Source of the DNA: Asaia bogorensis
Lineage (GTDB): Bacteria > Pseudomonadota > Alphaproteobacteria > Acetobacterales > Acetobacteraceae
Length of the DNA: 64,000 bases
Direction of reading: 5' to 3'
NCBI GenBank assembly: GCA_945868845.1
Contig: CAMBMS010000008.1
Location: forward strand, 1 to 64,000
The notes under the pieces were generated by a model. The model worked only from the letters and a program-made list of their open reading frames with translations. It was not told the DNA's origin and ran no database searches. Numbering within the stretch: position 1 is the stretch's first letter; each line of letters opens with the position of its first letter. Shown one piece after another: positions 1 to 64,000 of the stretch. Made by a program: the position numbers and the translations under genes.

Positions 1-53
1 AAGTGAGGCTTGTACGGCCACGTGCCGTCGAAAGTCTCTTCTGCTGCAATCAT
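1..53 (-). CDS. Alpha/beta hydrolase, haloalkane dehalogenase-like (5' end only)
   Basis: Only the first 17 codons are inside the window; the gene runs off the left edge. The peptide contains TFDGTWPYKPH, which resembles the N-terminal lead-in of haloalkane-dehalogenase-like alpha/beta hydrolases (family usage TFDGT[WF]P[FY]xPHF, recalled and not searched). I chose the ATG at 53 because GAGGAA lies about 6 bases upstream; an in-frame GTG at 89 would add 12 residues. No catalytic residue is visible, so the family call rests on one short motif. Confidence 0.45.
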   Translation of the reverse strand, partial: MIAAEETFDGTWPYKPH

Positions 54-195
54 CAAGCGTTCCTCGATCTTGATCTGGGATTTATTCACATCTGTCGCGT
101 GTGGTTTCGGGGATAGTTATTTTAAACGGCTTTTTTCACTAAACGGCATCTATCCCGTAAGATCAAAAAATAGGAAGCTACTGAAAATGCAATAG

Positions 196-516
196 TTTTT
201 GACTGCGATGGTTCTCTGGGGCATCAGGGAATACGAGGAGACAAGTGATTCTGGAGTTTAAAGAAATATCGTGCATCATGCAAATTTGCGTCTTGCGACT
301 GGTTCCCTCCGCTACCCAATACGTCAAACGAACTGCGTTGATTAGTCCGCATACATGGCATTGATTTAAATCAACATTTTATTTTATGCTTGCGGACTTC
401 ATCGGTTTTGCCGGGGTGCTGGAACGGAGAGAACCGGCCGTGACACAGCCTGCCTGCGGTTGTAAACTAGTTCGTTCGGCGGCGGACGCGCCGACGGTTC
501 GATGGAATCCGCGCCG
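196..516. other. Intergenic region upstream of the racemase-family gene
   Basis: I see no credible gene here. The stretch is AT-richer than its surroundings up to about 400 and carries a perfect FNR/FixK-type palindrome at 361-374. It must contain the promoters for the leftward hydrolase gene and the rightward racemase gene. Short open frames between 379 and 583 on both strands have no recognisable features and look accidental. Confidence 0.5.
361..374. promoter_or_regulatory. Perfect FNR/FixK-type box (anaerobox)
   Basis: The 14-base sequence TTGATTTAAATCAA is a perfect palindrome and matches the FNR/FixK/Anr consensus TTGAT-N4-ATCAA at every fixed position. It lies 143 bases before the racemase ATG at 517. 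If it acted at the class II position near -41.5, transcription would start around 409-410. An A/T-rich stretch (cattttattttatgct, 375-390) lies downstream. Binding is inferred from the consensus only. Confidence 0.5.
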
Positions 517-1218
517 ATGGCAAATGACAAAATCCTCGGCGTGCTGGGCGGTATGGGCCCCTTGGCCAGCGCGCAATTTATGATCCGCCTAACCCTGCTC
601 ACCCCAGCGGAGCGCGACCAGGACCATATCCCCGCGATCCTCTGGTCCGACCCCCGGATCCCGGACCGCATGGCCGCAAAATTCGCAAACGGCGAGAGCC
701 CGCTGCCCTGGCTTCTGCGTGCCGTGCGCGGCCTCGAGCAAGCCGGCTGCGGCACCATCGTCATTCCCTGCAACACCGCCCATGGCTGGCACGACGAACT
801 CTGCGCTGCCACCGCCCTGCCAATTCCGCATATCGTCGATACGATAGCGCGGGATCTGCGCCGCCAGAACATCACCCACGGCACCATCGGCGTGATGGGC
901 ACTGAAGCCACGTTGCGCCTGCGCCTGTATCAGGATCGGTTGGAAGCCCTGGGCTATAGCTGCATCACGCCCGACCAGACCCAGATGGATCGCCAGATCA
1001 CGCCTGCCATCGCCTTGGTTAAAGCCAATCGCGTTGCCGCTTCCTACACCCCCGCGATGACCGTCGCTCGCGAACTGATGCGGCGCGGCGCCGCTGCCGT
1101 GGTCCTCGGTTGCACGGAACTGCCCCTTGCGGTGCAGGCGGGCCCGCCTGCTGATTTTCCTATGGCCGACAGCATCGATGCCTTGGCCCGCGCGGCCATC
1201 GCCTGGGCGCGGGAATAA
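517..1218 (+). CDS. Aspartate/glutamate racemase family protein
   Basis: A 233-residue cytosolic protein of the Asp/Glu/hydantoin racemase superfamily, which uses two cysteines as acid/base catalysts. It opens with the family signature ILGVLGGMGPLAS. Both cysteine motifs are present: PCNTAHGWHDEL near residue 85 and VLGCTELPL near residue 192. The start at 517 (MANDK) puts the signature close to the N-terminus as in relatives; an ATG at 502 would add five residues. The gene converges on tctA with 6 bases between the stops. Substrate is unknown; amino-acid racemase and arylmalonate or maleate-type chemistry are possible within this fold. Confidence 0.85.
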   Translation: MANDKILGVLGGMGPLASAQFMIRLTLLTPAERDQDHIPAILWSDPRIPDRMAAKFANGESPLPWLLRAVRGLEQAGCGTIVIPCNTAHGWHDELCAATALPIPHIVDTIARDLRRQNITHGTIGVMGTEATLRLRLYQDRLEALGYSCITPDQTQMDRQITPAIALVKANRVAASYTPAMTVARELMRRGAAAVVLGCTELPLAVQAGPPADFPMADSIDALARAAIAWARE

Positions 1219-1224
1219 GTCCGC

Positions 1225-2730
1225 TTACCCCTCCTCGGTTGCCATCCGCTTGCGCTGAGCGTTCAGCATTGGCAGTAGCGGTGAAAGCAGCAGCAGCCCA
1301 GCAAGGATCAGGCAGGTGGCGGAGATCGGGCGTTCAATGAAAAAAATGAAATCGCCCCGGCTCAGGATCAGCGCCTTGCGCAAATTGTTCTCCAGCATCG
1401 GCCCCAGTACGAAGGCCAACACCAGCGGCGCCGGCTCATAGCCATATTTCTTCATCAGCCAGCCTAGAACGCCGAAGAACAGCATCAGGTAGACGTCGAA
1501 GATCTGGTTGGAGACGGAATAGGCACCGATTAGGCAGAATAGCAGGATCATCGGAAACAGGATCTTGTAGGGCACCTTCAGTAACCGCACCCACATGCCG
1601 ATCAACGGCATGTTCAGTACCAGTAGCATGGCGTTGCCGATATACATGCTGGCAACGACACCCCAGAACAGATCGGGCTTCTGCACCATCAGCAACGGCC
1701 CCGGCTGCACGCCATGCACGATGAAGGCACCCAGCAAGAGTGCCATCACCACGTTGGGGGGAATCCCGAGCGTAAGCAGCGGTATGAACCCGCCCCCGGC
1801 GGCCGCGTTGTTGGCGGTCTCCGGCCCCGCCACGCCCTCGATCGCGCCTTTGCCGAAGCGCTCCGGGGTTTTTGAGATGCGCTTTTCCAGTGCGTAGGAA
1901 AGGAAGGAGGAAATAACAGCGCCCCCACCCGGCAGGATGCCCAGGAAGAACCCCAGCACCGTGCCACGCGCGATCGGCCCGGCGCTGCGTTGCCAGTCTT
2001 CCTTCGTCGGCATGAGGCCCGTCACGTTGGCCTGGAACACCTGCCGGTTCAATTTCTGCTCGATGTTGTTCAGAATCTCGGCGATACCGAACAGCCCCAT
2101 GACGATCGGCACCAGGCCCAGCCCATCCAGCAATTGCAACTGGTCATAGGTCATGCGCGGCAGAGCAGTGATGGAGTCGATCCCCACCAGCCCCAGCACG
2201 ATGCCCAGGCAGGCCATGATCAGCGCCTTGATCACCGAGCCCTGGCTCAGCCACACAAGGATGGTCAGGCCGAGGACCATCAGGGAGAAATACTCCGCCG
2301 GGCCAAATTTCACCGCGAAGGCGGCCATGGGCGCGGCCAGGAACATAAGCCCGACAATCGCAGCGGTGCCCGCGATGAAGGATCCGATCGCCGCTATCCC
2401 GAGCGCCGGCCCGGCGCGACCCTGGCGCGCCATCTGGTAACCATCTAGGCAGGTGATCACGCTCGCCGCCTCGCCGGGGATATTTACCAGGATAGAGGTG
2501 GTGGAGCCGCCATACATCGAACCATAATAGATCCCGGCCAGCATGATGATGCCGGCCTCTGGCGTAATATTGAAGGTGATCGGCAGCAACAAGGACATCG
2601 CCGCCACCGGCCCGATACCGGGTAGCACGCCGATTAGGGTACCGATAAACACGCCAAGGAAGCAGAACATCAGATTGGCCGGTTGTAAGGCGACGCTGAA
2701 TCCAAGCCCGAGGCTGGAAAGAATATCCAT
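1225..2730 (-). CDS. tctA: Tripartite tricarboxylate transporter, large permease TctA
   Basis: A 501-residue integral membrane protein, the large (about 12-helix) subunit of the TTT family of receptor-dependent secondary transporters for di- and tricarboxylates and related acids. It has the TctA landmarks GVLPGIGPVAAMSLLLPIT near residue 36, YYGSMYGGSTTSIL near 68 and a second PGGGA motif (FFLGILPGGGAVISSF) near 260. Length is normal for the family. It follows tctB with a 3-base gap, so the two are co-transcribed. The substrate is set by the soluble receptor (tctC) and cannot be read from this subunit. Confidence 0.95.
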   Translation of the reverse strand: MDILSSLGLGFSVALQPANLMFCFLGVFIGTLIGVLPGIGPVAAMSLLLPITFNITPEAGIIMLAGIYYGSMYGGSTTSILVNIPGEAASVITCLDGYQMARQGRAGPALGIAAIGSFIAGTAAIVGLMFLAAPMAAFAVKFGPAEYFSLMVLGLTILVWLSQGSVIKALIMACLGIVLGLVGIDSITALPRMTYDQLQLLDGLGLVPIVMGLFGIAEILNNIEQKLNRQVFQANVTGLMPTKEDWQRSAGPIARGTVLGFFLGILPGGGAVISSFLSYALEKRISKTPERFGKGAIEGVAGPETANNAAAGGGFIPLLTLGIPPNVVMALLLGAFIVHGVQPGPLLMVQKPDLFWGVVASMYIGNAMLLVLNMPLIGMWVRLLKVPYKILFPMILLFCLIGAYSVSNQIFDVYLMLFFGVLGWLMKKYGYEPAPLVLAFVLGPMLENNLRKALILSRGDFIFFIERPISATCLILAGLLLLSPLLPMLNAQRKRMATEEG

Positions 2731-2733
2731 AGC

Positions 2734-3204
2734 TCAATCCACCCACAGGCTGCCGGCAGGCATTTGCGTGCCCAGCCAGTAAACGAACACCGCCCAGGCT
2801 GCCAAGGTGGTCAGCGCCGAACCAATCAGGGCAACGCGCCAGCTTTGCGGCTCCACGGTCTTGAACAGTACCAGCAGAAGGACGGCGGTGGAGAGGATGA
2901 AGCCAAGCAGGTCCAGCACCGCCGCGTAAGCCACCAGAAGGGCCGTCACATAGAGCACCTTGCCCCAGCGAATATCGGCGAACACGCTGCCCAAGTTCGC
3001 TTTGTCCGCGCCCGACAACAGGCTCTGCACAAGCTGTATGCAGGCGAGGCCACCCATGATCAGTCCGGTCCAGAATTGGATATAGCCGGACCCAGGATTG
3101 GAGGGGTGGCCCAGGCCCATCTCCTGGCCCTCGAAGGCGATATAGGCGGCCAGCGCCAGCCCCAGCAACGCGGTGGCCGTATCCGCACGTAGCCGCGATG
3201 CCAT
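2734..3204 (-). CDS. tctB: Tripartite tricarboxylate transporter, small permease TctB
   Basis: A 156-residue membrane protein with four hydrophobic stretches, matching the small TctB subunit. It has the typical HPSNPGSGYIQFW segment before the second helix. I placed the start at 3204 (MASRLRAD) because AAGGGGAA sits six bases upstream; ATGs at 3210 and 3261 are in frame. It is first in the leftward tctB-tctA unit and diverges from the tctC pair. TctA and TctB form the membrane complex that the periplasmic receptors dock to. Confidence 0.9.
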   Translation of the reverse strand: MASRLRADTATALLGLALAAYIAFEGQEMGLGHPSNPGSGYIQFWTGLIMGGLACIQLVQSLLSGADKANLGSVFADIRWGKVLYVTALLVAYAAVLDLLGFILSTAVLLLVLFKTVEPQSWRVALIGSALTTLAAWAVFVYWLGTQMPAGSLWVD

Positions 3205-3261
3205 GCGCATTTCCCCTTGTCGTTCGTTCACGGAAGCCCCGTTAGAAGTCGGCAGTAGCAT

Positions 3262-3413
3262 GCGCTGGGGGGCGACTCAATTTTTCACCTACCGGCCACA
3301 TGGGCCAATAATGATTGACGCTGCCCCACCGGCCTTGCGAAGGTAGCCGCTAACGTAGCGGCTAATGTAGCGGCCATACAACTAACTGCCGAAGATCATA
3401 GGGAGACGACTTC
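3262..3413. promoter_or_regulatory. Divergent promoter region tctBA / tctC
   Basis: This 152-base region separates the leftward tctBA genes from the rightward tctC genes and must hold promoters for both. Its right half carries a palindrome and a short tandem repeat (see 3345-3363). No regulator gene is next to it in the window. I could not identify convincing -35/-10 pairs. Confidence 0.5.
3345..3363. promoter_or_regulatory. Perfect inverted repeat, candidate operator
   Basis: AGCCGCTA-ACG-TAGCGGCT has 8-base arms that pair perfectly around a 3-base centre. The half-site recurs once more just downstream (GTAGCGGC at about 3367-3374), so GTAGC[CG]G is repeated three times at 12-base spacing. 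The site lies 51 bases before the tctC start. Size and symmetry suit a dimeric repressor of the GntR or IclR kind, but no protein can be assigned. It could instead be a transcript hairpin. Confidence 0.4.
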
Positions 3414-4391
3414 ATGCCCCGACGCGTCGGTGCCGCGCTGGCCATCACTGTTCTAGCCACACTGGCGGGCCTGTTGGCCACTGGCTCCGCGCGGGCGCAG
3501 AATTTCCCCACCAAGCCGGTGACTTTGGTGGTTCCCTGGCCCGCCGGCGGGCCGACCGACCGGCATCTGCGCCTGCTCGCCGAAATTGCCGGCAAGCATC
3601 TTGGCCAGCAGGTCATTGTGGACAACAAGCCCGGCGCCACCGGCACGCTGGGCGGGGCGTTGATGGCCGCCAATGCCAAGCCGGACGGCTATACGGTGGC
3701 GCAGCTGCCGCTAACTATCTTTCGCTTGCCCTATATGCAGAAAACCAGCTGGGATCCGGTGAAGGATTTCACCTTCGTCGTTCACCTGACGGGCTACACG
3801 TTAGGCGTCACCTCGCACGCCGATAACCCCTGGAAGACCTGGAAGGAATTCATCGACTACGCCAAGGCCAATCCGAACAAGATTCGCTACGCGACCTCCG
3901 GCGCCTCCTCCACGCCGCATATCACCATGGAGCAGATCGCTCTCAAGCTCGGCATCAAATGGACGCATGTGCCCTTCAAGGGCGATGCAGAGAATGGCGC
4001 AGCGCTACTTGGTCGGCACGTGGAGGTGGTGGGCACCGGCACCGGCCTCGCCGGGCTGATCGATGCCGGGCAGGCCCGGATGCTGGCAGTGTGGACGGAA
4101 AAGCGCTCCCCGCGTTTCCCAGATTCGCCGACCTTGCTGGAAAGTGGCCTAGATATCGTGTCTGCCTCGCCCTATGGCATTGCCGGACCGAAGGGAATGG
4201 ACTCGAAGATCGTGAAGATTTTGCACGATGCGTTTGAGAAGGCACTGAAGGATCCAGCGCACCTGAAGATGCTGGACGACCTGTCGCAGCCGGTGATGTA
4301 CATGAACAGCGCCAACTATGCGAAATACGCCATGCAGCAGATCAAGGAGCAGCAGGAGATGATCGCTATGCTGGGTCTGGGGCAGAAATAA
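3414..4391 (+). CDS. tctC: Bug-family tricarboxylate-binding receptor TctC (first copy)
   Basis: A 325-residue periplasmic solute receptor of the Bug (TctC) family. A Sec signal peptide with a hydrophobic core ends in ARA near residue 28, followed by QNFPTKPVTLVVPWPAGG, the family's first ligand-loop motif. Further landmarks are DNKPGATGTLGG (about residue 68) and PDGYTVAQLP (about 93). It starts divergently from tctBA, so it probably feeds that permease. The next gene is a close tandem paralogue. Bug receptors bind carboxylates or related anions; the ligand cannot be told from sequence. Confidence 0.92.
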   Translation: MPRRVGAALAITVLATLAGLLATGSARAQNFPTKPVTLVVPWPAGGPTDRHLRLLAEIAGKHLGQQVIVDNKPGATGTLGGALMAANAKPDGYTVAQLPLTIFRLPYMQKTSWDPVKDFTFVVHLTGYTLGVTSHADNPWKTWKEFIDYAKANPNKIRYATSGASSTPHITMEQIALKLGIKWTHVPFKGDAENGAALLGRHVEVVGTGTGLAGLIDAGQARMLAVWTEKRSPRFPDSPTLLESGLDIVSASPYGIAGPKGMDSKIVKILHDAFEKALKDPAHLKMLDDLSQPVMYMNSANYAKYAMQQIKEQQEMIAMLGLGQK

Positions 4392-4456
4392 TCCCGCCTT
4401 TGGGAACCCTGGCATGGGATACGACCATCGAGCAGTTGCGTGCCACAGGGGGAACG

Positions 4457-5431
4457 ATGCAGATGAGCAAACGTGGATTGCCATTTCTTGCCGCGGCGGT
4501 CGCCGCCATCTTGGCTCTGCCAGGCGTGCCGGCGAAGGCGCAGAACTTCCCCACCAAGCCTGTGACTCTGGTGGTGCCCTGGCCCGCCGGCGGTGCGACG
4601 GACCGGCATCTGCGCGTGCTCGCCGATATCGCCAGCAAGCATCTGGGCCAGCCGATCGTTGTCGATAACAAGCCTGGTGCGTCCGGTACGCTGGGCCCGG
4701 CCACCGTCGCCACCGCCAAGCCGGATGGCTACACAATTGTTCAGTTGCCGATCACGGTGTTCCGACTGCCCTACATGCAGAAGGTTTCCTTCGATCCAAA
4801 GAAAGATTTTAGCTTCATCGTCAATCTGACGGGCTACACCTTTGGCACGGCGGTGATGGCCACGTCGCCGTGGAATACGTGGAAGGAATTCCTTGCCTAC
4901 GCCAAGGAAAATCCTGGCAAGATCCGCTATGGCTCGCCCGGCGCCGGCACCACCCTGCACATCACCATGGAACAGATCGCCAAGCAGATGGGCATCCAAT
5001 GGACGCAGGTGCCCTTCCGGGGCGAGGCGGAGGCGACCGCCGCGTTGCTCGGCGATCATGTGGAGGCAGTGGCGCTGGGCGCCGGCCTCGGCCCGCTGGT
5101 GGATGCCGGCAAGGTGCGCATGCTGGTGGTGTGGACGGAAACCCGCTCGCCGCGCTTCCCCGATTCACCGACCTTGGTGGAAGAAGGCCATAAGCTCGTC
5201 TCCGCCTCGCCCTATGGCCTCGCTGGGCCGAGAGGCATGGACCCGAAGGTGGTGAAGATCCTGCATGACGCGTTCCAAAAATCACTTGGCGACCCGGCCC
5301 ATACGAAGACGCTAAACGATCTGTCGCAGCAGATGATGTACCGCAATAGCGCCGACTACTCGAGATTCGCCATGGAGCTGATCGAGGAACAGCAGAAAAT
5401 CATCAAAGACCTCGGCCTCGGCCAGAAATAA
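4457..5431 (+). CDS. tctC: Bug-family tricarboxylate-binding receptor TctC (tandem paralogue)
   Basis: A 324-residue Bug-family receptor that closely resembles the gene just upstream; both share QNFPTKPVTLVVPWPAGG, the YMQK segment and LGLGQK at the C-terminus, so this is a tandem duplication. The start at 4457 (MQMSKRG) places a normal signal peptide at the N-terminus, cleaved near AKA-Q. The frame stays open to 4400, but those residues precede the signal peptide and do not look exported. It lies 65 bases after copy one, probably in the same transcript. Two receptors may widen substrate range for one TctAB permease. Confidence 0.92.
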   Translation: MQMSKRGLPFLAAAVAAILALPGVPAKAQNFPTKPVTLVVPWPAGGATDRHLRVLADIASKHLGQPIVVDNKPGASGTLGPATVATAKPDGYTIVQLPITVFRLPYMQKVSFDPKKDFSFIVNLTGYTFGTAVMATSPWNTWKEFLAYAKENPGKIRYGSPGAGTTLHITMEQIAKQMGIQWTQVPFRGEAEATAALLGDHVEAVALGAGLGPLVDAGKVRMLVVWTETRSPRFPDSPTLVEEGHKLVSASPYGLAGPRGMDPKVVKILHDAFQKSLGDPAHTKTLNDLSQQMMYRNSADYSRFAMELIEEQQKIIKDLGLGQK

Positions 5432-5440
5432 CCAGCCGGG

Positions 5441-6173
5441 ATGAATCGCCGCGTCGCGTTAATCAAGGCGTGCGCCGCCGTCATCGGGACCACAATCGAA
5501 AGCGACGGCCCTATCATCGTCATGTTACCCTTGCTCGGTGGCGATGGTTATGAGGATTTCGATTAAGTCGCGGTGCGCCTAGCCGCAGCGAGTTATCGAT
5601 TGCTGCGCCCGCAGCTGCGTAGCATCGGTGGTTCAATAGGCCCGGTGGAGAATGTGAGCTTGAACGACCTTGCGACCGATATCGCGGCCGTGATCGCTGA
5701 CAAGGGGCAGGGCAAAGCGATGGTGCTCGGCCACTAAGTTGCGCGCATGACGACGGTGGCTTTTCCCGCTTCCGTGCGCGGCGTGGTGCTCGCAGCGGTG
5801 TCCACCGGCACCAACCGGCCGGAGATTGCCGCCGCGCCGCTCTGCGCCTCGCCTTCTTCTAGGCCAGGCATGATGAAAATTCCTGGCTACATGGCAGGTT
5901 TCGTGCAACCCAGCCCATATAGATCGATTACCGAGAAAAGCAGGGCGTGCAACGGTTGGATTGGTAGCAACCTGGCGCCGAGCACTTCCTGGAATTGATC
6001 CCCGAAGGCGACCCGTTCAAATCCCCCGCGCAATGGGGTTAGATGTATCCCGAATTTTCCGGTCGAGTGTCACCACGATCACCATCGTGGATGCCAGCCA
6101 CGCGCTGTTTCCCGAACATACGGAAGCTGTCGCCACCGCCATCCTGTACTGGATCGGCTCCCTGCCGCCTTGA
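5441..6173 (+). pseudogene. Broken alpha/beta-fold hydrolase gene
   Basis: Reading from ATG 5441 gives a decayed alpha/beta hydrolase: IIVMLPLLGGDGYEDFD, then TAA at 5564-5566, then RSIGGSIGPVENVSLNDLA and AMVLGH followed by TAA at 5736-5738, exactly where the nucleophile-elbow region (GHxxG) should be. The same frame ends at TGA 5997-5999. The family C-terminus, VDASHALFPEHTEAVATAI, continues in another frame to the stop at 6173. There are thus at least two in-frame stops plus a frameshift. It abuts the 3' end of the leftward acyl-CoA ligase gene with no gap. Confidence 0.8.
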
Positions 6174-7730
6174 TTACAGTCCCGCCAGCACCCATTTCTC
6201 TACTTCGTGGCGCTGGATCTTTCCCGTGGTGGAGCGCGGCAAATCCTCGGCGCGAATGAACCGGATTTCTTTCGGCCGCTTATATCCTGCTAGCTCCGCC
6301 CGGCAGCGCGCCAATAAATCTTCCGCCGTTACGCTCCCGTCGCGCCGGGCGATAAACGCCACGGGAACCTCGCCCCATTGCGCATCAGCGCGCCGCACCA
6401 CCACCGCATCAGCCACTCGTGGATCGGCCAGCAACACGCGTTCGATCTCTGCCGGATAAATATTCTCACCACCGGACTTGATCATATATTTCACCCGATC
6501 GACGAAATCTACCGTTCCATCGCCGTTGCGCCGACAGACATCACCGAGATGAAACCATCCGCCGCGAAAATCCCGTGTATTGGTCTCCGGTGCATTCCAG
6601 TATCCGCTGAACAAGGTCGGGCCACGCACGACCACTTCTCCCGGCTCCCCTTCGGCCACGTCATTATCGTCGGGATCCACCAATCGAAAATGGCAGCTAC
6701 GCGACGGAGTTTTGGAAAACCGCTTCGGCACCACCCCGGGTACTAAACGACCGGCGGAAAATGGCGGCAGACCAGTTTCGGTGGATCCGAACGTGTTCGC
6801 ATATGGCGTGCGCAAAAGAGCAGTAACCTCCGCGATTTGATGCGGCGGCACCAGATCCGCCATCGCCCCTACCAACTTAATCGGCGCCGGCACGATCGGC
6901 TGCCGCCGATGGAGGGCAGAAATCATATCGGCGATCATCCCCGGCATCAGTACCAGCCACCATTGCGGCACCCGCGCTATCGCATCGATGATCCGATCCA
7001 CATCGTAGCCCGGCACTACTACCACCGTGCCGCCCAGGCACAGGACGCTGATCGATTGTTCGGCTGAGGCCATGTGATACATCGGCGCCCAGGCAACAAA
7101 ATTATCCCCCGCCACCAAATCGAAATCGACGCACGCTGAAAAGCACCGCGCCACCTGCGCTCGATGGCTGATCAACGCTCCTTTGGGCAACCCCGTGGTG
7201 CCGCTGGTATAAAGGATCATCAATCCGTCCTCGGTCTCCACCGGCACATACGGCTCGACACTGGACGCAAAGGTCAGTCGCTCCTCGTAATCCTCCCCAA
7301 TGGCAATGACCGCGTCCGTGGAAACTTTTAAACGGGCTATTGTTGCCGCATAACCCGGCGCTACCAGAATGGCCTTTGGTGTCACTAGATCGATGCAATG
7401 GTGCAGTTCCAAATCGGATAACCGGCAGTTCAGCGCCGCGACAATGGCGCCGATCTTGCCCGCGGCGAAAAGTAACTCCAGATATTCGAGCCGATTTTCC
7501 GACAGGATCGCCACCCGATCCCCCCGCCCTATCTCCAGCCCCAGCAGCACATGTGCCAGCCGGTTCACCCGCGCATTGAACTCGGCGAAACTCAGCTGGC
7601 GCGCGGCATCCTCGACCGCTGGATGGTCGGGGCGCAGCCGCGCCTGCAGGCACAGCATATCCCCGACCACCATGCCCCCCGCCTGGCCTGCCAGCGCATC
7701 GTTAAGCCCGTCGCGCCCATGCGTGCGCAT
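6174..7730 (-). CDS. Acyl-CoA synthetase, AMP-forming (class I adenylate-forming enzyme)
   Basis: A 518-residue soluble enzyme that activates a carboxylic acid as an acyl-adenylate and then as the CoA thioester. The P-loop ILYTSGTTGLPKGALIS lies near residue 172, the A5-type motif NTFGSTETG near 310, and the C-terminal hinge and catalytic lysine region as GGENIYPAEIERVL near 435 and RSTTGKIQRHEV near 502. The ATG at 7730 is 3 bases beyond the stop of the upstream deacylase gene, so they form one unit. Together they could release an acid from an acyl-amide and activate it. The acid is not identifiable. Confidence 0.9.
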   Translation of the reverse strand: MRTHGRDGLNDALAGQAGGMVVGDMLCLQARLRPDHPAVEDAARQLSFAEFNARVNRLAHVLLGLEIGRGDRVAILSENRLEYLELLFAAGKIGAIVAALNCRLSDLELHHCIDLVTPKAILVAPGYAATIARLKVSTDAVIAIGEDYEERLTFASSVEPYVPVETEDGLMILYTSGTTGLPKGALISHRAQVARCFSACVDFDLVAGDNFVAWAPMYHMASAEQSISVLCLGGTVVVVPGYDVDRIIDAIARVPQWWLVLMPGMIADMISALHRRQPIVPAPIKLVGAMADLVPPHQIAEVTALLRTPYANTFGSTETGLPPFSAGRLVPGVVPKRFSKTPSRSCHFRLVDPDDNDVAEGEPGEVVVRGPTLFSGYWNAPETNTRDFRGGWFHLGDVCRRNGDGTVDFVDRVKYMIKSGGENIYPAEIERVLLADPRVADAVVVRRADAQWGEVPVAFIARRDGSVTAEDLLARCRAELAGYKRPKEIRFIRAEDLPRSTTGKIQRHEVEKWVLAGL

Positions 7731-7733
7731 CGT

Positions 7734-9452
7734 TCAGGCCGCGTGTCGGTCCGTGCCGCCGCCATGACGCAATAACTGGCCGGAATAAATATTCGTCTCC
7801 CTATCATCCTCAATCGTGACCTGGCCATTGACCAGTACATAGCGATACCCTTGTGCGCGTTGCACCCGCCGCCACTCTCCACCCGGTAGATCATGCACGA
7901 TCTCGCCCTCGCACACGGCTAGACGGTCATAATCGTAAATCACGATATCCGCCGGTGCCCCGCGCTTCAGCACGCCGCGATTGTCAAACCCAGCCAGCAT
8001 TGCGGGCAGGGCCGATAGTCGCCAATGCGCTTCTTCCAGGCTCATCAGCCCATGCTCGCGCACCAGCTTCACCAATGTCTCCGTCGGATAACGCCCCGCA
8101 GTGAGGAATTTCGTATGCGCCCCGCCATCGGACACGCCCAGTAGAACGAACGGATCGTCGATGATATCTTTCAGGTAATCCAGCCGAACATTCGGGGGTG
8201 CGACAAAGAATTCCGTGCGCAGGCCGTCGGCCACGGCGATATCCAGCATCGTATCTACCGGATGTTTCCTCAGTGCTTCCGCGATCTGCCCAATTGTATG
8301 ATCACGCCATTGTTCCGTCGCTGCTGTGCGCGGGCCCGCCACCACGATGCCGGCAATCGGCCCCGTCACCGTTAACGGTACCTGCGCGCGCAGCGCAGCC
8401 CGCCGTTCCGGGTCGGACAGCTTCGCCAATCGCTCCGCAACGCTGCCGAGGGTCGCTTCCCGCCAGGCCGGGCGGTCATCCCACAAATTCCAATCCTCGA
8501 ACGTAAACGCGAACCCCGCATCGGTCGTCATTCCCTGGCCATAGACCCGAATGCCCAACCCCCGACATCGCGCCAGCCATTTCAGCCCTTCCCGATGCAC
8601 CTCCGGCTTATGGTCGTATGCCTGCAGCACATTCCATAGCAGCGGCCGCCCAGACAAGGTTGCCAATTTTTCCATATGCGCCCGGTCGTGCTGATAATTT
8701 CCGGTCGAGATCGTCATCTGCATAAAGCCCGCATTGCGCTTTCCCAACACGCCGGCGAGCGCCTCACAGGTTTCATCATGCATCACATCTGTTACCATCG
8801 CTGTGCCGTCATAATCGAGCTGCACGGAAGATGGGCCGTTGGGGTGCAGCCGCTGCGCCGACCAACCGCAGGCCCCCGCATCCAAGGCCTCCTCGAACAG
8901 AGCACAGATCAGCGCATGCTCGGCCGCGGTCGGCATTCGCCCCGCCTTCGCGTCATCGAACCCCAACACCTCGATCAGCAACGGCGCGACCGGCACATAG
9001 GGCAGAATATTTACCGCCTTTGGTGTCCGTTCCACACTGTTCAGGTAATCGGGAAAACTCACCCAATCCCACGGCATGCCCTGCTGCATGGACGCCAAGG
9101 GGATTGCCTCCACTCGCGTCATGCTCAGCATAGCGCGTTCGCGTAGTTCCGGCGCCACCGGGGCGAAGCCAAAGCCGCAATTGCCGATCACCACCGATGT
9201 CACGCCATGCCAGCCGGAGAGTGTACAATAGGGGTCCCAGAATAATTGCGCGTCATAATGCGTGTGAAGATCGATGAAGCCGGGCGCGACATGCAACCCC
9301 TCGGCATCGATGACCCGGGCATTTCCGGTCTCTGCGATATGGCCGATAGTCGCTATTTTTCCATTGAGAATGCCGATATCGCCCCGATAGCGCGGCACCC
9401 GTGCACCATCGAAAATCAACCCATTGCGGATCACTAAATCAAATCCCGACAT
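7734..9452 (-). CDS. N-acyl-D-amino-acid deacylase family amidohydrolase
   Basis: A 572-residue member of the amidohydrolase superfamily, D-aminoacylase branch, which hydrolyses N-acyl bonds in a metal-dependent TIM barrel. The N-terminus MSGFDLVIRNGLIFDG is typical. The metal-binding HxH is in PGFIDLHTHYDAQ near residue 65, and the C-terminal SDGGAHTKF carries the late aspartate. I chose ATG 9452 because GGGAGG lies 5 bases upstream. The frame stays open to 10163, but that part runs antisense through the divergent monooxygenase gene. It heads a two-gene unit with the acyl-CoA ligase. D-aminoacylase is one option; a dihydropyrimidinase-like role is less likely. Confidence 0.88.
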   Translation of the reverse strand: MSGFDLVIRNGLIFDGARVPRYRGDIGILNGKIATIGHIAETGNARVIDAEGLHVAPGFIDLHTHYDAQLFWDPYCTLSGWHGVTSVVIGNCGFGFAPVAPELRERAMLSMTRVEAIPLASMQQGMPWDWVSFPDYLNSVERTPKAVNILPYVPVAPLLIEVLGFDDAKAGRMPTAAEHALICALFEEALDAGACGWSAQRLHPNGPSSVQLDYDGTAMVTDVMHDETCEALAGVLGKRNAGFMQMTISTGNYQHDRAHMEKLATLSGRPLLWNVLQAYDHKPEVHREGLKWLARCRGLGIRVYGQGMTTDAGFAFTFEDWNLWDDRPAWREATLGSVAERLAKLSDPERRAALRAQVPLTVTGPIAGIVVAGPRTAATEQWRDHTIGQIAEALRKHPVDTMLDIAVADGLRTEFFVAPPNVRLDYLKDIIDDPFVLLGVSDGGAHTKFLTAGRYPTETLVKLVREHGLMSLEEAHWRLSALPAMLAGFDNRGVLKRGAPADIVIYDYDRLAVCEGEIVHDLPGGEWRRVQRAQGYRYVLVNGQVTIEDDRETNIYSGQLLRHGGGTDRHAA

Positions 9453-9569
9453 TGCTGCCTCCCTTACCATTTGCAGCCTAAGTCCGGGAGCCGCCAACAG
9501 CAAATCAACTCGGTTTGCATCCCCGTCCCGGCAATGGCAGCCTACACCATCCCGTGCAGCGGAAGAAAA

Positions 9570-10658
9570 ATGCCCATGCGTCCTCTCGAATTTGGCTGGT
9601 TCCTGCCCACGGCGGGTGATACTACCTCCTATGGCGACGCCATGCGGATGGTCGGACCCTCGCTCGATCTTTTCACCCGTGTGGTCGCGGCGGCCGAGGC
9701 GGCAAAATTCGAGTATCTTCTCGTGCCTGTCGCCACTACATGCTGGGACGCGTATGTCACTGGTGCGATGATGCTGGGGCGTTCGAACTCCATTCGTATG
9801 CTGATCGCAGCGCGCCCGGGCTACGTCAATCCAGTGCTGCTGGCGAAGATGATTAGCACCCTGGACCAGCTTTCTGGTGGGCGTGTCGCCGTTAACCTGA
9901 TCGCCGGGCAAAGCGACATCGAAGCGGAATCGGATGGTATTTCGTGGACGAAACAACAGCGATACGAATTGATGGATGACGAAGTTTCCATCCTGAAGGC
10001 ACTCTGGGCCGCGGGACGGAAGGTGGATTTCGAGGGCCGGCACCATACGCTGCGTGGCGCGCGTATTTACCCAAGGCCGTTCCAGCAGCCTCATCCGCGC
10101 TTTTATCTGGGTGGCGGATCGATGCAAGCCTGGGAGATTTCCGCCAAGCATGCCGATGTGCATTTATTCTGGGGGGACACCACGGATCGCATCGCCGAGA
10201 ATATGCTCGCCATCCGTGCCCTCGCCGCCACGCATGGGCGCGCGGACGAGATTGGCTTCGGGATGCGTCTGCAAGTTATCTGCCGTGAAACGGAATCTGG
10301 CGCCTGGGACGCTGCGCATGAACTTGTACGCGATGTGACGAACGCACAAACCGACTTCATCCGCAGCCATTATGCCAGTTCCGAGGCCAATAGGCGCGTC
10401 CAAGAACTGGCCCGCCAGCATGGCGATCTGATCGCGCCGCATCTCTGGACCGGAATCACGCGCGTGCGCCCCGGTGCCGGTATCGCCGTTGTCGGAAATC
10501 CCGCGCAATGCGCCGATACCTTGCAGCAATTTATCGATCTCGGCTGCCATTCCTTCTGCCTGTCTGGTTATTTGCATGACGAGGAAGCCGAACGTTTTGC
10601 CCGCCTCGTCCGCCCGATCCTGGCTGAACGCAACGCGGCGCGCATGCTGGCCGCCTGA
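9570..10658 (+). CDS. LLM-class flavin-dependent monooxygenase (SsuD-like)
   Basis: A 362-residue luciferase-like TIM-barrel protein, closest in feel to the alkanesulfonate monooxygenase SsuD group: RPLEFGWFLPTAGD at the N-terminus, LIAARPGYVNPVLLAKMISTLD near residue 75, and GGRVAVNLIAGQ near 100. Such enzymes use reduced flavin from a separate reductase and oxygen to cleave C-S, C-N or related bonds; no reductase gene is next to it. The start at 9570 follows GGAAGA; ATG 9576 is possible. It diverges from the deacylase gene with 117 bases between and is followed by an amidase 16 bases on. Confidence 0.88.
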   Translation: MPMRPLEFGWFLPTAGDTTSYGDAMRMVGPSLDLFTRVVAAAEAAKFEYLLVPVATTCWDAYVTGAMMLGRSNSIRMLIAARPGYVNPVLLAKMISTLDQLSGGRVAVNLIAGQSDIEAESDGISWTKQQRYELMDDEVSILKALWAAGRKVDFEGRHHTLRGARIYPRPFQQPHPRFYLGGGSMQAWEISAKHADVHLFWGDTTDRIAENMLAIRALAATHGRADEIGFGMRLQVICRETESGAWDAAHELVRDVTNAQTDFIRSHYASSEANRRVQELARQHGDLIAPHLWTGITRVRPGAGIAVVGNPAQCADTLQQFIDLGCHSFCLSGYLHDEEAERFARLVRPILAERNAARMLAA

Positions 10659-10674
10659 AACAGGGTAACTTACC

Positions 10675-12312
10675 ATGACCATGCCACGGGATCTTCATTT
10701 CCTGACCATCGCCCAAGCCGCGGATCTGATTCGCCACCGTCAGCTTTCCCCGGTGGAACTGACTGGTGCCTTTCTCGATCGTGCCGCCGCGATCGATCCG
10801 CAGATCAACGCCTATCTCCTCCTCACAGCCGAGCACGCATTGGCGCAGGCCCGCCAAGCAGAGGCGGACATTATGGCTGGAAATTATCGGGGGCCCATGC
10901 ATGGTATTCCATATGCGCTGAAGGATATCTACTGTACCGCCGGCATCCGCACGACGGGCCATTCGCGCACGCGCGCCGATTATGTGCCGAATTTCAATGC
11001 CACTACTGTGGCGAAGCTCCATCAGGCCGGCGCCGTCCTGTTGGGTAAGCTCGCCACGCATGAATTCGCCCATGGTGGCCCTTCCTTTGATCTGCCATGG
11101 CCGCCGGCGCGTAATCCGTGGAACCGGGGTCACATCACGGGCGGATCTTCCTCCGGCTCTGGCGCGGCGGTCGCTGCCGGGCTTGCCATGGGGGCGCTGG
11201 GGTCAGACACCGGCGGTTCTATCCGTAATCCCGCGGCTTTGTGCGGTATTGTCGGCCTGAAACCCACCTACGGCCTGGTCAGCCGGGCCGGTGTTTATAC
11301 CAACTCATTCAGCTACGATCATGCCGGCCCGATGACCTGGACGGCCGAGGATTCTGCCCTATTGCTGCAAGTCATCGCCGGCCCAGACATTAACGATCCC
11401 GCCAGCGCCAGCCATGCCATTCCCGATTACCGAGCAGCCTTAACCGGGAACATCAAAGGCCTGCGCATAGGCGTGCTGCGCCATCTTTATGAGGACGACG
11501 TACCGACTCCACCTGTAGTTAAAGCCGCTCTGGAGGAGGCCTACACGATTTTTCGCAAACTCGGTGCGGTGCTGGAGGATACATCCATCCGTCCCGCCCA
11601 CGACTATCACAACGTAAAGATCACCACCGCCGAAAGTGAACTTCTTTCGGTACATACCCCCGCCCTTCGTGCCCGCCTGTCGGACTTTGGTGAGGATTTC
11701 CTTGGCCGCGCGCTTGGAGCCATGCTGATCTCCAGCGCCGATTACGTTAACGCTGCGCGTGCCCGCCGTCAGATGATCGCGGAGATGGCGCCGCTCTATG
11801 CAAAATATGATGTTCTTCTAACCGCCGCCCCCGGTCCGGCCGCGCCCTTTGGCGCCTGGCGGACTATTCATTTCTGGCAACGCTCCTCGCTCACCACGCC
11901 ATTCAACGTCACCGGTGGTCCGGCCCTCGTGCAACCCATCGGCTTGACCCCAGAAGGCCTCCCACTCGCGATGCAGATCATCGGCCGCCCATTCGATGAT
12001 GCTACAGTATTGCGTGTTGCCCACGCCTATGAACAGGCAACAGACTGGCGCACGCGCCGTCCCGCGCTTGATCCCGATGCACGTTTTTCTACCGTGCTGC
12101 CTCCCACACCGGATCCGGAAGCGGCTGATCTTTCCCAGGCGCGACGTGATGAGATTGCCAGCCTATGTCGCCGTGCCGGTTTCATATTGAATGACCGTCA
12201 CTTCGAGCAGTTATGCGCCACCGCGCCCTATGTGGAGGAGATGGTATCGCATCTGCGTGCCGAATTTTCCTTCACCGACGAACCTGCGACAATTTTCTGT
12301 TTCCCCAACTGA
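10675..12312 (+). CDS. Amidase-signature family hydrolase
   Basis: A 545-residue amidase-signature enzyme (relative of GatA and AtzF), hydrolysing a C-N amide bond with a Ser-cisSer-Lys triad. The lysine is in YALKDIY near residue 82, and the signature core GGSSSGSGAAVAAG with GSDTGGSIRNPAALCGIVG covers about residues 157-198. The final 65 or so residues form a helical tail with a distinct sequence that could be a fused small domain. It lies 16 bases behind the monooxygenase gene. Its 3' end overlaps the convergent membrane-protein gene by 41 bases. A free-standing amidase is more likely than GatA, because no gatB or gatC is nearby. Confidence 0.9.
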   Translation: MTMPRDLHFLTIAQAADLIRHRQLSPVELTGAFLDRAAAIDPQINAYLLLTAEHALAQARQAEADIMAGNYRGPMHGIPYALKDIYCTAGIRTTGHSRTRADYVPNFNATTVAKLHQAGAVLLGKLATHEFAHGGPSFDLPWPPARNPWNRGHITGGSSSGSGAAVAAGLAMGALGSDTGGSIRNPAALCGIVGLKPTYGLVSRAGVYTNSFSYDHAGPMTWTAEDSALLLQVIAGPDINDPASASHAIPDYRAALTGNIKGLRIGVLRHLYEDDVPTPPVVKAALEEAYTIFRKLGAVLEDTSIRPAHDYHNVKITTAESELLSVHTPALRARLSDFGEDFLGRALGAMLISSADYVNAARARRQMIAEMAPLYAKYDVLLTAAPGPAAPFGAWRTIHFWQRSSLTTPFNVTGGPALVQPIGLTPEGLPLAMQIIGRPFDDATVLRVAHAYEQATDWRTRRPALDPDARFSTVLPPTPDPEAADLSQARRDEIASLCRRAGFILNDRHFEQLCATAPYVEEMVSHLRAEFSFTDEPATIFCFPN

Positions 12313-13822
12313 TCGGCATCCCCTCTATCTGCTCTAGACATGCAGACGCGTGGTGAACGCGATACAAAGCTGCTGCGTTGGACACCGCCACTCGCTCTAG
12401 GTTGTCCGGCATCCCTGCCGGTTTTCCCAGAAAAAATAAAAAATCTATATCGGTCAGGTCGCAGATATCGAGCGGGATTTTGATCCGCTCCACACGTAGC
12501 GCCAACTCATGATACGGACTGCGCGTTGCGATAGGTTGCTGGGATACGTTATCGAATAGATACGGCCACCAGCTCCGCCGTTCGACCACCAGCAGGGCCG
12601 GTATATGTGTATCGGTCTGGATACCATTTGATAAACGCCGTGCCGCTAACTCTGCCGTGGGTTGCACGATACTTAGGACCCTGCTCCCGAGTGGCACTTC
12701 GGAGATCACCTGCCGAATGTCAGCAAGCACACTTCCATGACCATGCCACAATGCCCCGAGTAACGCCATGCGCAGCAGGAACAGTCCCCCCATGGATGTG
12801 GCCACCCATAATGGAACAGAAGCTGGTGCCCAGATGCAGAACAAAAGAAACCCAAATAGAATGACAAACCGCAGATCGACATTCGCCACACCCGCAAACT
12901 CGGCCGGACTTACGATATAAAACATACCGACGAAACCCAGCGTAAGCCCGGAGCGCAAGGAGATCGTCGCCCGTTCCCGCCACATCAGCCCGACGATGAT
13001 GGCAAGACACAAGGAAGCGGTGACCGCATCCAGCCAAAAATCATAATTAACCCAGGGTGCTGTGATCCGTGCCAGTTTGTCGGCCACGGTCGGATAGCGC
13101 AGCTGCCCGGCTTCGCCCGAGAGCGGCGAAAATCCATAAAGGACCAATACCCCGATAAATGGCACCGCGCTGACGATGAAGCGTCGAGCTATGCCCCGCC
13201 AGCCATGCGCGCGCACCATCCAGGCCCAGGCTAGTTCATGCGCACCGATCAAGAGGGCGAAAAAAATCACTCCCATCAGATGGCAGAAGAATAGCCCGAC
13301 GACCCCGACTGTCGTGGCCAAAATCACGCGCTGCGGCGCCATATCCCGCCAACGCAGCCAGACCGCTGCTAGTATCAGTGCGAGTCCCATTCCGGCATTA
13401 AAATTCAAAAATCCCTGTAGGAATGTTTGGTGATAAGCCACCAACGCACCGCCTAGCATCCACCCGGAACGCCGCCCGAGTGCCGCCCGGCCGTAGGCCA
13501 ACGTCCCGAGCACCGGTAACAACAACACGGTCCCCGCGATGATCCGCCCAGCCACGTGAACTGGCACCCATGGCAGCAAGATCTGCCCGGCCAAATCGAT
13601 GCCCAGGTCCGGAATAATGGCCCAATGCGTTACATAAAACCGTGTTAGATTCTCGTCTGTCGCCCCATGAGTTAATAAAAATAACCTAGCCAGGTGATTA
13701 GGATAATCCAGGAGGGGCGGCACATCCACCAGGCAGAACGGCAGAAGCAGAATACCGCACAGCGTCAGCAACGCAGCCCACCAGATCGGCGCGGTAAGAT
13801 CAGGTAAAGTAGGAGCCATCAC
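12272..13822 (-). CDS. Multi-pass membrane protein of unknown function (GT-C-like layout)
   Basis: I do not recognise a named family. The 516-residue protein has about ten to twelve hydrophobic segments through residue 370 and a soluble C-terminal part of about 140 residues. The first loop holds VDVPPLLDYPNHLARL; an acidic, aromatic-rich first loop followed by many helices resembles GT-C glycosyltransferases, so a lipid-linked sugar transferase is one possibility, not shown. The 3' end overlaps the amidase gene by 41 bases in convergent orientation. It lies upstream of the hydratase gene on the same strand with an 18-base gap, so the tail of a shared transcript is possible. Confidence 0.6.
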   Translation of the reverse strand: MMAPTLPDLTAPIWWAALLTLCGILLLPFCLVDVPPLLDYPNHLARLFLLTHGATDENLTRFYVTHWAIIPDLGIDLAGQILLPWVPVHVAGRIIAGTVLLLPVLGTLAYGRAALGRRSGWMLGGALVAYHQTFLQGFLNFNAGMGLALILAAVWLRWRDMAPQRVILATTVGVVGLFFCHLMGVIFFALLIGAHELAWAWMVRAHGWRGIARRFIVSAVPFIGVLVLYGFSPLSGEAGQLRYPTVADKLARITAPWVNYDFWLDAVTASLCLAIIVGLMWRERATISLRSGLTLGFVGMFYIVSPAEFAGVANVDLRFVILFGFLLFCIWAPASVPLWVATSMGGLFLLRMALLGALWHGHGSVLADIRQVISEVPLGSRVLSIVQPTAELAARRLSNGIQTDTHIPALLVVERRSWWPYLFDNVSQQPIATRSPYHELALRVERIKIPLDICDLTDIDFLFFLGKPAGMPDNLERVAVSNAAALYRVHHASACLEQIEGMPISWGNRKLSQVRR

Positions 13823-13840
13823 CTGTAGCGTAATAAGGCC

Positions 13841-14599
13841 TTATATGACCAAAACTTCCACAGCTCCGATCCCCGTGTAATCCACCCGCACCCGATCCCC
13901 GGTGGCCAGTGGAAACTGCCGCACGAATGACCCGGTCATGATGATATCGCCGGCGCGAATGCCGCGCCCAAACTGTGCTAGCTTATCCGCGAGCCAGATC
14001 ACCGAGTGCAGTGGGTTGCCGAGTACAGCCGCCCCAGTACCCTCCACCACCACTGCACCGCTTATCACTACCTTGCAGGCCACCTGGTCCAGTGCAATCA
14101 TGCCCAATGGCACCGGATCACCAAGGACCACGGTCTTCTGCTGTGCATTATCGGCCATGGCAAGTGCTATCTGTGCCGTTAGATCACCGCGGGTCTCGAT
14201 GATCTCCAGTGAAGGATGCACACCGGAGACAGCCGCGCGCGCCTGCGCCATCGTCACCTCGCCCGATAAGGCAGTGCCTATGCGCAGGCAAAGTTCTGAC
14301 TCGAACCCCGGTACGATTAACTCCGCCGCGCGCAAGGTGCTGCCGCTGGGCACGCTATCGAGGATGCAGCCGAACACCGGCTCATGAAAACCGAACTGTT
14401 CCTGGATTGGTTTTGATGTCAGCCCTACTTTCCAGCCGATCTGCTTTTCCCCCTGCGCTACACGCCGGTCGATGATGGCAAGCTGGATCGCGTAGGCTTC
14501 GTCCAGGCTGAGCCGATTCTCCCAAGCAGCAGGAAAATACTCGCCGCGCGCACGCGCATTCCAGAAACTCTCCAATGTGACTGCCAGATCGAATGTCAT
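13841..14599 (-). CDS. 2-keto-4-pentenoate hydratase family protein
   Basis: A 252-residue protein of the fumarylacetoacetase-like fold, branch of 2-hydroxypenta-2,4-dienoate hydratase and 4-oxalocrotonate decarboxylase. Family landmarks are GWKVGLTSKPIQEQFG near residue 57, FESELCLRIG near 105 (metal-binding glutamates), GNPLHSVIWLADKLAQFG near 195 and GDIIMTGSFV near 222. The start at 14599 (MTFDLAV) is supported by TAGGAG 5 bases upstream. It is the downstream member of a ggt-bicupin-hydratase run. In aromatic meta-cleavage pathways such enzymes hydrate dienoates, but no ring-cleavage dioxygenase is seen here. Confidence 0.88.
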   Translation of the reverse strand: MTFDLAVTLESFWNARARGEYFPAAWENRLSLDEAYAIQLAIIDRRVAQGEKQIGWKVGLTSKPIQEQFGFHEPVFGCILDSVPSGSTLRAAELIVPGFESELCLRIGTALSGEVTMAQARAAVSGVHPSLEIIETRGDLTAQIALAMADNAQQKTVVLGDPVPLGMIALDQVACKVVISGAVVVEGTGAAVLGNPLHSVIWLADKLAQFGRGIRAGDIIMTGSFVRQFPLATGDRVRVDYTGIGAVEVLVI

Positions 14600-14652
14600 T
14601 TTCACTCCTACCGTTCCGGTGCGATCACCAAGCTTTTTAAGTCGACAAAAGT

Positions 14653-15483
14653 TCAATTCGCTGGCGCGTCCACCCAGAACAGGCGCAACGGCGCCGGTCC
14701 ATTATTGCGCAGCGCGGCTGTTTCCCTGGGCATGAGATGCAATCCATCCAAATGTGTGAGTAGCGTATTGCCGGCGGCAATATCGATAATCGCCTGCCCG
14801 CCCGCCACCAGGTAAAGTCGCGCCACTGGTAATGCTATTTTCGGCTGCGTGTGCCCCGGCTCCAGTACCGTCATGCCAATAGCAATCTTACCGTTGGCGA
14901 TCCCCCCGGCCCCTGCGCGCGCCGGCGAGCCTGCCAGTCCAGACACCCAGTTCACCGACCACCGCATCGTCCCCGGCTCGCGCGCGCCTGACGCGGTCCA
15001 ATCAGCGTGCAGATCGGCAAAGCGTAGAAGTTGGATTTTCGGCGCATTGGTAAACACGTGATCGTCCGGGTAATAGACGGCGGTTCCGTTCTTTTCCACC
15101 CCGTCATGAACCCAAAACAGGATCACGTCTTCCATGCCGCTATTACGTACGCCATGGGGGCAGCCCGCGGGAATATAGGTGCAGTCCATCGGCCCGACGC
15201 GATGCGGATGGCCCGACGCATCGAAACTTTCCAGATCTCCTTGCAGGATGACATAAATTTCAGTCACCCCATGCGTATGCTTGCCTGCCTGACGTTGCCC
15301 GCGCGGCAGATACATCATGCCTACCGCGCAGTTCCTGCTTTCGACGGCGACGTCGGGGTTGGTGTTGATATGCCCCGCCGGCCCGCCCACCCAGGTAACG
15401 AGCCAGCGCATGAAGCCGGCCTCCTTGGCCTGCTTCGTTGTCCAGGTGGGTTCCAGGTCCTGGAACCGAATAATGCGTGGCAT
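14653..15483 (-). CDS. Bicupin-domain protein
   Basis: A 276-residue protein with two cupin domains. The first has the metal-ligand pattern HTHGVTEIYVILQG near residue 68 and a second-motif PAGCPHGVRN near 108. The second, around residues 190-276, keeps the barrel pattern (VARLYLVAGGQAIID) but lacks the HxH pair, so only the first domain is likely to bind metal. The start at 15483 (MPRIIRF) follows GAAGGGAA. The start is 30 bases after the gamma-glutamyltransferase stop and the hydratase gene follows, so the three look like one unit. Function could be isomerase, dioxygenase or lyase; not resolved. Confidence 0.75.
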   Translation of the reverse strand: MPRIIRFQDLEPTWTTKQAKEAGFMRWLVTWVGGPAGHINTNPDVAVESRNCAVGMMYLPRGQRQAGKHTHGVTEIYVILQGDLESFDASGHPHRVGPMDCTYIPAGCPHGVRNSGMEDVILFWVHDGVEKNGTAVYYPDDHVFTNAPKIQLLRFADLHADWTASGAREPGTMRWSVNWVSGLAGSPARAGAGGIANGKIAIGMTVLEPGHTQPKIALPVARLYLVAGGQAIIDIAAGNTLLTHLDGLHLMPRETAALRNNGPAPLRLFWVDAPAN

Positions 15484-15512
15484 TGATATTCCCTTCACGG
15501 AACACGAAGGCA

Positions 15513-17288
15513 TCACCGCCCGACGGCATAACCCTGCATGCCACGCGGATTGGCGCCGGCGAATAACTGGCCGTCCGGGCCGATGCATGCGCCTGATAAC
15601 CGGCCTTCCGACCATTCACCGCCCTTTTCCGCCAGATGCCCGGCAGCCAGCAAATCGTTCAGTACCGCATCGTCGTATCGCCCCTCAATTACTACCCTTC
15701 CCGGTCGTGCCGGGCGTGGCCAGAAGCTGGAGGGCCAATGCTCAGTATGGAAACTCGGTGCGTCGATTGCCTCCTGGATATTCATACCATGATGCACCAT
15801 ACGCAGGAACATAATGGGCGACCATTGATCCTGCTGCTCTCCGCCAGGCGTACCGAAGGACATCCAAGGCTTACCATCGCGTAACGCCATGCTGGGGGAA
15901 AGTGTCGTGCGTGGGCGCTTGCGCGGTTCCAGGCTGCTCGGCAACCCCGGATTTAACCAGAACATTTGGCCGCGCGTGCCCATGCAGAACCCCAACTCGG
16001 GAATTACCGGCGAGGACTGTAGCCACCCACCGGACGGCGTGGCGGAAACCATGTTCCCCCAGCGATCAATCACGTCTACGTGGCAGGTGTCGCCACCGAA
16101 ACTGCCTAATTGTGCTACCGTGGGTTCGCCGGCGCCGGAATCGTGTGGCGCCATCGCACGACGGGCAGCATGGTGATCGACGATCGGGCTAAAACCTGAA
16201 ATCACACCGGGTCGCAAGTTCATCGATGCGGTTTTGCCAATCAACTTCCGGCGCGCCGCATTATAATCTTCTGACAATAATTCTGATAACGGAACAACGA
16301 CAAAATTCGGATCTCCATAATATGCCTCCCGATCCGCGAAAGCGAGTTTTGCTGCTTCCACTACGGTATGGACGAAGTCTGCGCCCACCGGGTCCATCGC
16401 GCCGATATCCGTATCGCGCAGTAAGGCGAGCATCTGCAGAAATACCGGACCCTGGCTCCACGCACCGCATTTCAGCACGGTGTGACCGTGATAATCGTAT
16501 GTCACGGGATCTTCGACCGTGGCCGACCACCGCGCAAAATCGCTACCTTCCAGTAGGCCGCGATGCCGTCTCCCGGTAACATCCAGCACCTCATTGCCGC
16601 GAAAGTACTTATCGACCGCCTCGGCCACAAATCCCTGATACCAGACACGTCGTACCGCATCGATGCGTGCTTCGCGCGTAATACCCACGGCCTCCCGGGA
16701 CAGTCTTTCATATGTGTCGGCCAAGGCCGGCCGGCGGAGCAACGATCCCGGTCGCGGCACGTTGCCATCCGGCATAAACACGGCGGCGGAGCTTCTCCAC
16801 TCGCTTTCGAACAACAGGCGCACGCTCTCGATCGTGCCACTAATCCGCTCAACGACATGGCAGCCATTGCGCGCGTAGCCCAGCGCGAACTCCACCACAT
16901 CGGCGAATTCCCACGTTCCCCAATCACGCAACATCAGGCACCAGGCATCGAACGCGCCCGGTACCATGGCGGGCAATAATCCGGTGGCCGGAATCATATC
17001 TACGCCCAGGGAGGAAAATTTTTCCAAGGTCGCGCTGGCGGGCGAAACCCCCTGGCCACAGATCACATGCTGTCGCCCCGTGCGCGCATCGTGGATGATG
17101 ATCGGCCCATCGCCGCCCGGCCCGTTCAGATGCGGCTCCGCGACATGCAGCATGAACCCGGCGGCGACACCCGCATCGAACGCATTACCGCCGCGTTCTA
17201 GCACCGCCATACCCACCTGACTCGCCAACCAATGAGTGCTCGCTACCACGCCAAATGTTCCTGCAATCTCCGGCCGAGTTGTGAACAT
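15513..17288 (-). CDS. Gamma-glutamyltransferase family N-terminal-nucleophile hydrolase
   Basis: A 591-residue Ntn-hydrolase that would self-cleave into two subunits before a conserved threonine. The catalytic region GGDTCHVDVIDRWGNMVSAT lies near residue 384 and supplies that Thr. The N-terminus has VVASTHWLASQVGMAVLERGGNAFDA typical of the family, and AAGFMLHVAEPHLNGPGGDG follows. The start at 17288 follows GGGAG. I see no clear signal peptide, so it may be cytosolic, unlike E. coli Ggt. Relatives include glutaryl-7-ACA acylase and oxamate amidohydrolase, so glutathione need not be the substrate. Confidence 0.88.
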   Translation of the reverse strand: MFTTRPEIAGTFGVVASTHWLASQVGMAVLERGGNAFDAGVAAGFMLHVAEPHLNGPGGDGPIIIHDARTGRQHVICGQGVSPASATLEKFSSLGVDMIPATGLLPAMVPGAFDAWCLMLRDWGTWEFADVVEFALGYARNGCHVVERISGTIESVRLLFESEWRSSAAVFMPDGNVPRPGSLLRRPALADTYERLSREAVGITREARIDAVRRVWYQGFVAEAVDKYFRGNEVLDVTGRRHRGLLEGSDFARWSATVEDPVTYDYHGHTVLKCGAWSQGPVFLQMLALLRDTDIGAMDPVGADFVHTVVEAAKLAFADREAYYGDPNFVVVPLSELLSEDYNAARRKLIGKTASMNLRPGVISGFSPIVDHHAARRAMAPHDSGAGEPTVAQLGSFGGDTCHVDVIDRWGNMVSATPSGGWLQSSPVIPELGFCMGTRGQMFWLNPGLPSSLEPRKRPRTTLSPSMALRDGKPWMSFGTPGGEQQDQWSPIMFLRMVHHGMNIQEAIDAPSFHTEHWPSSFWPRPARPGRVVIEGRYDDAVLNDLLAAGHLAEKGGEWSEGRLSGACIGPDGQLFAGANPRGMQGYAVGR

Positions 17289-17357
17289 TTCGGTACTCCC
17301 GTTGTGCCGCGTGCATCCTAGCCGCAAGCTTGGTTCCGGCAAAGCGGGGGAGGTAAC

Positions 17358-17903
17358 ATGCTGGCACTCGTTGTCGGCCCGTTGGGTGCGGGCAAGGATG
17401 CGTTGCTGGATGGTGCCCGCGACGCGCTGGTTGATGATCCGACATTCCGCTTTGTCCGCCGTATCATTACCCGCCCTGCCGATGTCGGCGCCGAAGAGCA
17501 CGAGCCCGCCACCGAGGCTATTTTTTTTGTCGCGCCGCGCGGCGAGTGCATTTAGCCTGGATTGGCAGGCGCACGGCGTAAGCTATGCCATCTTCGCCGA
17601 TATTGGCGTTGAGCTAGTGGCCGGGCGCATCGTTGTCGCCAGTTGCTCACGCGGCGTAATCGATGCAACGCCTAGACGCTTCCCCATGCGAAGCATCGAA
17701 ATCACTGCGCCCAGGCATATCCTGGGCCAGCGCCTTGCCGCCCGTGGGTGCGAATCGCCATATGTATCATCGAGCGTCTTACGCGCGTGGTGCCCATACC
17801 GTCTGCCGCCGTTTTGGAAACAATCCTGAATAATAGTTCCCTTACGCAAGGCATTGCACGCCTCAATGCCGCGCTCAGCCGTATAGGGTCACTCGTGTCA
17901 TAA
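17358..17903 (+). pseudogene. phnN: Broken phnN (ribose 1,5-bisphosphate phosphokinase)
   Basis: ATG 17358 opens a PhnN-like kinase with the P-loop [20 protein letters not shown] and [14 protein letters not shown] run of eight T at 17520-17527 precedes a frameshift, and the frame stops at TAG 17553-17555. The next frame resumes the family sequence (SLDWQAHGVSYAIFADIGVEL, VVASCSRGVI, SIEITAP, LAARG). A second shift near 17755 leads into a third frame with RVVPIPSAAVLETILNNSSL and ends at TAA 17901-17903. Two frameshifts make it inactive. PhnN makes PRPP in the C-P lyase phosphonate pathway. Its 3' end overlaps the convergent DUF1045 remnant. Confidence 0.85.
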
Positions 17904-18528
17904 TCGTAAGCGGATCGTCCAGTTCCATCGGTGTAAATAGGCAAATCTCCGTCACCCTCCTGGGCGCGGACAGGGGGGGTAAAGAACGCCTCGGTAGTGG
18001 GACGCCAATAGCCGCGTTCGGCTGCCGTGTTAGGGTCATGTGAAAGAACCATTCCACGAACACATAGGGATAAACCCATTGCGCCAGTCTAGGTTTTTAG
18101 GCGTCGGTTAAGTGGCCCGGTAAACGTCGCGTGATTTCATCAGGTGTGGGTGGTGCACGGAACCGGTCCAGCCCGACGATGCACAGTTCGACCAAGGCTG
18201 GAGGGCCGGGCAGGGGGCGTGTTCGCGTGACGGCAGCAATCCTTACAATTCCGCACCCCCAACGGGGGAAAGTCGAACGGGGCAATCCACGTGGCAGTTT
18301 CTGGGTTACGCGCCGCATATCATCCTATAGGTACCTTTCCGCCAGAGGTATCGGCGGCTTCAACGTAGCATAAAAAGCATGTGCCCTTGCCTCGGCCGTA
18401 ATCTCGGCCATCTCCGGCCATGTAGGCTGCGCAAACACCGCGTCGCTGTCAGTGTTCCGTCTCAGACATCCCGCGCCCGACCGCGCCAGCACGTCGTCCA
18501 TGGCCGGCGCGATATAAACCGCGCCGCA
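17875..18528 (-). pseudogene. Broken DUF1045 gene (phosphonate-metabolism-associated)
   Basis: Read leftward from ATG 18528, pieces of a DUF1045 protein follow in changing frames: APAMDDVLARSGAGCLRR and WPEMAEITAEAR; then YATLKPPIPLAE; then IAPFDFPPLGV; then VGLDRFRAPPTPDEITRRLPGHL; then the C-terminal EWFFHMTLTRQ and RRVTEICLFTPMELDDP, ending at the stop 17875-17877. Four or more frame changes or stops separate them. DUF1045 genes are usually found with phnN and C-P lyase genes, and here the two lie tail to tail, overlapping by 29 bases. Both are dead, so the phosphonate locus has decayed. Confidence 0.78.
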
Positions 18529-18572
18529 TGGTCAGGTCGTCCGCGGCATATCAGCCCCCGTCACGGCGCAGC

Positions 18573-19238
18573 TTATGCATCGAAATCGATGGCGGCGACA
18601 TCCAGCAGACGCTCGATCACCTCTGACTCCTGTGCCCCAGCAATGGCATGGTGGTCGTTAAGGATGAAACAGGGAACCCCGTTTATCCCGAGCCGGTGCG
18701 CGCGTAGATTATCGACATGCACGGTATCGATATCGGCCTCGCTGCTTAAGTACCATTGCGCGGCGTGCGCATCGAGGCCGACCGCATCGGCGATCTCACC
18801 CAGCAAGGCTATGTCGCCGACATCACGTCCCTCGGTGAAATGAGCGGAGAACAATGCCTCCACCACCGCATCCGCCCGACCGAAGCGCGCCGCGAAACGG
18901 ACTAGTCGATGAGCGTCTACGCTATTGGGCGTACGCCGGATGCTATCGAATCGGAACATAATCCCTTCGACCCTGCCGATTTCGAAAATCGAGGCATAAA
19001 GCCTTTGCGCCCGTTTTTCTTCCCCGAATTTTCGGATGATATAATCGGGTCGCGCCATCCCCGCGCGGGGCATATCCGGGTTCAGCAGAAACGGTCGCCA
19101 TGTGATATCGTAGAGCAGATCTGGCCGCTGATGTAATGTACGCAACAGTCGCCGGACCCCCAGATAACACCAGGGGCAGATCAGGTCATAGACGACTTCG
19201 ATCGCTATGCGCGCTTTCGGTGGGCTGAGAATATTCAT
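18573..19238 (-). CDS. DsbA-family (FrnE-like) thioredoxin-fold oxidoreductase
   Basis: A 221-residue DsbA-like protein with the redox motif CPWC in VYDLICPWCYLGVRRLL near residue 19 and the cis-proline loop GINGVPCFILND near residue 188. There is no signal peptide, which fits the cytosolic FrnE and 2-hydroxychromene-2-carboxylate isomerase branch. The start at 19238 was chosen because the sequence upstream belongs to a separate gene remnant in another frame. It follows the tctC scar by 11 bases. Its partner is unknown; disulfide reductase or isomerase activity is the usual inference. Confidence 0.85.
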   Translation of the reverse strand: MNILSPPKARIAIEVVYDLICPWCYLGVRRLLRTLHQRPDLLYDITWRPFLLNPDMPRAGMARPDYIIRKFGEEKRAQRLYASIFEIGRVEGIMFRFDSIRRTPNSVDAHRLVRFAARFGRADAVVEALFSAHFTEGRDVGDIALLGEIADAVGLDAHAAQWYLSSEADIDTVHVDNLRAHRLGINGVPCFILNDHHAIAGAQESEVIERLLDVAAIDFDA

Positions 19239-19249
19239 GGCTGCACCGA

Positions 19250-19417
19250 TCAATCCAGCTGCAGGTCGAGTTGCTTGATCATCTTGGCATAGCGATTGAA
19301 ATCCTTCGTTTTGGCTTGCGCCAAGCCGGTAGAAAAGACGCCAACGGAAAAGATACCAGCGGACAGGATGCTGGCTAGGGCAATTTCGGCACGACGTGGC
19401 CACGGGCTGTCCAGCAT
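19250..19417 (-). pseudogene. tctC: Internal-deletion scar of a Bug-family tctC gene
   Basis: A 55-codon open frame joins two ends of one gene: a complete Sec signal peptide (AEIALASILSAGIFSVGVFS to LAQAKT) runs straight into KDFNRYAKMIKQLDLQLD, the usual C-terminal tail of a Bug receptor. The intact receptor at 20886-21878 ends KDYDRYGKLTKQLNLRLD, which aligns well. About 260 central codons are missing, in frame. The peptide could still be made and exported, but it lacks the whole ligand domain. Confidence 0.8.
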
Positions 19418-19877
19418 GGGGATGAAGGATATTTTGGCCTCCTGTTCCGAATATGTCGCGGCGCGGTGCAGGTTAGTTTATACATTTGCTAACTATAGCA
19501 TGAACGAGCGAGCATGAACACGACAGCCATCCGGCAAGGAACAAGCGTTTGGTGAGATTCTCGTTAGATATCTGCTGAGCCTTCTGAACCCGTCCAACTT
19601 GGTGCAGCGGAGCATGCCGGCCGCAGGGGTACGACATTTCTATGTCGTGCTTTAATTTCTCGCCTACGTCGTGACGGGAGGGGCGTCTGGTTAGCGTTGG
19701 TGCGTGTCCTGTTCACTGTCTTGCGCTCGTAGAGTTGGGGCGTCCCGGGGATTATTTTCTACCCGGCATTGCTCATCGGCTTCGCCGCCGCCGCCGCCGC
19801 GGCGATTGGCTAACAGTTGGTGCGATTTCTGTCATAAAAGCAGCACACAAGCACACCATACGGCTGAGGGCGGAACA
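19418..19877. other. Intergenic region, no intact gene seen
   Basis: 460 bases between the tctC scar and the GST gene. No credible gene. Near 19780-19805 a (GCC)n run codes alanines in a short open segment that ends GFAAAAAAAIG-stop on the + strand; it might be the tail of a lost membrane protein, but this is weak. An inverted repeat lies at 19631-19648. Confidence 0.4.
19631..19648. repeat. Inverted repeat
   Basis: ACGACAT-TTCT-ATGTCGT has 7-base arms that pair perfectly around a 4-base loop and is followed by GCTTTAATTTCT. The short T-containing tract could make it a weak rightward terminator for a lost gene. It could also be an operator. Confidence 0.3.
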
Positions 19878-20564
19878 ATGATCTATCTGCACGATCTGGC
19901 CGGAGCCGATCCGGCGCTACGTTTCTCCCCCTATTGCTGGCGCGCGAAGCTTGCGCTGGCGCATAAGGGCCTGCCGGTAGAAACGAAGCCCTGGCGATTT
20001 CATGAGAAGCCTGCACTGGGATTTTCCGGCCAGGGACGCGTGCCAGTTATCCGCGATGCCGATCGCGTCGTGTTCGATAGCTGGGCCATCGCCGAATATC
20101 TGGAAACGGAGTATCCTGGCCCTCCTGCCTTGTTCAATGGCGCGTTTGGTCTAGCGCATGCCCGGTTCATCAATGTTTGGGCCGATACGGTATTGAATGG
20201 CGGCATTTTCTCCCTAATCGTGGCCGATCTGTTCGCCGTGATCGATCCGGCGGACCGAGATTATTTCCGTGTCAGCCGCGAACAGCGCCTGGGCATGACT
20301 CTGGAAGCGGCACAGGCGGGGCGCGAAGGCCGGCTTGGCGCTTTTCGAGCGTCCCTGGCCCCCCTGCGCATGGTGCTGGAGCACCAGAATTTCCTCGGCG
20401 GGATCCAGCCGAGCTATGCCGATCACATCATTGCCGGCTCCTTGATGTGGCCCCGCTGCTCCAGCCGGTTTGAGCTGCTAGCCGTGGACGATCCCATTTT
20501 TACTTGGCGCGAACGCATGCTCGATCTTTATGGCGGCTTGTTGCGCGATGCCGTGCTTGTATGA
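19878..20564 (+). CDS. Glutathione S-transferase family protein
   Basis: A 228-residue protein with a GST N-terminal thioredoxin-like domain (residues 1-80: IYLHDLAG, FSPYCWRAKLALAHKG, then GRVPVIRDADRVVFDSWAIAEYLE, including the cis-proline VPV and the glutathione-binding DS pair) and a helical C-terminal domain. The SPYC cysteine suggests a thiol-active class. The start at 19878 follows GAGGGCGGA. It stands alone on this strand and has no obvious operon partner. Conjugation, peroxidase and dehalogenase roles are all possible. Confidence 0.88.
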   Translation: MIYLHDLAGADPALRFSPYCWRAKLALAHKGLPVETKPWRFHEKPALGFSGQGRVPVIRDADRVVFDSWAIAEYLETEYPGPPALFNGAFGLAHARFINVWADTVLNGGIFSLIVADLFAVIDPADRDYFRVSREQRLGMTLEAAQAGREGRLGAFRASLAPLRMVLEHQNFLGGIQPSYADHIIAGSLMWPRCSSRFELLAVDDPIFTWRERMLDLYGGLLRDAVLV

Positions 20565-20885
20565 GCGGGGTCAGGATTGCGGGCGCCAGAAATTTTATCC
20601 TCGGCCTATCTTGCGTATGCCCGTGTATGTTCCCCTTCTCCTCATGGCGGTTTCGTGATCAAGACACCAGCCTTAGCAGCATGGCTTAAACCAAACAGCC
20701 TCCGGAAAACCGGGGTGGTTCAGTGCCTAGAAGATTCCTCGTGCCTTTAGCTCGCCTACGCCGCCTTTTGGCCACCATCCGTCCGTAGCGTCGTGCATGC
20801 CTATGTCCCCGCCTATCCGTCTTTAACTATCATGATATAAGCGGGTGCTTCGAATTCCGCGTATTTTGGCCGCCAGGAGGCTTGG
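20565..20885. other. Intergenic region, no gene seen
   Basis: 320 bases between the GST and tctC genes with no credible coding frame. The last 10 bases hold a strong ribosome-binding site (CCAGGAGG) for the tctC gene. I could not assign promoter elements. Confidence 0.4.
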
Positions 20886-21878
20886 ATGGATTTGGTTAGC
20901 TTTTTTGCTCGTTCGCGCGCGCTCATCGGTGCTGGGACGTTCGCCGCCGCCACGCTCCTGGGCGGGGCCGCGCAGGCCCAGACAGAGGCGAACTGGCCAA
21001 CCCGCCCGGTGCGGGTGATCGTGAACTACGCCCCTGGCGGTTCCACCGACAATGCCACGCGACCCTTCATGTCGCGGGTTTCCACCCTACTTGGCCAGCA
21101 ATTCGTGATTGAGAACAAGGCCGGGGCCGCTGGGCAGATCGGCGTGGAGGCGGGCGTGAAGTCGGCGCCCGATGGCTACACCTTTTTCGCAACGCCCGTG
21201 GCCACCATCACCATCCTGCCGAACGCACGCAATGTCGCCTACAATCCGTTCAAGGACATGGTGCCGGTCACGCTGTACGCGGACAGCACGCTGGTGATCG
21301 CGGTGCATCCCTCCGTGCCGGCGAAGTCGCTGAAGGAGCTGGTCGCTCACGCCAAGGCCAATCCCGGCAAGCTGAATTTCGGTTCCTCCGGCCTGGGTAC
21401 GCTGACGCAGATGATCTGCGAGCAGCTCAAGATCTCGGGTGGTGTGGACATTCTCCACGTGCCCTATCGCGGCGGCGCCGAATCCCTCTCGGACTTCCTG
21501 GCCGGCGTGACGCAGGTGTTTTCCGAGGGCAACGTGCTGCCGCACGTGCAGGCTGGGAAGGCGCGGCTACTGGCCGTGGTGGATAGCAGCCGCCATCCGG
21601 ATTTCCCCGATGTGCCGACCTTCGCGGAAATTTTCCCGGAGGCCGACATGCTGAACTGGTTTGGCCTGTTTGCACCGGCCGGCACGCCGGCCGCGATCGT
21701 GAAGAAAATGGCGGAGGCGATGAACAAGGCGGCGGCAGAGCCTGAATTGCAGGCGCATCTCGTCAAGCTCGCCCTGCGTGCCAATCCGGGCACGCCAGAA
21801 CAGTTGGCCGCGCTGTTACGCAAGGACTATGATCGTTACGGCAAGCTAACCAAGCAGCTCAATCTACGCCTGGATTAA
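20886..21878 (+). CDS. tctC: Bug-family tricarboxylate-binding receptor TctC (third intact copy)
   Basis: A 330-residue periplasmic Bug receptor. The signal peptide ends at AQAQ near residue 32, followed by NWPTRPVRVIVNYAPGGSTD, then ENKAGAAGQIG near 78 and PDGYTFFATPVA near 98. CCAGGAGG lies 7 bases before the ATG. No tctA or tctB is adjacent, so it is an orphan receptor that must use a permease elsewhere, perhaps the one at 1225-3204. Its sequence differs clearly from the tandem pair at 3.4-5.4 kb, so it is not a recent copy. Its C-terminus matches that of the 19.25 kb deletion scar. Confidence 0.92.
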   Translation: MDLVSFFARSRALIGAGTFAAATLLGGAAQAQTEANWPTRPVRVIVNYAPGGSTDNATRPFMSRVSTLLGQQFVIENKAGAAGQIGVEAGVKSAPDGYTFFATPVATITILPNARNVAYNPFKDMVPVTLYADSTLVIAVHPSVPAKSLKELVAHAKANPGKLNFGSSGLGTLTQMICEQLKISGGVDILHVPYRGGAESLSDFLAGVTQVFSEGNVLPHVQAGKARLLAVVDSSRHPDFPDVPTFAEIFPEADMLNWFGLFAPAGTPAAIVKKMAEAMNKAAAEPELQAHLVKLALRANPGTPEQLAALLRKDYDRYGKLTKQLNLRLD

Positions 21879-21919
21879 GAGAGCGTTTTCAAGGGCGGAG
21901 CCAAAGCCGGTTAACGCCG

Positions 21920-22045
21920 TCATCGTTGAAGCCAGATCACAGCGGCCGTGGGGAGCGAGGCCGCGATTTGATCTCGCGCGGTTTGTCATGGTCTGTTGCG
22001 ATCGCCTGATATCGCTTGAGTTTGGGGCGGAAATTCTCTGTCCGT
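21920..22045 (-). mobile_element. IS5-family transposase C-terminal relic
   Basis: Read leftward, the sequence gives ENFRPKLKRYQAIATDHDK, then after a one-base shift TARDQIAASLPTAAVIWLQR and a stop at 21920-21922. This matches the C-terminal pattern of IS5-group DDE transposases (family usage E-N-x-F-x-K-L-K-x-x-R-x-I-A-T-R-x-D-K-T-A-R-x-x-x-A). Only about 40 codons remain, with a frameshift. It is directly followed by another IS relic, so the spot has collected insertions. Confidence 0.6.
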
Positions 22046-22111
22046 TGTCAGAACATTTGGCGCAGGTCGTAGCGTAATTTACCAGAGCATCGGCCTCGTC
22101 TGGGGTTGATA

Positions 22112-22287
22112 TTAGGCGGCCAGTTTTCGGTTCTGCAAGCGTCGGTGTTCGATGGTCTGTCGTTTTATCCTTTCGCGCTGTTTGATGATGGCCTCGGCCC
22201 TGCCGAAAAATGACGCTGGGTCGCCCGATGGATGTCCTTCACCACCTGCTCGGCAAGCTTCTTGGCGCATGTGGAGTTATTTCTCAT
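22112..22287 (-). mobile_element. IS3-family relic, orfA start joined to orfB end
   Basis: From ATG 22287 leftward the frame reads RNNSTCAKKLAEQVVKDIHR and ATQRHFSA, the N-terminus of an IS3-type OrfA. Within a few codons the sequence changes frame to GRAEAIIKQRERIKRQTIE and HRRLQNRKLAA-stop (22112-22114), the C-terminus of the IS3 OrfB integrase. About 1 kb of the element, from early orfA to late orfB, is therefore missing. I could not define the terminal repeats or target duplication. Confidence 0.72.
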
Positions 22288-22846
22288 CTTCGTTCCTTGG
22301 TCACTACGGTGGGTGGAAAACGAGCGGTTGTATGCGAATTTGCTGGATCATGGGGAGAATAGAATGTTCCCCGTCAGCATCTATGGCCCAGATTTGGGGG
22401 AGTGATTTAAGGAGGGTTTTGGCCTCGTCGTAGACTCGACACAGCCGAATTATTTAAACGTACACGATGGGAGTCGTTTAGGGAAACCACGGTGGGGCAG
22501 GATATAGCCTCTATTTCGTGCAGTCTGAGCGCGCGACGCGCACGGCACTTTGGTTGTTTTTGGTAACTCCACGCATCGTTGGCGCCGTGGCCTCATTTGT
22601 GACGTATTGGGGTGCTAAGCAGATCATGGTTGTCATTTGCGAAGCACTGCAGTCAGCAAATGGCCCAACCAAACGTTGGGCAATCAGATAGTTTCTGCTT
22701 GCCCCTTGATCTGGACGGCAATGCCCGTTTTCGTAAACTGCTACCGATCGTCACCGACTTTCGCTCGAAAATCATAGGGGCAACCCGAAAATGGCTCCGG
22801 CAAGGGCCCCGGAGCGAGCCTGGTGGCTACTTAAAGGAGAATGCCC
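22288..22846. other. Intergenic region between IS relic and DUF3300 gene
   Basis: 559 bases with no gene I can support. On the - strand an open stretch at about 22310-22450 (LCRVYDEAKTLLKSLPQIWA and IDADGEHSILPMIQQIRIQP) looks protein-like but matches nothing I know; it may be another insertion-element fragment. The last bases hold AGGAGA, the ribosome-binding site of the next gene. No promoter could be assigned. Confidence 0.4.
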
Positions 22847-24247
22847 ATGCTGCGCCGCTTGTTTTCCTGGCTTATGAGTGCCGCGCTTCTGTTGGGAACG
22901 GCGCCGGCATGCGACAGGCCGCAGGTTCTAGTGCCGAGGGGAGAGCCCGTGCAGCGCTCGGTTGGGGCAATGCCACGCGGTCAGCTGCCGGGCGCCGAAC
23001 AATCCGGCGCGTCACTCTATAACCCGCAGCAACTCGACGCGATCCTGGCACCGGTCGCGCTGTATCCCGATGTCCTGATGACCCAGGTGCTGATGGCCTC
23101 GGCCTTTCCTTTGCAACTGATTGAGGCCTCGCGCTGGGTGCAGCAGGATAACAATCGCAATCTGCGTGGCGAGGTTTTGGAGCAGGAGCTGAATAATCGT
23201 ATCTGGGATCCCTCGGTGAAATCGCTGGTTCCGTTCCCCGCGGTGCTGGCGCAGATGACCGCCAATCTCGAATGGTTGCAGGATCTCGGCACTGCGACGT
23301 TGCAGCAGCAGGCCGATGTGATGGACTCCGTCCAACGCCTGCGCCAGCAGGCCCAGGCGGCAGGTAACCTGAGGACGACCGACCAAAGCATCGTACGCAC
23401 CGGGGACCGTTATATCTATATCGAACCCGCGCGGCCGGAACTGGTTTATGTGCCGGCCTATAACCCGGTGGAAGTCTATGGTAACTGGGCCTATCCGGCC
23501 TATCCGCCGGTCTATTTGCCGCCCCCGCTCGGCTATGGCTGGGGCCCAATTGTGGGCGGTGTGGTGGTCTTCGGCACGGGCGTCGTGGTTACCTCAGCGC
23601 TGTGGGATCTCGGCCGGCCACGCTGGCGGGATCGCCACATTCATATCAATAATCACCGCTACACCACGATCAACTACAACACGATCAATTCCAACCGGAG
23701 CGCCACGAACCAGACGGTGTTCCACAACAATGTCTGGCAGCCGCAGCTGGCCCCCAGTTTCCAGCGCGGTGGGCTGCCATATTCCTCTGGCCCGGCAGGC
23801 AGTTTTGGTGGGGGCCGCGCGATTCGTGGCGGTAATTTCCGCGACGATGGCCCTGGCGGGACGACGCTTCGGCCAGGCGGATCGCAATTCCGACCGGGTA
23901 GTAGCATCGGATCGGCAGGCGGCTTCCAGGGTGGCGGGGCCGGAAGCAGTGGCTTTGCGCCTGGCCAGCAATTCCACAGTGCGCCCGTTGGCGGTGGGTC
24001 GCCTCCGGTTGGTGGCAGTGCTGTAGCACCGCAATTCCATAGCGCGCCCGTTGGCGTTGGCGGTGGGTTGCCTCCGGGTGGCCGCGGTGTTGGCGCCCCG
24101 CAATTCCATAGCATGCCGAGTGGCGGCGGCGGTGGCGGTGGTGCTCCGCAATTTCGTAGTGCACCCAGCGGTGGCGGTGGGTCGCCCCCTGGTGGTGGCG
24201 GGGGTGGCGGTGTACGCCAGGAACAGCACCGGCGTCCGGGCCAGTAG
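22847..24247 (+). CDS. DUF3300 domain-containing exported protein
   Basis: A 466-residue protein with a signal peptide (hydrophobic core residues 8-20, then PAC; the lipobox is poor, so lipoprotein status is uncertain). The DUF3300 domain begins at LYNPQQLDAILAPVALYPDVL near residue 58 and continues through WVQQDNNRNLRG and YVPAYNPVEVYGNWAYP. Beyond about residue 300 the chain is low-complexity and Gly/Pro/Ser-rich, with a repeated APQFHSAP-type unit. The start at 22847 suits AGGAGA with 6-base spacing; ATG 22841 touches the site. DUF3300 function is unknown; envelope location is likely. Confidence 0.85.
   Translation: MLRRLFSWLMSAALLLGTAPACDRPQVLVPRGEPVQRSVGAMPRGQLPGAEQSGASLYNPQQLDAILAPVALYPDVLMTQVLMASAFPLQLIEASRWVQQDNNRNLRGEVLEQELNNRIWDPSVKSLVPFPAVLAQMTANLEWLQDLGTATLQQQADVMDSVQRLRQQAQAAGNLRTTDQSIVRTGDRYIYIEPARPELVYVPAYNPVEVYGNWAYPAYPPVYLPPPLGYGWGPIVGGVVVFGTGVVVTSALWDLGRPRWRDRHIHINNHRYTTINYNTINSNRSATNQTVFHNNVWQPQLAPSFQRGGLPYSSGPAGSFGGGRAIRGGNFRDDGPGGTTLRPGGSQFRPGSSIGSAGGFQGGGAGSSGFAPGQQFHSAPVGGGSPPVGGSAVAPQFHSAPVGVGGGLPPGGRGVGAPQFHSMPSGGGGGGGAPQFRSAPSGGGGSPPGGGGGGGVRQEQHRRPGQ
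23935..24215 (+). repeat. Degenerate protein-coding repeat, QFHSAP-Gly units
   Basis: Within the DUF3300 gene the DNA repeats a unit CCGCAATTCCATAGYGCGCC followed by Gly-rich codons. It appears four times: QQFHSAPVGGGSPP, PQFHSAPVGVGGGLPP, PQFHSMPSGGGGGGG and PQFRSAPSGGGGSPP. Units are about 50-75 bases and unequal in length, so copy number could change by slippage or recombination. Confidence 0.7.
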
Positions 24248-24259
24248 TTACGCGATGCT

Positions 24260-24286
24260 CCCGCGCCGGGATCTATCCGGCGCGGG
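24260..24286. terminator. Strong hairpin between convergent genes
   Basis: CCCGCGCCGG-GATCTAT-CCGGCGCGGG gives a perfect 10-base GC-rich stem. It lies in the 52-base gap between the stop of the DUF3300 gene and the stop of the leftward LLM oxidoreductase gene. There is no T-run on either side. A bidirectional terminator is the simplest reading. Confidence 0.55.
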
Positions 24287-24299
24287 CGGCGATCTTGCC

Positions 24300-25160
24300 T
24301 CAGATATCGGCCAGCACGGTCAGGATACGATCGCGCTCGGCGAAGTCTCCCTCGGGATGGATTGGCTGGATCGCAAGCTGCGTAGCCCCAGCATCCAGAT
24401 GTGCCCGCAACTTGCGCTTCACCGTAGCCACCTCGCCCCATATCATCATGGCATCGATGAAGAGGTCCGAACCACCATTATCCAAATCAGCCTGTGTAAA
24501 TCCTGACTCCAACCAGTGATTGCAGTAATTCGGAAGGCTCAGATAGCGTTCCAACTCCTTCCGTCCCAGCGCCCGTGCCTTCACTGGATCGGTTTCGAGG
24601 CTGACTTTCTGCTCCGCTACCAGCCATTTGTCCGGCCCCAGGATGCTCCGCGCGCTCGCTGTGTGTTCCGGGGTGGCGTTATAGGGTAGAGCGCCGCGCG
24701 TCTTCTCCGCCGCTACCCCCAGCATCCGCGGGCGTAGGGCGGCGATCATGATCGGCCAAGAGTCGGCACCGGGCTGATCCTTACAAATTCCATCGAGATA
24801 GCGCCGCATCGCCGGAATCGGCTTTTCATAGACATGTCCCCGCATGCCCTCGACCATCGGAATATGGCTGACACCTAGTCCAAGAATATAGCGGTCGCTA
24901 TAAAGGCTGTTCAGCGTGATCATCCCGCGTCGCGCCGCGAACGCATCGCGGGCATAGATCGAGGTGATCGAACTGCCGATTTTCAGCTTCGTGGAATTCC
25001 CGAGCAGGAAACTGTCTAGGGCAAAGGTTTCATAGCCACGTGATTCCGGGTGCCACAGCATGTCGTAGCCCAGCCGTTCTAATAATGGTAGAAATGCCCG
25101 AATTCCCGCCCCATCCAGTCGATCCAGGCCGTACCACGCCGCCAAACGTCCCAATTGCAT
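24300..25160 (-). CDS. LLM-class flavin/F420-dependent oxidoreductase
   Basis: A 286-residue luciferase-like TIM-barrel protein: LGRLAAWYGLDRLD at the N-terminus, LKIGSSITSIYARDAF near residue 58, GLGVSHIPMVEGMRG near 96. This short form resembles the actinobacterial F420-type LLM group (TIGR03620-like), but FMN use is also possible and the cofactor cannot be decided here. The start at 25160 follows AGGAGA with 7-base spacing. It is a single gene that converges with the DUF3300 gene and diverges from the aminotransferase gene. Confidence 0.82.
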   Translation of the reverse strand: MQLGRLAAWYGLDRLDGAGIRAFLPLLERLGYDMLWHPESRGYETFALDSFLLGNSTKLKIGSSITSIYARDAFAARRGMITLNSLYSDRYILGLGVSHIPMVEGMRGHVYEKPIPAMRRYLDGICKDQPGADSWPIMIAALRPRMLGVAAEKTRGALPYNATPEHTASARSILGPDKWLVAEQKVSLETDPVKARALGRKELERYLSLPNYCNHWLESGFTQADLDNGGSDLFIDAMMIWGEVATVKRKLRAHLDAGATQLAIQPIHPEGDFAERDRILTVLADI

Positions 25161-25286
25161 CGCTATATCTCCTCGCTTTTTATTGGTAATTCCGACCATA
25201 GAGTATCCAGCCGCTGAACGTGAGTGCCCTCGGTTCTTACGCTGCCGGTCCTAGGTGCCGACAGTTAAGAGGAGTGGCAGGAAATT

Positions 25287-25475
25287 GTGATAATCGCTGA
25301 TGGAACCGCGCCGTCTGCCATGGGTGGAGCACAGGCACCGACGAGCCAAGCGGGCAATGCCCGTTTGGCCCTCAATCCGCAGGTGGCGGGTTCCGGGGCG
25401 CTGGCGGTGGGCGTACTGATGCGGGAACTGGAGCGCGATGTGCTGCCGCATGTGGCATTCACGCCATGCTCCTGA
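25287..25475 (+). CDS. Short hypothetical ORF, possibly a gene fragment
   Basis: I do not recognise this 62-residue frame (GTG start, PTSQAGNARLALNPQVAG, then ALAVGVLMRELERDVLPHVA). Its stop overlaps the next gene's start in the arrangement ATGCTCCTGA, as in translationally coupled genes, and its codons look like those of neighbouring genes. A stop 21 bases upstream prevents extension. It may be the 3' remnant of a larger lost gene once coupled to the aminotransferase. It may also be spurious. Confidence 0.3.
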   Translation: MIIADGTAPSAMGGAQAPTSQAGNARLALNPQVAGSGALAVGVLMRELERDVLPHVAFTPCS

Positions 25476-26572
25476 AGCCGCTTTTTGATCCCGCGGATTT
25501 TCGCATTCCCGAAGGGATCGCCCATGTCTGCGCCGGCGGCGAAACGCCGTTCCTGAAACGTCATGACGACGCATTGCTGCGCTACGCCGCCGATAAGAGC
25601 CTCGGCATGGCCGGCCGCGCCGCGCAGGAAGCGCAACTCGCGCATGCGCGCGCGCTGATCGCGCAGTCCTGGAGTGTTGGTATTGGCGATATTGGCTTCG
25701 TCGGTAGCGTCGCCGATGGGGTGTCGCTGGTGGCCGAAAGCCTGAATTGGCGTGCGGGCGACAATGCGGTGTTCGATACGGACGAATATCCTTCCGTCGT
25801 TGCGCCGTTCGCCTTGCGTCCGCGCGCGGCATTGCGCTTCGCGACCGGGCACGCACCCGATCGGATGGCCCGGCTGGTGGATGCGCGCACGCGGCTGATC
25901 GGGGTGAGCTATGTTTCCTTTTTGACAGGAGAGCGCGCGAATCTGGCTGCGCTGCGCCGGTTGGCTGATTCCGTGGGCGCGTTGCTGGTGGTAGATTTCA
26001 CTCAGGCCGCTGGCTACCTGCCGATCCAAGTACAGCTAGCCGATTTCGCCTTCTCCGCCTGCTACAAATGGCTGCTCGGTACAACGGGTGTCGCCATCGG
26101 TTATTGGAACCGTGCGCGCCTACCGGATTGGGCACCCGCCACCGCCGGCTGGCATTCGCTCGCATCGCACGGGCGGCCCGATTACAGCGAGCCGCTGGAA
26201 CTGGTTCCCGATGCGATGCGCATGACGCGCGGCAATCCAGGGCATGCCGCGCTCTATGTACTGGCCTCCGCGCTCGACTATCTGCGCCAGCATGACGCCC
26301 GCGCCATACATGCCCATGTGGAAGCCCTGGCCAGCAATCTGCTTTTCCGACTTGCGGCGTTGCAGATCCCTTCCACCACGCCCGAAGATCCCGCGCGGCG
26401 CGGTGGCAATGTCTGCATCTCGCATCCGCGCGCCCAGGCCATTGTCGATGCGCTGGCGGAGCGCGGCGTCTGGGCCTGGAACGGCCGTGGACGAATCCGC
26501 TTCAGTTTCCACGGCTATAATGGTGGCGACGATGTGGAGAAAATCATCACCGCCCTACGCGCAACCTACTGA
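25466..26572 (+). CDS. Class V aminotransferase family protein (PLP enzyme)
   Basis: A 368-residue fold-type I PLP enzyme of the class V group, which includes cysteine desulfurases, selenocysteine lyase and kynureninase-like proteins. The cofactor lysine is in FSACYKWLLGTTGVAIGYW near residue 198, with the PLP-contacting aspartate in LLVVDFTQAAGYLP near 175. The C-terminus IRFSFHGYNGGDDVEKII is typical. The reaction cannot be assigned; desulfurase, lyase and epimerase-like members share these motifs. It is followed at once by a dead SDR on the other strand. Confidence 0.85.
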   Translation: MLLKPLFDPADFRIPEGIAHVCAGGETPFLKRHDDALLRYAADKSLGMAGRAAQEAQLAHARALIAQSWSVGIGDIGFVGSVADGVSLVAESLNWRAGDNAVFDTDEYPSVVAPFALRPRAALRFATGHAPDRMARLVDARTRLIGVSYVSFLTGERANLAALRRLADSVGALLVVDFTQAAGYLPIQVQLADFAFSACYKWLLGTTGVAIGYWNRARLPDWAPATAGWHSLASHGRPDYSEPLELVPDAMRMTRGNPGHAALYVLASALDYLRQHDARAIHAHVEALASNLLFRLAALQIPSTTPEDPARRGGNVCISHPRAQAIVDALAERGVWAWNGRGRIRFSFHGYNGGDDVEKIITALRATY

Positions 26573-26578
26573 GCGGCC

Positions 26579-26759
26579 CTATTGGGAGATATACCTGCCA
26601 TCGAACGCCAGTTCGGCGCAGGTGATGAAGGAGCCTTGTCGGAGGCGAGAAATAGCACGCCATTGGCCACTTCGATCGGCTCCCTAGGCGTGACAACGGC
26701 GTGGCCTCGATCTTCGAGTCACGGATACCCTGATGGGTGGCGTTCGGCAGCGGTAGCAT
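26579..26759 (-). pseudogene. C-terminal remnant of a short-chain dehydrogenase (SDR) gene
   Basis: Read leftward from 26759: LPLPNATHQGIRDSKIEATP and LSRLG, then after a shift EPIEVANGVLFLASDKA, then after another shift ITCAELAFDGRYISQ and a stop at 26579-26581. This is the standard SDR tail (RLGEPxEVAxxVLFLASDEASFITGxxLxVDGGY). The Rossmann half is gone. It lies downstream of the VOC remnant and LLM gene on the same strand, so these were probably one operon. Confidence 0.75.
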
Positions 26760-26976
26760 ATAGCCGGATGGATGGAGTTCGCCTGTACCCCTTGCGGCTC
26801 GTCTTTCATGGCTGCTGACGTGGTATAGAGCCGCACCCCAAAATAAAATACACAGGGGTTGCTAGAACGCCATTGTGCAAGGGCGAAAAAGTGAATGCCA
26901 AGATCAATGCGCAGTTGGTCGCGGTCAAGAGATTGCCACAACTCGTCCGGTCATTCTTTATGGCGCCAAATGTGTC
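26760..26976. other. Degenerate spacer between two gene remnants
   Basis: 217 bases between the SDR and VOC remnants. It should hold the lost parts of both genes, but I could not align any reading frame to either family. No intact gene. Confidence 0.4.
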
Positions 26977-27129
26977 CTATATTACCAGCCACTGAGTAAG
27001 GCCGATGCGCAGCTGGCCAGCTGGGGCAGAGCAGATGATCTCTACGCCGAACATCGCTGCGTAGAAGACTGCCGTGGCTTCCGAGTTGGAGCTGCGCAGG
27101 TGGATGTGGTCAAACGTGACCTTGGACAT
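26977..27129 (-). pseudogene. Truncated VOC/glyoxalase-family gene (N-terminal piece)
   Basis: A 50-codon frame starts MSKVTFDHIHLRSSN and continues ATAVFYAAMFGVEII, the first beta-alpha-beta module of a vicinal-oxygen-chelate protein with its metal-ligand histidine, then stops at TAG 26977-26979. VOC proteins need four such modules, so this is less than half a domain. GGGGAGGAAG precedes the ATG. It begins 15 bases after the LLM gene's stop, consistent with one former transcript. Confidence 0.7.
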
Positions 27130-27143
27130 TTGCTTCCTCCCCT

Positions 27144-28217
27144 TCATTGGAACGCCTTGGCGATACGGCCCCAATCTTCGAGCGCGTCCTCGTGCCCTGG
27201 GACCAGCGGGATGACGAGTTGGGAGAGGCCACCGTCGCGCATCGCCTCCACACGCTGCTTGATGTCCTGTTCGCGGCCGGTGAAGGTGGTGTGGCGTATC
27301 AGCTCGGCGGTGACAAAGCGTTCTTCCTCCGGTTTGACCTTGATACAATGGCCCGTGTGGTTGACTAGGTAGCGGGCGTCCGCGGGCTCGAACTTGCGGG
27401 CGGCTTCCACATAGCCCTGCAACACGTCCTTCACTCTGTCCGGCACCGGGGAGGTATTGGCCCAGCCTTCCATGTCGTTGTCCGCCGCGCGGTGCAGTAG
27501 CACAGCGGCACGGGCGCCGGCTTGTTCGCGCACGCGCGGGGAATCCAGGGTCTCGCCATCCTGTAACACGCAGCCCCATACCCAGCCGGAAGAGTAGAGA
27601 TCCCCGCCCGGGTGGCCTGACTCGGCCCAAGTTTTTTTCATACTTTCGACGGCTGCGAGCCCGTCCGGCACGCCAGACATCACCATTTTCCAGGCGGCGC
27701 CGTAGCGGGCCGTGAGCTTGCGCCCGCGCGGCCCAAAGGCGGAGATGTGCAATTTCACCGGGTCCTTAATATTGATCAGGCCGAGTTCCGGGTTGAGGAA
27801 CCTGATCTTCTTTCGCACGCCCAGTTCCACCTCGGCTTCCGTTGTCTCCCCGTTCAGTAGGGCGTAGACGACGCGGATATACTCATCCATGTCGGACAGC
27901 TTCATAGCGTTCAGGCCCATGGCGCGACGGGCAGAGAAACCGGTGCCGACGCCGAAATCGATGCGGCCTGGCGCCATAGCATTGAGTGTGGCGAATGCGC
28001 AGGCGGTCACCGCCGGTATGCGGTTCGTGGGCACTAGCACGCCGGTGCCGAGGCGGATGCGGGATGTCTTCAGTGCCGCCGCGCCCATGGCGACAAACGG
28101 GTCCGCGACCAGCATCTGCGTATCGTAGAACCAAGCATGGGTGAAGCCCAGCTCCTCTGCCCGCTGCGCCACCTTCCAGGAATTTCCTGCAGTCGGGATA
28201 CCGATACCGAATTCCAT
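27144..28217 (-). CDS. LLM-class flavin-dependent oxidoreductase
   Basis: A 357-residue luciferase-like protein: MEFGIGIPTAGNSWKVAQRA, then FTHAWFYDTQMLVADPFVA near residue 29, TSRIRLGTGVLVPTNRIP near 52, and PGRIDFGVGTGFSARRAMG near 82, as in the 5,10-methylene-H4MPT reductase-like LLM group. Start 28217 sits just before the conserved N-terminus; the frame is open to 28301. It heads a leftward unit whose next two genes (VOC, SDR) are broken, so it may have lost its pathway partners. Substrate unknown. Confidence 0.87.
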   Translation of the reverse strand: MEFGIGIPTAGNSWKVAQRAEELGFTHAWFYDTQMLVADPFVAMGAAALKTSRIRLGTGVLVPTNRIPAVTACAFATLNAMAPGRIDFGVGTGFSARRAMGLNAMKLSDMDEYIRVVYALLNGETTEAEVELGVRKKIRFLNPELGLINIKDPVKLHISAFGPRGRKLTARYGAAWKMVMSGVPDGLAAVESMKKTWAESGHPGGDLYSSGWVWGCVLQDGETLDSPRVREQAGARAAVLLHRAADNDMEGWANTSPVPDRVKDVLQGYVEAARKFEPADARYLVNHTGHCIKVKPEEERFVTAELIRHTTFTGREQDIKQRVEAMRDGGLSQLVIPLVPGHEDALEDWGRIAKAFQ

Positions 28218-28486
28218 GTTGCTCGCCCTTTTATAAAAGTCTGATTTTATCACGCGTTCACGGACTAGTCTGCTGTATCTTGATCGAAAAACCAAAGACA
28301 TGCATGTTCATCTGCGGCGGTGGGTACACCACTGAAGCAGTTGGATAAATCGGTCCTAGCCCCGGGTTACTTGGTGTTGGAAAGGGTTAACGATGCCCTG
28401 CGCTAAGCTTGACTATACCACGTCGGAAGGGAGGAATCACGCATGGCGTCAACTGTTCCCGGCCTCCGGGCAAGGCGGCTGTTCTA

Positions 28487-28963
28487 ATGCGCCATGTCAG
28501 CCTGATCCTGGCGCTGGCGGCGTTCTGGCTGCTGCTCTCGGGCCATTTTACCCCGTTTCTGCTGGCGCTTGGCCTGGCCAGCGTCCTGGCGGTCACCTGG
28601 TTCGTCGACCGGCGCATGCGCATGGTCGACCTGGAAGGCCACCCGTCGCATCTCAGCCTGAACGTCCTGACCTACTGGCCCTGGCTGCTCTGGGAAATTG
28701 TCAAGGCGGCCTGGGACGTAACTAAGATCATCCTGCATCCGCGCCTGCCGATCAGCCCCGAGATTATCCGCGTGCCCGCCAGCCAGAAAACTGATGTCGG
28801 ACGGGTGATCTACGCCAACTCGATCACGCTGACGCCGGGAACGATCTCGCTCGAGACCGATGACGGCTCGATACTTGTCCACGCGCTGACCCGCGCCGGG
28901 GCGGACGGGCTGGCAACCGGCGACATGGACCGCCGCTGCACCGCTTTCGAGGCCGCGCTCTGA
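28487..28963 (+). CDS. mnhE: Mrp/Mnh cation antiporter subunit E
   Basis: A 158-residue membrane protein matching MnhE/MrpE. It has two or three N-terminal helices, then YANSITLTPGTISLETDD near residue 105, the family's signature. It is the first gene of a ten-gene antiporter operon. The start at 28487 fits the helix start; the frame is open to 28409 but that leader looks non-coding. The ribosome-binding site is weak. Its stop overlaps the mnhF start (TGATG). MnhE is needed for assembly and activity of the complex that exchanges Na+ (or K+) for H+. Confidence 0.9.
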   Translation: MRHVSLILALAAFWLLLSGHFTPFLLALGLASVLAVTWFVDRRMRMVDLEGHPSHLSLNVLTYWPWLLWEIVKAAWDVTKIILHPRLPISPEIIRVPASQKTDVGRVIYANSITLTPGTISLETDDGSILVHALTRAGADGLATGDMDRRCTAFEAAL

Positions 28964-29244
28964 TGTTCGCCGCCGCAATGATCGCCCTGCTCGTCTCCAT
29001 TGGCCTTACCATCGTGCGCGCCTGGCTTGGCCCGACGTTGTTCGACCGCGTGCTGGCGGCGAATACGATTGGTACGCTCTCGGTCTGCTTGATCGCGGTG
29101 CATGGGTTCCTGACCGCCCGTACGGAATTTCTGGACATCGCCATCACCTACGCGCTGTTGAACGTGCTGAGTACGCTGGCAATCCTCAAATTCTTCCGAT
29201 TCGGTAGTCTGGGTGACCCAGAGCCAAGGGACGAAGAGCGATGA
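28963..29244 (+). CDS. mnhF: Mrp/Mnh cation antiporter subunit F
   Basis: A 93-residue protein with three predicted helices and the MrpF pattern RAWLGPTLFDRVLAANTIGT near residue 23 followed by YALLNVLSTLAILKFF. Start and stop overlap neighbouring genes by one and four bases, so translation is coupled along the operon. Normal family length. Confidence 0.92.
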   Translation: MFAAAMIALLVSIGLTIVRAWLGPTLFDRVLAANTIGTLSVCLIAVHGFLTARTEFLDIAITYALLNVLSTLAILKFFRFGSLGDPEPRDEER

Positions 29245-29567
29245 CCCTCATCGTTGATCTGCTATCCTGGAGCTTCCTTCTCGCCGGCGGGTTTTTCACC
29301 GTCGTCGGTGCCTTCGGGCTGCTGCGCATGCCGGATATCTTCACCCGGCTGCATGCTTCTGGCGTGCTGGACCCTTTCGGCGTCTCCCTGATCCTGATGG
29401 GTCTCATGTTCCAGGCCGGATTCACCCTGGTTACCGTCAAGCTGGGTTTTCTCATTCTGTTGCTGCTGTTTACCAGCCCCGTCTCCTGCCATGCTCTGGC
29501 CCGCGCCGCGGGGCAACACAGCACCCCCCCCCAACGGACCGGGGGCGACGCGCCATCGAAACCCTGA
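29241..29567 (+). CDS. mnhG: Mrp/Mnh cation antiporter subunit G
   Basis: A 108-residue protein with three helices and the MrpG motif GAFGLLRMPDIFTRLHASGV near residue 24, then FTSPVSCHALARAA near 78. The last 20 or so residues after the conserved core are polar and proline-rich and are coded partly by a run of nine C (29524-29532). The next gene lacks an obvious start, and one extra C in the run would fuse this frame with it. Function is as part of the antiporter membrane complex. Confidence 0.9.
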   Translation: MTLIVDLLSWSFLLAGGFFTVVGAFGLLRMPDIFTRLHASGVLDPFGVSLILMGLMFQAGFTLVTVKLGFLILLLLFTSPVSCHALARAAGQHSTPPQRTGGDAPSKP

Positions 29568-30103
29568 CCTACATCTTCCTACTAGTCTGCCTGGTGATGA
29601 CCGCGATCGCCATCGTTCGCACGCGCAATCTGTTCGCGGCGGTCGCGCTGGGCGGCATTTACAGCTTCTGCATGGCGCTCTCGCTGCTGGTGCTGGACGC
29701 GGTCGATGTCTCGATGACCGAGGCATCCGTCGGCGCCGGCATCTCCACCGTGCTGTTGCTGGGCGCGCTGCACCTGACCGGGATCGAGGAAGCCCCGGCC
29801 CAACGCCCGGCCCTGGTGCCGATGCTGGTGTCCATCGTCACCGGGGTGGTGCTGCTGTATGGCGCTTGGGGCCTGCCGCCCTTCGGCGATCCGGCGGGCG
29901 TGATTCACCACCACGTGGCGCCGCGCTACCTGAACCAGGTGGTTGCGGAAACCGGCGTGCCGAACGCAGTCACGGCGGTGCTCGCCAGCTACCGCGGCTA
30001 TGACACGCTGGGGGAGACCACTGTGATCTTCACCGCCGGGATCGGCGTCCTGCTGCTGCTGAAAGGCCGGCGTCGCAAGCAGCCCGGGGACCGACCGTCA
30101 TGA
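29555..30103 (+). CDS. MbhD/MbhE-like (MnhA C-terminal-like) antiporter subunit
   Basis: About 180 residues with an MbhD (DUF4040) part (AIAIVRTRNLFAAVALGGIY and VSMTEASVGAGISTVLLLGA) and an MbhE-like end (SYRGYDTLGETTVIFTAGIG). In Bacillus-type Mrp systems these domains form the C-terminus of MrpA. Family N-termini would begin about IETLTYIFLLVCLVMTA; here that codon is ATC (29555), and no ATG, GTG or TTG precedes GTG 29594 / ATG 29597, which would cut into the first helix. The true start is therefore unclear: ATC, CTG 29564, GTG 29594 or fusion to mnhG. Confidence 0.85.
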   Translation: METLTYIFLLVCLVMTAIAIVRTRNLFAAVALGGIYSFCMALSLLVLDAVDVSMTEASVGAGISTVLLLGALHLTGIEEAPAQRPALVPMLVSIVTGVVLLYGAWGLPPFGDPAGVIHHHVAPRYLNQVVAETGVPNAVTAVLASYRGYDTLGETTVIFTAGIGVLLLLKGRRRKQPGDRPS

Positions 30104-30519
30104 TGCAGCGAGAGGCTATCCCACGTGTCGTCACCAAGCTCCTGTTCCCGTTCCTGCTGCTGTTCGGGCTTTACGTGCAGCTCCATGGTGAACTCGGCCC
30201 CGGCGGCGGCTTCCAGGCCGGGGTCATCGTTGCCGCCACGCTCATCCTGTTCGGTCTGATCTTTGGCCTGCGCGCCGCCCACCTAGTCGCCCCGCCCCGC
30301 CTCGTCGAAATCATGATCCCGCTCGGCGTCTTCATCTATGCCGGCGTGGGCGTGGCCGGCCTGCTGTCCGGCGGCAACTACCTGGACTATTTCGTGCTGG
30401 ACCGCGATCCCGTGCACGGCCAGGAACGCGGCATCTTCTGGGTAGAGATCGGGGTGTTGATCACCGTCTCCTCCACCATGCTGACGTTCTACTACGCCTT
30501 CGCCGGACGGGGGCGCTAG
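30100..30519 (+). CDS. mnhB: Mrp/Mnh cation antiporter subunit B
   Basis: A 139-residue four-helix protein with the MnhB signature LHGELGPGGGFQAGVIVAA near residue 28. It overlaps the previous gene by four bases (ATGA) and precedes mnhC by six. In the complex MnhB sits beside the MbhD/E-like subunit. Length is normal. Confidence 0.93.
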   Translation: MMQREAIPRVVTKLLFPFLLLFGLYVQLHGELGPGGGFQAGVIVAATLILFGLIFGLRAAHLVAPPRLVEIMIPLGVFIYAGVGVAGLLSGGNYLDYFVLDRDPVHGQERGIFWVEIGVLITVSSTMLTFYYAFAGRGR

Positions 30520-30525
30520 GCTGGA

Positions 30526-30882
30526 ATGGAAGCGATCGTCGGCCAGTTCAGCAACTTGGTCACCGCCATCCTGATGGTGCTGGGGCTTTACGTTGTGCTG
30601 GCAAGGGACAACCTGATCAAGACGCTGATCGGCTTGGGCGTGTTCCAGACCTCGGTCTATCTGCTGTATGTCGGGCCGGGGAAGATCGTGGGTGGGACGG
30701 CGCCGATCATCGCCGAGGGCTTCACAGTCTATTCTAACCCACTGCCGCATGTGCTGATGCTGACTGCGATTGTTGTCGGCGTCGCGACCCTAGCGCTCGG
30801 CCTAGCTTTGGTCGTGCGTATCCACGAGGCCTACGGCACGATCGAGGAAGATGAGATCGTCGCCCAAGACTCCGGGGAATGA
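30526..30882 (+). CDS. mnhC: Mrp/Mnh cation antiporter subunit C (NuoK-like)
   Basis: A 118-residue NuoK homologue with three helices: LGLYVVLARDNLIKTLIGLG near residue 18 and PLPHVLMLTAIVVGVATLAL near 72, holding the conserved membrane residues of this subunit. It contributes to the ion path next to the large MnhD-type subunits. It follows mnhB by six bases and overlaps the open frame of the next gene, but not its likely start. Confidence 0.93.
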   Translation: MEAIVGQFSNLVTAILMVLGLYVVLARDNLIKTLIGLGVFQTSVYLLYVGPGKIVGGTAPIIAEGFTVYSNPLPHVLMLTAIVVGVATLALGLALVVRIHEAYGTIEEDEIVAQDSGE

Positions 30883-30919
30883 CCGCGTCGTTATCAGGGG
30901 TCGTCAGAAATCGCACGGG

Positions 30920-32413
30920 ATGCATCGTGGCATGAGCTGGACCGCCCATTTGCCGGCCCTGCAGGTTGTCGTCCCGCTGCTCGCCGCGCCGGTCTGCGCC
31001 GTGCTGCGCCATCCGACGCTCGCCTGGGCCTGGGCAACACTTACGTCCTTGGTCGCGTTCCTGATCGCGCTTTTGATCCTGGCTCAGGTCATGGCGACCG
31101 GGCCGATTTCCTATGCGATCGGGAGCTGGCCGCCGCCCTGGGGCATCGAGTACCGGATCGACACGCTGAACGCCTTCGTCCTGTTACTGGTCACCCTGAT
31201 TGGGGCGGTGATCATGCCCTACGCCCGGGTCAGCCTGGCCAGCGAACTGCCCGCGGAACGGCTGCCATGGTACTACGCAATGATCCTGCTGTGCCTTGCC
31301 GGCCTACTGGGCATGACCGCCACCGGCGATGCCTTCAATATTTTCGTCTTCATGGAAATCGCGTCGCTGTCGAGCTATGTCCTGATCGCCTTGGGCCGGG
31401 ACAGACGAGCGTTGCTGGCGGCCTATCAATACCTGATCGTGGGGACGATCGGGGCGACCTTCTATGTAATCGGCGTTGGTTTCCTCTATCTGGTCACGGG
31501 CACGCTCAACATCACCGACCTAGCCGCCCAACTGCCGATGGTCGCGAACCAACGGCCTGTCACGGTGGGGCTGGCCTTCATTGCGGTCGGCCTGTCGCTT
31601 AAATTCGCCCTGTTCCCGCTGCATGGCTGGCTGCCTGGGGCCTATGCCAGCGCGCCGTCCGTGGCTACGGCTTTGCTCGCCGCGACCGCCACCAAGGTTG
31701 CCGCCTATCTGCTGCTGCGCTTCTTCTTCTCGATCTTTGGAGGGGCTTACAAGCTTGCGGAATTGACGATCCCGGTGCTGTGGATCCTGGCCTCGATCGG
31801 GGCGATGATCGGCGCATCGCTGTGGGCGCTATACCAGGACAATGTGCGGCGGTTGCTGGCGTTCTCAAGCGTCGCGCAGATTGGTTATATTACCTTGGGC
31901 ATAGGCCTCGCCTCGCCCAGGGGCCTGACCGGTTCTATCGTGCATCTGTTTAACCACGGCATTACCAAGGCGGCGCTGTTCCTGCTGGTGGGGGGGATGG
32001 CGCTGCGCATCGGGCCGGTCACGGTCGACTCCCTGGCCGGGATCGGCCGGCGCATGCCGGTGACCGTCGCAGGGTTCACCATTGCCGCGGCCAGCCTGGT
32101 CGGTATCCCCGGCACCGCCGGGTTCGTGGGTAAGTGGTACCTCATCCTCGCCGCTATCGAACAGGGCTGGTGGTGGCTGGCCGTCATGATCGTGCTGAGC
32201 TCGTTGCTCGCCTTGCTGTATGTTGGCCGCATCCTGGAGGCCGCCTGGCTCCGCCCCGCGCCGCCCGATGCCCTAGCCAGCGAGATGCCTCCATCGATGC
32301 TGGTGCCCGCCTGGGTTCTGGTCATCGCCTGTGTGTGGTTCGGCTTGCAGACCGATCTGACGGTCGGGGTGGCTGAGCAGGCGGCCGCCGAACTGTTGGG
32401 GCGGCAGCCATGA
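30920..32413 (+). CDS. mnhD: Mrp/Mnh antiporter subunit D-type (NuoN/NuoM-like), first copy
   Basis: A 497-residue, about 14-helix subunit of the proton-conducting NADH-quinone-oxidoreductase-like family. It keeps the key membrane residues: a glutamate in FVFMEIASLSSYVL (helix 5) and a lysine in GLSLKFALFPLHGWLPGAY (helix 7), plus TATKVAAYLL. I chose 30920; ATG 30932 is equally possible and the frame is open to 30851. It overlaps the next mnhD by four bases. It is one of three paralogues that would make the ion channels of the complex. Confidence 0.92.
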   Translation: MHRGMSWTAHLPALQVVVPLLAAPVCAVLRHPTLAWAWATLTSLVAFLIALLILAQVMATGPISYAIGSWPPPWGIEYRIDTLNAFVLLLVTLIGAVIMPYARVSLASELPAERLPWYYAMILLCLAGLLGMTATGDAFNIFVFMEIASLSSYVLIALGRDRRALLAAYQYLIVGTIGATFYVIGVGFLYLVTGTLNITDLAAQLPMVANQRPVTVGLAFIAVGLSLKFALFPLHGWLPGAYASAPSVATALLAATATKVAAYLLLRFFFSIFGGAYKLAELTIPVLWILASIGAMIGASLWALYQDNVRRLLAFSSVAQIGYITLGIGLASPRGLTGSIVHLFNHGITKAALFLLVGGMALRIGPVTVDSLAGIGRRMPVTVAGFTIAAASLVGIPGTAGFVGKWYLILAAIEQGWWWLAVMIVLSSLLALLYVGRILEAAWLRPAPPDALASEMPPSMLVPAWVLVIACVWFGLQTDLTVGVAEQAAAELLGRQP

Positions 32414-33876
32414 ACACGATGGTTGTCGCCATGGCGGTGCCGGTCGTGGGGGCGATCGTGATTGCCCTGCTGCGTCGCTTACCGGTTGCGCGCGACATCG
32501 TGCTGGTGGTGACGGCGGTTGCCATGTTCGGCGTGGTCCTGACCCTGCTGCCGCTGGCCCTGTCTGGCATCCAGCCCTCGACGCCCGCCCTGACCATCCT
32601 GCCCGGACTGGTGATCCAATTGGTGGTGGAGCCGCTGGGCATGCTGTTTGCGCTGGTTGCCTCCGGGCTGTGGATCGCCAGCGCGCTGTATGCGATTGGC
32701 TACATGCGCGGGAACGACGAGCCCAGGCAGACCGGATTCCATGCGTGCTTCGCGCTGTCGCTGGCGGCCACGCTGGGGGTCGCCTTCGCGGGGAACCTGT
32801 TTACGCTGTTCCTGTTCTATGAAGTGCTGACGCTGGTCACCTATCCGCTGGTCACACACAAGCGGGACGAGGCGGCGATCGCCGCCGGGCGGCTCTATCT
32901 GATCATGCTGGTGGGGGCGTCGCTGATGCTGTTCCTGCCGGCCATCGCCTGGGTCGCGCTGGCGACGGGTGGCGGCGCGTTTGAGGCGGGAGGCACGCTG
33001 ACGGCTTCGTTGGCGGCCGGCACCCTGTCCCCGGCCGCGACAGGCCTGCTGCTGGCCCTGTTCGTCTTCGGCATCGGAAAGGCCGCGGTTATGCCGGGGC
33101 ATCGCTGGTTGCCCGCCGCCATGGTCGCGCCGACGCCGGTCAGCGCCTTGCTGCACGCGGTCGCGGTGGTCAAGTCCGGTGTCTTCTGCATCGTCAAAAT
33201 CGTCGTCACCGTGTTCGGCGTCGAGACGCTGGCGCGGCTGGGCACGGGGGATTGGCTGGCCTATGGGGCGGGTACGACGGTCATCCTCTCCTCGTTGATC
33301 GCGATGCGCCAGGACGACCTCAAGCGACGCCTGGCCTATTCGACGATCAGCCAGCTTTCTTATGTCGTGCTGGCCGTCAGCCTGTTCACTCCGGTCGCGA
33401 CTATGGCGGCCACGCTCCATATCGTGGCCCATGCGTTCGGCAAGATCACGCTGTTCTTCGCGGCGGGTGCCATCTACACCGCCGCCCACAAGACCAAGAT
33501 CAGCGAGCTGGATGGTATCGGTCGGCTCATGCCCTGGACGATGACGGCCTTCGCGATCGGTGCGCTGGCCATGATCGGGGTGCCGCCGACTGCGGGCTTT
33601 GTCAGTAAATGGTTCCTGGTGTCCGCCGCGCTGACCTCGGCGCACTGGTTCGCGCTGGGTGTCGTTGTCGTTAGCACCGGGCTGACCGCGGGCTATTTCC
33701 TGCCGATCATCCACGCGGCCTTCCTGCGCGATAGACCCGACGACGACCACGTCCATGGGGAGGCGCCACCGCTTATGGTCATCGCGCTGACGACCACGGC
33801 GGTGGCGACGATCGTCGTCTGCCTGTTTCCGGGGCCGTTTCTGACCCTCGCGCGCCTGCTGGCGGGGTTGGCATGA
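32410..33876 (+). CDS. mnhD: Mrp/Mnh antiporter subunit D-type, second copy
   Basis: A 488-residue paralogue with the same fold. The helix 5 glutamate is in FLFYEVLTLVTYPLVTH and the helix 7 lysine in FGIGKAAVMPGHRWLPAAM; a further lysine is in AVVKSGVFCIVKI. The HKRDEA segment after helix 5 resembles MbhH-like members. It is coupled by ATGA to the genes on both sides. Confidence 0.92.
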   Translation: MNTMVVAMAVPVVGAIVIALLRRLPVARDIVLVVTAVAMFGVVLTLLPLALSGIQPSTPALTILPGLVIQLVVEPLGMLFALVASGLWIASALYAIGYMRGNDEPRQTGFHACFALSLAATLGVAFAGNLFTLFLFYEVLTLVTYPLVTHKRDEAAIAAGRLYLIMLVGASLMLFLPAIAWVALATGGGAFEAGGTLTASLAAGTLSPAATGLLLALFVFGIGKAAVMPGHRWLPAAMVAPTPVSALLHAVAVVKSGVFCIVKIVVTVFGVETLARLGTGDWLAYGAGTTVILSSLIAMRQDDLKRRLAYSTISQLSYVVLAVSLFTPVATMAATLHIVAHAFGKITLFFAAGAIYTAAHKTKISELDGIGRLMPWTMTAFAIGALAMIGVPPTAGFVSKWFLVSAALTSAHWFALGVVVVSTGLTAGYFLPIIHAAFLRDRPDDDHVHGEAPPLMVIALTTTAVATIVVCLFPGPFLTLARLLAGLA

Positions 33877-34112
33877 ACACACAGCATCCCTTCACCTCCC
33901 GGACCGTTCGGATTTTGTGGATCGTCCTGATCGCCGTCCTGGCCGTGATCCTGGTGGCTGGAATCGACGTGCACGTGCATGGACCCGACGCGATCAGCCA
34001 GAGCGTGGGGTTTAATGCGTGGTTCGGCTTCCTCGGCTGCGTGATCCTGGTCGGTCTGTCACGGTTTTTGGGCGCCATCCTGAAGCGGGGGGATGGCTAC
34101 TATGATGGCTAA
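33873..34112 (+). CDS. Small two-helix membrane protein of the antiporter operon
   Basis: A 79-residue protein with two hydrophobic helices (about residues 13-30 and 48-66) joined by VHVHGPDAISQSVGFNAWFG. It overlaps mnhD copy two by four bases and copy three by about 20, so it is embedded in the operon and almost surely real. I know of similar small proteins in such clusters but cannot name a family. A structural role in the complex is an inference from position. Confidence 0.75.
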   Translation: MNTQHPFTSRTVRILWIVLIAVLAVILVAGIDVHVHGPDAISQSVGFNAWFGFLGCVILVGLSRFLGAILKRGDGYYDG

Positions 34113-35781
34113 CCTGGGCCTGCCTCCGGCGCTGGCCCTGTTCGTCGGTGCCTTTCTGATGGTGGTCACGCGCGGCGTCCTACGCCAGGCGGTCATGCTG
34201 ATAGCGCCCGTGGCCGCCTTGGCGCTGGTCTGGGGGACCCCCGACGGCGCGGTGATCACCGCTCATTACCTAGGCTACGACCTAGTCCTCTATCGCGGCG
34301 ACCGCCTGTCGCGCTGGTTCGGCACGATCTTCAGCCTGATAGCTTTCGCCGGCGCACTGTTCGCCCTGAACCAGCCCAACCGGCTGGAAACTACCGCGGC
34401 CCACACCTACGCCGCTGGCGCGCTGGGAGTCGTTTTCGCCGGCGACGTCCTGACCCTTTTCGTCTTCTGGGAGGTAATGGCCCTCGCCTCTACCCTAGTG
34501 GTCTGGAGCGTGGGCGCCAAACGCGCCGGCATGCGCTATCTGATTCTGCACCTGCTGGGTGGCGTGATGCTGATGACTGGCCTGGCTGGAGAGGTTGCGG
34601 CGAGTGGATCGACTGCCTTCGCCGCCATGACACCCGACTCGCTGGCGCGCTGGCTGATCTTGAGCGGGTTCCTGGTCAATGCCGGTGCCTGGCCGCTGTC
34701 AGCCTGGCTGCCTGACGCCTATCCGCGTGCATCCTTCAGCGGAATGGTGACGCTGTCGGCCTTCACCACCAAGACCGCCGTCTTCGTGCTGATCGTGGGC
34801 TTCCCAGGTGCCAAGGTGCTGATCGGCGTCGGGCTGTGCATGGTGTTCTACGGGATCGTCTACGCGATCCTGGAAAACGACATGCGTCGCATCCTGGCCT
34901 ACAGTATCGTCAACCAGGTCGGCTTCATGGTCACCGGCATCGGCATCGGCACCGAGCTTTCGTTGGATGGCGCCGCATCGCACGCCTTCGTCCATATCAT
35001 CTACAAGGCCCTGCTGCTGATGTCGGCGGGATCAGTCCTATATGTCACCGGGCGGTCGAAATGCACGGAGCTTGGTGGCCTGTTCCGCTCCATGCCTTTC
35101 ACTGCGGTCTGCGGCATCGTGGGCGCCCTGTCGATCTCGGCCTTTCCGCTAACATCGGGCTTTGTCACCAAGTCGATGATCACCGAGGCCTCGGGCCAGC
35201 AAGGACTGACCCTGCTGTGGTATCTGTTGACCGTGGCATCGGCCGGTGTGTTCCTGCATGCCGGCATTAAGTTCCCGTGGTTTGTGTTCTTCCAGCGGGA
35301 TTCCGGCCTGCGGCCCGCCGAACCGCCTGTGAACATGCGGCTGGCCATGGCGCTACTAGCGGGGGCCTGCATCCTGTTCGGGGTTACTCCCGACCTGCTG
35401 TATCGGCACCTGCCCTTCGGGTCGGTCTACGCCCCTTATGACGCCGGCCACGTCGTCGGGCAATTGCAGCTTTTGCTGTTCTCGGGCTTGGCGTTCTTCA
35501 TTCTGCTGCCGGCTCTGCGGCGGACCGAAACGATCACGCTGGATACCGATTGGCTGTATCGTCGCCTGGGTGCCGGGGTCTGGACGGCCGTGTCGTGCGC
35601 GGCCCGACTGGCATGGCACAACGCGTCGCTGCTGGTCTGGACAATGCTGGTGCGGGTTAGGATCGAGTTGCGCCAGAGCCTGCTTGACGGAAAGCTACCC
35701 GGCGCCCACTCCAGCTCGACGATGGCCACGTTCACCGTGGCGATGCTAGCGATCTATTTGGTGGTGTTGCTGTTCTTTTAA
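34093..35781 (+). CDS. Mrp/Mnh antiporter subunit D-type, third copy (divergent)
   Basis: A 562-residue member of the same family with an extra C-terminal region ending in one more helix. The helix 5 glutamate is kept (FVFWEVMALASTLVVW), but the helix 7 segment reads FLVNAGAWPLSAWLPDAY, so the usual lysine is asparagine and the PLHxWLP histidine is serine. TTKTAVFVLIVGF keeps a lysine in helix 8. ATGs at 34093, 34102 and 34105 compete. It probably takes the place of the MrpA large domain, since no mrpA is present. It ends the operon. Confidence 0.9.
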   Translation: MATMMANLGLPPALALFVGAFLMVVTRGVLRQAVMLIAPVAALALVWGTPDGAVITAHYLGYDLVLYRGDRLSRWFGTIFSLIAFAGALFALNQPNRLETTAAHTYAAGALGVVFAGDVLTLFVFWEVMALASTLVVWSVGAKRAGMRYLILHLLGGVMLMTGLAGEVAASGSTAFAAMTPDSLARWLILSGFLVNAGAWPLSAWLPDAYPRASFSGMVTLSAFTTKTAVFVLIVGFPGAKVLIGVGLCMVFYGIVYAILENDMRRILAYSIVNQVGFMVTGIGIGTELSLDGAASHAFVHIIYKALLLMSAGSVLYVTGRSKCTELGGLFRSMPFTAVCGIVGALSISAFPLTSGFVTKSMITEASGQQGLTLLWYLLTVASAGVFLHAGIKFPWFVFFQRDSGLRPAEPPVNMRLAMALLAGACILFGVTPDLLYRHLPFGSVYAPYDAGHVVGQLQLLLFSGLAFFILLPALRRTETITLDTDWLYRRLGAGVWTAVSCAARLAWHNASLLVWTMLVRVRIELRQSLLDGKLPGAHSSSTMATFTVAMLAIYLVVLLFF

Positions 35782-35816
35782 GTCTGACGACTAAAATTCC
35801 AGGGAGGAGATCATCC

Positions 35817-35969
35817 GTGCTGACGAGCACGGACAGGATTCTCACCACCCATGTCGATAGCCTGCCGCGCAACCTGGCCGCCACGCGCCACGCTATCGAC
35901 AGCCAGGACACGGCCAACGTTCTAGAGCCGCTGGCGCACATTCCCGCCCACCGCTCCGACGGCCGGACA
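35817..35969 (+). pseudogene. N-terminal fragment of a MetE-like methionine synthase gene
   Basis: GGGAGGAG precedes GTG 35817, which opens LTSTDRILTTHVDSLPRN, the usual beginning of the short cobalamin-independent methionine-synthase-like family (STxRILTTHVGSLPR). The homology then ends, and the frame runs into sequence antisense to the carboxypeptidase gene. Only about 20 codons are recognisable, so this is the stub of a deleted gene with its ribosome-binding site. Confidence 0.6.
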
Positions 35970-37181
35970 TCAACGGCTGGCGAACTGCCCTTGCTCGGGC
36001 CGCAGGATGATGCAGGGTGTCTTGCGCCGCGCCAACAGGCTGCACGTCTCTTGGGCGTCGCTGACCGAAAGATTGGTCACCTGGGCGCGCCAGCTTGTCT
36101 TGCCACGAAGGCGGACCGACTGGACCCGCGCTTCGCCGGCATCGGCTAGGCGCCGTGCCGCGAGCGCGGCGACGCGCGCTGCCTGCTCGCTCGGAAAACT
36201 ACCCACCTGGATCCCGAAGCGGGAGGCCGTGCGCGCCGTCACGGCGGAGGACGCCGCGTGGGCAGTGCCGATCGGGCCGGTAAAGCGTGACGTTGCCGTG
36301 GTGTCGCGGCGCCTGATCGGCACGTCCATCCTCTCAAACCCCTGATCCAGCAGCGCCATCATGTGATTGTCGCGCTCCCCGCCATTGGCGCCACCCAGCA
36401 CCACGCCGACCAGCCGTACTCCGCCCCGCGCCGCGGAGGTCACCAGGTTGAAACCGGACGCCACCGTATACCCGGTCTTTAATCCATCAGCGCCTGGATA
36501 GACACCACGGAGCCTGTCGTGGCTGCGATAGATCCGGCCATGGAAGCGGAACTGCGCGGTGCTGAAATAGCCATAATAGGCGGGAAAATCGGCGATGATG
36601 CGCCGTCCCAGCAAGGCCAGATCGCGAGCCGTGCTGACCTGCCCGCCATCGGGCAGGCCGGAAGCATTGCGGAAACTGGTTTGCGTCATGCCGAGCGCGC
36701 GCGCGCGGAAGGTCATCATCTCGGCAAAACGGTCTTCGTTGCCGCCCAGCATCTCGCCCAAAGCGGCGGCGGCATCATTGGCGGACTTGGTGACCAGGCC
36801 GAGGATGGCCTGCTCCACTGTGATCCGCCCGCCCGGCACCAATCCCAGCTTGGTGGGCGACATGGCGGCGGCCTCGGCGGACACCGGCACCAGCTGGTGC
36901 AGGCTTATTCGTCGGTCGCGCAACGCATCGAAGGCCATGTAAAGGGTCATTACCTTGGTCAGGCTGGCCGGGTAGCGCAGCTCGTCGGCATTGACTGCCG
37001 ACAAAACCGCCCCGGTGCGCGCGTCCACCACGATGGAGGCATAGCGCGCCGAACCAATCTGCGCCGACGCCGCTCCGGCAAATCCGATGATACCAAGCCC
37101 GGTCATTGCCAACGTGGCGCGCAGCCATAACACCGTCCGCCGGGGCCAGTTGTCCCGCAATTTTGTCCGTGCTGAACGCAT
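35970..37181 (-). CDS. D-alanyl-D-alanine carboxypeptidase with SPOR domain
   Basis: A 403-residue penicillin-binding protein of the S11 (DacA/DacF) family, which trims the terminal D-Ala of peptidoglycan stem peptides in the periplasm. After a signal peptide ending at ASA (about residue 40) come the three active-site motifs: SLTK at 73-76, SAN at 133-135 and KTG at 234-236. The C-terminus (about residues 320-400) is a SPOR domain (FGIQVGSFPSEQAARVAALA), which binds denuded glycan at division sites. The second DacA-type membrane-anchor helix is absent. Confidence 0.92.
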   Translation of the reverse strand: MRSARTKLRDNWPRRTVLWLRATLAMTGLGIIGFAGAASAQIGSARYASIVVDARTGAVLSAVNADELRYPASLTKVMTLYMAFDALRDRRISLHQLVPVSAEAAAMSPTKLGLVPGGRITVEQAILGLVTKSANDAAAALGEMLGGNEDRFAEMMTFRARALGMTQTSFRNASGLPDGGQVSTARDLALLGRRIIADFPAYYGYFSTAQFRFHGRIYRSHDRLRGVYPGADGLKTGYTVASGFNLVTSAARGGVRLVGVVLGGANGGERDNHMMALLDQGFERMDVPIRRRDTTATSRFTGPIGTAHAASSAVTARTASRFGIQVGSFPSEQAARVAALAARRLADAGEARVQSVRLRGKTSWRAQVTNLSVSDAQETCSLLARRKTPCIILRPEQGQFASR

Positions 37182-37762
37182 AGCCGTACCCTTCGCCGTA
37201 TCTTAGCTCGGAAACTAGGGATATTCGTAGCGAACTGTCTAGCATTATAATTAGAAAAAAAACGAAAACAGAAGGGGTTAGCCATCGGTTTCTGAGACGG
37301 GGATGGCTTCAGCGCGGGGACAAAGAAAATTTGTGCGACGCACAAACTTCTCTTGCAACGCATAAACTGAGACACATCTAATCCGAAAATGCCTAATTGC
37401 TCAACGTTTGGTGGGTGGCTCCCTGGCTGCGGTGCTTTGCAGGTATTAGACATGACCGGAAGATCGCCACTCTCATCCACCGAAGCGCAGCGATCTGACC
37501 TGACGGGCCTGGCCAGTTCGCCAGAGCGAAGGGAGGCAGACCGTTCCCGCACCATACCGTGGCACGAGCGGTGGCGGCGCGGCGCTGAAGAAACCTAGGT
37601 CTTCCGGATCTCCTTTTTTTTGCGTCCGGCGGCAGGAATATTCCCGTTGCCAACACTCTTTCAAGAACACGCTGCCATCCGATATGGTGTGATGGCGCCC
37701 TAGGTTAGGGCGCGGTGGCGGACGGCGACTACCCAGAAACCCCATCCAGGCAAAGCGGGACG
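37182..37762. other. Intergenic region between dac and clpS
   Basis: 581 bases holding the divergent promoters of the carboxypeptidase gene and clpS. It is AT-rich at 37235-37290 (ATTATAATTAGAAAAAAAAC) and 37330-37390. A 70-codon open frame at 37389-37598 has no recognisable features. A T8 run at 37613-37620 and a perfect inverted repeat at 37695-37713 are the only other marks. Confidence 0.5.
37695..37713. promoter_or_regulatory. Perfect inverted repeat before clpS
   Basis: GCGCCCTA-GGT-TAGGGCGC has 8-base perfect arms and a 3-base loop, 50 bases before the clpS ATG. It could be an operator or a hairpin in the clpS leader. There is no T-run after it, so a classical terminator is unlikely. 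Confidence 0.35.
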
Positions 37763-38098
37763 ATGAGCGATAACGACAAGCGCGGCATAGGCGGCGGTGA
37801 GACCCCGAATACCGGGGTGGTAGTCAAGGCGCGGCCCAAGACCCGCAAGCCAGCTATGTACAAGGTCCTGATGCTGAACGACGACTACACGCCGATGGAA
37901 TTCGTCGTCCATGTGCTGGAACGCTTCTTCCAGAAATCGCGCGATGAGGCGACGCAGATCATGCTGCATGTGCATCGTCGCGGCGTCGGCGTCTGCGGGG
38001 TCTTCACATACGAAGTCGCGGAGACCAAGGTGACGCAGGTGATGGACCTCGCCCGGCAGAACCAGCACCCGCTTCAATGTACCATTGAAAAAGAATGA
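37763..38098 (+). CDS. clpS: ATP-dependent Clp protease adaptor ClpS
   Basis: A 111-residue adaptor that hands N-degron substrates to ClpAP. The core [20 protein letters not shown] near residue 35 holds the NDD residues that contact the N-terminal amino acid, and [20 protein letters not shown] closes the domain. The N-terminal tail of about 30 residues is flexible, as needed for delivery to ClpA. The start at 37763 fits the family. clpA follows 101 bases downstream on the same strand. Confidence 0.95.
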
Positions 38099-38150
38099 TC
38101 GTACTCCGATCATTATGCTCTCAGGCTGGGATCGCGCGCCCGCCCGAGTC

Positions 38151-38167
38151 CCGCGGTCCAACCGCGG
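38151..38167. repeat. Inverted repeat between clpS and clpA
   Basis: CCGCGGT-CCA-ACCGCGG forms a perfect 7-base hairpin in the 101-base gap between clpS and clpA, 32 bases before the clpA start. No T-run follows. It could lower read-through or protect an mRNA end. Confidence 0.35.
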
Positions 38168-38199
38168 CCGCATTTCAACGCGCAGGAGCGTGACCGGAC

Positions 38200-40554
38200 A
38201 TGCTTTCCCGTAATCTCGAACAAACGCTCCACCGTGCTTTGTCCCTTGCTTCGGACCGCAAGCATGAATATGGCACCCTGGAACATTTACTGCTTGGCCT
38301 CGCCGACGATTCCGACGCGGCGACGGTGCTGAAGGCCTGCGGTGTCGATCTGACGAAGCTGCGCGCCGATCTCACTGAATTCCTCGACAAGGATCTGGCC
38401 GGCCTCACCACCGATCGCCCCGGCGATCCGAAACCCACGGCGGGTTTTCAACGCGTTGTGCAGCGTGCGGCGATCCATGTGCAATCGTCTGGCCGCGATG
38501 AGGTCACCGGAGCGAATGTGCTGGTTGCGTTGTTCAGCGAACGCGAGAGCCATGCCGTTTACTTCCTGCAATTGCAGGACATGACGCGGCTAGACGCGGT
38601 GAATTTCATTAGCCATGGCATCGCCAAATCGCCCGGCCGCTCCGCCACTCGCTCAGCCCAGGGCAGTAGCGGCGGCAACGAGGAAGGCAAGGAACAGCCG
38701 GAGCGCGAGGAAAAGCCCAACCGGCGTGGCAACCAGGATGCGCTGGCTAATTACTGCGTGAACCTTAACAAAAAAGCCACGGCGGGGAAAATCGATCCTC
38801 TGATCGGGCGCGAGATGGAGATCGAGCGCACTATCCAGATCCTGTGCCGCCGCACGAAGAACAATCCGCTTTATGTTGGCGATCCCGGCGTGGGAAAAAC
38901 CGCCATCGCTGAGGGCCTCGCAAAGCGCATCGTCGAGGGTGACGTACCGGAAGTGCTGGCGAAATCCACCATCTTCGCCCTCGATATGGGTGCGCTGCTA
39001 GCCGGTACGCGCTATCGCGGCGATTTCGAGGAACGGCTGAAGGCAGTGGTCTCCGAACTAGAAAACCAACCCGGCGCGATACTGTTTATCGACGAGATCC
39101 ACACCGTAATTGGTGCTGGCGCCACCTCCGGCGGGGCGATGGATGCGTCCAATTTGCTGAAGCCGGCGCTGGCGTCGGGCAACATGCGCTGTATCGGCTC
39201 CACCACCTATAAGGAATTCCGCAACTACTTCGAGAAGGACCGTGCCTTGGTCCGCCGCTTCCAGAAGATCGATGTGAACGAGCCGAGCATCGAGGACACG
39301 GTGAAAATCCTACGCGGCCTGAAGACTAATTACGAACAACACCACAAGGTCCGTTATACCGAGGAAGCGATCCGTGCCGCGGTCGAACTGTCCGCCAAAT
39401 ACATCCACGACCGTAAGCTACCCGACAAGGCGATCGACGTGATCGACGAAGTGGGTGCCTCGCGCATGCTGCTGCCGGAGAACAAGCGCCGCAAAACCGT
39501 CACCCTGAAAGACGTAGAGGAGATAGTCGCCAAGATCGCGCGCATTCCGCCGAAAGCGGTCTCCGCCGACGATAAGGAGACCTTGCGCACCCTGGATCGC
39601 GACATCAAGAACATGGTGTTCGGCCAGGATAACGCGGTGGAAGCGCTGTCCGCGGCCATCAAACTCTCGCGCGCCGGGCTGCGCGAGCCGGAAAAGCCAA
39701 TCGGTAACTATATGTTCAGCGGTCCAACCGGCGTCGGCAAGACCGAGGTGGCGCGGCAACTAGCCTCCACTTTGGGCATCGAGCTGATCCGTTTCGACAT
39801 GTCCGAATATATGGAGCGCCATTCGGTCTCACGCCTGCTCGGCGCGCCCCCCGGTTATGTCGGCTTCGACCAGGGCGGGTTGCTGACTGATGCGATTGAC
39901 CAGCATCCGCACGCGGTGCTGCTGCTCGATGAAATCGAAAAGGCGCACCCCGACCTGTTCAACATTCTGCTGCAGGTGATGGATCACGGAAAGCTGACCG
40001 ATCACAACGGTAAATCGGTCGATTTCCGCAATGTCATCCTGATTATGACCACTAATGCCGGTGCGTCGGACATGGCGAAGGCCGCCATTGGCTTCGGGCG
40101 CGACGTCCGGGTGGGCGAGGATGAGGAAGCGGTAAAGCGCCTGTTCACGCCGGAATTCCGGAACCGGCTGGATGCGATCATCCCCTTCGCCGCGCTGACG
40201 CCGGACATCGTCGCCCGTGTGGTAGAAAAGTTCATCTTGCAGCTCGAAGCCCAGCTGGCCGATCGCAACGTGACCATCGAACTTTCCTCGGCGGCTAAGG
40301 AATGGCTGTCAGAGCGCGGCTATGACCCGCTCTATGGGGCTCGCCCACTCGCCCGCGTCATCCAGGAAACCATCAAAAAGCAGCTAGCCGAGGAATTGCT
40401 GTTCGGCCAGCTGGTAAAGGGTGGCGGAGTGAAGGTCACCTTGAAGGACGGTAAGCTAGCCTTCGAATTTTCCGCGGCATCCCTGGCTGCCTTGCCCAAA
40501 CCGGATGAGGACGGCGAAGGCACCGAGGATCGCAAACAGGAGCGTGTGGAATAA
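38200..40554 (+). CDS. clpA: ATP-dependent Clp protease ATP-binding subunit ClpA
   Basis: A 784-residue AAA+ unfoldase that feeds substrates into ClpP. An N-terminal double-repeat domain (about 1-145) binds ClpS; the first AAA module has [14 protein letters not shown] near residue 227, the second [14 protein letters not shown] near 508. The IGF loop that docks to ClpP is seen in KAAIGFGRD near residue 628. The length is normal for ClpA and there is no ClpB-type middle domain. It lies behind clpS. A linker at residues 148-175 is Gly/Glu/Arg-rich. Confidence 0.96.
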
Positions 40555-40680
40555 GCTACGCCCTCGTTAGGGTAGTCAGCACCCGCGCGATCGCCCAGTC
40601 TAGCCGCGGCGCGAACCAACCCAGCATAACGAACGGAATAAGGCGCTCAGACACACCGGTCAGATCGCGTGGCCTGCGTA

Positions 40681-41181
40681 TTAAAGGGTGTTGCGAATCA
40701 ACGCGAAGGCATGCGCCACGGTCGCCGTGCGAATGGCGGTGCGGCTGCCGGGAAATACGTGACGTTCGCTGCGCGCCGGCACACCCCGACGCGCGATGCC
40801 GAAATAGACCAGCCCCACGGGCTTTTCCGCGCTGCCGCCCGTGGGGCCGGCGACGCCGGTGACGGCGACGGAAATATCGGCGTGCGATTGCACGATCGCG
40901 CCATCGGCCATGGCGCGCGCGACCTCCTCGCTCACCGCGCCATGTGCGCCGATGAGCGCCATGGGCACGCCCAGGCATTCATTCTTCGCCTCGTTGGAAT
41001 AGGTGACGTAGCCACGTTCCACCACGTCGGATGATCCGGCGATGGCGGTCAGCGCCGCGGCGATCAGTCCGCCCGTGCAACTTTCGGCGGTGGCGATTTT
41101 CTTGCCGCGCGCGCGACAGGCCGCGAGCAGGCTTTCAGCCTGAACTAGTAATGAATCGGGCAACAATTCATTGGGGATCAT
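40681..41181 (-). CDS. pncC: CinA C-terminal-domain protein, nicotinamide-nucleotide amidase
   Basis: A 166-residue stand-alone CinA C-terminal domain (PncC), which deamidates nicotinamide mononucleotide in NAD salvage. Motifs are KIATAESCTGGLIAAALTAI near residue 29, DVVERGYVTYSNEAK near 51 and VTGVAGPTGGSAEKPVG near 106. The start at 41181 follows AGGAGT with 7-base spacing. It lies 39 bases behind pgpA, probably in the same transcript with the transglycosylase gene. Length matches E. coli PncC. Confidence 0.9.
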   Translation of the reverse strand: MIPNELLPDSLLVQAESLLAACRARGKKIATAESCTGGLIAAALTAIAGSSDVVERGYVTYSNEAKNECLGVPMALIGAHGAVSEEVARAMADGAIVQSHADISVAVTGVAGPTGGSAEKPVGLVYFGIARRGVPARSERHVFPGSRTAIRTATVAHAFALIRNTL

Positions 41182-41220
41182 AGGCAGAACTCCTTCTGCG
41201 CCCATGCTGGCGGGAACCGT

Positions 41221-41685
41221 TCACCCCAGCAAGCCGGGCCAAGCCCAGCCCACCGCCATGAGTACCAACGCCGCCAGTCCTCCCGCGACGATATCGTCGC
41301 CCATCAGGCCCCACGCATCCTTACGCCGGTCCACCCAGCCAACAGGGCCGGGTTTGGCGATATCGAACAGGCGAAATAATACGAACGCCGCCAGCACGCC
41401 GCGCCAACCCCAAACCGGCAGGCCGAGCAAGGAAATCCATTGTCCGGCGAATTCGTCGATCACAACCCAGCCCGGATCGGCCGCCGCCGCGCCAATGCGC
41501 CGCACCGCCCAGACGCCACCCAGGCTGGCCAACACACAACCCAGCAGCAGTAGCCAGACCGAGGCATGCAGCAATCCAGCGCCAATGATCAGGGCCACCA
41601 CCGACCCCGCCGTGCCCGGCGCCACGGGAAAAAATCCACTGCCAAATCCGCTGGCCAGAACACGGCCGATCCGGTCGAGCGTCAT
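41221..41685 (-). CDS. pgpA: Phosphatidylglycerophosphatase A
   Basis: A 154-residue membrane enzyme that dephosphorylates phosphatidylglycerophosphate to phosphatidylglycerol. PgpA signatures present are GFFPVAPGTAGS near residue 17, WVVIDEFAGQWISLLGLP near 73 and LFRLFDIAKPGPVGWVDRR near 103, with acidic and histidine-poor metal-site residues of this family. ATG 41685 overlaps the transglycosylase stop as ATGA; ATG 41697 is also in frame. Four hydrophobic segments are visible. Confidence 0.93.
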   Translation of the reverse strand: MTLDRIGRVLASGFGSGFFPVAPGTAGSVVALIIGAGLLHASVWLLLLGCVLASLGGVWAVRRIGAAAADPGWVVIDEFAGQWISLLGLPVWGWRGVLAAFVLFRLFDIAKPGPVGWVDRRKDAWGLMGDDIVAGGLAALVLMAVGWAWPGLLG

Positions 41686-43661
41686 TTTGCCATCCATTCT
41701 GCCAGCGGATCCCCGGCAAAAGCTGGGTTGCGCGCTCGATAGATCACCACATTCTCCAGCACGCGCTGCACATAGTTCCTGGTTTCATTGAACGGGATCA
41801 ACTCAATCCAGTCGATCAGATCCGGGACATGGGCGCTGGCAAATAGCAACGGTGGATCGGTCCGATAGCGCGGATCGCCATGCATCGCGAGCCACGTCCG
41901 CACCCGATGTGGCCCCGCATTATAGGCCGCCACGGCCAGCGGTAGGGCCGTATATTGATCCATTAATTCGCGCAAATAGGCCGTGCCGAGCCGCATGTTC
42001 TGCGCTGGATCGCTGACCAGCTCGGCAGGCGACGTTGTCTCGCCCAGCCGCTTGGCTACGGATTGTGCCGTCGCCGGCATCAACTGCATCAGCCCGCGCG
42101 CGCCGACCGGGCTCAGTGCGCTGGGATCGAACGCGCTTTCCTGGCGGATCACCGCTAGTCCGATCTCCACCGGCACGGACTTACCCGGCGGCGCAGAGGC
42201 AAGCGGCCAGCCAGCCTCGGGCAGCATCAGCCCGTCGCGGCCCATGCGCCGCGCGATCGCTACCGCCGCCTGCGGCATGCCCAGGCTGAGGGCCAGATGT
42301 GCCAGCCCGGCACGTTCCGCCGGCGCGTTGGCCAGCTCATCGCGGCGCAGTAGGAACGAAAAAGCGCTTTTGCGTTCCCCCCAGCCCGCCAGCATTATCG
42401 CCGCCCGGGCCAGTTCACTACCCGAGGCATCGACGGTTAGGGGATCGCGTAGCGCGCGGATACGCGCGGCGAGCGCGACCCTGTCCTCGCCCAAGGCCTG
42501 CGTGGCGAGCTGGCCGTAAAATGTCAGCGGCCAGGCAGCGGCGGCGGCGAAAGCAGGTTCCGGGTCCTCTCCGGCGGCAGCAGCGGCGCGTCCCAGCCAA
42601 TATTGCGCCCGCCCCTGAGTGATAGCCGCGCCCGAGGCAGCGGCAAGCGCACGAAAATGCCTCGCCGCCTGGTCCGGGTCGAACAGGAAGCGCAATGCGA
42701 TAAAACCGGCTAGGAACTGCGCATCTACCAGCCGCTCCGTCTTCAGCGCGCCGTGCCCAGCGGCTAGGAGATAGGCGCCTTTCGCATCGCCATGGCGTAG
42801 GCGCTGACGGGCAAAGGCGTGCCGCTCGGTCCAGAAGGCATCCAGCCTCTCGGCATCCAACAGCGCCTGCGCCTGCTCCCCCCGCTCGCGCCACAAGGCC
42901 AGTGCTGCGGACTCATGCCCGTCCTCGCGCAGGGCGCGCTGCCGGGCCAGGAATAGGGCGGGGTCGTCGCGTTGGGCCGTTGGCACGGCAGCCAGCAAGG
43001 TGACGATGTCGACGCTTTTCTGTCGTAGCCCCAGCCGGGCCCGCGCCAGGGCCAGCCGATCTCCCGGCAGGCGCGCTTCCAACCGCGCCGCGGCCTGAGG
43101 GCTGGCGGCGAGCAGCGCATCGAAGCGTTGCCAATGATCGATTGGCCGCAAGGCGGCGGCCCAGCGTTGCAGGAATTGATCCTCGCCCGCCGGGTCGGCG
43201 ATGGTGCCGCCGGTCCAGGCGCGGCGGGCGTAATCGCTGGCTTTTTCGCGCTGCCCCGCGCTGGTGGCGGCCTCGGCGCAGCGGAGTAGGGCCGGCGCGT
43301 GGGAGAGGAGGGCGTGTGCAAGTGGCGCACGGGCACATTCCGTGGCCAGGATGTCGACTGCCGTCTCCCGCGCCAATGCTTCCTGCCGGCGGCGTTCCAG
43401 CTGGGAGAGCCATGGCCAGTCCGGATTCTCCATCATGAAGGCGGCGATATCCGCCACCGCTCCCTGGCCGGGCGCTAGCAGGCGGTAAAAGGTCACCAGC
43501 TTGGCCGCCAGTGGCTCGGTGGTGCGCGCCGCTCGTGCTGCCCCTTCCGGCCAGTTGCCGGACCGTAACGCGGTCGCGATATCCTGGGCCGCGGCCGCGC
43601 TAGGCACCAGGAGGCCAGGCAGCATCAGGCCAAGGAATAGGAGGAGAATCGAGCGGCTCAT
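41682..43661 (-). CDS. slt: Soluble lytic murein transglycosylase (Slt70-like)
   Basis: A 659-residue periplasmic enzyme that cleaves the MurNAc-GlcNAc bond to form 1,6-anhydro products. A signal peptide ends near AAAAQ (residue 24); a long alpha-superhelical region follows; the lysozyme-like domain starts near residue 485 with the catalytic glutamate in [20 protein letters not shown], then [11 protein letters not shown] and [18 protein letters not shown]. The start at 43661 gives the signal peptide; the frame is open to 43781. It diverges from dapA and is coupled to pgpA downstream. Confidence 0.93.
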
Positions 43662-43749
43662 AAGTGATTCTACTCTGCGACAACCTTGCGATGCATCCTC
43701 CTTGGCCCTAGGTTCAGCTCCCACAACCTTTATTTTTACGGAGGGCACC

Positions 43750-44628
43750 ATGTTCAAGGGATCGCTTGTCGCGCTGATCACCCCAATGCGGGACGATGGC
43801 AGCTTCGATGAGAAAGCCTATGAATCCTTGGTGGACTGGCAGATCAAGGAGGGCACGCACGGTATCGTCCCCGTCGGCACCACCGGTGAAAGCCCGACCC
43901 TCACGCATGCAGAACACAAGCGCGTGGTAGAGATCGCGGTCGCCGTCGCCAGGGGCCGCGTGCCCGTGATTGCCGGTGCCGGATCAAACAGCACGGCGGA
44001 AGCCATTGATTTCACTCGCCACGCAAAGAAGGCTGGCGCGGATGCCTGCCTGATCGTCACACCCTATTACAACAAGCCGACGCAGGAGGGACTTTATTTG
44101 CACTACACCGCTATTGCCGATGCGGTGGACCTGCCGATCATTATGTATAATATACCCGGCCGCAGCGTGATCGATATGTCGGTGGAAACTACCGGACGGC
44201 TGGCCAAGCACAAGAACATCGTCGGCATGAAAGACGCGACGGCCAATTTGGTGCGCCCACTACATACGAAGCTCGCTGTCGGCGAGGATTTTTGTCAGTT
44301 GTCTGGCGAGGACCACACTGTACTCGCCTTCATGGCTTCGGGCGGCGTCGGCTGCATTTCCGTCAGCGCCAACGTGGCGCCGCGCCTCTGCGCGGATATG
44401 CATATTGCCTGGCAGGAAGGCCGCTGGGCCGATGCGATGGCGATCCAGGACCGGCTGGTGCCGCTGCATGACGCGATGTTCGCCGAGACCAGCCCGGGGC
44501 CGGTGAAATACGCCGCTTCCTTGCTTGGCAAGACATCGGAAAAATGTCGCCTGCCGCTGGCGCCCTGCATGCCCGCGACGAAGGAAAAGGTTCGCGCAGC
44601 AATGCAGCATGTCGGTTTGCTGAACTGA
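43750..44628 (+). CDS. dapA: 4-hydroxy-tetrahydrodipicolinate synthase
   Basis: A 292-residue TIM-barrel aldolase that condenses pyruvate and aspartate semialdehyde in lysine and diaminopimelate synthesis. The Schiff-base lysine is in [11 protein letters not shown] near residue 161, the catalytic tyrosine in [12 protein letters not shown] near 132, and the GTTGE motif in [11 protein letters not shown] near 42. CGGAGG precedes the ATG. Normal length. smpB follows 3 bases after the stop. Confidence 0.96.
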
Positions 44629-44631
44629 CAC

Positions 44632-45117
44632 GTGGCCGAGACGAAGAATAAAAAAGGCCTTATCTCACACGGTATTGCGGCGCAAAACCGTAAGGCGCGC
44701 TACGACTACACCGTGAAGGAAACGGTAGAGGCCGGAATCGTGCTGAAAGGGCCGGAGGTGAAATCCCTCCGGCTCGGCCGGGCCACCCTCACTGAGGCCT
44801 GGGCCGGGGAGCGCGAAGGAGAATTGTTCCTGTTCAACTGTTATATCCCCGAATATCAGGGTGGTGTACTGTCGCGATTTGAGACACGGGCGCCGCGCAA
44901 ATTGCTTGTTAGGCGCAAGCAGATGGTGGCGCTGTTCGGGGCCATGTCGCGCCAGGGAGCGACGATCGTGCCGCTGGATATTCATTTCAATGAACAGGGC
45001 CGCGCCAAAGTCCTTCTCGGTGTGGCCGAAGGCCGCAAGAACCATGACAAACGCGCCGCCGTCGCCACCCGTGACTGGCAGCGCGACAAGGCGCGGCTAT
45101 TGCGCAATCGGGGGTGA
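44632..45117 (+). CDS. smpB: SsrA-binding protein SmpB
   Basis: A 161-residue RNA-binding protein that brings tmRNA to stalled ribosomes. It starts with GTG 44632, three bases after dapA. Family landmarks are AAQNRKARYDYTVKETVEAG near residue 17, GPEVKSLRLGRATLTEAW near 41 and the basic C-terminal tail (KRAAVATRDWQRDKARLLRN). No tmRNA gene is in the window. Length is normal. Confidence 0.96.
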   Translation: MAETKNKKGLISHGIAAQNRKARYDYTVKETVEAGIVLKGPEVKSLRLGRATLTEAWAGEREGELFLFNCYIPEYQGGVLSRFETRAPRKLLVRRKQMVALFGAMSRQGATIVPLDIHFNEQGRAKVLLGVAEGRKNHDKRAAVATRDWQRDKARLLRNRG

Positions 45118-45174
45118 CGTAACGGTCGCCATGCGCCAGAGTCGGCACGGCATGGATATTTGCAGGGAACCCGG

Positions 45175-45846
45175 ATGACGAGCTCCGACGACACGATCAA
45201 TTTTTTTGGCCGCATGAAAGACAAGCTGATCGAGGCGAAGCAGGCCTGGGCCCGCGACGGTCGCCTGATCACCGGCCAGTCCGCCGAATACGAGCAGCGC
45301 TTGCCCCCGGGCCAGCGGCTGGTGAAGGATTGGCCGGTCCTCGATCTCGGCGTGCATCCGGATGTGCCGGCGCAGAAATTCCGCCTCGATCTGGACGGCG
45401 CGTTGGAAAACGCGGTCTCGCTCAGCCTGGAAGACTTCATGGCCTTGCCGCAGCAGGGAAGCGTGTCCGACATGCATTGCGTCACGCAATGGTCGCGCTA
45501 TGACAATCGGTGGAAGGGCGTGGCGGTCAGTGCATTGTTAGCATTGGTCAAGCCAAAGCCGGAAGCGAAGCACGTAATTTTTCATGCGCATGACGGCTAC
45601 ACCACCAATGTCCGGCTGGACCAATTCGACCAGCCCGATTGCTTCCTGGTGCATGAGTGGGAAGGTAAACCGATCGAGCGCCAGCATGGCGGGCCGGTAC
45701 GCATCCTGATCCCCCGGCTGTATTTGTGGAAATCTGCCAAGTGGCTGCGCCGGATCGAATTTTCCGCGTTTGACAAGCCAGGGTTCTGGGAAGTGCGTGG
45801 TTATCACAACAATGCCGATCCATGGTTGGAGGAACGCTATTCCTGA
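45175..45846 (+). CDS. Sulfite-oxidase-like molybdopterin-dependent oxidoreductase
   Basis: A 223-residue protein of the sulfite oxidase (oxidoreductase molybdopterin-binding) fold without a dimerisation or haem domain. The molybdenum-ligand cysteine lies in SVSDMHCVTQWSRYDNRWKG near residue 102. Other family marks are HAHDGYTTNV near 141, and GGPVRILIPRLYLWKSAKW with GFWEVRGYHNNADPW near the C-terminus. There is no signal peptide, so unlike MsrP it is probably cytosolic. It sits 57 bases after smpB. Substrate unknown. Confidence 0.88.
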   Translation: MTSSDDTINFFGRMKDKLIEAKQAWARDGRLITGQSAEYEQRLPPGQRLVKDWPVLDLGVHPDVPAQKFRLDLDGALENAVSLSLEDFMALPQQGSVSDMHCVTQWSRYDNRWKGVAVSALLALVKPKPEAKHVIFHAHDGYTTNVRLDQFDQPDCFLVHEWEGKPIERQHGGPVRILIPRLYLWKSAKWLRRIEFSAFDKPGFWEVRGYHNNADPWLEERYS

Positions 45847-45895
45847 TTTTCTCCGCCGTTTATCGCTGTTGTTCGCGGGTTCTGGGGGTGCTCTG

Positions 45896-46402
45896 ATGAC
45901 AGTTGGCGCGCAAGTGACTGGGCCGGATCAGTTGGCCTGGGAATTTTCCTTTCCCGCCATCGAGAGCGGTGAATTGAAATTATCGGATTTCAGGGGCCGC
46001 GTGCTGCTGGTGGTAAACACGGCCAGCTTCTGTGGCTACACGCCGCAATACGAAAGTTTGCAGGAGCTGCATAGCGCACGCGCCGCCGAGGGCCTCACGG
46101 TTATCGGCGTGCCGAGCCGCGATTTTCGTCAGGAGTCCGCGGACAACGCCACGGTCAAAAATTTCTGCGACACGATGTACGGTATCGATTTTCCCATGTC
46201 CGGTATCCAGCATGTGCGCGGTGATTCCGCGGCGCCCTTCTATGCCTGGGTGCGCGCAGGACGCGGCTGGCAACCAGCGTGGAATTTCAACAAGGTGCTT
46301 ATCGGCCGCGATGGCCAGGTCAAAGCCACGTTCGGTGCAGGCGACACCCTGGGTGGTGCCGCGATCACCCAGGCCATCGCCGCCGAGCTGGCGGCAAGAT
46401 AA
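45896..46402 (+). CDS. Glutathione peroxidase family protein
   Basis: At least 168 residues of the thioredoxin-fold GPx family. The peroxidatic cysteine is in VVNTASFCGYTPQYESLQEL near residue 43 and the WNFNK motif in QPAWNFNKVLIGRDG near 129; the usual glutamine-containing segment is altered (SRDFRQES). Upstream of ATG 45896 the frame reads FLRRLSLLFAGSGGALMTVG, which looks like a signal peptide, so the true start may be ATG 45812 (overlapping the upstream gene) or TTG 45869 and the protein exported. It overlaps or closely follows the sulfite-oxidase-like gene. Confidence 0.85.
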   Translation: MTVGAQVTGPDQLAWEFSFPAIESGELKLSDFRGRVLLVVNTASFCGYTPQYESLQELHSARAAEGLTVIGVPSRDFRQESADNATVKNFCDTMYGIDFPMSGIQHVRGDSAAPFYAWVRAGRGWQPAWNFNKVLIGRDGQVKATFGAGDTLGGAAITQAIAAELAAR

Positions 46403-46432
46403 CCCACGGATCAAACACCGATTTCTACAGCG

Positions 46433-46831
46433 ATGTAAGGCGAGGACGCGATCCACGAATTGCTGCCGGAATATTGTTATTGGCTGGACAATAACCGCTT
46501 CGATGACATGGCGGTCTAGTTAACCGAGGACGGCACCTGGGCCACCGCGTTCGGCACCGGCAGCACACGGGCCAGCGTCGTCGGGCAGCTCCGAAAAACG
46601 CCGCCAAGGGCGGCGGAGCGCCGCCGCGCCGCATCAATCATACCACCAATATCGTCATTCGCCTGTCTGGCGACACCGCGTAGGTGACGTCGAACTCGAC
46701 GGTGGTGGAAAACTCCCCGAACAATATCCGTCCCAGTTAGGGCGGCTACACGGACGATCCGGCAAAATAAACGGCCCTGGATGTTTAAATATCGTAAGAT
46801 AGACCGTGACCTCGCCCCCGGGTTGTTCTGA
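46433..46831 (+). pseudogene. Broken SnoaL-like/NTF2-fold gene
   Basis: From 46433 the frame reads AIHELLPEYCYWLDNNRFDD and MAV-stop (TAG 46516-46518), then LTEDGTWATAFGTGSTRASV and VGQLRK, then after a shift RRINHTTNIVIRLSGDTA-stop, then VENSPNNIRPS-stop-GGYTDD, and ends WMFKYRKIDRDLAPGLF with the stop at 46829-46831. This is the pattern of a SnoaL-like polyketide-cyclase/ring-hydroxylating small-subunit fold. At least four in-frame stops and one or more frameshifts make it non-functional. The second codon at 46436 is itself TAA. Confidence 0.8.
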
Positions 46832-46834
46832 CCC

Positions 46835-47941
46835 TCAGGCTAGCACCGCTTCCGTCTTCCGCTTGATCAGCTCGAAGTCGATATCCGCGCCGAGCCCCGG
46901 TCCTGTCGGTGCTGACAGCATACCGTCGGCGTCGATTTCCAACTCCGTTGCTATGCCGTATTTATGCGCGCCATCTGGCAGCAGCACCTCGAACCACGTT
47001 GTATTCGGGATCGACAGCGCCAGATGCAGGTTAGCGAGGTTGTTCAGAGAATTGCCAGAATGGTGGATTTCATAGTTCATACGAAACGCCTCCGCGAGGT
47101 GCGCGGTCTTTAGCATCGTCGTTAGCCCACCCTTATTGGGAATATCGCCGCGTAGGTAATCCGTGGCCTGCTGTGTCAGCCAGATCGGGTAAGTGTCCAA
47201 TCCACCGGCAGGATATTCCGTAGCCATGATCGGAATATTTAATTTTTGCCGCAGTTTTACATAGGACAGAATATCTTCATCGGCCAACGGGTCTTCATAC
47301 CAGAGATACCCCATCTCCTGGATTGCCAGCCCGACACGCAACGCGGCGGGGTAGTCATAGCTCCAGGTAGAATCTAGCATCACGTTGTAATCATCGCCAA
47401 CGCCGCGCCGTACCGCCTCGCAGACTTTGATATCGGTGGCGGGATCAGTGGGCGGATGAATCTTGTACGCCTTCCAGCCCGATTGCTTAAGGCGTTGCGC
47501 TTGATCTACATAGGCCCCTGCGTCGGGAAGAAGCTGCGAGGACGCGTACGCACCAATGGAAGTCCGCGTCGTCCCCATCAGCGCATGTACCGGCAGCCCG
47601 GCGATTTTTCCGGCGAGATCCCATAACGCTACATCCGCCGCGCCAATGCAGCGATAGGAGACGGACCGGGATAATTTCAGCATCCGCGCGTGAAGTCGCT
47701 CGCGTTCCAGCGGGTTGGCGCCCATCAGTAGCGGCTTGATCCAGCGGATCAGTTGTGGCCCATCCATGGACGCTGGATTGGACGCGGAGCCAAGAAACGC
47801 ATGGCCCTCCTGACCGTCATCCGTCCTGATCCGCAACAGGCCGAGGTTGGAATTCTGCTGCGTGAAAGAACCGGCGTGGTAGCGCGTAGCGGGGATATTA
47901 TCCCAGGTGAAGATGGTGAGGGAGATGTGGTCGATTTTTAT
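46835..47941 (-). CDS. Mandelate racemase/muconate-lactonizing family protein, start codon altered
   Basis: An enolase-superfamily enzyme abstracting an alpha proton from a carboxylate. Metal-site and catalytic regions are present: WKAYKIHPPTD, VMLDSTWSYDYP, LWYEDPLADED, IMATEYPAGG and YEIHHSGNSLNNLANL. Family homology begins at KIDHISLTIFTWDNIPATRY, upstream of the first TTG (47836), where the start position reads ATA (47941-47939), nine bases after GAGGGG and two codons after a TGA. Either ATG mutated to ATA or a rare start is used; starting at TTG 47836 would remove 35 residues of the capping domain. It ends 3 bases from the SnoaL remnant. Confidence 0.8.
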   Translation of the reverse strand: MKIDHISLTIFTWDNIPATRYHAGSFTQQNSNLGLLRIRTDDGQEGHAFLGSASNPASMDGPQLIRWIKPLLMGANPLERERLHARMLKLSRSVSYRCIGAADVALWDLAGKIAGLPVHALMGTTRTSIGAYASSQLLPDAGAYVDQAQRLKQSGWKAYKIHPPTDPATDIKVCEAVRRGVGDDYNVMLDSTWSYDYPAALRVGLAIQEMGYLWYEDPLADEDILSYVKLRQKLNIPIMATEYPAGGLDTYPIWLTQQATDYLRGDIPNKGGLTTMLKTAHLAEAFRMNYEIHHSGNSLNNLANLHLALSIPNTTWFEVLLPDGAHKYGIATELEIDADGMLSAPTGPGLGADIDFELIKRKTEAVLA

Positions 47942-48104
47942 GGCTCAAATCCCCTCACGCCTATGGCTTCCTGGAACTGGCTACCCGGCTCCCAGAGTAG
48001 TTTGCGGTGCTTTTCTAAAGGAACTTACGCTGGATGCAAGTTGGCATGGCAGATGTCAGCGGATCGTCGTTGCACCCATCCTACCCCCAGCGTAGATTGC
48101 CCAA

Positions 48105-49184
48105 ATGCTAGGCAAATGTCCCGCTCCCACTACAGCATCCGCCCTCAAACCCATCGATCTCGGCCAAGGCGTGTGCATCGACACGCCGGTGATCCTGGCG
48201 CCGATGTCGGGCGTTACCGATCTTCCATTCCGCCGCCTCGCCCGGACGCTGGGGGCAGGGTTGGTGGTGTCGGAAATGATCGCCTCCTGGGCGATGATCA
48301 GGGAAAATCAGGCGACGATGCGCATGGCTAAGGTTGCTGATAATGGCGGGCCGAATTCCATCCAGCTCGCTGGCTGCGATCCTGCGGCGATGGCCGAAGC
48401 TGCCCGCATCGCGGTCGATCAGGGCGCCGATATCGTCGATATCAATTTCGGCTGCCCGGTGAAGAAAGTCGCCCTCGGCCAGTCGGCAGGGTCTGCTCTC
48501 ATGCGTGACGAAATCCATGCTGCGCGCATCCTCGAAGCGACGGTGAAGGCTGTGCGCGTACCCGTCACCCTGAAGATGCGCATGGGCTGGGACCACGCCA
48601 GTCTGAACGCGCCAGTCCTCGCGCGCATCGCCCAAGGTGTCGGAATCCGCATGGTGACGGTGCATGGCCGCACGCGGCAGCAATTCTATACCGGCCAGGC
48701 AGACTGGGCGTTCGTAAGGCAGGTGAAGGACGCGGTCAAAATTCCAGTCATCGTCAATGGCGATATCCTCACCGACGATGACGCGGCCGAGGCTTTGCGC
48801 CTGTCCGGCGCCGATGGGGTGATGATCGGGCGCGGCTGCTATGGCCGGCCCTGGTTCCCCGCGCAGGTGGCGCATTATTTGCGCACCGGCCAGCATGTGG
48901 CGGAACCCGATCTGGCGCGGCAAAGAGCGGTGCTGCTGGACCATTACCAGCTGATGCTGGACCATTTTGGTGCGGCGTCCGGGTTGCGCATGGCGCGCAA
49001 ACATCTCGCCTGGTATTCGCGCGGCCTGCCGGGTTCGGCGGAATATCGCGCCGCGATGATGCGTCTGCCTGACCCGACGGCGGTGCGCGCGCTGGTCGAC
49101 GCTTTCTATGACCCGCTGGTCGCGCGCGGCGTCATGCCGGTCCGTGTCATCCCCGACGAATCCTTGGGGGCCGAGGCGGCATGA
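48105..49184 (+). CDS. dusB: tRNA-dihydrouridine synthase B
   Basis: A 359-residue FMN-dependent TIM-barrel enzyme that reduces uridine to dihydrouridine in tRNA. Motifs are [19 protein letters not shown] near residue 29, [14 protein letters not shown] near 109 (active-site cysteine), [10 protein letters not shown] near 153 and [13 protein letters not shown] near 185. In alphaproteobacteria this gene (nifR3) commonly heads the ntrBC operon, as here; its stop overlaps the ntrB ATG by four bases. Confidence 0.95.
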
Positions 49185-50320
49185 GCGCCTCCTCCCGCCG
49201 CCTCGGGCCGGTCCGCGCGCGCGGCGCCGACTCTGGCAAGGCACTGGCTGCGCAGATCCTCAGCGCGATGATGCTACCGGTGGTGTTGCTGGATCTTGAA
49301 AATCGCTTTCGCCATGTCAACCCGGCGGCGGAGGAATTTCTCGGTATTTCCGCCCAGCAACTGGTGCAGCTCGGATTGAGCGATCTGCTGCCGGGCGACC
49401 ATCCGCTGTTCATGCTGATCGAGCATGTGCGTCGGGCCGGCGTGACCGTATCCGACCACGATTTGACTCTGCAAAGTCCGCGCCTGGCCAAGCAGGGCAT
49501 TACCGTCCAGGCCAGCCCGCTACCAGAAGAAGACGGTGCGGTGGTCGTGGTGTTTCAGGATGCTTCCGCTGCGCGTTTACTGGACCGGCAATTGGCGTTT
49601 CGTGGTGCCGCGCGTTCGGTCTCCGGCATGGCGGCGATCCTAGCGCATGAAGTGAAGAACCCGCTTTCCGGTATTCGCGGCGCCGCGCAATTGCTGGAGG
49701 CTTCGGTCGGTCCATCGGATCAGGAATTGGCAATCTTGATCCAGGATGAGGCCGACCGCATCCGCGATCTGGTGGATCGGATGGAGATGTTCTCGGAAAA
49801 GCCGATCATACGCCGCCCGGTCAATATCCATCGCATACTGGAACATGTGCGCAAGCTGGCACAATCGGGCTTCGCCGCTGGTATTCGCTTCTCCGAAAAC
49901 TACGATCCATCCTTGCCGGCGGTGGCCGCCAACCGGGATCAGCTGGTGCAGGTCCTACTGAACTTGGTGAAAAATTCCGCCGAGGCAATTAAAGCCGTTG
50001 GTAATCTGCACGGAGAGATCATTCTTTCTACTGCTTATCAGCATGGCGTGCGCCTCGCGCTGCCGGGTTCGCGCACCCGCATCGATCTGCCCTTGCTAGT
50101 GATAGTGCGTGATAATGGCCCCGGTATCGCCGAGGATATCCTGCCGCGTCTGTTCGAACCGTTTGTCACGTCGAAAAGTTTCGGCTCCGGCCTTGGCCTT
50201 GCCCTGGTGGCGAAAATCATCGGCGATCATGGTGGGCTGATCGAAGTGCATAGCCGACCCGATCGAACGGAATTCCATTTACATCTGCCGATGGCGGTCG
50301 ATGACGATGTGTCCACCTGA
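49181..50320 (+). CDS. ntrB: Nitrogen regulation sensor histidine kinase NtrB
   Basis: A 379-residue soluble kinase-phosphatase that reads nitrogen status through PII and phosphorylates NtrC. An N-terminal PAS domain ([20 protein letters not shown] near residue 32) is followed by the H-box in [20 protein letters not shown] near 150, then N-box (LVKNSAEAI) and G-boxes ([28 protein letters not shown]). No membrane helix. It is coupled to dusB and lies 26 bases before ntrC. Confidence 0.95.
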
Positions 50321-50346
50321 CATCATGCTTCGTTTGAGATTTTGAT

Positions 50347-51789
50347 ATGACCCTACCCACAATCCTGATTGCTGACGACGACCGCTCCATCCGCACGGTT
50401 CTAACGCAGGCGCTGGGCCGATCCGGTTATCAGGTCCGCTCCACCGGCAATGCCGCGACCTTGTGGCGTTGGGTGGAGGATGGCGAGGGCGATCTGGTGA
50501 TCACCGATGTGGTAATGCCCGATGAGAATGGCCTCGATCTGCTCCCGCGTATCAAGCGCATCCGCCCCGATCTGCGCGTCGTGGTGATGAGCGCGCAATC
50601 CACCCTGATGACGGCAGTGAAGGCGGCGCAGCGCGGCGCATTTGAATATCTGCCTAAACCGTTCGACTTGCAGGAGCTGCTGGCGATTGTTGGGCGTGCC
50701 CTGGCGGTTTCGCCGCCGGCAGTGCCGGGCGAGATGGCGGACGCGGATGAACGGCTGCCTCTGATCGGGCGCAGTGCCGCGATGCAGGACATCTATCGTT
50801 CCATCGCGCGGCTCACCACCAACGACCTGACCGTGATGATCAATGGCGAATCCGGTACCGGCAAGGAACTGGTGGCGCGTGCCCTGCACGATTATGGTAA
50901 ACGCCGTGCCGGTCCCTTCATCGCCATCAACATGGCCGCCATCCCGCGCGAGCTGATCGAGAGCGAGCTGTTCGGCCATGAACGAGGCGCCTTTACCGGC
51001 GCCACCAACCGTACCACGGGCAGCTTCGAACAAGCAGCAGGTGGCACCTTGTTCCTAGATGAGATTGGCGACATGCCGCCGGAGGCGCAGACACGCTTGC
51101 TGCGTGTTCTGCAGGAAGGCGAGTTCATGTCCGTGGGTGGACGGCGACCGATCAAGGCGGATGTGCGTATCATTGCCGCCACGCATCGCGATCTGCGGCT
51201 GGCCATTCAGCAGAATCAATTTCGGGAAGATCTTTTCTACCGCCTTAACGTGGTACCCATCCGCCTTCCGCCCTTGCGAGAACGGGTGGAGGATATTCCC
51301 CTTCTGGCGCGTCATTTCCTCGATCATGCCGCGGCCCATGGCATGGCGGTGAAAGCGCTTGATGCCACAGCGATCGACCGGTTAAAGGCCTATCGCTGGC
51401 CCGGCAATGTGCGCGAGTTAGAGAACCTAATGCGCCGCCTAGCTGCATTGTATCCACAGGAGACGATCACTGAAGCGGTGCTGGATGCCGAACTGGCTGA
51501 TGCCGTGGCGGCTGAGCCGGCGGCGCAGGCCAGTAGTGCCGGCGAGCCACTGATGGTGGCAGTGGAGCGGCATATCCGCCAGTTTCTCGCCGCGCATGTG
51601 GATGGCCCCGGTCCCACCAATGTCTATGACCGCGTGATGGCCGAAGTGGAGCGCCCGTTGATTCGGATGACCCTAGCGGCCACGCGCGGCAACCAGATAC
51701 GCGCCGCCGCGATTCTCGGGCTGAACCGCAATACCTTGCGCAAAAAAATTCGCGATCTTGCCATCCCCGTGGTTCGTGGTCTGGAATGA
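50347..51789 (+). CDS. ntrC: Nitrogen regulation response regulator NtrC
   Basis: A 480-residue sigma-54 activator. The receiver domain has the phospho-acceptor D54 in [13 protein letters not shown]; the AAA+ domain has [18 protein letters not shown] near residue 164 and the sigma-54-contacting GAFTGA (RGAFTGATN near 217); the C-terminal Fis-type helix-turn-helix is [20 protein letters not shown]. All parts for nitrogen-controlled transcription are intact. Partner kinase is the upstream NtrB. Confidence 0.96.
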
Positions 51790-51805
51790 GGGGGTCGGTG
51801 CACAC

Positions 51806-54058
51806 GTGAATATCAGTCCCGCGGCGCAGAGCCTGCAAGCTGCACCGGAGCTGGCGCCATCGGTCGCCCCGCCCGTGGTTGGGGGGAGGATGCGCCAGAT
51901 GCTTTCGCGATTGAGCGCAATCCTGCTGGGCAAGGTGACGACGTTTATCCTTTCCGCGCTGGCAGTCGGGCTGGGCGTTGTCACCTTCGTCCTGCTGGCG
52001 CACGGAGCGCCGCTTGGGGTGCGCCCAGAGGTGGGCGTGGGTCTGGTGCTCGCGAACCTGATCGTGCTGTTGATCCTGGGTGCCGCGCTGGCTGGGCGGC
52101 TGACTAGGGTGGTCGTTGAACGCCGGCGGGGTGCAGCCGGGGCGCAGCTGCATGTACGTCTGGTGTTGTTGTTCGCCGGGGTTGCCGTGGTGCCGACGAT
52201 CGTCGTGGCGGTGTTCGCTAGCACGTTCTTTCACTACGGGATCAAATCCTGGTTCAACGAACCGGTGCGTGCCGCACTCACCGAATCCCTAAAAGCCTCG
52301 CGGGGCTATCTGGAGGAGCATCACAATACGATCCGCGCGACGGCGCTGGAGATGGCAAACGATCTTGCCCAGGCCAGTCTCTATCTGGCGACCGATCCGT
52401 CGGGGTTTGCCAATCTACTGGCTAATTACACCATGCTGCGCGGCCTGACGGAGACGGTGGTGTTTGAACCCTCCACCGGCCAGGTGCGGGCGTCCGCCGG
52501 CCTGTTTGGCGGTATCGGCACGGAAAGCCCGCCGGCCTGGGCGACGGAGCGGGCACGTAGCGGCGACGTGGCGGTGCTGGCGTCGGAGGATGGCACGCGG
52601 GTGCGCGCGGTCGTGGCGCTGCAGACCACGCCGCACTTGATGCTGCTGGCGGGGCGGCCGGTCGATCCGCAGATTCTCGCCCATATGGCGCGCACCGAAC
52701 TAGCGGTTAGCGAATACCAGCGGCTCGATCAAAACCGTTCCTGGCTGCAACTGACTTTCGCCTGGATCTTCGCCATAGTGGCGCTGCTGGTGTTGAGCGC
52801 GGCGGTGCTGATCGGGCTGCTAATCGCCAACCAGATCGCGCGCCCGATCGGCGGGCTGATCCAGGCGGCAGAACGTGTGCGTAGTGGCGATCTGACGGTG
52901 CGGGTGGCAGAGGCGGGTAGCGAGGATGAGATCGGAGGGCTGTTACGCGCCTTTAATCGCATGACCGGGCAGCTGAACGCGCAGCGCAGCGAGCTGATGG
53001 GTGCCTACGGCCAGATCGACGAGCGCCGCCGCTTTACCGAAACTGTGCTGGCTGGTGTCTCGGCAGGGGTAATCGGGCTGGATGCGAAGGGTCGGATCGA
53101 ACTGCCCAACCGCGCTGCCGGCGAATTGCTGGGCATCGACCCAATGGTGTCGCTGGGTCGGCATCTGGCTGAGGTAGTGCCCGAATTCGCATCCTTGCTG
53201 CGCGAGGCGCAAGACACTCCGGAGCGCGCCCGTACGGCGGAAATTCAACTCGGTCCATCATCGCGCCGGCGCAGCCTGATTCTGCGCATCGGTGCCGAGA
53301 TGCGGGCAGGGCAGGTGGATGGCTTCGTCGTCACGTTCGATGATATCACCGAACTGCAGTCTGCCCAGCGGCAGGCCGCCTGGGCCGATGTGGCGCGGCG
53401 GATCGCGCATGAGATCAAGAACCCGCTGACCCCGATCCAGCTTTCGGCGGAACGGCTGAAGCGGCGTTTCGCCAAGGAAATCACCTCCGATCCCGACACG
53501 TTTACAAAATGCGTCGACACCATCATCCGCCATGTTGGCGATATCGGGCGCATGGTGAATGAATTTTCGTCCTTCGCTCGGATGCCGCAGCCGCAGATCA
53601 AGCCGCATGATCTAGGCCGTGTCGCGCGCGAAGTGTTGGTTCTGCGCAAGATCGGGAAACCTGATATCGCCTGGACGTCGGAAATTCCCGTACAAGGCCC
53701 GGTGGTGGCGTGCGACGCGCAAATGATGCGCCAAGCGCTGACCAATCTGCTACAGAATGCGGAGGACGCGATCTCCATGCGCGATCGGGCGGGGGTGATC
53801 GTATTGTTGGTATGGGCTGACGAGCAGATGGCCTATATGGAAGTCAGCGATGATGGCATCGGCCTGCCTCAACAGGATCGCAATCAATTGACCGAGCCCT
53901 ATATCACGCATAAAATCAAGGGCACCGGCCTGGGCTTGGCGATTGTTAAGAAAATCATGGAAGATCATGGTGGGAACGTGCATCTGGACGATCGTTCGGA
54001 CGGGCCGGGCGCAGTGGTTACCTTGTCCTTGCCGCTGAGGCCCGTGCATGGCGCATGA
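51806..54058 (+). CDS. ntrY: Nitrogen regulation sensor histidine kinase NtrY
   Basis: An approximately 750-residue membrane kinase. Two or three N-terminal helices (starting near ILLGKVTTFILSALAVGLGV), a periplasmic region, another helix near residue 335, a HAMP domain (ANQIARPIGGLIQAAERVR), a PAS domain and the H-box ARRIAHEIKNPLTPIQLSAE near 540, then GTGLGLAIVKKIMEDHGG. The start is uncertain: GTG 51806, ATG 51890 and ATG 51899 are possible; 51899 has GGGAGG 9 bases upstream. It pairs with NtrX, which it overlaps by 11 bases. Confidence 0.93.
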   Translation: MNISPAAQSLQAAPELAPSVAPPVVGGRMRQMLSRLSAILLGKVTTFILSALAVGLGVVTFVLLAHGAPLGVRPEVGVGLVLANLIVLLILGAALAGRLTRVVVERRRGAAGAQLHVRLVLLFAGVAVVPTIVVAVFASTFFHYGIKSWFNEPVRAALTESLKASRGYLEEHHNTIRATALEMANDLAQASLYLATDPSGFANLLANYTMLRGLTETVVFEPSTGQVRASAGLFGGIGTESPPAWATERARSGDVAVLASEDGTRVRAVVALQTTPHLMLLAGRPVDPQILAHMARTELAVSEYQRLDQNRSWLQLTFAWIFAIVALLVLSAAVLIGLLIANQIARPIGGLIQAAERVRSGDLTVRVAEAGSEDEIGGLLRAFNRMTGQLNAQRSELMGAYGQIDERRRFTETVLAGVSAGVIGLDAKGRIELPNRAAGELLGIDPMVSLGRHLAEVVPEFASLLREAQDTPERARTAEIQLGPSSRRRSLILRIGAEMRAGQVDGFVVTFDDITELQSAQRQAAWADVARRIAHEIKNPLTPIQLSAERLKRRFAKEITSDPDTFTKCVDTIIRHVGDIGRMVNEFSSFARMPQPQIKPHDLGRVAREVLVLRKIGKPDIAWTSEIPVQGPVVACDAQMMRQALTNLLQNAEDAISMRDRAGVIVLLVWADEQMAYMEVSDDGIGLPQQDRNQLTEPYITHKIKGTGLGLAIVKKIMEDHGGNVHLDDRSDGPGAVVTLSLPLRPVHGA

Positions 54059-55445
54059 AATCCTGATCGTTGATGACGAACCCGACATTCGGATGCTGAT
54101 TGAAGGCATCCTGCGCGATGAAGGCTATGAGACTAGGCAGGCCGCGGATGCCGATGCGGCGCTGGCCGCATTCCAGGTGCGCCGCCCATCGATGGTGGTG
54201 CTGGATATCTGGCTGAAGGATTCGCGCCTCGACGGTTTGGGCATTCTGCAGGCCCTGCACAGCGAGGAACCGCATGTGCCGGTGGTGATGATCTCCGGTC
54301 ATGGCACCATTGAGGCTGCCGTCACCGCGATACAGCAGGGTGCGTATGATTTTATCGAAAAGCCCTTTCAATCCGACCGGCTGCTGCTGATTGTCCGCCG
54401 CGCGCTGCAAGCTGCCAACCTGGCGCGCGAAAACGCCGAACTGCGGCTGCGCGCTGGGCCGGAGATCAGCCTAACCGGGGCCAGCCCGGCAATTTCCCTG
54501 CTGCGCGCGGCGGTGGAACGCGTGGCGCCGACCGGATCGCGCGTGCTGATTACCGGTCCGGCCGGCGCGGGCAAGGAGGTCACCGCGCGGATGATCCATG
54601 CGCGCTCCCGCCGCGCCGATGGGCCGTTCGTAATGCTGAATTGCGCCACCCTGGCGCCGCACCGTTTCGAGGAGGAGCTGTTTGGCCTGGAAGCTGGCCC
54701 TGATCTTGGCGCCCAGCCGCGCCGCGCCGGCGTGCTCGAGCGCGCCTATAACGGTACCTTGCTGCTCGACGAAATCTCCGACATGCCGCTGGAGACGCAG
54801 GGCAAGATTGTGCGTGTCTTGCAAGACCAGACTTTCGAACGTCTGGGCGGATCGGCGCGCGTGAAGGTAGATGTGCGCATACTGGCCACTACCAACAAGG
54901 ATCTGACGGCGGAAATCGCGTCCGGCCGATTTCGCGAGGATCTTTACTACCGCCTAGCCGTCGTGCCGTTGCGCTTACCCAGCCTCAGCGACCGGCGGCA
55001 GGATATCGAGGAGCTCGCACGCTATTTCGTGATCCGCTCCGCCGAGACATCCGGCATGGCCCAGCGCGAATTATCGACGGATCTTTTGGCCGTGCTGCAC
55101 GCCTGTGATTGGCCGGGTAATGTGCGCCAACTGCGTAACCTGATCGACTGGTTGTTAATAATGGCCCCGGGCAGCGCTTCGGACCCGTTGCGCGCGGAAA
55201 TGCTGCCACCGGAAATCGCCAATCAGGCCCCCCCCGTGGTCTCGCTCGATCCTGGCGCGGATATGATGGGACTACCGCTGCGGGAAGCGCGCGACCTGTT
55301 CGAGACGCAATATCTGCAGGCGCAGCTGGTGCGGTTCGGAAGTAATATAAGCCGTACCGCGCAGTTTGTCGGCATGGAACGCAGCGCCCTGCATCGCAAG
55401 CTTAAGCAGCTAGGTGTGAACAGCGATGAGCGGCAAGGGGCGTAA
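54048..55445 (+). CDS. ntrX: Nitrogen regulation response regulator NtrX
   Basis: A 465-residue NtrC-like regulator. The receiver has D53 (VVLDIWLKDSRLDG). The AAA+ domain has ITGPAGAGKEVTARMIHARS near residue 167, but where NtrC has GAFTGA it reads FGLEAGPDLGAQPRRAGVLE, so it should not drive sigma-54 opening in the usual way; this is typical of NtrX. The C-terminal HTH is SNISRTAQFVGMERSALHRK. NtrYX controls nitrogen, redox and envelope functions in alphaproteobacteria. Confidence 0.94.
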   Translation: MAHEILIVDDEPDIRMLIEGILRDEGYETRQAADADAALAAFQVRRPSMVVLDIWLKDSRLDGLGILQALHSEEPHVPVVMISGHGTIEAAVTAIQQGAYDFIEKPFQSDRLLLIVRRALQAANLARENAELRLRAGPEISLTGASPAISLLRAAVERVAPTGSRVLITGPAGAGKEVTARMIHARSRRADGPFVMLNCATLAPHRFEEELFGLEAGPDLGAQPRRAGVLERAYNGTLLLDEISDMPLETQGKIVRVLQDQTFERLGGSARVKVDVRILATTNKDLTAEIASGRFREDLYYRLAVVPLRLPSLSDRRQDIEELARYFVIRSAETSGMAQRELSTDLLAVLHACDWPGNVRQLRNLIDWLLIMAPGSASDPLRAEMLPPEIANQAPPVVSLDPGADMMGLPLREARDLFETQYLQAQLVRFGSNISRTAQFVGMERSALHRKLKQLGVNSDERQGA

Positions 55446-56098
55446 TGGTTGTCTTATATCCTCGCCCGGCCTTGCTTCTGTATGACTGGGATAACACGCT
55501 GGTGGATGGATGGGCCGGGATCACGATCTCTCTGAACACTGCCTTCGACGCCTTTTCCCTGGCACATTGGAGCGTTCAGGACACTCGCGAGAGGGCGCGT
55601 GTCTCGATGCGGGAAAGTTTCCCAAAGCTTTTCGGCCCGGACTGGCAGCGTGCGCGGGATATTTTTCTCACCACGCTGGCCGCGCAGCATTTGCAGCATG
55701 TCCGACCGATAAACGGCGCCGCGGCGCTGCTAGATGCGGGAGGTGCCTGGGTGCAAGGGCTGGTATCCAACAAGACCGGGCGTTTCCTGCGTGCGGAAGT
55801 TACGCATCTTGGCTGGGATCGACATTTTCGTACCATCGTCGGCGCAGGCGACGCGCATGCGGACAAGCCAGATCCGGCGCCGATCCTGTTGGCATTGCGT
55901 CAACTCGCGCGTCCAGTCGACCCTACCATTTGGTATCTTGGCGATACCGAATCGGATATGCAGGCGGCGCGGGCGGCGGGTATTACCGCCGTGCTGGTGG
56001 GTGATGCCGCGCATGATGGGGGGGTTGCGCGTGCCGCCCCGGATATCCATTTCGAGGATACCCATGCGCTGGCTGCAATGCTGCGTTTGCTTGCGTAA
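55445..56098 (+). CDS. HAD-superfamily hydrolase
   Basis: A 217-residue haloacid-dehalogenase-fold phosphatase, phosphoglycolate-phosphatase-like. Motif I is LLYDWDNTLVDGW near residue 13, motif II GLVSNKTGRFLRAEV near 104, motif III KPDP near 140, motif IV YLGDTESDMQAARAAG near 168. A helical cap lies between motifs I and II. The start shares one base with the ntrX stop (TAATG), so it belongs to the ntr operon. Substrate unknown. Confidence 0.9.
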   Translation: MVVLYPRPALLLYDWDNTLVDGWAGITISLNTAFDAFSLAHWSVQDTRERARVSMRESFPKLFGPDWQRARDIFLTTLAAQHLQHVRPINGAAALLDAGGAWVQGLVSNKTGRFLRAEVTHLGWDRHFRTIVGAGDAHADKPDPAPILLALRQLARPVDPTIWYLGDTESDMQAARAAGITAVLVGDAAHDGGVARAAPDIHFEDTHALAAMLRLLA

Positions 56099-56214
56099 GG
56101 GAAAGTCGCCGCTAGACTCCCGCCTGCGCCTCGAGGAACCACCGGCCGGCGCGATCGCCGTTTCGGATGTCTAATGAACTGAACAGCAACAAAATAGAAA
56201 AAGGATCCACCACC

Positions 56215-56493
56215 GTGGCTACCGAAAAAACCCAGAATGTGCAGGACGTGTTCCTGAATCATCTGCGGAAACATAAAACTTCCGTCACCGTGTTCCTCGT
56301 GAACGGTGTCAAACTTCAGGGTATCGTTACCTGGTTCGATAATTTTTCTGTGCTTCTGCGCCGCGATGGGCATACCCAACTCGTCTACAAGCACGCCATC
56401 AGCACAGTGATGCCGACTACGCCGATCCAATTGTTCGGCGGACCGGACGAGGGTGCTCCGGAGTGTGAGACGGTTGCTGCTGGTGACGGCTGA
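56215..56493 (+). CDS. hfq: RNA chaperone Hfq
   Basis: A 92-residue Sm-like protein that helps small RNAs pair with mRNAs. The core [20 protein letters not shown] and [20 protein letters not shown] is followed by the Sm2 motif [11 protein letters not shown] chose GTG 56215 because AAAGGA lies 9 bases upstream and relatives begin M-A-T-E-K; the ATG at 56167 would add 16 polar residues. Its 3' end overlaps hflX by 41 bases. Confidence 0.93.
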
Positions 56494-57787
56494 GGACCGG
56501 GCTGCCCACGATGGCGGCGCGGGACCGACTCGCGCCGCCGTGATCCTTCCTTGGGAGCGCCGGGAACGCGGCGATGCGGCCCGCATGGGAGAGGCGCGTT
56601 TGGCGGAGGCGGTGGGCCTTGCCGCCTCGATCGGCTTGGTGGTCGTGCATACCGCCATTCTGCCGTTGCGTGAGCGCCGGCCCACGACCTTGCTCGGCTC
56701 CGGCCAGACGGAGATACAGAAGTGCGCTATCACCGAACATGATGTCATGGTCGTCGTTGTCGATGCCACGCTGAGCCCTGTGCAACAGCGTAATTTGGAA
56801 CGCGCCTGGGACTGCAAGGTAATCGACCGCACCGGCCTTATCCTGGATATTTTCGGCGAGCGCGCACGCACGCGGGAAGGTACGTTGCAGGTCGAACTTG
56901 CGCATTTGGATTATCAGCGTTCGCGCCTAGTGCGGTCTTGGACCCATCTGGAACGTCAGCGCGGCGGATTTGGCTTCCTGGGCGGACCGGGTGAAACGCA
57001 GATCGAGGCCGACCGTCGCCTGATCGACGAACGCCTGGTACGGCTAAAAAAAGAACTGGGGCAGGTGCGCCGCACCCGCGGGCTGCATCGTTCGGCGCGC
57101 CGACGCGTGCCATTCCCGGTTGTGGCGCTGGTGGGGTATACTAATGCCGGAAAATCCACCCTGTTCAATGCGCTGACCGGGGCGGAGGTCACCGCGCGGG
57201 ATCAGCTGTTCGACACGCTCGATCCCACCATGCGTGGGCTGCGCCTGCCAACGGGGCGGCGTGCGATTCTGTCTGATACCGTCGGCTTCATCAGCGAATT
57301 GCCGCACGAGTTGGTGGAGGCATTTCGTGCCACCTTGGAAGAGATCGCGGAAGCCGATGTCATCCTGCATATCCGTGACGCCGCGCATCCCGACACCGCC
57401 GCGCAGCGCGCTGATGTGATCGCCGTGCTGGATGGCATGGTCACCGATCACACGCTAGATGATGAGTGGCCATCACGCACCATCGAGGTTCTGAACAAGG
57501 CCGACCTACTGGGCGGAGGGGCGAACGTGCCGCTACGCCCGGGGCACGTCACGGTCTCCGCCATCACCGGCGAAGGCCTGCAGGATCTACTCGCCGTCAT
57601 CGATGCCCGCATCGCTGCCGGCATGGAAATCGCTACCTACGACATCACCCCCGATGACGGCGCGCGTCTGGCCTGGCTTTATCAGAACGGCGAAGTCATG
57701 CAACGCCATGACGAGACAGACGCAATTCATGTCACCGTCCGCCTGCTCCCTGCCGACCGCGCTCGGTTCGAACGGGGAGTGTCATGA
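56453..57787 (+). CDS. hflX: GTPase HflX
   Basis: A 444-residue ribosome-associated GTPase that can split stalled 70S ribosomes. The N-terminal HflX domain (LGSGQTEIQ near residue 81, [20 protein letters not shown] near 131) is followed by the G domain: G1 [19 protein letters not shown] near 224, G3 [19 protein letters not shown] near 269, G4 NKAD near 346. GTG 56453 is used, overlapping hfq; GTG 56465 is an alternative. It ends the operon, with a hairpin downstream. Confidence 0.95.
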
Positions 57788-57847
57788 CGGGTTTGCGGAT
57801 GTGGGATAAGGGGAAGTAAGGTCGCGGCGTTACCTCGAAACTCTTAA

Positions 57848-57860
57848 GGGGCAAAGCCCC
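57848..57860 (+). terminator. Candidate terminator after hflX
   Basis: GGGGC-AAA-GCCCC forms a 5-base GC stem with a 3-base loop, followed by a pyrimidine-rich tract CGATCTTCCTTACTTTCTCT. It lies 60 bases after the hflX stop and 36 bases before the stop of the convergent SDR gene. The T-tract is interrupted, so confidence is moderate. Confidence 0.45.
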
Positions 57861-57895
57861 CGATCTTCCTTACTTTCTCTCCTCAAGGCCGCAGA

Positions 57896-58666
57896 TCACC
57901 GAAAACCGCCGCCGCCGTTTACGTAGACGCTGTTGGCGGTCATGTATTCGCAGGCATCGGAGCACATAAAGAGGACGAGTTCGGCGATTTCCTCCGGTTC
58001 GCCGGCGCGTTTCATGGGCACGTCGGCGACGGCGCGGGTCATGAATTCGGGTGTTGAGCCGGAGGCGTTTTGGAAATTGGTATTGATCGGCCCGGGCGAG
58101 ATAGAGAGGCAGCGTATATTGCGGTCGGCGAATTCTCGTGCGACGCCCAATGTCATGGAATCGATCGCGCCCTTGGCGGCGGCGTAATGGACGGAGGCTC
58201 CTGGGCCGCCGCGCCGCGCAGTCATGGAACAAACATTGACAATCACGCCGCCGCCCTGTTTGACCATGTGTGGAATAACGGTTTGCATGGCGTAGAAGGT
58301 GCCGTGCAGATTGATGGCCATGGTCTTGTCCAGCAGGGCATCGTCGATATCGAGGAATTTTCGGCGCGCGACGGCGGCACCAGCAGAGTTGAAGACGAAA
58401 TTGACCCGTGCGAAGCGCGCGATGGCCTGCGCGAAGGCGCCTTGGATCTGTTCCCGCGAGGCAACATCAACGGCGATGGAGAGGGACTGTTTGCCGCTTT
58501 GGATGATGGTTTCGGCGGTGCGGCGGGCGGCTTCACCGTCGATATCGGTGACGACGACATTAGCGCCCTCGCGCGCGAAGATCAGCGCGGCGGCACGGCC
58601 GATGCCACCGCCAGCGCCGGTGATCACGATGGTCTTGCCAACGAAATAATCCGGGGTCTTGGGCAT
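57896..58666 (-). CDS. SDR-family oxidoreductase
   Basis: A 256-residue classical short-chain dehydrogenase. The cofactor-binding TGAGGGIGRAAALIFAREGA lies near residue 16, with VVVTDIDGEAA after the second strand; the aspartate suggests NAD(H) preference. The NSAG motif (FNSAGAAVA) is near residue 90, and the catalytic Ser-Tyr-Lys lies in VCSMTARRGGPGASVHYAAA and K165. The C-terminus MTANSVYVNGGGGFR is typical. It stands alone; substrate unknown. Confidence 0.9.
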   Translation of the reverse strand: MPKTPDYFVGKTIVITGAGGGIGRAAALIFAREGANVVVTDIDGEAARRTAETIIQSGKQSLSIAVDVASREQIQGAFAQAIARFARVNFVFNSAGAAVARRKFLDIDDALLDKTMAINLHGTFYAMQTVIPHMVKQGGGVIVNVCSMTARRGGPGASVHYAAAKGAIDSMTLGVAREFADRNIRCLSISPGPINTNFQNASGSTPEFMTRAVADVPMKRAGEPEEIAELVLFMCSDACEYMTANSVYVNGGGGFR

Positions 58667-58729
58667 GCGGGCCTCTATTCGTTGGTGCGTGGCAGCACCC
58701 GGTTGATCGTCGTGTCTATGTTTAGCACG

Positions 58730-59070
58730 CAGTTACTGGGGCGGTGATAGACACACCAGGTGGCCACGTTGTCGGGCACGCTGGCGCCAACCACGCCGGT
58801 CCGGCATTGCAAGCGTGCGGGTTGAGGCCACGTCGATCACTGGCGCCAGCAGCGCGGGGATCAGCCACGAGCGGATGGGTTCGCGCCATCCCCAGAGGCG
58901 ATGCCATAGGCGAACCAAAGTCGATGCGCCGGTTCCTACACTCGAAAGACTTCACCGGGTTGATGGACATAGGGCCAGGCCCAGGTGACGGTGAGGCGCA
59001 GCACCAGTGCGAAGGCCAGCGGGGACCAGAGCAGCCGGCGGAGGGAGGACGAATAATCGGCGATGCATCG
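58730..59070 (-). pseudogene. Broken GT22-family mannosyltransferase gene (N-terminal part)
   Basis: Read leftward: LRRLLWSPLAFALVLRLTVT and WAWPYVHQPGEVFRV-stop, then EPAHRLWFAYGIASG, then after a shift GWREPIRSWLIPALLAPVID. The order HPxEVFxxxEPAHRLxFGxG then WEWRxxIRSWxxPxL is the hallmark of GT22 (ALG9/PIG-B-like) mannosyltransferases. One in-frame TAG, a frameshift and loss of all sequence beyond the second luminal loop leave about 110 codons of a normally 450-residue-plus protein. Confidence 0.72.
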
Positions 59071-59087
59071 CACGCAGTTGCGGTTCG

Positions 59088-59789
59088 TCAGGCGCGGCGA
59101 ATGAAGGACCAATAGCGCGCCGCCCGGCTCGCGCGCAACGCCTTCGCCTCATAGCGCGTCGGCGGCCAATGTTCCGGGCGGGTGAGGGCAGCGGGCTGAT
59201 AAGTGAAAAATGCCTGCGCGCCCATGACTTCGGCAACCCAGGCCTGGTAGGTCGGATCGTCACTGGCGACGCGCCATTCGCCGCCGGGGCGCAGGACGCG
59301 GGCCATGAGCCAAATCTGTTCGGGGTGAACAAACCGGCGCTTGGCGTGTCGCGCTTTCGGCCAAGGGTCCGGGAACAGCAGGAAGATCTTTTCCAGTGCC
59401 GATTCTGGTAGGGCACGCAGCAGGATACGGGCATCGTGGGTGAACAGTCGGAGATTGCCGGGCACCGGGGACGTTGCTTCGTCACCTTCCGGGACAAGGT
59501 GGGAGAGGAGGGAACAGATGCCATTCTCGAAAACTTCGCAGGCAATCAAACCGGCGTGCGGATGGGCGCGGGCTTGGGAGACCGCATGTTCGCCTCCGCC
59601 GAAACCGATTTCCAGCCAGGTTTCGGTCACTGGGGCGGCGAAAGCGGTGGCTGGTTGTGCGGCTGCTTCCTGCTTGAAGGCGAGACGCGGTAGGGTCAAT
59701 TCCAGCAGGCGCTCTTGGCGCGGGCGCAGCTTGTGGCCGCGTGCACGGCCATACAGGCAGTCCGGCGGTGGTTTGACGGTGAGAGTCAG
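59088..59789 (-). CDS. trmB: tRNA (guanine-N7-)-methyltransferase, start codon non-standard
   Basis: TrmB makes m7G46 in tRNA variable loops using SAM. Motifs are ETWLEIGFGGGEH near residue 57, IFLLFPDPWPKARHAKRR near 135 and RPGGEWRVASDDPTY near 170. The conserved N-terminus PPPDCLYGRARGHKLRPRQE lies upstream of the first TTG (59699), yet the only codon available before it is CTG 59789, three bases after the metK stop. Either CTG is used or ATG has been lost; starting at TTG would drop 30 residues. It is co-directional with metK. Confidence 0.88.
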   Translation of the reverse strand: MTLTVKPPPDCLYGRARGHKLRPRQERLLELTLPRLAFKQEAAAQPATAFAAPVTETWLEIGFGGGEHAVSQARAHPHAGLIACEVFENGICSLLSHLVPEGDEATSPVPGNLRLFTHDARILLRALPESALEKIFLLFPDPWPKARHAKRRFVHPEQIWLMARVLRPGGEWRVASDDPTYQAWVAEVMGAQAFFTYQPAALTRPEHWPPTRYEAKALRASRAARYWSFIRRA

Positions 59790-59791
59790 GG

Positions 59792-60979
59792 CTAGCGCCC
59801 GAACGCTGCCTTAAGCGCGGGCACCAGATCGGTGCGTTCCCAGGTGAACGTACCAAGCTTCTCATCCGGCTCCCTCCCGAAATGGCCATAGGCGGAGGTG
59901 GGGACATAGATAGGATGGTTCATGCGCAGATGCTCGCGGATACCGCGCGGCCTCAGATCGACCAGCTCCCGCACGGTTTTTTGCAGTTTCACTTCGTCGA
60001 TATCGCGCGCGGTGCCATGCAGGTCGAAATAGACGGACAGCGGATGGGACACGCCGATAGCGTAGCTGATCTGGATGGTGCATTTATCGGCCAGCCCGGC
60101 CGCCACCACGTTCTTCGCCAAATAGCGGCAGACATAGGCGGCCGAGCGATCTACCTTCGTCGGGTCCTTGCCGGAGAATGCGCCGCCACCATGAGGCGAG
60201 GCGCCGCCATAGGTATCTACAATGATTTTTCGTCCGGTCAGGCCGCAATCGCCATCCGGCCCGCCGATGACGAATTTGCCGGTGGGGTTCACGTAGAACT
60301 CGTTTTCCGGGCACATCCAGCCGGCGGGCAGCGAGGATTCCACCAGCGGCCGGAGCATGCGCTTGATCTGCGCCTGGTCGAGGTCTTCGGTATGCTGGGT
60401 GGAGACGACGATGGAGGTGGCGGCCACCGGCTTGCCGTCCACGTAGCGCAAGGTCACTTGGCTTTTCGCATCCGGCAGCAACCCGGCCACGGCCTTGTCA
60501 AGATTGCGGCGACGTTCGTTGATCCGGCGCAAAATCAGATGCGCGTAGTAAAGCGGCGCCGGCATTAAATCTGGCGTGTCGCGGCAGGCATAGCCAAACA
60601 TGATACCCTGGTCGCCCGCGCCTTCATCCTTGTTGCCGGACTGGTCGACGCCTTGCGCGATATCGGAGGATTGCGCATGCAGATGGCAAGCGATATCGGC
60701 GTGGCGCCAGGAAAAGCCTTTCTGGTCATACCCGATATCGCGGATCGCCATGCGAGTTAGGTGGATCAGCAATTCCGGCGTCACCGATTCTGGGCCGCGG
60801 GTTTCCCCGGCGAGGACTACGCGGTTGGTGGTGACCAGGGTCTCGCAGGCGACGCGGGAATAGGGATCGGCCGTCAGATAGGCGTCCAGCACTGTGTCGC
60901 TGAGCCGGTCCGCGACTTTATCGGGATGGCCCTCCGAAACTGATTCGGAGGTGAACAGGTATTCACCGGTGTCGCGCAT
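59792..60979 (-). CDS. metK: S-adenosylmethionine synthetase
   Basis: A 395-residue enzyme making SAM from methionine and ATP. It has the family motifs [18 protein letters not shown] near residue 11, [12 protein letters not shown] near 121 and [19 protein letters not shown] near 262. Length and motifs are normal. It supplies the cofactor used by TrmB, encoded 3 bases downstream. No SAM riboswitch was recognisable in the 86 bases upstream, but I cannot fold the RNA. Confidence 0.96.
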
Positions 60980-61065
60980 TTTTTCTCATATCCGGATCTG
61001 AGGGGGATCGGGCGCGTGTGTGACGGAATCAGGCGAGAGGGTCAAGATTAGTGGCAGGGTTCTGT

Positions 61066-62196
61066 TCAATCCAAGCTCGCCAATAGCCCCGCCATAAGGC
61101 GGCCGCGATAGACTAGGCTGTCGATCAGAATGTGTTCGTCCAACGTGTGCGCACCGCCGCCGGCGACGCCGAGGCCGTCCAGGGTGGGGATGCCCATGGC
61201 GCCGGTGAAATTTCCGTCCGAGCCGCCGCCAGAGCTTTGCGAGGGGATGTCAAAGCCGAGCGAGAGGGCGATGGCGCGGGCGCGTTCATAGAGCGCCATG
61301 CCGCGAGCGTTCGCCTCCCACACCGGGCGGGTGACGCCCCTTGTAGCTGTAAACTGCACGTCGTTGGAGGAAGCGCGCAGGGCGAGCATACGCGTGACGC
61401 CGTGGTCCAGATCCTTCTGGCGCTTGGCCATGGAGAGTACCTCGCCAGTCGCGGTGGTGGTGACGCAGTTAACCCATTGGCCACCCTGCATAACGCCGAC
61501 GGAAAAGGTACAGTCTTCTGTCGTCATATCCTCTATTTCCAAGATCTTGCGGGCCATCTCCTTGATGGCGGAACGGCCCTCGGCGAGGCGGGCGCCGGCA
61601 TGGCTGGGGCGGCCGGTGGCTTCCAGATTGAAGCGGGCGATGGCGTAACGGCCGGTGACGACGCCGCCATCGGGGCGCGCCGGTTCCGGCACAAGCACGT
61701 ATCTGGCGCGGGCGGCCTCCGCCTCAATCAGATCACGGGTTGAGGGGCTACCAACCTCCTCGTCCGAAGTGAGGAGAAAGGTGATGGGAAGTTTTGTCGT
61801 TATTTCAGCACGTTGTAGTTGTTTGATGGCTTCTAGAGTAAGATAGTTGCCCCCCTTCATGTCGAGGATGCCGGGGCCGTACGCGCGGTTGCCCTCGCGG
61901 CGGATACGTAGGGCTTGCTTGGTGCCGATCGGGTGGACGGTGTCGAAATGGCCCATCACCAGGATACCGGGGTTGCCTTGCCCCGGATGGGGGAAGCTAG
62001 CGCGGACGCAGTCCGCAAAACCCATGCGCCCGGGGATCTTGTCTAGACGGGCGCCGGCGACGGCCATGTCGCGGCTGGCGAGCTCGAGCATGCGGTTGAC
62101 GGCGGCGGTATCGAAAGTGGGGGATTCGCATTCGATCCAGGGCAGCAGGCCGGCGAGTATCGTATCGGCGTCGAAGGACAGGTTCGTATGGTTCAT
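61066..62196 (-). CDS. M20-family metallopeptidase (carboxypeptidase G2-like)
   Basis: A 376-residue zinc exopeptidase of the M20 family. Metal-site motifs are ILVMGHFDTVHPIG near residue 79, GPGILDMKGGNYLTLEAIK near 109 and LLTSDEEVGSPSTRDLIE near 142; the dimerisation-domain histidine is in ATGRPSHAGA near 195. There is no signal peptide. The set is closest to the glutamate carboxypeptidase (CPG2) and ArgE/DapE branch. Substrate cannot be fixed. Confidence 0.88.
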   Translation of the reverse strand: MNHTNLSFDADTILAGLLPWIECESPTFDTAAVNRMLELASRDMAVAGARLDKIPGRMGFADCVRASFPHPGQGNPGILVMGHFDTVHPIGTKQALRIRREGNRAYGPGILDMKGGNYLTLEAIKQLQRAEITTKLPITFLLTSDEEVGSPSTRDLIEAEAARARYVLVPEPARPDGGVVTGRYAIARFNLEATGRPSHAGARLAEGRSAIKEMARKILEIEDMTTEDCTFSVGVMQGGQWVNCVTTTATGEVLSMAKRQKDLDHGVTRMLALRASSNDVQFTATRGVTRPVWEANARGMALYERARAIALSLGFDIPSQSSGGGSDGNFTGAMGIPTLDGLGVAGGGAHTLDEHILIDSLVYRGRLMAGLLASLD

Positions 62197-62510
62197 GGCG
62201 GGTCCGGTGCTGGGGCGGTAGAAGTAAATTCATTGCATGGCAGACGGGTTGCCGCCTAGGGCGGCGGCACGTCTTTATCCCTTAGGGCGTTCGCACGAGT
62301 TAGAGCCGGCTAAGACAACTTGACTTTGTAGGAGCGCTTGGCGGTCGGGCGTTGGCGGGAAGATACGGGACGACGATCACCCGCGTTGCGTTTACAAATG
62401 CCGATAAATTTCTTATCAAGAATATATTATTTCTTTTTTCTATTAAGGTGGATGCGCAGGAGTTATCGGGTTGCTCGTTTAAGTAAGGTACGCTCGGTTT
62501 CGCGCGGGTA
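62197..62510. other. AT-rich intergenic region
   Basis: 314 bases with no gene I can support. Between 62400 and 62460 the sequence is clearly AT-rich (AATTTCTTATCAAGAATATA, TTCTTTTTTC) against the GC-rich background. The missing 5' half of the pyridoxamine-phosphate-oxidase-like gene would be expected here, but no frame matches it. Confidence 0.4.
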
Positions 62511-62880
62511 GTGACGCTGGAGGAGCCGGTTTTTTCCAACTATGACGGCAACGGGATGTTCAAGAGCCTGGGAAATATCGCGGTCAACCCGCATGTCGGG
62601 CTGCTGTTCATCCAGACGAGCGGACCGTCGCGATGGCTGCGGGTGAACGGGCAGGCGCAGATTTGTAATATCGATCCGCTGATGCAGAGCTTTGCGGGCG
62701 CCCAGTTATTGATTCGGGCATGCCTCTGCATGATCTTTTCCAACTTCCCGTGCTATATCCGGGATCCCGCGACAGTCACGTCATCGTAATAGGCGTCTGG
62801 GCCCGGGCCATGACCCGCCGGAGCCAGCGTGGCAAGGCTTCGACACCTTTAAGGAATTAGTGCCACCGCGTCGTGGCTGA
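62511..62880 (+). pseudogene. Broken pyridoxamine 5'-phosphate oxidase-like gene (3' half)
   Basis: The frame VFSNYDGNGMFKSLGNIAVN and PHVGLLFIQTSGPSRWLRVNG, with GAQLLIRACLCMIFSNFPCY and IRD, matches the second half of FMN-binding PNPOx-like proteins (YDGNGMFRSLGNIxxNPxVGLLF, RLRVNG, IFPNCPRYI). The family N-terminus with the flavin-site start is missing. The frame stops at 62787-62789, while the family C-terminus resumes in another frame as PPEPAWQGFDTFKELVPPRR and ends at TGA 62878-62880. It lies 3 bases from the stop of the convergent exporter gene. Confidence 0.78.
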
Positions 62881-62883
62881 TCG

Positions 62884-63915
62884 CTAAACTAGCCGCGCGC
62901 CGATCAGGCCGAGGAGGGCGATGAAGATTGTGGCTAGCGCGCCCAGCGCGAGCGGGGCGGCGCCCTTTTTCTTAAGGGCGCTCAAATCCGTGCCTAGACC
63001 CAGCGCAGCGACCGAGGCGGACAGCATGATTGGTACCACGAAGCGGGAGAAGCCCAGGGCCAGACCCTGGACATCCGGCATGATGTGCTGCGCTACGTCA
63101 CCGGCCACCACCAGGGCGAAGAAGCCGATGGCGAACCAGGGCACGGGCGTTTTTGTGGTGCCCTTTTCCCCCCGCGTCGCCCAATAGCTGAGCGCGATTA
63201 TGGCCGGGGCCAGTAGCACCACACGGGCGAGCTTCGTGAGGGTGCCGATTTCTACCGCACCCGGCTCCGGCCAGGCGCCGGCGGCGGCGACGGCCTGCAC
63301 CACCTCATGCACCGAAGCGCCGGCCCAGATGCCATAGGTGGTGGGGTCCATGCCCATGATCTGACCAAGATAGGGATAGGCGACAACCGAGACGGTGCCG
63401 CACAGGGTGATCACGGCCAAAGCGTAGGCCACATCTTCCTGCTTGCCGCCCGCGACCTGGTTGGCGGCGATGATGGCCGACGCGCCACAAATACCGGTGC
63501 CGGTGCCGAGCAGCATCGCCATCGGCGCATCCACACCCAGCCGGGCGCCGATCCAGATGGTGAACACCATGGTTAGCCCAACGGCGCCCACCGCCAATGC
63601 CAGCGCGTAGGGGCCGATGGAGAGCAATTGCGTCAAGGTCACTTGCAGGCCGAGAATCACGATGGCGGCACGCAGCACAGGTCGTACGACGTAAGCCGTG
63701 CCGGGCCGCCAGCTTGCCGGTAGCCCCATCAAGGCGCGTAAGCCGATTCCGATGACCAATGCCACCACCACCGGGTTGAGGATGTTCACCCCAGACAGAT
63801 CACGCACCCAGATCGCGAGCAGCGCGACGACGAGGCAGACCGCCACGCCAGGAGCGAGGGCGATATATCGCGCGAGGCCGGTGGGCGCGGCGGCGGAACT
63901 TGCTGGTTGGGCCAT
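62884..63915 (-). CDS. YeiH-family (UPF0324) putative sulfate exporter
   Basis: A 343-residue protein with about ten helices. Family marks are NPVVVALVIGIGLRALMGLP near residue 47, GTGTGICGASAIIAANQVAG near 136, and YGIWAGASVHEVVQAVAAAG near 191. E. coli YeiH-like proteins have been linked to sulfate or sulfur-compound export, but direct evidence is thin. A palindrome lies 65-80 bases upstream of the start. No regulator is seen before the window edge. Confidence 0.9.
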   Translation of the reverse strand: MAQPASSAAAPTGLARYIALAPGVAVCLVVALLAIWVRDLSGVNILNPVVVALVIGIGLRALMGLPASWRPGTAYVVRPVLRAAIVILGLQVTLTQLLSIGPYALALAVGAVGLTMVFTIWIGARLGVDAPMAMLLGTGTGICGASAIIAANQVAGGKQEDVAYALAVITLCGTVSVVAYPYLGQIMGMDPTTYGIWAGASVHEVVQAVAAAGAWPEPGAVEIGTLTKLARVVLLAPAIIALSYWATRGEKGTTKTPVPWFAIGFFALVVAGDVAQHIMPDVQGLALGFSRFVVPIMLSASVAALGLGTDLSALKKKGAAPLALGALATIFIALLGLIGARLV

Positions 63916-63979
63916 GGGACTCGGTGCTCGACTTCCTGAGAGAGAATAGAGAAAGAAACCCTCGCCGGAAGCTTAGTTT

Positions 63980-63996
63980 ACGTCAAATTTTGACGT
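63980..63996. promoter_or_regulatory. Inverted repeat upstream of the exporter gene
   Basis: ACGTCA-AATTT-TGACGT is a perfect 6-base-arm inverted repeat within the AT-rich TTTACGTCAAATTTTGACGTGA, about 65 bases upstream of the leftward exporter's ATG. The size suits a LysR- or GntR-type site; LysR genes commonly neighbour YeiH genes, but the flank is outside the window. Confidence 0.4.
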
Positions 63997-64000
63997 GAGG

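Follow-up and report, generated by a model that had tools for sequence, protein, structure and literature searches.

The infC gene of E. coli, which encodes IF3, begins with AUU and is subject to autocontrol by IF3. The accessible part of a study on S. aureus (PMC13009471) mentions this autocontrol and describes AUA starts in that species for infC, ccpN and, in the 8325 lineage, citZ; in reporters the AUA starts of ccpN and citZ reached about 10% of AUG, and that of ccpN up to 30% in rich medium. Switches of start codons have been reconstructed in 36 genome triplets with 61,358 ancestral AUG starts, for which the accessible part of the source gives 363 AUG-to-GUG and 113 AUG-to-UUG switches, together with two AUG-to-CUG and one AUG-to-AUU (PMC5622118). 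Because that part lists none to AUA, natural switches from AUG to AUA in a gene whose body is intact would be uncommon, and annotation is likely to be biased against AUA starts in such counts. No paper was found that combines three of the topics start codon loss, pseudogenes, bacterial genomes and ATA start codons.

The window analysed here is a stretch of 64,000 nucleotides from Asaia bogorensis (contig CAMBMS010000008.1), in which an earlier note had described an intact gene of the enolase superfamily with ATA in place of its start codon, a GAGGGG motif at the proper distance and a TGA two codons earlier. All of these are borne out on the minus strand, which reads GTGAGGGG ATT TGA GCC ATA AAA ATC GAC CAC around the start (Table 1), and the frame is open and complete as described, with no stop between the ATA and the terminal TGA. 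The earliest in-frame ATG, GTG or TTG is the TTG at 47836 (codon 36), so gene finders limited to these three codons would begin the gene there or call it broken. A start further 5' in the same frame is ruled out by the TGA two codons before the ATA. A codon-usage scan of 464 kb for coding signal ahead of the first standard start kept 230 genes; such a scan would miss the ATA gene, which scores 0.116 against a threshold of 0.12 per codon. The window also holds a weak and short coding-like signal on the plus strand (29594-30100), with ATC and CTG codons in it, that precedes the first standard start codon of an ORF.

Table 1. Positions in the window of the enolase-superfamily gene, its start region and the adjoining pseudogene
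Feature	Position	Strand	Remarks
Enolase-superfamily (MR/MLE) gene	46835..47941	-	368 codons counted from ATA; stop TGA at 46837-46835
Start-position codon ATA	47939..47941	-	ATG in 81 distinct orthologues
In-frame stop TGA	47945..47947	-	Two codons 5' of ATA
Shine-Dalgarno-like GAGGGG	47951..47956	-	Spacer to ATA of 9 nt
Internal in-frame TTG	47834..47836	-	Codon 36; what a gene finder would fall back on
Predicted mRNA hairpin	47915..47960	-	GUGAGGG (SD) paired with CCCUCAC (codons 7-9), AUA in loop
SnoaL-like pseudogene	46433..46770	+	Several stops, frame change; convergent, adjoins 3' end of enolase-superfamily gene

The membership in the enolase superfamily proposed in the note holds, since both Pfam domains lie above their cut-offs: MR_MLE_C with 4.5e-49 (167.5 bits, cut-off 29.4) and MR_MLE_N with 4.1e-10 (40.3 bits, cut-off 22). 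None of the NCBIfam equivalog cut-offs, which belong to named dehydratases and cycloisomerases, was reached; the best was TalGalacDh with 118 bits against 500. The protein matches the PDB chains 1rvk, 4hcd and 4mmw at E values of about 5e-50 over aligned residues 31-360, and in the sequence alignment its candidate D/E/E and K-x-H stretches line up with those of 1rvk. These stretches are candidates for the metal ligands and the acid/base residues at the ends of the barrel strands. The three matches are MR/MLE enzymes (isomerase/lactonizing enzyme) and share the superfamily with the window protein, but are only distant homologues of it. No close second copy of the gene was identified in the genome, the next best match having 31% identity.

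Of 299 genomes of the family searched for homologues, 220 had a match at E 0.001, and the full-length orthologues among these reach 87% identity. A scan of the genome collection provided 68 loci and a further 29 were fetched from family genomes, so that the start was read at 97 loci. The codon homologous to the ATA is ATG in 67 of the 68 and in all 29; as 15 of the fetched loci have coding sequences identical to ones among the 68, these amount to 81 distinct orthologues with ATG at the ATA position, which answers the comparison that the note had called for. The one exception, L101, has 54% identity, is matched from residue 3 on and carries CAG at the aligned codon with an in-frame ATG upstream; it is a divergent homologue that simply has a different N-terminus. 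The TTG at codon 36 was considered as a start and rejected, for orthologues starting there, the finding that the note had named as speaking against an ATA reading, were seen at none of the 97 loci. The change from ATG to ATA is, by this comparison, private to the window genome among the genomes read.

The rest of the gene was compared in an alignment of the window sequence with 65 of the 68 loci, leaving out L101 for its different N-terminus and L108 and L109 for their shortened frames. Sixty-four columns are invariant in the 65 other sequences, and the window sequence differs at a single one, the start. Against the 26 nearest orthologues there are 178 invariant columns and it differs at two, the start and V6I. 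When these 26 were treated alike as a control, L059 departed at two invariant columns, L065 at one and the other 24 at none; the one departure of the window sequence is notable for the column in which it falls, not for number. With the start codon left out, pairwise dN/dS comes to 0.055-0.073 for the six nearest relatives and to 0.055-0.158 for all 26, compared with a median of 0.096 (range 0.038-0.173) in 69 pairs of the others with dN of 0.06-0.12. The dS to the nearest relatives is 1.6-2.1 and near saturation, and dN/dS therefore cannot date the ATG-to-ATA change. A bound was computed from the 177 other invariant codons, at which one private change is found in 400 nonsynonymous sites; by this bound the gene can have gone without selection for no longer than about 0.012 neutral substitutions per site (95%). 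If the gene is dead, its loss would be younger than that figure. Past the start, no stops, frameshifts or relaxed constraint were found in the gene, with which a very recent null is compatible. By these comparisons the gene is in use still, or was so until recently, and the ATG-to-ATA change is either recent or carried by a gene still under selection. Both alternatives of the note, a fresh start-loss mutation and a real ATA start, come through the orthologue and constraint comparisons.

A second ATA at a start position is found in the infC gene of the same genome (L130, around C4:151661-152158), which reads AGGAG TGACCC ATA GCC CGC and places the ATA behind a good SD. The start-position codon of infC was read in the best-scoring 30 of 59 matches in the family (L151-L180) and 30 of 56 in the class (L187-L216). 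Among 31 family loci including that of the window genome, 25 have ATA, 4 have CTG and 2 have ATC. Among the 25 readable class loci, ATA stands in 20 and ATC in the other 5; a further 5 fetched class loci were unread by the pattern and left uncounted. The near-cognate codon is preceded by a purine-rich SD in the family loci, the recount having required one, and one of these loci with ATA (L167) carries an additional ATG immediately behind the SD, two codons before the ATA. ATA, ATC and CTG have no amino acid in common and are all near-cognate start codons; in 464 kb sampled from the genome, ATA makes up only 5.9% of isoleucine codons. A start of infC at codon 6 (TTG in the window genome) lacks a preceding SD, and relatives do not conserve a start codon at that position. 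A near-cognate IF3 start thus appears, by sequence conservation at the codons read, to be general in the class and AUA initiation to be in regular use in the clade, where it is presumably kept low by IF3 under autocontrol as in E. coli infC. No description of a near-cognate infC start in Acetobacteraceae or alphaproteobacteria was found in openly accessible literature. Relatives of the enolase-superfamily gene do not retain a near-cognate start, having ATG in all 81 distinct orthologues, whereas those of infC do.

The reading that we prefer, and to which we give an even chance, is that the ATG of an accessory gene, itself intact, has recently become ATA, a change that is seen only in this genome and would act as a leaky down-mutation. 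A single recent change would have turned the conserved ATG start into ATA in a gene that is otherwise intact, and the retained SD would still place the ribosome at the ATA. The fMet-tRNA would pair with AUA through a third-position mismatch, which IF3 discriminates against, and translation would be strongly lowered, most likely without being abolished. Since infC starts with a near-cognate codon, ATA or another, by the sequences of this genome and of the class, the ATA need not mean an absolute loss and the leaky reading is more than a guess. We infer that AUA would initiate at the enolase-superfamily gene, and at the lowered strength given above, and that the change is young and not a product of selection.

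The strength of initiation was considered from the SD and the folding of the start region. The SD duplex energy of -8.7 kcal/mol (an estimate with an assumed anti-SD) is close to the -8.8 of infC and within the -10.7 to -5.8 of the 26 close orthologues, and the ATA gene would accordingly have no stronger, compensating SD in comparison with its relatives. The start region is predicted to fold at -17.4 kcal/mol, more tightly than in 25 of the 26 close orthologues (range -22.3 to -5.0). Three overlapping stretches of it gave folding z-scores of -1.84, -2.40 and -2.65, the last for the hairpin in Table 1, which 3 of 200 shuffles equalled. The hairpin may be due to chance, as conservation of the protein already accounts for that of its coding arm. 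The SD score and the hairpin both predict low expression, and with an SD no stronger than that of relatives and a tighter fold the output could therefore be negligible.

The strongest competing explanation, which we consider rather unlikely, is a plain start-loss null as the first step to a pseudogene, in which an accessory gene is no longer needed and makes no useful protein. It would fit the private change, the predicted pairing of the SD within the hairpin, the decay of the adjacent SnoaL-like gene and the absence of the gene from the one other genome of the genus examined. The enolase-superfamily gene is a lone gene, divergent from dusB, and at its 3' end the SnoaL-like gene has decayed already. 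The first piece of that pseudogene matches SnoaL_4 in Pfam above the cut-off (1.8e-6) and the second below it (0.068); SnoaL-like matches occur in 11 of 120 family genomes, that of the window included, and homologues that lack stops in the matched part occur elsewhere. A weak DNA match to the pseudogene stretch was also noted in L082 (E 0.001, 67 bases). The enolase orthologue is missing in the one other genome of the genus examined (G077, an assembly 85% complete), where the best match has 28% identity. This genome has the same order of SLT, dapA, smpB, molybdopterin oxidoreductase, GPx, spacer, dusB, ntrB and ntrC, and its spacer before dusB (L123 3914-5231) contains neither the enolase-superfamily gene nor the SnoaL piece. 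The spacer does contain an ORF (4555-4899), presumably a transposase remnant, and similarity between the two genomes picks up again about 42 bases before dusB. The spacer before dusB is, as far as this pair of sequences goes, a variable interval, and the accessory status that the preferred reading gives to the enolase-superfamily gene fits because the interval differs in the other genome and a pseudogene adjoins. In genomes with the nearest orthologues, the identity of the enolase-superfamily protein is higher than that of DusB (enolase vs dusB: G266, 87 vs 71; G113, 86 vs 72; G089, 86 vs 78; G119, 85 vs 75; G055, 84 vs 78; G078, 79 vs 73; G014, 76 vs 74), which suggests a possible horizontal transfer, though the rates of the two proteins may differ. 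No conserved operon partner was found at the 68 loci, the widest shared neighbour family occurring in 16; it resembles a TctC/Bug-type binding protein. Remnants of the neighbours of the orthologues were not detected at E 1e-4 in the spacers flanking the window gene, and the matches listed in that search are shadow frames overlapping the enolase-superfamily gene itself. Against a plain null stand the gene body without signs of decay, the retained SD and the apparent use of AUA as a start codon in the class.

It is improbable that the true codon is ATG and that the ATA stems from an error in sequencing or in the consensus, or from a variant that is minor in the culture. The sequence does come from a single draft assembly of 49 contigs and the ATA abuts a run of five A, but the error would have to be a substitution in an otherwise clean frame, and for the assembly a completeness of 100% and a contamination of 0.6% are given. 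Least of all do we expect a maintained, adaptive ATA start, by which selection would hold the weak codon for low, IF3-tied expression as for infC: the fully constrained gene body, the ATA of the same genome's infC, the predicted hairpin with AUA in its loop and the regulated AUA starts of S. aureus (PMC13009471, accessible part) would agree with it, but none of the 81 orthologues shares the ATA, the SD is not strengthened as are the extended SDs that this source gives for S. aureus sites, and the hairpin, with its conserved coding arm, may be chance. It is likewise a long shot that a metabolic gene has come under an IF3-sensitive AUA start mode apparently kept for infC in the class, with the modelled hairpin as part of the control; if so, expression of the gene would follow the state of the initiation machinery.

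Under the preferred reading of a recent, leaky start change, the enolase-superfamily gene adds to a known phenomenon, because AUA starts of single genes are known from infC, ccpN and citZ of S. aureus. Together with the near-cognate infC start found across the class, it allows a direct test of how leaky AUA initiation is in bacteria other than E. coli and S. aureus. The AUA of S. aureus infC (PMC13009471) resembles that of the window gene in lying behind an SD, as does the infC of the window genome itself, but the near-cognate codon is class-conserved in infC and private in the enolase-superfamily gene. The ccpN gene is likewise a single gene with an AUA start; it is conserved among staphylococci and has an extended SD (PMC13009471), neither of which applies to the window gene. 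The likeness to citZ of the NCTC 8325 lineage is that of a metabolic gene with an AUA start within one lineage of a species; citZ is still expressed, as ribosome profiling and reporters have shown, and shares its AUA among a lineage of strains (PMC13009471), whereas the ATA of the window gene is seen in the sequence of one genome.
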